Below are positions 1 through 20,761 of a DNA stretch of 20,761 nucleotides, in pieces. The stretch lies in IMG/VR virus record IMGVR_UViG_3300022752_000467, positions 1 through 20,761 of that record; one strand, 5' to 3'. Under the pieces are notes generated by a model. That model saw only the letters and a list, made by a program, of their open reading frames with translations, had not been told where the DNA came from and searched no databases. A program made the translations under genes and the position numbers. Numbering within the stretch: the first letter of the stretch is position 1; each line of letters begins with the position of its first letter. Source of the DNA: a virus.

Positions 1-1414
1 CAGCATTAGTAGGCGAGTCAATCATGCTGTCGAAAGTCGTTCCGTAAGCAGAATAGTTAATATTGTTGCTTGCCCAGCCGTTATTATTACCACTTGCATC
101 AGCCGTAACACTTGCACCAAATGGAGAAGATGCCGCCATTGCAACACTTCCGACATTCGTGATCGTGAATCCGTTCGTGCTGTTATCAATGATTGTTGAG
201 CTTTGAAGTGTAAGAAGCGATGTGCCAGAGATAGCAGTCAACGCAGATGTAGGCGGAGTAAAGTTAGCCGTATAGACAGCCGTGCCTTTAACTATACGCA
301 CATTTGAAAGGCTGCCAGATGGAAGGCTTTGACCATTTCTATAGCCAATAGTTAAAGCACTACCAAAACCATTGATAAGAGTTCCAGCAACTGTTTGCGT
401 TCCAACTCTGATACCATCAATATAGACACTATAGACGTTACCATTGCGAACCAAAGCATAATGATGCCATTGGTTAGCTGATGGTAATGACCAAGTAAAA
501 TTAACATCCCATGCTGTAGCACTTGTGGATGCTACGAATTGAGTTGTTGACCATACAAATGTTGTATAATTGCTAGCATTTCCATTATATTCACGCGCAA
601 CAATGTTTCTATTTGTAGTAGTGTCAGTCAGAACCCATGCTTCAAGCGTAAAGTCACCAGCACCCATATCAAATGCTGTGTTTGTGGGAACTGTAAGATA
701 TTGCGTTGAGCCGTTAAACGATCCAGCAAAAGATGTTGAACTGCTCCAGTTGAACGGCAGATAGAAGCCATTAGTGCCGTATGTGCCAGTGTATTTCTTT
801 GGTTGCCATACGCCGTTAGTGTCGTATGCGCCGAATGAGGATGCAGTTAAGGCCTGACCATCAATGTAATTGATTTCCGCCATATATCCGTCAAAATATA
901 AAGCGCCGGGGAATTGACGGGAACCAATTTGCCAAGGGTTGCTTGCAGAGAATAACGAAAATGTTGCGTTTAATACAGGGTAATTAGTGGTTCCAAATGC
1001 AGTTACACGTGATCCATTTACATAAAGACGAACGCGATCAGTTGATGTTGCATTAGTGCTATCCCATACAACTACGACATGATACCACGCGCTAGGATCG
1101 CGATAGACTGCGCTTGTTGCAAGCAATGTTGTTCCATTATCAAGAATTTGAATTGTATCATTTGCCGATGTACTAGGTAGTTGATAGTCAATCCCAGAGT
1201 TATTGTTTGTGCACATCAAAATTGGATTATACGCAGAGTTAATTGTGCTTCCTCGTTTAACCCATACAGAAAATGTATTCGTAGTTGTGCTGGGAGTGCC
1301 AATCGTGCGGCTTAAATACGCACTAGCAGACGAGCGGAAGCGCAAGCTACGATTGATATTGTAGCCACCTAATGAACCCATCATTAAGTTATTGACTTCG
1401 ACAGGTAATCCCAT
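1..1414 (-). CDS. Tail adhesin with two LamG-like (concanavalin A-like) lectin domains; 3' end cut by window edge
   Basis: The reading frame is open for 471 codons from an ATG at 1414 and runs off the left edge, so the C-terminus is missing. The ATG follows the tail-fibre stop by three bases. Two beta-sandwich lectin domains of the LamG/laminin-G type can be read. The first spans about residues 24-187, with the strand motifs FSVWVKRG and WYHVVVVWD and RVRLYVNGS. The second spans about residues 231-388, with FTLEAWV and QWHHYALVRNGNVYSVYIDG. Stretches such as NGFYLPF (residues 216-221) and SMIDSPTN (463-470) recur in tail proteins of marine phages as I know them. The position after the fibre gene and the lectin folds suggest a receptor-binding or fibre-associated virion protein. 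Binding of a surface glycan is inferred. No catalytic motif was seen. Confidence 0.75.
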   Translation of the reverse strand, partial: MGLPVEVNNLMMGSLGGYNINRSLRFRSSASAYLSRTIGTPSTTTNTFSVWVKRGSTINSAYNPILMCTNNNSGIDYQLPSTSANDTIQILDNGTTLLATSAVYRDPSAWYHVVVVWDSTNATSTDRVRLYVNGSRVTAFGTTNYPVLNATFSLFSASNPWQIGSRQFPGALYFDGYMAEINYIDGQALTASSFGAYDTNGVWQPKKYTGTYGTNGFYLPFNWSSSTSFAGSFNGSTQYLTVPTNTAFDMGAGDFTLEAWVLTDTTTNRNIVAREYNGNASNYTTFVWSTTQFVASTSATAWDVNFTWSLPSANQWHHYALVRNGNVYSVYIDGIRVGTQTVAGTLINGFGSALTIGYRNGQSLPSGSLSNVRIVKGTAVYTANFTPPTSALTAISGTSLLTLQSSTIIDNSTNGFTITNVGSVAMAASSPFGASVTADASGNNNGWASNNINYSAYGTTFDSMIDSPTNA

Positions 1415-1417
1415 TTG

Positions 1418-3049
1418 TCACCCGATATTGGTCAGAAGTTGAGCCGCAATGCTTGTCGATGAACGGACGGTATAAACCAACACATCCACCGCATTAGCTG
1501 TTGTCGTGAGCGTAGGAGCCGTCTGAGACGGGAAGTCCCAATAAGACGAGTAAGCCAGCGTCCGAGAGCCTGTGCCGTCCTGAGTGATGAAGATCACACC
1601 AGATTGACCAGCCGTCAGATTTGTTGGATTGCCGAGCGTCCGGTTGCCACCAAGCGTTACCGAGAAGTTATTACCAACCGACATATCGACAGCAATAGTC
1701 GCCGCATCCGTCAGCGCATCAATCTGCATATAAGCGTTTGCAGTTGCCGACATTGCACCAGTAAAGGTAGCCGTGCCCGATGCTGAGAGTGTAGTGAACG
1801 CACCGCTGGCTGCCGTAGATGCACCAACCGTTGTGCCGTTGACAGAACCACCAGTAATAGCCACGTTGTTTGCAGCCTGAGTAGCAATCGAACCAAGACC
1901 AAGATTGGTCCGAGCCGTTGCCGCGCTAGCAGTAAGTTCACTGAGGTTGTTCGCAGTCAGGAGATAGGATGCGCCGCTGACATAGGCAGCCACCCAAGCC
2001 GATCCGGTGTAGAGACGCATTTCTGGAACGGTCGTATTATAATACAACGCGCCAGCAAGCAAAGCATTCCCGTCATTATCGACTGTCGGATTAGATGCCT
2101 TTGAGCCGAGGTAGCGATCATCGAACTGGTCATAGGCAGCGAGCGTAGCGTCTCTGGCAGCTTCCGCAGCTGTTTGAGCATTGCTGGCATTAGTCGCTGA
2201 TGTAGCTGCATTAGAGGCCGATGTAGAAGCATTTGATGCCGAGGTCGATGCAGCGTTTGCATGATACTTAGCCGAGTATTCACCACCCGCTACAGGTCCG
2301 GATGTCTTGGTAGCCCAGTCGTTAGCTAAAATGGCAGATGCGGCAGAAGATGATGCACTAGCTGCGGCAGCGGCGGCAGAGGCAGCGGCAGAGGCAGCGT
2401 CCACAACCAAGTCCCACTTTGCCGAATCAGCATTGGAACTGATGGGAGTCGTTCCAGTAGATGTATGTGCGGTATTACAACGGTAAACATTGGAATTGCT
2501 CCCGTCTTTCACCAAATCGCGGACTGTGTAGGATGTGCCAGCCGCCCAGTTACCACGCCAGTTACCAATGTTTTCGCCAACGGTCACGTTACCATTGCTA
2601 TCAAACGCCATGATTTTGCCAGCGCGAGAGGTCTTAGATGGCAAAACTTGGAATGTGTTGGGAAGATCAAAGTCATCCAACCGGACAGTGCGGGTTAATT
2701 TTGTTTCAAGTTGCTGCGCTATTGCAGTAAGACGATCTAATTCAGTATTAAGATCATCAACCACAAATGGGCCAGAAAGAGGGAAATCAGTTACACGCGA
2801 AACAGAAATATCACGGACAATGGTTACGACCTGTCCGGCTGTTGCGCCTGATGTCAGGGTGATCGAACCGCCACCAGTCACGCCAGCGCCAGTGACCGTA
2901 TAATGAGTGGTCAGAGTTTTGAGTGTTTCGCCAATATAAACTTTAAGGTCGGCGTTTGAGAAAAACTCGAACGGCACAGAGAACACCGTCTGACCAGACG
3001 TTGCAGTATATTGTGCCCGAGCACTCGTATCATTGATAATAATCGCCAT
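1418..3049 (-). CDS. Tail fibre protein, T7 gp17-like N-terminus with a carbohydrate-binding module
   Basis: This 543-residue protein begins with the T7 tail-fibre N-terminal domain, about residues 1-130 (QYTATSGQTVFSVPFEFF, then DLNTELDRLTAIAQQLETKL). In T7 that domain anchors the fibre to the tail. Residues 163-215 (WRGNWAAGTSYTVRDLV to AKWDLV) look like a CBM5/12-type carbohydrate-binding module. Residues 216-305 are an Ala/Ser/Asn/Thr-rich, probably coiled-coil trimeric shaft that includes heptad repeats. A DDRYLG motif and a beta-rich C-terminal region follow, the latter with the NFSVTLGGNRTLGNP-type pattern common at phage tail-protein ends. The start at 3049 has a very strong ribosome site (GGAGG, 5 bases before ATG), fitting an abundant structural protein. 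Receptor specificity probably also depends on the adjacent lectin-domain protein. Confidence 0.9.
   Translation of the reverse strand: MAIIINDTSARAQYTATSGQTVFSVPFEFFSNADLKVYIGETLKTLTTHYTVTGAGVTGGGSITLTSGATAGQVVTIVRDISVSRVTDFPLSGPFVVDDLNTELDRLTAIAQQLETKLTRTVRLDDFDLPNTFQVLPSKTSRAGKIMAFDSNGNVTVGENIGNWRGNWAAGTSYTVRDLVKDGSNSNVYRCNTAHTSTGTTPISSNADSAKWDLVVDAASAAASAAAAAASASSSAASAILANDWATKTSGPVAGGEYSAKYHANAASTSASNASTSASNAATSATNASNAQTAAEAARDATLAAYDQFDDRYLGSKASNPTVDNDGNALLAGALYYNTTVPEMRLYTGSAWVAAYVSGASYLLTANNLSELTASAATARTNLGLGSIATQAANNVAITGGSVNGTTVGASTAASGAFTTLSASGTATFTGAMSATANAYMQIDALTDAATIAVDMSVGNNFSVTLGGNRTLGNPTNLTAGQSGVIFITQDGTGSRTLAYSSYWDFPSQTAPTLTTTANAVDVLVYTVRSSTSIAAQLLTNIG
2186..2248 (-). repeat. 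Three in-frame 21-bp repeats encoding heptads in the fibre shaft
   Basis: Three imperfect 21-base units encode STSASNA, STSASNA and ATSATNA (residues 268-288 of the tail fibre). A seven-residue period with small residues fits a trimeric coiled-coil shaft. Synonymous differences between units show they are not a very recent duplication. Such repeats can change fibre length by slippage or recombination. Confidence 0.6.
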
Positions 3050-3053
3050 AATG

Positions 3054-3060
3054 ACCTCCA
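3054..3060 (-). promoter_or_regulatory. Strong Shine-Dalgarno sequence of the tail fibre gene
   Basis: TGGAGG lies five bases before the fibre ATG, the longest match to the 16S rRNA 3' end among the late-gene starts read here. The 51-base gap between the large ejection protein and the fibre shows no terminator or clear promoter. Confidence 0.6.
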
Positions 3061-3100
3061 GTTACATGAGTTGGCACAAGCTGTAGATGGCTCAATGCAC

Positions 3101-6100
3101 TCATCTATATGCTTCCTCTAATCTCTTACGGGCCATTGCCCTGAAACTCTCGGGGATCCAAAACAAGTTATTAAGGGGTATAGAATTAACGGTAACACGG
3201 GCTTTATCCCTTGGAACCCCACCATTAAAGGCCTTATAAATATCAATCATTTTAGAAATTGCAGGACCTGTAAATTCCCCAGCAACATCGTAAGCGTCAG
3301 CGCCTTTACCAAATTTTGGCCTCATCCCAAAAGTAGGGCGAATTCCAATTGTGTCCTGACTAGCCGTTTCTGCCATAAAATTTAAATCACCATAAAAAGC
3401 AGCAATTCCAGATGACTCAAAAGCATTTAATAATTTTTCCATTTCTGTCATTTTATTCCAAACAAAGTCTGGAGTCTTAATCATATTCATCATGTAGGCC
3501 ATTCCAAACATAGCAAGAGCGCCAGTCATGACATTAGCATCACGGCCCTGCAAAGCTGATAAAAGAATTTTATTATTAGCTCCAAATGACCAAGCCTTAA
3601 GTTGCAATGGCAATGCAAGCATTTGAGATTCTACTTTAGTAGAGCCTTTACCAAGAACGCCCATCATAATATTTGGTTTGTCAGCCGCAGTTGGCGTTGT
3701 AATAACTCGTTTTTGAATTGAATCTACAGCATTAAAAAATTTTACAACAGAATTTCTATCAGTCCATTGAGTGCTATTTGTATAAATTAACCCACGATCT
3801 TTTTGAATTGGTTGTTTTGCAATTTGAATAGCATCTTCTCTGCTAATGCCGTAACTTGCAAGAAACTCAATATCTTTCTTAGTTGCTGCGTTTTCTGCAA
3901 CAGCCAAAATACGTCTAGCTAAAATATCAGAAGCAACTAATCCGGTATAATTTTTAAGAAAGTGAGTTACAATAGCAACTCCATTTGCAATATAATATGG
4001 AGTAGAAGCAAGATAAGCTAAAGGTTGTTCAATTTTAGATACTGCACGGTTATAACGACCGATTGCTCCAAATGTATCAGGGCCATTCTCAATAGCATGG
4101 CGGTGAGTCATACCAAGAGCAAGTTCCCAATAGCCAACAGTATTTGCACGAATTTCAGAATTCATTGCACGGACTAAGTCTTTATTACCTAAAGCATTAA
4201 GTGCATAACTCATTGTTTCTTTAATACCAAGAACCCAAGGAATACGTGCAGCTTCAGCAAGGTTAGAATAAATAGCCTTACCCATTGATGTGAGAGTAAA
4301 AAATGAACGTAAAATACTAGCTTCTCTTGTGCCAATTGTATGATAAGAAGAATGACGGCCCATAAGAACATCTCTTACAATCCTAATATCTTCTTCATAT
4401 TTACGAATTTCAGATAAGGTTTTACCTTCTCTTGCAGCTTGTATAGAAGCACGATTAATTGAAAGTTCACCAGTTGGTGTATCAAATGCTCTTGTATATT
4501 CAAGGCCAATACCCGCCTTACGAGAATATTCACGCATAACACCTATAAGGTCTATATCAATAAAATCTGTAATTAATGATGTTGGTATATCTAATTTACG
4601 AGCTTTAGTAAAAAATGCTCTACCATCTCCATTTAAAGTTTTAGGTATAATTTCTTCTGCGTCGTCTTCAACTCGACCAAGAATATTATCAATTGTGCTT
4701 GACACTCTAGCTGCAATAGCTTCATCATTAAGAATATATCCCAATGACCGAGCACTATTTTCAAAATGTCGAGTTAAAATTTCTCTTAATTTTTCTTCAT
4801 CTCTTAATACAATCCCGCGATTCCAGCGATGCGGAAAATAAAATTCTAATGGAGTTCTCATAGATGCAGCAGACTGCAATCTTTCTTCTTTTGTAAGAGA
4901 AGTTAAATGATTTTTTAAAAGATTTAAAACATTATTTTCAGAAATAGAACGATTTGTAATATTTTCTAATTTTGCAATTTCATCTTTTATAGCAGTCATT
5001 TCATTTTGAATACGCAATAAAAATTTTTCATCATTAGAATTTCTAAAATAATTAATTGAATAACCTTCATCAGCAAATTCTTTAAAAAATTTTTGAACAC
5101 GCAATGCAGCTTCTTTAATTTGAGGAATTTCGTGATCAATTAATCCAGTAATCTGAGCATTGATGTATGTATTAAATACTTCTTTCTCAAATTCATCTGC
5201 ACGAAGTTTACCATCCATGCGGGGTCTATTTGTAATTTTACGAACTTTATCTCCGATTGATGCAAGACTTGATCTTACATTAAGTCCGGCAATATTTACC
5301 GATTCCAATCCATCAGTTAAATAGTTTGCATGTAAATTTTTAATATCAAGAATAGCATCTCCAGCTTTTGCCATCCATGCTTCACCAGCAAGAAAAGCTG
5401 ATGGCTCAGTTGCAATACCTTGTTTATTACGCGCAAACATAACGCCACCGTCTCCAAAGAAACGATTGGCAAGATCCTCATAAGCACGAATACCAGAATT
5501 TGCTACTCGAGCCCAACCACTTTGACGAGCCGCAATACGTTCAAATCCGCCAGCGGATGCAAATCCGGTTGGCGTATCTCCAGTTGGCCTAGCAATATAT
5601 GGTGAAAAACCAATACCTTCAGTCTGTGAAATTGATCTAGTTAATGGTTCATCAAGACCATCTGCTGATTCGCCAACAATACGACGACCATCGTCAATCA
5701 TTGAACGGCTTACTTCTGCAACAGATTTAGTTTTGCCAATAACTCCAACGGCACCACCCATTATACCCATTAATGCTGTGCCATAAAGTATATGCTGTTT
5801 TGCATCATCAATTGTTGTAGTTGGATCATACTTTAATGAAATAGCTTCATTTGCAACTGTATATGGTAAACCAATGGCAGCGCCTCTTAAAAACCCATTA
5901 ATAAAACCAACGCCAGTTTTAATTCCGCCAATTGGGAGAGCAACATCTGGAGTTGTTAAACCACCAAGAGCTTTTGCAGTCCAATGTTCTGATCTACTTA
6001 AACGATCTCTACGTTCAACAGCGTCTTTAATATGATTCCAAACATTAGTTGCCGCTGCTTCAGAATAAACATCCTGAAATGCGTGAGCCCAACGAATACG

Positions 6101-6415
6101 ACTAGGATCTTTTCTTAACCAACTTTCAAGATCAAATGATGGATCATCAGGTATTGGTTCATTTGTTAATGAAAGCGCCGCCCGACCCCTGACATTCATT
6201 GCATTTAAGTCATCATATTGCGGAGCAGTTGTCCTTGGGCGCAAATAATCCTGATGTGATGCAGCCATTTGAGCCATTGGGTTCATAATGAACTGATCTA
6301 TATATGTCTGAAGATAGTCAACTTCTTCTTCAGTTCCAGACGGTTTTTTAAAAATCGGCTGAAACTCAGGAGGTATATTATCTGGTTGTTGAAGAATTGA
6401 AGGAAATTCAGCCAT
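3101..6415 (-). CDS. Large internal virion (DNA ejection) protein, probable T7 gp16 counterpart
   Basis: This 1104-residue protein follows the transglycosylase-bearing ejection protein with a one-base TAATG overlap, so the two are translationally coupled. Its size, place between the tail-tube and fibre genes, and partners match the large internal core protein of T7-like phages, which is injected with the DNA and extends the tail channel through the envelope. Two Gly/Ala-rich hydrophobic stretches near residues 160-190 and 208-229 (YGTALMGIMGGAVGVIG) could insert in a membrane. The middle (about 430-620) is charged and helical. Near the C-terminus, QLKAWSFGANNKILLSALQG resembles a segment I know from podoviral internal proteins. 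No enzyme motif is visible; unlike T7 gp16 it carries no evident transglycosylase at its N-terminus. The DNA is strongly AT-rich in its central part. Role is inferred mainly from context. Confidence 0.75.
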   Translation of the reverse strand: MAEFPSILQQPDNIPPEFQPIFKKPSGTEEEVDYLQTYIDQFIMNPMAQMAASHQDYLRPRTTAPQYDDLNAMNVRGRAALSLTNEPIPDDPSFDLESWLRKDPSRIRWAHAFQDVYSEAAATNVWNHIKDAVERRDRLSRSEHWTAKALGGLTTPDVALPIGGIKTGVGFINGFLRGAAIGLPYTVANEAISLKYDPTTTIDDAKQHILYGTALMGIMGGAVGVIGKTKSVAEVSRSMIDDGRRIVGESADGLDEPLTRSISQTEGIGFSPYIARPTGDTPTGFASAGGFERIAARQSGWARVANSGIRAYEDLANRFFGDGGVMFARNKQGIATEPSAFLAGEAWMAKAGDAILDIKNLHANYLTDGLESVNIAGLNVRSSLASIGDKVRKITNRPRMDGKLRADEFEKEVFNTYINAQITGLIDHEIPQIKEAALRVQKFFKEFADEGYSINYFRNSNDEKFLLRIQNEMTAIKDEIAKLENITNRSISENNVLNLLKNHLTSLTKEERLQSAASMRTPLEFYFPHRWNRGIVLRDEEKLREILTRHFENSARSLGYILNDEAIAARVSSTIDNILGRVEDDAEEIIPKTLNGDGRAFFTKARKLDIPTSLITDFIDIDLIGVMREYSRKAGIGLEYTRAFDTPTGELSINRASIQAAREGKTLSEIRKYEEDIRIVRDVLMGRHSSYHTIGTREASILRSFFTLTSMGKAIYSNLAEAARIPWVLGIKETMSYALNALGNKDLVRAMNSEIRANTVGYWELALGMTHRHAIENGPDTFGAIGRYNRAVSKIEQPLAYLASTPYYIANGVAIVTHFLKNYTGLVASDILARRILAVAENAATKKDIEFLASYGISREDAIQIAKQPIQKDRGLIYTNSTQWTDRNSVVKFFNAVDSIQKRVITTPTAADKPNIMMGVLGKGSTKVESQMLALPLQLKAWSFGANNKILLSALQGRDANVMTGALAMFGMAYMMNMIKTPDFVWNKMTEMEKLLNAFESSGIAAFYGDLNFMAETASQDTIGIRPTFGMRPKFGKGADAYDVAGEFTGPAISKMIDIYKAFNGGVPRDKARVTVNSIPLNNLFWIPESFRAMARKRLEEAYR

Positions 6416-9234
6416 TATTCAACATATCCCTTAATGATTTGAATAAAGTCTTTTGCTTTAAGACTACCAGCACGATGTTTTAAATTGTCCCTAAGATTAT
6501 TAGTAACAGCTTGAACGGCTAATCTACGGTCTTGATAAACCTTTGTTAAAACATCAATGGCATTTTTATTTGGGTTAGTTAATAACATATAACCACCAGT
6601 AGCGCCCTGCTGCCAAAGAACATAAAAGTCTCCAAGACTAGGTTTTTTTCCACCAAATGAGGCTTGGTAGTAACTTCCTAAATCTTTAGTATGTTCAATA
6701 GCAACCCATAATTGATCATCAGGATTATTACGATCTAAAGGTTTATCATGGGTAGTCATCCATTTTTTATTATAAAAATCCCATGTAGATTGAATAATTT
6801 GCCCAATACCATGAGCAGATGATCTTGGATTTTTAGCTGTAGGATCAAAACCATTACTTTCAAATCCAAATACTTTGCTAGCAATTGGAGCAAGATATGC
6901 TTCATCTCCAACAAAATTATCATTAATTTTTTTAATATATGCCTGAACATTAGGAGAAGATTGTTTTATATTTCTACCAAGCCAAGCATTATACCTATCA
7001 TCTGGTAAAAGATCAGCAATACCTTTTCTATTTTCTTCAACATTCCAATGTTTAAAAAACATCATACCACTTTTTATATCAAGTTCAGTTGAAGATAATG
7101 GATTTATTGTTCTTTCAATAAATCCACGTTCTTTTTTATCTTTATTAATAATAACAGTTTCTTTTAATTTTTTTTCTTCTTTAAAAGTTATATATCTTTG
7201 AGCAGTTTTTAATGGGCTAATAACAATTGTTTGATTGTCTTCATCTCTCAAACGAATTGGAACACCAACATTTTTATCATAATAAGCAAGATAAAATGAT
7301 CCAGAACCACCAGTTGGTTCAAGTTTAACATTTTCTCCAAATTTTAAATTGTCAGTTTTAATTCCAAATTGTTCAAGTTGTGATTTATTAAATGTTAATT
7401 TGCCATGCGTTTCTTCAACCATACCATCTTTTAATAATGGATCGATATATTCCTTAAGATAGTCAACAGTAGGTTTATTTGTTTCTGGGTCAATAACCTC
7501 TACATTAGTGTTAGCATCAAGCATTAACACTTCTTCTGGGACTAAAGATTGACCAACACCACCTTCATTTGAAATAACATATTTAGATGATTTCCATTTT
7601 GATAATACTTTTTTTCCATCTTCAATTCCCATTTCAAATGGAAGACCTTGAGATGTTGTAATTGCAATTGCTTCCATAATTTGATTACGAGCTTTTAATG
7701 GAAGTTCAGCAACATTGTTAGTTACTTTACTTAAAATATTTATATCCGTAGCTTCGGTATTTGGATATGAAATACGAAACTTATCTCTTACAAAATTGTT
7801 ACGATTTTGCTCATCCATTCCAATTCCATTTTGAATAGCAGTTTGAGCAATTTTTGCTGCCTGTTCAAAAGTTTTTGGAGAACCGCCGGACATTTGCATT
7901 TGAACAATACGAAAAAAATTTCTGTCTTTAGGATCTGAAATAAGATCAGTTCGATCTTTAATACCTTCTTTAGTTGAAATTTTTTGCAATGTCTCATATG
8001 CAAAAAGTTGTTTTGCAAGAGTAGCGCGACCCTGTTCTGTTGTTACATCAACCATCCAAGCATTTTCAAAAAATCTTGAGTATGGTTTATCTGGCAATAC
8101 ACCATTATATCTAAAGCCAATCTCTCTAATTTTTTCTGGACTATAAATATCATCGCCATATTCAAGCCTAATAGCACGAGCCAAATCTTCTTGGGTAGCC
8201 CATGATGGCAACATTGAAAGATTAGAAGTTGTCATTACATCTTTAAGATCCATAGCTTTTTTATTTTCGCCACTAATCCTAAATCTTTCTGCATAGTCTT
8301 TACCAATATTCTGGAATACGCCTCTCATTTCTTGAAGAGCTGGCTCATTAACATTATCAATAATATCTTTAGTTGTATAACCGAAAGCTGTTCCATCAAT
8401 AGGAGCTTCGGTGTTTAACATTTTAATAAAAGTTGAAAGTTCATTTGGATCAATTGTTTCTTCAGAAATACCCTGTTTTACTTCAGCAAGTATTGGTGCA
8501 AGAAATTCAATACCTTTAATTGATTCATCAATAATTGCTAACTCTCGATCAATTGTTGCTTGATCTCCATTACTTAATAATGTGAGTTCTTGTCTTTTAG
8601 TTGAAATTAAATTGTCTTTTACTTGCTTTGCACCCTCAACATCATTAATTGCCAAATGATTAATTAATGAATTTAAAGCTGCTTTAGATGAATTATTCAA
8701 ACTTGTAATTAAAGCAGATCTTGATTCAGAGGCAGCAAGATTAAGAATAGAACCCTGACGCTGATTGCGTTCACGACCAAGAATAGGAGCAAGAACGCCA
8801 ATAAATTTTGGATCGACATTTTTCAGAACGCCAGTAATATGTGCGTCCATCTTTGCAATACGGTCATTTGGCAGCATCTGACGATCAGATGCAATTTTAT
8901 TCAATTCGCTTTCTACATCACGATATACAGTATTAATATAGTTTTGATCGACAGCAGCGTTGAAAATGTTGCGAGCATACGGACCATAAGTATCTGGTGT
9001 AGCGACTCGCTCATATTCACCATTCTCATTTTTGACAATTTGTGTTCCATTAGCTGCATCCTCAGCAATTTGCTTCGCATCAGCCTTCATAAATTCTTCG
9101 CCAATATCGGCAAGACTTGAAGCAAAGCGACGAACGCCACTGAGGTCTGGCGTTGGCAAGCTGGTGCTGAACTCGCTAATCCCCTGACCAGCGGGTTTAA
9201 TTCCGATCTCTTGGGTAAACTGACGAATTGGCAT
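6415..9234 (-). CDS. Internal virion protein with C-terminal lytic transglycosylase (SLT-like) domain
   Basis: The product is 939 residues from the ATG at 9234, which has AAGG seven bases upstream and lies two bases after the preceding stop. An in-frame TTG at 9240 is possible but less likely. The first ~780 residues are helical, charged and not otherwise recognised. From about residue 780 to 900 there is an SLT-type lytic transglycosylase: FESNGFDP with probable catalytic Glu792, then SSAHGIGQIIQSTW, the Gly-x-x-Gln loop of this fold, and later DFYVLWQQGATGG. Such enzymes cleave the MurNAc-GlcNAc bond of peptidoglycan; in virions they make a local hole for the ejection channel. In T7 this domain sits at the N-terminus of gp16, so its place here at the C-terminus of the middle protein is different. 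The protein probably combines T7 gp15-like structure with gp16-like enzyme activity (inference). Confidence 0.85.
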   Translation of the reverse strand: MPIRQFTQEIGIKPAGQGISEFSTSLPTPDLSGVRRFASSLADIGEEFMKADAKQIAEDAANGTQIVKNENGEYERVATPDTYGPYARNIFNAAVDQNYINTVYRDVESELNKIASDRQMLPNDRIAKMDAHITGVLKNVDPKFIGVLAPILGRERNQRQGSILNLAASESRSALITSLNNSSKAALNSLINHLAINDVEGAKQVKDNLISTKRQELTLLSNGDQATIDRELAIIDESIKGIEFLAPILAEVKQGISEETIDPNELSTFIKMLNTEAPIDGTAFGYTTKDIIDNVNEPALQEMRGVFQNIGKDYAERFRISGENKKAMDLKDVMTTSNLSMLPSWATQEDLARAIRLEYGDDIYSPEKIREIGFRYNGVLPDKPYSRFFENAWMVDVTTEQGRATLAKQLFAYETLQKISTKEGIKDRTDLISDPKDRNFFRIVQMQMSGGSPKTFEQAAKIAQTAIQNGIGMDEQNRNNFVRDKFRISYPNTEATDINILSKVTNNVAELPLKARNQIMEAIAITTSQGLPFEMGIEDGKKVLSKWKSSKYVISNEGGVGQSLVPEEVLMLDANTNVEVIDPETNKPTVDYLKEYIDPLLKDGMVEETHGKLTFNKSQLEQFGIKTDNLKFGENVKLEPTGGSGSFYLAYYDKNVGVPIRLRDEDNQTIVISPLKTAQRYITFKEEKKLKETVIINKDKKERGFIERTINPLSSTELDIKSGMMFFKHWNVEENRKGIADLLPDDRYNAWLGRNIKQSSPNVQAYIKKINDNFVGDEAYLAPIASKVFGFESNGFDPTAKNPRSSAHGIGQIIQSTWDFYNKKWMTTHDKPLDRNNPDDQLWVAIEHTKDLGSYYQASFGGKKPSLGDFYVLWQQGATGGYMLLTNPNKNAIDVLTKVYQDRRLAVQAVTNNLRDNLKHRAGSLKAKDFIQIIKGYVE

Positions 9235-9236
9235 TA

Positions 9237-9752
9237 TCAAACCTTATAGTATTGGCCCTTAAACATATTGCTCGTAGCCTGACTTGCGCTATCAAAGAAA
9301 GCGTTTGTATAGGCCATCGTGCTTTGCATACGGGCGCTTGCAGATGAGAATTGGCTTTGTGCTTTATTAACCGAGATTTGATCGGCAATACGGCTTGTAG
9401 TTGTAGCAAGATTCAGGCGAAGTGACGCAACATCTTGGCGCAGCGCACGATCAGCAGCCTTATCAGCACCTTCGAGGAAAGACATACTCTGACCAATACC
9501 TGAACCAGCAAGGAACGCTTCATTGGTTGCACGAAGACGACGAGCTTCTTGGCGGCGCTGGTTCTCCACTTGAGAAGCATTTAACTCTGCAAGTTTGCGG
9601 TCATTCTCGAGTTGTTTGTTTTGAATATCTAATTGAAACTGGCGATACTCATTCTCCGCTTGAGCAGCCGAGGCTGTCATTGCAGCGCCGACAAAATTGC
9701 CAGCTGTCCCAATAAGAGTTGACCCAATAAGGAGTTCTGCACCTGTGCACAT
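9237..9752 (-). CDS. Internal virion protein, T7 gp14-like ejection protein
   Basis: This 171-residue protein starts MCTGAELLIGSTLIGTAGNF, a Gly/Ala-rich hydrophobic N-terminus. A long helical segment rich in Gln, Asn, Arg and Glu follows (about residues 30-80), then further helices with DKAADRALRQDVASLRLN. Its length, composition and position directly after the nozzle gene match the gp14-type virion core protein of T7-like phages. That protein is ejected first and forms a pore in the outer membrane. The ATG overlaps the nozzle stop by one base (TAATG). No signal peptide or enzyme motif is seen. The family assignment rests on pattern and gene order. Confidence 0.8.
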   Translation of the reverse strand: MCTGAELLIGSTLIGTAGNFVGAAMTASAAQAENEYRQFQLDIQNKQLENDRKLAELNASQVENQRRQEARRLRATNEAFLAGSGIGQSMSFLEGADKAADRALRQDVASLRLNLATTTSRIADQISVNKAQSQFSSASARMQSTMAYTNAFFDSASQATSNMFKGQYYKV

Positions 9753-11929
9753 TAGACTGATACCTCCATTACCAAGCCGTTCAATCTGAGCGGTAACGGT
9801 TCACTTTGGGTTATTGTAACAGAGGCATCACGAGAATACCCCAGCAAGAAGAACTCTCTCTTCCCAGTAACAGGCGTTGGCTGCAATGAGAAGTCATCAT
9901 TAACCTGACGAATAATCAATCTATTACCTTGAATAGAGACAGATAGAGTTTCATTCAAGTCCATAAGCACTCGGCTGATACGCTTTGGCTTACCATTATA
10001 AGATCCACTTCTGTCTGTAATTTCTACAGGCATTGTCTGGATTTCAACCGTAAATGAATAGCCAACAGTAATAGAAGTTACTGCTGTATTGAGTGTTATC
10101 TGGTTTGAGCCATTAACAGTATATCTGCCAAGGTAATAGTTGCCAGAGATGACATCAATTTCCTTGCCAGCAAAGATAGAGTTTACTGTCCAGACGGTTT
10201 GGGCAGATCCAGAAGTATAAGAGATAGCACAATCCAATGGCGTGGTTAGATCGTCATCCGCAAACTTCTCAAGGAAGTAAGATGCGCCACGCTTTACTGC
10301 AACAAAGGTCGAGTCGCCCAATGTGCAAGCAGATTCAAACTTTGGACTGCCACCACCTTCTGTAGTCCAAAGAGTCCATCCGGCAATTTTTTCTGCACGC
10401 GATGATGTAAACTGGGCAATCGTTCCAGTGCTATTGATCAAAAGAAGATACTGCTCGCCACGCTTTGTCGTGCCATAGTTTACAGCCATATCCTGTGGCG
10501 ATGTAATCAAATGCTCAGCAAGGATCGACAATGTAGGCGAGGCATAGGCTTCTTCTGCACTATTATATGTAAACTCGCGGATAGCCTTTAGAGATGATTG
10601 AACATAAATCGTCGCGCCATCAAACGGTGTTGGAGCAATCTTGGAACTGCCATAAGGTGTCTGACGGCTGATTGTAATGTTGCTAGGCGTAATCGTCGTA
10701 TCATTGATACGGGGAACGTAAAACTCTGATGTTGCCGTAAAGATCTGAAGGTTACGGTTTGATACAATATGGCGAACAGATGAGATGTCATTTGAGCCAA
10801 TGGTTACTTGGATTGACTCGTTATCCAATCCTTCACCAATATCGAAGTTAAAGAACTGATAAATCTTGGAGGCCCATAAAGCATCTGGCTGAGAATCCGT
10901 GCCACCAAACCATAGACGGCCTTCATGGAATGTAACGGCAGTTGGATAGCCACGCAAAGTTGAGAATGACTGCTCTTGCCAATTACGAGTTGGCACATTG
11001 GTTCCGCTGAATACAACATGCGGACCACCGCCATCGAGCGAGCCAGATGCGCTGCCACCAGCAGTAAATGTATAGTGGTCATCATCAATAACTGTGATGG
11101 TTCTTGATCCATTTAACTGAACTGCGGTAATGCCGCCAACGCTTGTGCAGCCAGAAAATACAAGAGTTGCTCCAGTTGAAAGACCATGAGCGACATGGGT
11201 AACTTCAATAAGAGTTGATCCGTCAGAAGTCTTGAATGGATCTACATCAAGAATCCCTTCAAGTTGCTTCTTGATAGTTCCTGTTGCGGTTGTTGAATTA
11301 GTATATCCGGTAATTTCAATTTCAGAACCATACCATTTCAAACGCAAACCAACATGGTTAGCCGTAAAATAGGCTGCACTGGTTGTAAGTGTAGTTGATC
11401 CTACAGCCGAAGCACTTGAACTTAATGTGATTGTGCTTGCGGCAAATTTGTAGAATGGCTGATAAGTATCTGCACCATTAGCCGCTTGATCAAAAGCAAA
11501 TGCTGCACGGGTAAATGAACTTGCCCCCGTTCTGGTAATCTTTTGAGTTACCATATCAGGATGGCAAACAATCATAACGTCTGCAATCTGGGAGTAGGTT
11601 AACTCAAACAACATTGCTGTTGTCCACGGACAACTAGTCAATGTAGTCAGCAATGTCCCAGAAAGATTATAAACCTTCAAAGTCGTATTGCTAAATGCAA
11701 ATATATATTGCTCGTCAAAAGCAAACTCGAATGGGATCAATCGTGTCTGTGCGCCAAGAGTAGCAAGGTATGTAGTGCCACAACGACGAGCTATGCCGCC
11801 CTGATTGAGCAATGCAACGTTTCTTAACTTCTTTGCACCATTGGCATACGCACCCGTATCGGTGCGCATATTCATAAGCGACCCAACTTCACCAGCAGAG
11901 AAATTAGTTTGAACCGTTTTGAATCCCAC
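9752..11929 (-). CDS. Tail tubular protein B (tail nozzle)
   Basis: This 725-residue protein begins with the signature of the T7 gp12-type nozzle family: QTNFSAGEVGSLMNMRTD, followed by AYANGAKKLRNVALLNQGG and RCGTTYL (residues 7-55). The rest is beta-rich, as expected for the propeller-like nozzle that closes the tail tube and carries the fibres. Other family-like segments are PTAVTFHEGRLWFGGT and SDIS-type motifs near the middle. The start is GTG at 11929, with AGGA seven bases upstream, two bases after the adaptor stop. The first ATG in frame would remove the conserved N-terminus, so GTG is preferred. It is co-transcribed with the adaptor gene, downstream of the capsid terminator. Confidence 0.92.
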   Translation of the reverse strand: MGFKTVQTNFSAGEVGSLMNMRTDTGAYANGAKKLRNVALLNQGGIARRCGTTYLATLGAQTRLIPFEFAFDEQYIFAFSNTTLKVYNLSGTLLTTLTSCPWTTAMLFELTYSQIADVMIVCHPDMVTQKITRTGASSFTRAAFAFDQAANGADTYQPFYKFAASTITLSSSASAVGSTTLTTSAAYFTANHVGLRLKWYGSEIEITGYTNSTTATGTIKKQLEGILDVDPFKTSDGSTLIEVTHVAHGLSTGATLVFSGCTSVGGITAVQLNGSRTITVIDDDHYTFTAGGSASGSLDGGGPHVVFSGTNVPTRNWQEQSFSTLRGYPTAVTFHEGRLWFGGTDSQPDALWASKIYQFFNFDIGEGLDNESIQVTIGSNDISSVRHIVSNRNLQIFTATSEFYVPRINDTTITPSNITISRQTPYGSSKIAPTPFDGATIYVQSSLKAIREFTYNSAEEAYASPTLSILAEHLITSPQDMAVNYGTTKRGEQYLLLINSTGTIAQFTSSRAEKIAGWTLWTTEGGGSPKFESACTLGDSTFVAVKRGASYFLEKFADDDLTTPLDCAISYTSGSAQTVWTVNSIFAGKEIDVISGNYYLGRYTVNGSNQITLNTAVTSITVGYSFTVEIQTMPVEITDRSGSYNGKPKRISRVLMDLNETLSVSIQGNRLIIRQVNDDFSLQPTPVTGKREFFLLGYSRDASVTITQSEPLPLRLNGLVMEVSV

Positions 11930-11931
11930 AG

Positions 11932-12516
11932 TTACATCCTGATATTTCTACGGACATCGAGGAACCGACTTGTTGGCAATCTACGGTTTGTTTGGCTCTG
12001 GCTATCAAGGTTCCGAGCAATGGTAAACTGCCGCAATGCCCTCTTCTCAAAGAGATCAGCAAGAGCTTCCTGTTGCGCTACGGAGTAGGCAAAGACAGAT
12101 GCCATCTGGAGAATAACTGTCATGACAAAAAATGGAGGCCATAAGGCTTCATCGGCACGGAACATATAGTCGATAAAGACTTCATCTGTATCTACCGCAT
12201 TGCAGTAGATCATGTCCTGATATCTATCAAACTCGATAGGAGATCCGTTGATATAGACACCGTGAACCAAAATGCACTCGGCTGGGAGTTGATAGGCCGC
12301 ATCCCATCTATGTTCAGGGACATCAACCAAACGGTTCATCTGGATCTGAGAAGAAGCAAACCGCCAACGATAGCGGGAAAGAAGATCACGGACAGTATCT
12401 TCGTAAAGATTGTCAGCAACAATGGCTTCGGTCGTGCCGTCATCGAACGATGTGATCGGAGAAGCCCCGATCAGGACCAATGCTCTTGCACAAATATCAA
12501 TAGAAGTAATTGCCAT
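11932..12516 (-). CDS. Tail tubular protein A (portal-tail adaptor)
   Basis: The 194-residue product matches the T7 gp11 adaptor family in length and pattern. It has AITSIDICARALVLIGASPITSF-like N-terminal helices, then NLYEDTVRDLLSRYRWRFA (about residues 37-55), a WDAAYQLPAECI segment, and a C-terminal helix with an Arg-rich end. Adaptors form a dodecameric ring that joins the portal to the nozzle and gates DNA exit. It is the first gene after the capsid terminator. Its ATG has AGGA seven bases upstream, and this site lies immediately after the terminator T-run, so ribosome access depends on read-through or on a nearby start of transcription that I could not identify. Confidence 0.9.
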   Translation of the reverse strand: MAITSIDICARALVLIGASPITSFDDGTTEAIVADNLYEDTVRDLLSRYRWRFASSQIQMNRLVDVPEHRWDAAYQLPAECILVHGVYINGSPIEFDRYQDMIYCNAVDTDEVFIDYMFRADEALWPPFFVMTVILQMASVFAYSVAQQEALADLFEKRALRQFTIARNLDSQSQTNRRLPTSRFLDVRRNIRM

Positions 12517-12529
12517 TATGCAGTCCTAT

Positions 12530-12565
12530 AAAAAGGGGTGAGCCGTTTTCAAGACGACCCACCCC
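12530..12565 (-). terminator. Strong intrinsic terminator after the capsid genes
   Basis: On the minus strand a 12-bp stem (GGGGTGGGTCGT pairing with ACGGCTCACCCC, two G-U pairs) has a seven-base loop (CTTGAAA) and is followed directly by TTTTT. This is a textbook Rho-independent terminator in the transcription direction of all genes here. It is between the 81-residue head protein and the adaptor gene, the same relative position as T-phi after gene 10 of T7, and would lower transcription of tail genes relative to capsid genes. Confidence 0.88.
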
Positions 12566-12570
12566 AAGTA

Positions 12571-12601
12571 ATTAGGCGGAAGGAGAGGGAAACCGCCTAA
12601 T
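12571..12601 (-). other. Hairpin (9-bp perfect stem) just upstream of the terminator
   Basis: ATTAGGCGG and CCGCCTAAT flank a 13-base pyrimidine-rich loop (on the minus strand). No T-run follows, so it is not a terminator by itself. It lies at the 3' end of the capsid transcript and could protect that RNA from 3' exonucleases or serve as an RNase III site; either role is inference. Confidence 0.6.
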
Positions 12602-12604
12602 CAA

Positions 12605-12850
12605 TTACGTCCCATTGGTGGTCGTAACAGTCGATGCGCCCGTTGCAGAAGTCACAACGAGAACGTCAACGGTTGCCGAACCACCCGTCGAACCGACAGC
12701 AAGGATGATGTCAAACTGCTTGAGATCATTCGTTGCATCGTTAAAGTATCCTGAGCCAGCAACCGTGGCGATTGCATCAGCCGAAGAATACCAGTGGATC
12801 TGACGGGCACCGCCAGTAACCTTAGAGAGAGTGCTACGAGAAAAAGCCAT
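12605..12850 (-). CDS. Small head protein, possible capsid decoration protein
   Basis: The 81-residue product starts MAFSRSTLSKVTGGARQIHWY. It continues with GYFNDATNDLKQFDIILAVGSTGG and a Val/Thr-rich end, a short beta-rich pattern that I have seen repeatedly beside phage major capsid genes. The ATG has GGAG eight bases upstream, and this site overlaps the capsid stop codon, so it should be made at high level together with the coat protein. It is not a recognised enzyme. A role in capsid decoration or stabilisation is inferred from position, size and composition; another structural role is possible. Confidence 0.55.
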   Translation of the reverse strand: MAFSRSTLSKVTGGARQIHWYSSADAIATVAGSGYFNDATNDLKQFDIILAVGSTGGSATVDVLVVTSATGASTVTTTNGT

Positions 12851-12855
12851 GATTA

Positions 12856-13677
12856 TTACTCCGCAATCTGGACTTCATAGACACCAGTCGTGTCGATGAG
12901 AACGGAACCTTGGCTCATGCTCGAAGTGATGAGGTTCGAAGCACGCTCCGGCACATAGTTGACTTCCGTCTGGACATCTTGTGCAGATGCAAGACCAGCA
13001 GCCGAACGATGATAAGCGAAGCACTTGCGGATCGTCGAAGCAATCGGGAGACCCGAGTGCGTCATCCACATGAAGCCGAGCCAACGCTTGGCAACCATGC
13101 CGCCCTTGTAGGGAAGGTCATCATAGCCAATGAAGTCAGCATCCGAGAACGCTGAAATGCCGAGAAGATCAACCCAGCCAGCTGGCGAAACAACGAAGTA
13201 ACGCTCACCATCATCAGGAATATCCTGATTGCCGAAGTATTCGAACACCGTATTGATCTTGGTTGAGGTCAAGCCGTTCGTGCTTGCTTCCGTGATCGTG
13301 TTCGATGTCGAGTCAAGGGTCGTGATGATAAGATCATCAGACTTACGACCGAGCGAGTTAGCAGCCGACTGAGCTACGATCTGACGCTCATCAATGTTGA
13401 TCTTGAGTTCGTCAAGTTTATCAACATAGTCCGCAGCGTAGTAGTCAGAGAGCGTGCACTCTACGTTTGTGTGGTCAAGAGACATCACGGGAACTGCACC
13501 GTGACGTGATTTTTGTGAAGCGGCACCCTTACCAACCTTCTGGAAGGTGGTCGAAGAACCGTTTACGTTGCCCTTAAAGCGAACGGTGTTGCGCAATTTG
13601 GATCCAGCACGTTGATAAGCAACGTGAACCTCGGATTCAAACTGCTTGATAAAAGCCTGATCAATGGTCAATGCCAT
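12856..13677 (-). CDS. Major capsid protein
   Basis: The product is 273 residues from the ATG at 13677, which has a good GGAG site six bases upstream; an in-frame TTG at 13689 lies on that ribosome site and is rejected. The sequence shows coat-protein features of the HK97-fold type: an N-terminal helix (IDQAFIKQFESEVHVAYQRA), strand and loop segments with SSTTFQKVGKG, a spine-helix-like DKLDELKINIDERQIVAQSAANSLGRKSDDLII (about residues 84-117), RYFVVSPAGWVDLLG, and a C-terminal beta end. It follows scaffold and precedes a small head protein. At 273 residues it is compact compared with the T7 gp10A length of about 345. Its own upstream gap and downstream terminator suggest separate control for high output. 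Confidence 0.85.
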   Translation of the reverse strand: MALTIDQAFIKQFESEVHVAYQRAGSKLRNTVRFKGNVNGSSTTFQKVGKGAASQKSRHGAVPVMSLDHTNVECTLSDYYAADYVDKLDELKINIDERQIVAQSAANSLGRKSDDLIITTLDSTSNTITEASTNGLTSTKINTVFEYFGNQDIPDDGERYFVVSPAGWVDLLGISAFSDADFIGYDDLPYKGGMVAKRWLGFMWMTHSGLPIASTIRKCFAYHRSAAGLASAQDVQTEVNYVPERASNLITSSMSQGSVLIDTTGVYEVQIAE

Positions 13678-13805
13678 GATATACTCCAACAGTTTGGTTT
13701 CAGATTGGTTCCAAGGTTATCCATATTGCTTTGCAAGTTATCCGTTAGGGCTTGCGCTGACAGATACGGGCCTCGACCCACGATTCTTATTAATTACCTA
13801 TAGAT
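13678..13805 (-). promoter_or_regulatory. Leader region of the capsid gene with operator-like repeats
   Basis: This 128-base gap is the longest between confident genes in the structural block downstream of TerL. On the plus strand GTTATCC occurs at 13716-13722 and again at 13737-13743, exactly 21 bases apart (two helical turns). The palindrome TTGC-TTT-GCAA (13726-13736) lies between them. The far end contains CTATAGG (minus strand, just after the acetyltransferase stop), resembling the core of T7-type phage promoters, but no full match or convincing -35/-10 pair was found. A promoter for the capsid cassette here is likely by analogy with T7 but not shown. Confidence 0.4.
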
Positions 13806-14258
13806 TCAATGCACAGGACGCACGAAGATCTGTCCGCCTACCTCAAACCCCATCTTCTTGTAGAGTTTGGCAGTGGCTTCCGGATTAACCCGTGTCGTTT
13901 CTCCGCATCGAATCTGTTTCACATTCTGCTGGGAAGCCCAAATCGTAAACTCTTTGAGCAGCCGGAAAGCAGCTGATGAACCTCTATGGTCGGGATGGAC
14001 ATACAGAGCAAGGTCCATCGCGTATCTTTCAGTCGAAAACCAGTATTGCCCGACAAATCCGACCATCATTCCGATAGTCATCTCATTGTGCTTTGCAACA
14101 TAACAAGTCCAGTCTGGGTGAGACAGGCAGGCATTGGCTATGGTTTTCATCTTGGCAACGTCAAAGGTGATTTGACTCAAGGCACTCTCTTTGTGCATGA
14201 GCCAGCCAAGACCTATGCAAGTATCGACATCCTCCGGAGAGAGGCGGGATATAATCAT
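13806..14258 (-). CDS. GNAT-family N-acetyltransferase
   Basis: This 150-residue protein has the GNAT fold pattern. LYVHPDHRGSSAAFRLL (residues 85-101) is motif A, with the R-G-x-x-A loop that binds the acetyl-CoA pyrophosphate. A VNPEATAKLYKKMGFEVGG segment (124-142) is motif B. Such enzymes move an acetyl group from acetyl-CoA to an amine; the substrate is unknown. The start overlaps the scaffold stop by four bases (ATGA), with no good ribosome site, so it depends on translational coupling to scaffold. Placement between scaffold and coat genes suggests late expression and perhaps a virion or host protein as substrate. Homologous placement occurs in other phages, to my knowledge. Confidence 0.85.
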   Translation of the reverse strand: MIISRLSPEDVDTCIGLGWLMHKESALSQITFDVAKMKTIANACLSHPDWTCYVAKHNEMTIGMMVGFVGQYWFSTERYAMDLALYVHPDHRGSSAAFRLLKEFTIWASQQNVKQIRCGETTRVNPEATAKLYKKMGFEVGGQIFVRPVH

Positions 14259-15007
14259 TTATTGAACTTGCGCTGGAAGAAGCTCTGGACTTCCGCAATA
14301 TACTTGGGATCACGATCTGCTGGATGCCAGTATCGACGGTCGTTCATCATCTTCTTCACATCGTCTTCGGTCACTTCGGTTGGCGTGTCCGACACAACCT
14401 GAGTCGCGTCACCACGGGCCAAGGCCATGACGCGCTCGATGACCTTCACACCCTTGGCTGTAGAACAGAATTGCTCGATGAGCGGACGCTCTTCGGCAGT
14501 AAAATTCTTATTGACCCAAAGACCAACGGCTTCTGTTCTGACCTTGGCATTTTCACCAAGAGCCTTCATTTCCTCGTCATAGTCTGGCTGGTTTGACTGG
14601 ATTGCCTCAAGATATTTGGCAATGCCGACTTGGAACGTCTCATTGTCAAAGGCGTTATCATAGGCAAATTGCTGCCACCACTCGGTTAGCGGACCTTTGA
14701 TTGCCTCTTCTGGAACGCCATCAAACTTGGGAAGCTCGTATTTATCCGGTGATTCAGGACGAGCAGCCAAAGCCTCTTCCGACAATTCATCAATAATCTT
14801 GGCACGGAAGTCATCGCCTCTGAAATTCTTCTCCAGTTCGGCGTAACTCTTAGCCAACTGTTCTACTGCTGGCTTGTCATCTACCCAAAACTTCTCTGGC
14901 AACCAGTCTGGTCGCGTAACCTTTTCTTCCTGTGGTGTAGAAATCAAGGTATTCGGGGTAGCAGATGTGGCCTGATCTGCTTGTGGGGCTTCAGTTGCCT
15001 GATCCAT
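14255..15007 (-). CDS. Capsid assembly scaffolding protein
   Basis: The product is 250 residues, acidic and mostly helical. It has a low-complexity N-terminus rich in Gln, Ala and Thr, followed by RPDWLPEKFWVDDKPAVEQLAKSYAELEKNF (residues 32-62), a pattern typical of podoviral scaffolds. The C-terminus (RRYWHPADRDPKYIAEVQSFF, ending in basic residues) resembles the helix that binds coat protein. Scaffolds guide coat assembly around the portal and leave the prohead. The order portal, scaffold, coat matches T7 genes 8-9-10. The ATG has GAGG five bases upstream and overlaps the previous gene by 17 bases. Confidence 0.85.
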   Translation of the reverse strand: MDQATEAPQADQATSATPNTLISTPQEEKVTRPDWLPEKFWVDDKPAVEQLAKSYAELEKNFRGDDFRAKIIDELSEEALAARPESPDKYELPKFDGVPEEAIKGPLTEWWQQFAYDNAFDNETFQVGIAKYLEAIQSNQPDYDEEMKALGENAKVRTEAVGLWVNKNFTAEERPLIEQFCSTAKGVKVIERVMALARGDATQVVSDTPTEVTEDDVKKMMNDRRYWHPADRDPKYIAEVQSFFQRKFNK

Positions 15008-15269
15008 TTTGTCCTCTCAGGATACGTTGCTCAATAAGACCGACGAGGAATCTCATTCCTTCGCGGTGGAATAATTCATTTGGATTGATATTGGGACCGC
15101 TTACGGACTCAATAGTTATAGATCGCAGATAACGCAATGCCTCTTTCCCTCCTTGACTGGAAAAGATACCTGCCATCAATTTGTTTAACTCGTCCTCTTT
15201 TTCGGGCGAACGAGTAATCCCGTCAGGCCCCAGCACTAGGGGGCGTTTGTTGACCGCCAAGTTGACCAC
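14991..15269 (-). CDS. Small protein between portal and scaffold, unknown function
   Basis: The frame encodes up to 92 residues from a GTG at 15269, overlapping the portal C-terminus by 47 bases in a different frame. A TTG at 15260 with GGTGG upstream, or a later GTG, are alternative starts, so the N-terminus is uncertain. The body (LVLGPDGITRSPEKEDELNKLMAGIF, then EALRYLRSITIESVSGPNINPNELFHREGMRFLVGLIEQRI) is helical with mixed charge and does not look like shadow coding. Small proteins in this slot are common in podoviruses with this gene order. No function is known to me. Confidence 0.7.
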   Translation of the reverse strand: MVNLAVNKRPLVLGPDGITRSPEKEDELNKLMAGIFSSQGGKEALRYLRSITIESVSGPNINPNELFHREGMRFLVGLIEQRILRGQNGSGN

Positions 15270-16791
15270 CCATTTGTTGCGTCAGCTGGTTCAAAAGCTG
15301 CGCTCTCTCCTCATTTGAACGAAGTAACCGCTCCGGAATACCAAACTTATCCGAAAGATACTTAGCGGCCTCTTCAGTTTTGACAAGCATATTGACCAAC
15401 TGGGGTCCAAAACGAAGCCCAAGCATTTCGATATACCGATCAAACGACACAATATCCTGTTGCTGCTGCGCCTGTGCCAGAGGCGAAGATGAACGAACCT
15501 TTATCTCACGACCATTGACGGTCGGGATCGAGATGCGACCCTGCTTCTTGAGGATATAGATTACACGACGAAGGACAGGATTGATCAACTCGGCTTGCAA
15601 GCGACCAAAGGCTGCACCAATCTGGCGGGACAGATCAGCCATACGCTGGCTAACTTCTGTCGCACTCATCGGAGTTTTATCCGGATTGCCAAGCATATCA
15701 TTATACAAGGCCTTGCGGATATTCATACGCATATCGGTAAGAACCAACTGGGCGACATCAAAGTTACCAGTCGCCGTCACGTTCTTCAAACCAGAAGAGC
15801 CTGGAGCAATTGGGATTAAAGTCCCAGGAACAATTTGAATTGTATCTACATTGATGACACCATCGTCCTCAATTTGATACAGACCTGAGATCGCCATCTG
15901 CGCGTTCTCAAGAATCAACTGCACCGTCAAGTTACATGTTTTGATTGCTGGCATGGCATTAAGAAGTGGGCCACGACCATAGACTTCACCTGCCGCCTTC
16001 GACCAACGGAACGGCACAAACGGGTTAGAGCCAGTGCCCGTATAAGTTTCTTGGTAGAAAAGATCCTTGGAAACAGGATCAAACACCATCCGTTGATAGC
16101 GTTCTTCCATAGAACCATAGACGCGATAGGTGCAATCGATCAGGTTAAGCTGGGCATCTTTGCCAGTGTTCAGATCAATCTCCAGCTTTACTGGCAGTTT
16201 TGCCTTTGGATAAGCAATCTTGATCTTGCTTGCACGGAGTTTGCGCTCACGGAATACGGCATCAATCTGATCATCCGGACCAACGTCAACATAAAGTTGG
16301 GTCAATGGGATCGAGGTGAACATAATTGGATTGAGAGCATCGCCCTCAGTAATCTGCAAGCAGCCAGTGCCAATACCAAGATCCAAGAAACTCTCATGGA
16401 CTTCTTGGGAGAAGTTGGAGTTCTGGATAATCTCGAAGATGTAGTTGGTCACTTCTTCAAGCGACTGGTCTACTTCGCTACGCTGATCTTGCGGGATCTC
16501 AGAACCTGAAACAAGTTCGGCCCAACGTGCATAGTTGGGAACGAGACCGGACTGAAGACGGGAAGCAAACTCTTGAAGACCAACAACAGCTGTCTCGTCG
16601 AAAATCTTGTCAGTCTTTGTCTGACCTTGTTCTTCAGCGTAGAAACTTTCGCGCTGCGGGAAAGCATATTCGTAGCACTCCTCAAACTTGGGAGTCCACA
16701 AATCCTTAATGTGTTTTGCCCGACGAAATCTCTCTGTCAGTGATTCGACAGAGAAATTGTCTACGGGTATAACTTGCTCATCAAGAGCCAT
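15223..16791 (-). CDS. Portal protein (head-to-tail connector)
   Basis: The 522-residue product matches the T7 gp8-type head-tail connector family in length and pattern. RFRRAKHIKDLWTPKFEECYEYAFPQRESFY lies near residues 21-52, followed by KIFDETAVVGLQEFASRLQSGLVPNYARWAELV (63-95), the conserved core seen in this family. LLNAMPAIKTCNLTVQLILENAQMA and the MSATEVSQRMADLSRQIGAAFGRLQAELI segment are further hallmarks. The C-terminus is Gln/Gly-rich. Portals form the dodecamer at one capsid vertex through which the terminase pumps DNA. The ATG overlaps the stop of the preceding small gene by one base (TAATG), giving translational coupling. Confidence 0.93.
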   Translation of the reverse strand: MALDEQVIPVDNFSVESLTERFRRAKHIKDLWTPKFEECYEYAFPQRESFYAEEQGQTKTDKIFDETAVVGLQEFASRLQSGLVPNYARWAELVSGSEIPQDQRSEVDQSLEEVTNYIFEIIQNSNFSQEVHESFLDLGIGTGCLQITEGDALNPIMFTSIPLTQLYVDVGPDDQIDAVFRERKLRASKIKIAYPKAKLPVKLEIDLNTGKDAQLNLIDCTYRVYGSMEERYQRMVFDPVSKDLFYQETYTGTGSNPFVPFRWSKAAGEVYGRGPLLNAMPAIKTCNLTVQLILENAQMAISGLYQIEDDGVINVDTIQIVPGTLIPIAPGSSGLKNVTATGNFDVAQLVLTDMRMNIRKALYNDMLGNPDKTPMSATEVSQRMADLSRQIGAAFGRLQAELINPVLRRVIYILKKQGRISIPTVNGREIKVRSSSPLAQAQQQQDIVSFDRYIEMLGLRFGPQLVNMLVKTEEAAKYLSDKFGIPERLLRSNEERAQLLNQLTQQMGGQLGGQQTPPSAGA

Positions 16792-17027
16792 TAGCTAGCC
16801 TTTTTTGAAAGGAACCCTGAGCCGCCAGCCGGACCAGAAATCAAAGAACGCAAACCGTAAAGTCCAGCACTACGTGCAACAAGATCCGCCGTGCGCTTCC
16901 GCTTTTCCTCAGAACGTGCAGCATCCGCCGTTGTCTGCTGCTGCTGAATGATTTCTTCCTGAGCCTTGGTAGCTTGCTGCTGACTTGCAGATTGAGATGG
17001 TGCGTCAAACTTGAACAAATCGCACAT
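16791..17027 (-). CDS. Small Gln-rich protein upstream of portal, unknown function
   Basis: The 78-residue product begins MCDLFKFDAPSQSASQQQ. It continues as a Gln/Glu/Ala-rich helix, probably coiled coil (AQEEIIQQQQTTADAARSEEKRKR), and ends in a Gly/Ser segment with Lys. It resembles short proteins found between terminase and portal genes in podoviruses, but I do not know a function. The ATG has GGAG six bases upstream. Its MC start and Gln-rich helix recall the gp14-like ejection protein of this phage, so a minor virion role is possible but unproven. Confidence 0.65.
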   Translation of the reverse strand: MCDLFKFDAPSQSASQQQATKAQEEIIQQQQTTADAARSEEKRKRTADLVARSAGLYGLRSLISGPAGGSGFLSKKAS

Positions 17028-17038
17028 AGTAGTCTCCA

Positions 17039-17053
17039 GAGATAAACTATCTC
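17039..17053 (-). other. Small inverted repeat beside a ribosome binding site
   Basis: GAGATA and TATCTC are separated by three bases, just upstream of the GGAG site of the small gene starting at 17027. The stem is short and AT-rich, so it could only weakly tune translation. No T-run follows it. Confidence 0.3.
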
Positions 17054-17080
17054 GCCTTGGATGAATAAAGACCTGAATAC

Positions 17081-18601
17081 TTACAATGCACTTACGCGCC
17101 GCTTCGGACTAAAAGGTTTCCTTGTGAACACATCAAAGTCCTTACGAGCTTGGACTGGTTTGCTTGTTTTGCCACCCATTGTCAATGCCCGTCCCTCCCC
17201 GCCACCAATCATGGCATATTGCAGCGCGTCATGGATATGGGAATATTTGTTCTTTTCCGGCTTGTCCTCGTAGCGTTCGGCACCGGAGATCTGCATCCGG
17301 CGGTAGCCATAGCCACCACGGAAACCTTTGATCAGGTTCACGCACCGACTATCAATGAGCAGACCAGCCTGACCATCAACCAGTCTATTCAATGGAGCAG
17401 ATACGGCCTCGATGCGGAGTGAGACATCGTTATTCCCAGCGGGATAAGCCTTGATCCCAGCTGATCGAAGGATCTGAAACGGGGTGCGCTCATCGGTTTG
17501 GGCGCGGTAATCACCAGCCGGATCACCATAAATCATGTATTGTTGGTTAGGGAACCGCATGGCAAGGTCGCGTTTGAGGGCTTCCGTGAACCGCGTGATG
17601 CCCATGTCCTCTGCCACCAACTCGCCAAGAATCAACCATTTGCCACGGATATTCTGGCAATAGGCTGCCGCAGGGGTCAAACCAAAGTCCAGACCAACAA
17701 TGATCGGGACATTCGGAACGGGAAGCAGCGGCTCCTTGGCAATATGAACATCTTCGTTGAACATATGATAGACTGGCTTTCCGTCATTGAGGCTGCCAAG
17801 GCGGTTCATAACATAGACATTGATCCAGCCACGGGACTTACCCTTGATGATGTCCTCGTAGTAGTTACCAATGGTGTTCTTACGGTTCTCGGCTTCGGGA
17901 TTCTTGGTGTATCCGGTCAACTCTCCATCATTATCTTTGACTTCGGACAGGCCAGCTGGCTGATTGAAGAACTTCCATGTGTCTGGTTTTACCAACATCA
18001 GGGCTTCTTCGCGGCTGATATGATCCGGCAATGGACTTTCACCAGCCATGATAGGCCACCAATGGTCCTCATCTGGGGCGTTCGTATCAGCAATAACTCC
18101 ATACCAAGACGGGCCGCCATCTCTCATTGAGGGATAACGACCAACGCGCATGGTGCAAGCATCAACGATTGACTTTGGAAACTCTCTGGCCTCGTTCAGC
18201 CAGATGCCAGTCAACTCCAAAGACAGGAGCTTCTTGACATCTTCCGGCCTATCAAGCGCAAGGAAGATGACTTCCAAGTCAACATCTCCGCGCTTCAATC
18301 GATGAGTATAGGGAGGCGGATGCCAGAGCATCTTGCCCCAGACATCCTCCGGAAACCAGTCGAGCCATGTCTTTATGGTTGTGGTTCTCAACTGCGGATA
18401 GGAGTTACGGACAATGGCCCACCGAGAATGGCGAATATTATCTGGCCCCTTCTGCTGCTGTAACGCGCGGCGGAACACCTCAACCGCGCATCCGACCGAC
18501 TTTCCACTACCTACCGGACCACGAAGACCCCTGAAAAAGGAGTCATCCTTCATGAACGCCTTGAGCGTTTCACCATCCGGCTTGTAGTTGAACTTAACCA
18601 A
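17081..18601 (-). CDS. Terminase large subunit (packaging ATPase and nuclease)
   Basis: The 506-residue product has a full terminase layout. Walker A is GPVGSGKS (residues 28-35), Walker B lies in TGIWLNEARE (131-140) with the catalytic Glu, and the coupling motif is ADTN (171-174). The RNase H-like nuclease domain has acidic sites in GLDFG (Asp305), GDPAGD (359-364) and HDALQYA (Asp458). It pumps DNA into proheads through the portal and cuts concatemers. The start is unusual: a TTG at 18601 is immediately preceded by an in-frame TGA, and the next ATG (residue 17) would delete the KPDGETLKAFM segment just before Walker A that is normal for the family. The gene overlaps the previous one by eight bases. 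Confidence 0.95.
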   Translation of the reverse strand: MVKFNYKPDGETLKAFMKDDSFFRGLRGPVGSGKSVGCAVEVFRRALQQQKGPDNIRHSRWAIVRNSYPQLRTTTIKTWLDWFPEDVWGKMLWHPPPYTHRLKRGDVDLEVIFLALDRPEDVKKLLSLELTGIWLNEAREFPKSIVDACTMRVGRYPSMRDGGPSWYGVIADTNAPDEDHWWPIMAGESPLPDHISREEALMLVKPDTWKFFNQPAGLSEVKDNDGELTGYTKNPEAENRKNTIGNYYEDIIKGKSRGWINVYVMNRLGSLNDGKPVYHMFNEDVHIAKEPLLPVPNVPIIVGLDFGLTPAAAYCQNIRGKWLILGELVAEDMGITRFTEALKRDLAMRFPNQQYMIYGDPAGDYRAQTDERTPFQILRSAGIKAYPAGNNDVSLRIEAVSAPLNRLVDGQAGLLIDSRCVNLIKGFRGGYGYRRMQISGAERYEDKPEKNKYSHIHDALQYAMIGGGEGRALTMGGKTSKPVQARKDFDVFTRKPFSPKRRVSAL

Positions 18602-18803
18602 TCAGGTTCTCATCGACTGCTTTTTTGAGCATTGGCAGAAGAACTTCTGGGCCAATGGCATCTATAAACTTATCGCACTCGAAATTCGTCAGTAAACCCG
18701 CTGGGTAGAATTTCAAATGCGTCTTACGCACAATCTCCCGCAACCTCTGGCGATCAGTATGGCTCAGGAGACTGGAGAAACTTCCAGTCTGTTCATTGCT
18801 CAT
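18594..18803 (-). CDS. Small hypothetical protein upstream of large terminase
   Basis: The product has 69 residues and is predicted to be soluble, with RQRLREIVRKTHLKFYPAGLL and CDKFIDAIGPEVLLPMLKKAVDENLIG. The ATG overlaps the end of the preceding gene by 11 bases, and the stop overlaps the terminase start by eight. A short Lys/Arg-rich helix and an acidic C-terminal helix are visible, without a known motif. Overlaps on both sides and the sensible composition support it as real. No function is recognised. Confidence 0.65.
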   Translation of the reverse strand: MSNEQTGSFSSLLSHTDRQRLREIVRKTHLKFYPAGLLTNFECDKFIDAIGPEVLLPMLKKAVDENLIG

Positions 18804-19029
18804 GTTGTGCTGTCTTGATCAAAGTTGTCTTTGCAAGTTCAAGCAATAAGACGAGTTCGCCCAGCTGCATAGGATTACAGGTCAGAACAAACTCGTCCTC
18901 ATTTGACCAGCCAATTACAATAGCGTCTTTGAGTTTACCGCGCACATCATCCAAGATGTCATCTACGCTGTATTCTCCAAGCTCGTTTTTCTTGTATTCG
19001 GCTAAATCGATAATTGAACTGTCGTTCAT
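18793..19029 (-). CDS. Conserved small phage protein of unknown function
   Basis: The 78-residue product reads IIDLAEYKKNE, then VDDILDDVRGKLKDAIVIGWSNEDEFVLTCNPMQLGELVLLLELAKTTL. The layout (a short helix, a beta pair around VIGW and FVLTCN, then an amphipathic helix with GELVLLLELAK) is one I have seen in small proteins of many phages and prophages, usually without function. The ATG overlaps the preceding stop by four bases (ATGA), indicating coupled translation. It is acidic, in contrast with the very basic proteins before it. Confidence 0.7.
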   Translation of the reverse strand: MNDSSIIDLAEYKKNELGEYSVDDILDDVRGKLKDAIVIGWSNEDEFVLTCNPMQLGELVLLLELAKTTLIKTAQHEQ

Positions 19030-19145
19030 TTCATCTTCTTTTTCATAGCGGCCTTCATAGCCATCATAGCTGTGGTCTTCTTGCCACCAGCTTTTGGCAT
19101 CTTAGGAGCGGCTTTCGCCATTGGTTTGCCCATTGCTTTAGCCAT
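19026..19145 (-). CDS. Tiny highly basic Lys/Ala/Met-rich protein
   Basis: The product has 39 residues from the ATG at 19145: 12 Lys, 10 Ala, 9 Met and no acidic residue. Its start has AAGGGA five bases upstream. A longer in-frame reading from 19217 exists, but its first part overlaps the neighbouring gene in another frame and lacks this signal, so the short form is preferred. It overlaps the previous stop by eight bases and the next start by four. The composition resembles small nucleic-acid-binding or DNA-compacting peptides; that role is inference, and no family is recognised. Confidence 0.55.
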   Translation of the reverse strand: MAKAMGKPMAKAAPKMPKAGGKKTTAMMAMKAAMKKKMK

Positions 19146-19329
19146 TTTTCTTCCCTTCTGCTGCAAGTTTCTGGAACTTGGCCTTGCCATACTTCTTTCT
19201 GCCGATCCAAGCTGCAAGAGCCTTCGGGTCCTTTACACCCTTTTTCTCCAGATCGCCAACAAGTTTTTTGTAACGCTCGCCGGAACCCAACTTTGGTTCC
19301 TTCTTCTCGTGCTTACCAGACTCTTTCAT
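19138..19329 (-). CDS. Small basic phage protein, unknown function
   Basis: The product has 63 residues with SGERYKKLVGDLEKKGVKDPKALAAWIGRKKYGKAKFQKLAAEGKK. I know the pattern of a GxKDPxALAAxIGRKKYGxxxFQxLAA core from small phage proteins in virion gene regions, where it is annotated as hypothetical. It is strongly Lys-rich and helical. The ATG overlaps the preceding stop by four bases (ATGA), so it is translated as part of a coupled run of small basic proteins. No enzymatic motif is present, and a nucleic-acid-binding role is only a guess from charge. Confidence 0.75.
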   Translation of the reverse strand: MKESGKHEKKEPKLGSGERYKKLVGDLEKKGVKDPKALAAWIGRKKYGKAKFQKLAAEGKKNG

Positions 19330-19655
19330 TTCTTCTTTTTCCTCGCTTGATACTGGGCAAGCAATCGACGGCCCTTGGCTACCGCACTTGCCTTGTCCCC
19401 ACTATGTCCCCATGCCTCAAGAGACAACTTCAATCTCGTCTTATCACCATTCGGCTTATACAAAGGACCAGCTGCCGAGCCCATGCGAACAAGGAAACTA
19501 CCCTTCCTCCGCATCTCGTCCGGCCCGCTCGGACTACCCTTGACCGGAGCCTTCAGATTACCGCCCGTTTCTTTTTTGTAAGACGCACGACCAGCGGCGT
19601 TCAATCCACCTTGTGGATCCTTACCGCCCTTACGCTGCCAAAGAGGAGTCGCCAT
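19326..19655 (-). CDS. Small basic protein of a conserved phage family (DUF6321-like)
   Basis: The product is 109 residues from the ATG at 19655, with GGAG eight bases upstream; an upstream TTG at 19676 is in frame but less likely. The N-terminal half, ATPLWQRKGGKDPQGGLNAAGRASYKKETGGNLKAP, matches the conserved W-Q-R-K, G-G-L-N, G-R-x-S-Y and L-K-A-P pattern of a small phage family that I believe is called DUF6321. The C-terminal part (SFLVRMGS, LYKPNGDKTRLKLSLEAWGH) ends in a run of Lys. The start overlaps the previous stop by one base (TGATG). Function is unknown; the family name is from memory. Confidence 0.75.
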   Translation of the reverse strand: MATPLWQRKGGKDPQGGLNAAGRASYKKETGGNLKAPVKGSPSGPDEMRRKGSFLVRMGSAAGPLYKPNGDKTRLKLSLEAWGHSGDKASAVAKGRRLLAQYQARKKKK

Positions 19656-19900
19656 CAAGATTTCTCCAAATTCCAATTACTGCCAGCAGCTATCACGCAA
19701 GTCCGACCATCCGGCTCAACAGATGTCAAAGTCCAACTTTGAGGACCTCGATAAAATTGTAAAGCCAATTTATTATCAACCATAATCGGAGACTGAGGCT
19801 CTTCGCTGTATTCTCTCAAAAGATTCTCAGCAATCAAAGATCTATCAAGGCAAAAATGCGGAGAAGCAAAAATAATAGAAGCCAGAAGAATCTCATTCAT
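19655..19900 (-). CDS. Small putative secreted protein
   Basis: The product is 81 residues from the ATG at 19900, with AAGG eight bases upstream; a longer reading from 19972 has no such signal. A hydrophobic N-terminus (ILLASIIFASPHFC) is followed by DRSLIAENLLREYSEEPQ, then LALQFYRGPQSWTLTSVEPDGRTCVIAAGSNW. This resembles a small periplasmic family common in Alphaproteobacteria, with a signal peptide, a Cys near the mature start, an L-x-x-x-Y-x-E helix and a W-T-x-T...G-x-T-C-x-x-A-x-G-x-x-W core. The two Cys could form a disulfide. The start lacks the usual positive residues, so export is uncertain. It lies between the terminase subunits. The role is unknown. Confidence 0.65.
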   Translation of the reverse strand: MNEILLASIIFASPHFCLDRSLIAENLLREYSEEPQSPIMVDNKLALQFYRGPQSWTLTSVEPDGRTCVIAAGSNWNLEKS

Positions 19901-20060
19901 GACCAGAACCTTTCTGGTGGGAGCACCCCACAAGGGGGAAAATATTTTAAACCCTTTGTTGCGGAAATGCACCGAACCTTGGAGGGGAAAAATACTTGTA
20001 GAGGTGATCTCGTAATGAGTGACTGGACATTTTTGACCCCCCTATCCAGTTATCCACAAC
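19901..20060. other. Intergenic region with purine-rich near-repeats
   Basis: This 160-base gap follows the small terminase gene. On the plus strand two similar purine-rich runs, AAGGGGGAAAATATT (from 19932) and GAGGGGAAAAATACTT (from 19982), lie about 50 bases apart. A minus-strand frame of 27 codons starts with ATG at 20030, six bases after GGGGGG, and stops at 19947; it is too short and unrecognised to call a gene. CCCC-TTGT-GGGG can form a small stem near 19928, without a T-run. Confidence 0.35.
20050..20058 (+). promoter_or_regulatory. DnaA-box-like site
   Basis: TTATCCACA is an exact match to the consensus bacterial DnaA box, and a second TTATCC begins eleven bases further on at 20061. 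One exact nine-mer in 20 kb may be chance. Function as a DnaA binding site is unproven. Confidence 0.3.
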
Positions 20061-20447
20061 TTATCCGAGATCAATACTAACCGAGAGATTACCGTCAACA
20101 CGGTGATCAATACGTTCAGCAGCTCGTAAACCTGCACGATCCAGCAAGTCACGGGACGCTTCTAACTGCACATATTCGGATTTAGCTTCAGTGCTGAGAC
20201 GTTCTATTGTTCTAAACGCTTTGGGTAATGAAGCACCGATAGCCAGAGTTGTTCGCTTGTATATCTCTTGGACAATCAATGGGTTACGAAGCAATCTACA
20301 CGCCTCAACATGTGCAGACTTTTCTGCGTAACCAGCCTCCTTTGCGGCTGCCGTTCCCTTACCACCATTCGCTACATACGCCTCGATGAACGTGTCTTGT
20401 TTGCGCGTTAGATTAGGGATTCCATCAGATACTTTGACTAGTGACAT
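20061..20447 (-). CDS. Terminase small subunit
   Basis: The 128-residue product has the small-terminase pattern. NLTRKQDTFIEAYVANGGKGTAAAKEAGYAEKSAHVEACRLLRNPLIVQEI (residues 12-62) contains the helix-turn-helix that recognises DNA (GTAAAKEAGY). A helical oligomerisation region and a short C-terminal tail (HRVDGNLSVSIDLG) follow, the latter likely contacting the large subunit. It selects phage DNA for packaging and regulates the motor. The ATG at 20447 has a weak GAGA site; the product is of normal length. As the first gene of the late block in this window it may be transcribed from the promoter-like sequence just upstream. Confidence 0.88.
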   Translation of the reverse strand: MSLVKVSDGIPNLTRKQDTFIEAYVANGGKGTAAAKEAGYAEKSAHVEACRLLRNPLIVQEIYKRTTLAIGASLPKAFRTIERLSTEAKSEYVQLEASRDLLDRAGLRAAERIDHRVDGNLSVSIDLG

Positions 20448-20472
20448 ACTACAATCTCAAACCCGAGGGGGA

Positions 20473-20503
20473 TAGATAAGGGGGAGTTGCATAACCATGT
20501 CAA
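20473..20503 (-). promoter_or_regulatory. Possible sigma70-type promoter for the packaging operon
   Basis: On the minus strand an exact -35 hexamer TTGACA (20503-20498) is followed by a poor -10 (TATCTA, 20478-20473) with a 19-base spacer, 25 bases before the small terminase start. The spacer is long and the -10 weak, so the site is tentative. A phage-specific promoter elsewhere in the gap is equally possible. Confidence 0.3.
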
Positions 20504-20643
20504 GTGCACTTAATACAATCATTCCTAAGATCCTCGGCATTATGCCTCGGGATGTCTCGAATCAAGCGACGCAGAACCTACTAACTTTGCACTTAATTTT
20601 GCACGGTCGCTCGATACTCGATTATTACTTCCTCGACTACTAA
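20497..20643 (+). CDS. Possible small divergent gene (48 codons)
   Basis: A plus-strand frame runs from ATG at 20497 to TAA at 20641, encoding MSSALNTIIPKILGIMPRDV and a hydrophobic, Leu-rich remainder that ends YYFLDY. AGGGGGAG lies ten bases before the ATG, a passable ribosome site. No family is recognised. It opposes every other gene and overlaps the promoter-like TTGACA of the minus strand, so it may well be chance. Confidence 0.2.
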   Translation: MSSALNTIIPKILGIMPRDVSNQATQNLLTLHLILHGRSILDYYFLDY

Positions 20644-20761
20644 CATGGTAAGCAGGTCGACGCACTGTAAGTCAACCCCGTAAAGGGGTAGCCTCGTTGG
20701 TAAAGCCAAGGTTTGTCTTTTATTTCGATAGTTCGAATAAGGACTTCAAATCCTCGCGTTA

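Follow-up and report, generated by a model that had tools for sequence, protein, structure and literature searches.

A putative early/late junction in a marine podovirus contig, with a conserved late-start-like site carrying an unusual run pair

Judging from its sequence and those of its relatives, the noncoding DNA in front of the small terminase subunit gene (TerS) of a marine podovirus appears to be where early and late genes meet, and a conserved site there, with an unusual pair of homopolymer runs, probably starts late transcription. On balance we favor a reading in which this is a divergent early/late control region whose TerS-proximal 50 bp would start the late operon, with the run pair tuning that start. 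The run pair itself is best read as a putative accessory element in the late-operon start site. What we observe directly is the position of the site, its conservation and spacing, and the strand bias of a related motif.

Results

The window, by which we mean the whole stretch of DNA analyzed, is an entire virus record of 20,761 bp. The large open reading frames (ORFs) that we identified lie on the minus strand throughout, and TerS opens the packaging/structural operon (Table 1); a Pfam search of TerL gave no match. The 314 bp that separate the TerS start from the end of the contig (20448-20761) are noncoding and lie 5' of TerS. The original prediction held that no gene explains this region, and this is borne out: the ORF list has no frame of at least 60 aa there, ARAGORN found no tRNA, and the Rfam search returned no family close to threshold, and a tRNA or an Rfam structured RNA is rejected as the explanation. 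The placing upstream of the packaging operon is also correct, TerS being directly adjacent, and so is the suggested early/late control region, since three relatives (L002, L006, and L007) have a gene or operon that begins on the far side and runs on the opposite strand; we therefore take the region to be a divergent early/late junction. The window contig ends before the early genes, leaving the early operon outside it. TerL relatives (50-66%) also occur in contigs from MAGs (L416-L421), several of them labelled Alphaproteobacteria (Novosphingobium, Rhodobacterales, Kordiimonadaceae); these labels could be either a host hint or binning carry-over.

Table 1. Features of the window and of three cultured phages
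Feature	Coordinates	Strand	Basis
TerS (small terminase subunit), opens packaging/structural operon	20061-20447	-	Pfam Terminase_2, E 9.9e-13; ORF list
TerL	17081-18601	-	alignment to annotated TerL proteins of isolates
Head-tail connector	15223-16791	-	ORF list
Capsid protein	12856-13689	-	ORF list
TTGACA, -35-like hexamer	20498-20503	-	invariant in L002-L008
TATCTA, -10-like hexamer, 19 nt after TTGACA	20473-20478	-	3/6 to TATAAT
C5-N8-C5 run pair around -10-like hexamer	20467-20484	-	G5-N8-G5 on + strand
AAGTGCACTT, palindrome overlapping TTGACA	20502-20511	-	perfect in window
TCGA cluster, 7 copies, peculiar to window phage	20557-20736	.	shuffles and relatives
Block with hairpin ACCCC-TTTAC-GGGGT	20671-20702	-	91% identity over 33 columns to L005/L006
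Second conserved noncoding element, 3' of TerS: GGGGGGTCAAAAA ... ACAAGTATTTTTCCCCTCCAAGGTTCGG ... AAATATTTTCCCCC	19934-20042	-	
GGGGGAGGGGG in three cultured Cronobacter and Vibrio phages	L169 1249-1259, L171 3206-3216, L175 2929-2939		

The features that had first been noticed in this region fared unevenly. The seven TCGA in 180 bp are present, a count reached in none of 1,000 dinucleotide shuffles of the 314 bp (shuffle mean, 1.5), and the maximum in any other 180-bp stretch of the window is 4; the motif was chosen post hoc, after the cluster had been seen. The 314 bp before TerS contain seven copies in the window, none in any of L002-L007, and two in L008, so this most striking feature belongs to the window phage alone, and TCGA as a conserved operator is rejected. 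The 10-base direct repeat is there (TGCACTTAAT at 20505-20514 and 20588-20597) and mildly unusual, as 3.2% of shuffles hold an exact direct repeat of at least 10 bases; TTTGCAC does recur at a 12-base step, at 20586 and 20598. The claim of four inverted repeats in 80 bp did not survive, their frequency being no higher than chance: the 314 bp contain two inverted repeats with perfect 5-base arms (loop 3-12), versus a shuffle mean of 2.2, and none with perfect 6-base arms, versus 0.5. The hairpin ACCCC-TTTAC-GGGGT (20675-20689) is common to some relatives, and in L003/L004 the stem and loop of its block are altered. We rejected this block (AACGAGGCTACCCC) as a family-wide element: an exact scan returned 67 contigs, and those among them that we recognized as relatives were L003 plus the contigs carrying L004, L005, and L006. 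The original prediction had also proposed comparing the region among relatives; neither the TCGA cluster nor the hairpins proved conserved in that comparison, but a short site that had not been flagged did (20467-20511).

Eight close relatives were found by TerS (84-97% identity). DNA similarity to them starts past the TerS end, spans the gene, and is lost about 70 bp upstream of it. The sole shared piece further out is the 33-bp hairpin block, common to L003-L006, and the distal 240 bp are mostly unconserved. The conserved part is the TerS-proximal 50 bp, which on the TerS strand reads TTGACA, 13 bases, CCCCCTTATCTATCCCCC, and TCGGGTTT. The 18-base run-pair box occurs in a single copy in the window and is identical in L002-L007; a 17-base form of the pair, with up to three mismatches allowed, matches once in the window versus 0.02 expected. 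The palindrome AAGTGCACTT, which one copy of the 10-base direct repeat overlaps, is imperfect in most relatives. Every one of the 12 window-subfamily loci has TAT[AC]T[AT] exactly 19 nt from TTGACA, and this spacing is kept in L082, L084, L085, and L087 even though their C-runs are cut to one or lost.

As a sigma-70 promoter, the site has the expected -35 hexamer, while at 16-18 nt the window has no -10 near TATAAT (best, 3/6); its 19-nt spacer is long for sigma-70, and a consensus scan of 19900-20761 found no sigma-70 promoter. Because the -10 is lacking by this measure, we call the site promoter-like and not a sigma-70 promoter proper. In most relatives the first G-run falls just past the -10 position, at or close to where the transcript would be expected to begin, and the five bases preceding it are mostly A/T. 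A -10 of at least 4/6 at 16-18 nt was found in 42% of 72 G-clade sequences versus 18% of shuffles; these sequences were selected by TTGACA, the conservation of which is there partly by choice.

To place the site in a wider family, we collected 255 loci with TerS through TerS and TerL searches and reduced them to 133 representatives (<90% TerS nucleotide identity; both L252 and L328 were retained although they are the same contig). TerS starts are estimates from the query match. A G-run pair was defined as two G-runs of 5 to 8, 1 to 14 bases apart, on the TerS strand and within 320 bp. Such a pair is present in 88 of the 118 representatives with at least 100 bp before TerS, versus 10 in 990 kb elsewhere in the same loci, both strands counted. 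Six representatives have only a C-run pair (the window, L006, L002, and L008, with L009 and L341 as candidates), and 25 of the 118 have neither, including the isolate Hodr. The run strand is reversed in the window clade, which has C-runs and not G-runs on the late strand. Of the 93 representatives that have a G-run pair, 82 show TTGACA within 60 nt before the first G-run, and the distance is 22-26 nt in 72 of these. The 93 include L098, L123, and L124, whose contigs begin inside or past the TerS start and which were counted through the element after TerS, outside the 88 of 118. The distance from the pair to TerS ranges from about 0 to >200 nt; with a fixed TTGACA spacing and a variable TerS distance, the pair is tied to TTGACA and not to the gene start. 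The sequence between the G-runs is purine-rich and often reads identically in both directions (AACACAA, ACACA).

In 1.08 Mb, we counted 106 copies of a related motif, TTGTGCRTTG, on the late strand versus 6 on the opposite strand. It sits in late-strand gaps (in L155, for example, at -50, +462, +3516, and +6731 from TerS), and 22 of 71 distinct downstream sites fall in long open frames versus 61% of random late positions. It is likely a phage-specific late signal.

A second conserved noncoding element follows TerS. Its form is a G-run, TCAAAAA, about 28 bases, a CATTATT-like stretch, and AAAGGTTCG; with the G-run, TCAAAAA, and AAGGTTCG it is common to most relatives, and Hodr has a weaker form. 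A strict regular expression finds it in 83 of 126 representatives, and a relaxed one that includes the second part finds it in 73 of 125 versus 31 of 1,180 control segments, both expressions having been shaped on the same sequences they count. RNAalifold gave a consensus with no pairs for 82 sequences, and a conserved RNA fold is rejected for this element. Adjoining it at 20050-20058 (+) is a perfect TTATCCACA, the DnaA-box consensus; a single exact match of 9 bases in 20 kb carries little weight.

Discussion

In the reading we favor, host RNA polymerase would initiate at TTGACA-N19-TATCTA and transcribe TerS and the genes that follow. A phage helper probably assists it, because the -10 match is weak. 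The run pair would tune initiation, either as a protein-binding site or as a pause in early elongation, and the distal 240 bp may hold early-operon signals peculiar to the window phage. What we infer here is that the site is a promoter, that a helper takes part, and that the runs play a role.

The presence of a second run element after TerS keeps a different reading in contention, in which the run-pair sites flanking TerS form a terminase pac or cos site, with TerS binding the G-runs and TerL cutting nearby. We regard this as unlikely. The site adjoins TerS, and a pac or cos site would adjoin that gene or lie within it. G-runs of at least 5 crowd both sides of TerS, with 120 runs across 123 loci in the 50 bp that precede the gene and 101 across 133 loci in the 50 bp that follow, compared to 0-13 per 50-bp bin at >100 bp upstream. 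The 3' element is conserved in sequence and lacks a consensus RNA fold, which suggests a DNA site. Contig ends fall 0-99 bp 5' of TerS in 10 of 81 cases, about 3.6 times the mean bin (counted over 79 of the 80 rows of a first locus list, L222 being omitted since its locus is not at a contig end; a second list without L268, L301, L328, and four loci already counted; and 8 of the 21 rows of a third), and some contigs begin at the G-run itself. These 5' ends are nevertheless scattered over 200 bp, and one has a long poly-C, so that sequencing trouble at G-runs can account for the excess. At the 3' element there is no cluster (2 of 44 ends in 0-199 bp 3' of TerS, counted over L176-L338 without L222, L268, L301, and L328), and a fixed genome end there is rejected; contigs of about 33 kb are cut at many different points relative to the site, and the window clade has its runs on the reversed strand. 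We read the contig-end pattern as assembly trouble at G-runs together with a variable border, and a true genome end at the site is possible. One contig (L286, 1-52) opens with a long C run, apparently a sequencing or assembly artifact at the G-run site.

Paired G-runs directly after a promoter-like site also bring to mind a replication origin, in which transcription into the runs would leave behind an R-loop or G-quadruplex, and DNA synthesis would be primed from it. Such priming has been proposed for conserved sequence block II (CSB II) of human mitochondrial DNA (PMC5027508), and folding with quadruplex energies predicted a quadruplex in 60 of 90 5' sites. The same folding predicted none on either strand of the window's own site, where the late strand carries C-runs, and neither kind of pair is present in 25 of 118 relatives; we consider an origin here improbable. 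We hold equally doubtful the idea that the conserved pieces are module-junction leftovers, that is, a plain promoter with functionless homopolymer runs and a remainder of neutral spacer. Homology breaks do often fall at TTGACA: among 369 pairs of related loci (80-98% identity), homology begins 1-20 nt before it in 96, the commonest start, with many pairs running on beyond, and conservation extends neither to the TCGA cluster nor to most of the distal stretch of 240 bp. Homopolymers without function would be expected to decay, however, and G-run pairs are kept at a fixed TTGACA spacing in most of the family and are rare elsewhere. There is likewise only a slim chance that, in a large group of marine podoviruses, the paired G-run elements around TerS work together as a single DNA device that couples the late start to DNA processing. 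The G-runs would then be opened by transcription initiated at TTGACA, the opened strand (quadruplex or R-loop) would be recognized by packaging or replication machinery, and the window clade would carry the 5' part with its runs on the opposite strand.

If the site is indeed a late start with an accessory run pair, then a short noncoding site has been kept across an abundant marine podovirus group at the border of exchangeable gene modules. It marks the meeting point of the early and late genome halves and so offers a handle for locating that border in fragments. The sites flanking TerS are short and testable in isolates.

Among isolates, the one nearest to the window in TerL (63% identity) is Pelagibacter phage EXVC031P Hodr (OQ414635). 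Hodr resembles the window in having the GGGGTTCAAAAATC...AAGGTTCG element after TerS and TTGACA upstream of it, but it has no G- or C-run pair before TerS. In the more distant isolates Ss1, VA-RY-3, and PVA7 (TerL, 37-41%), the divergent gap contains GGGGGAGGGGG, with about 200-280 bp between it and the gene that precedes TerL. It is located apart from a promoter-like site, and the pair therefore need not be part of a promoter in those isolates. The terminase region of MEP301 has no G-run pair; MEP301 is reported as a circular contig, which does not define its ends. A literature search on the genome ends of BcepC6B found no paper. In the open-license literature searched, we recognized no report describing the run-pair element, and among the matches listed in an exact-letter search for TTGTGCGTTG, all were unrelated.

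CSB II has two G-runs separated by one base. Like those of the relatives' sites, its G-runs lie downstream of a promoter or promoter-like site, where they are reported to halt transcription via a hybrid quadruplex (PMC5027508). The window departs from CSB II in having no predicted quadruplex and C-runs on the late strand. In tailed phages, pac and cos sites can adjoin TerS genes, and the present site is similar in being conserved noncoding DNA beside TerS but dissimilar in having no defined termini, cutting site, or sharp contig-end position. Phage late promoters of the sigma-70 type occur at divergent early/late junctions. With these the site shares TTGACA, an A/T-rich hexamer 17-19 nt on, a position directly before the first late gene, and divergent genes behind it. 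It differs from them in its weak -10, in the long spacer of the window clade, and in the conserved G:C run pair at or next to the expected start.
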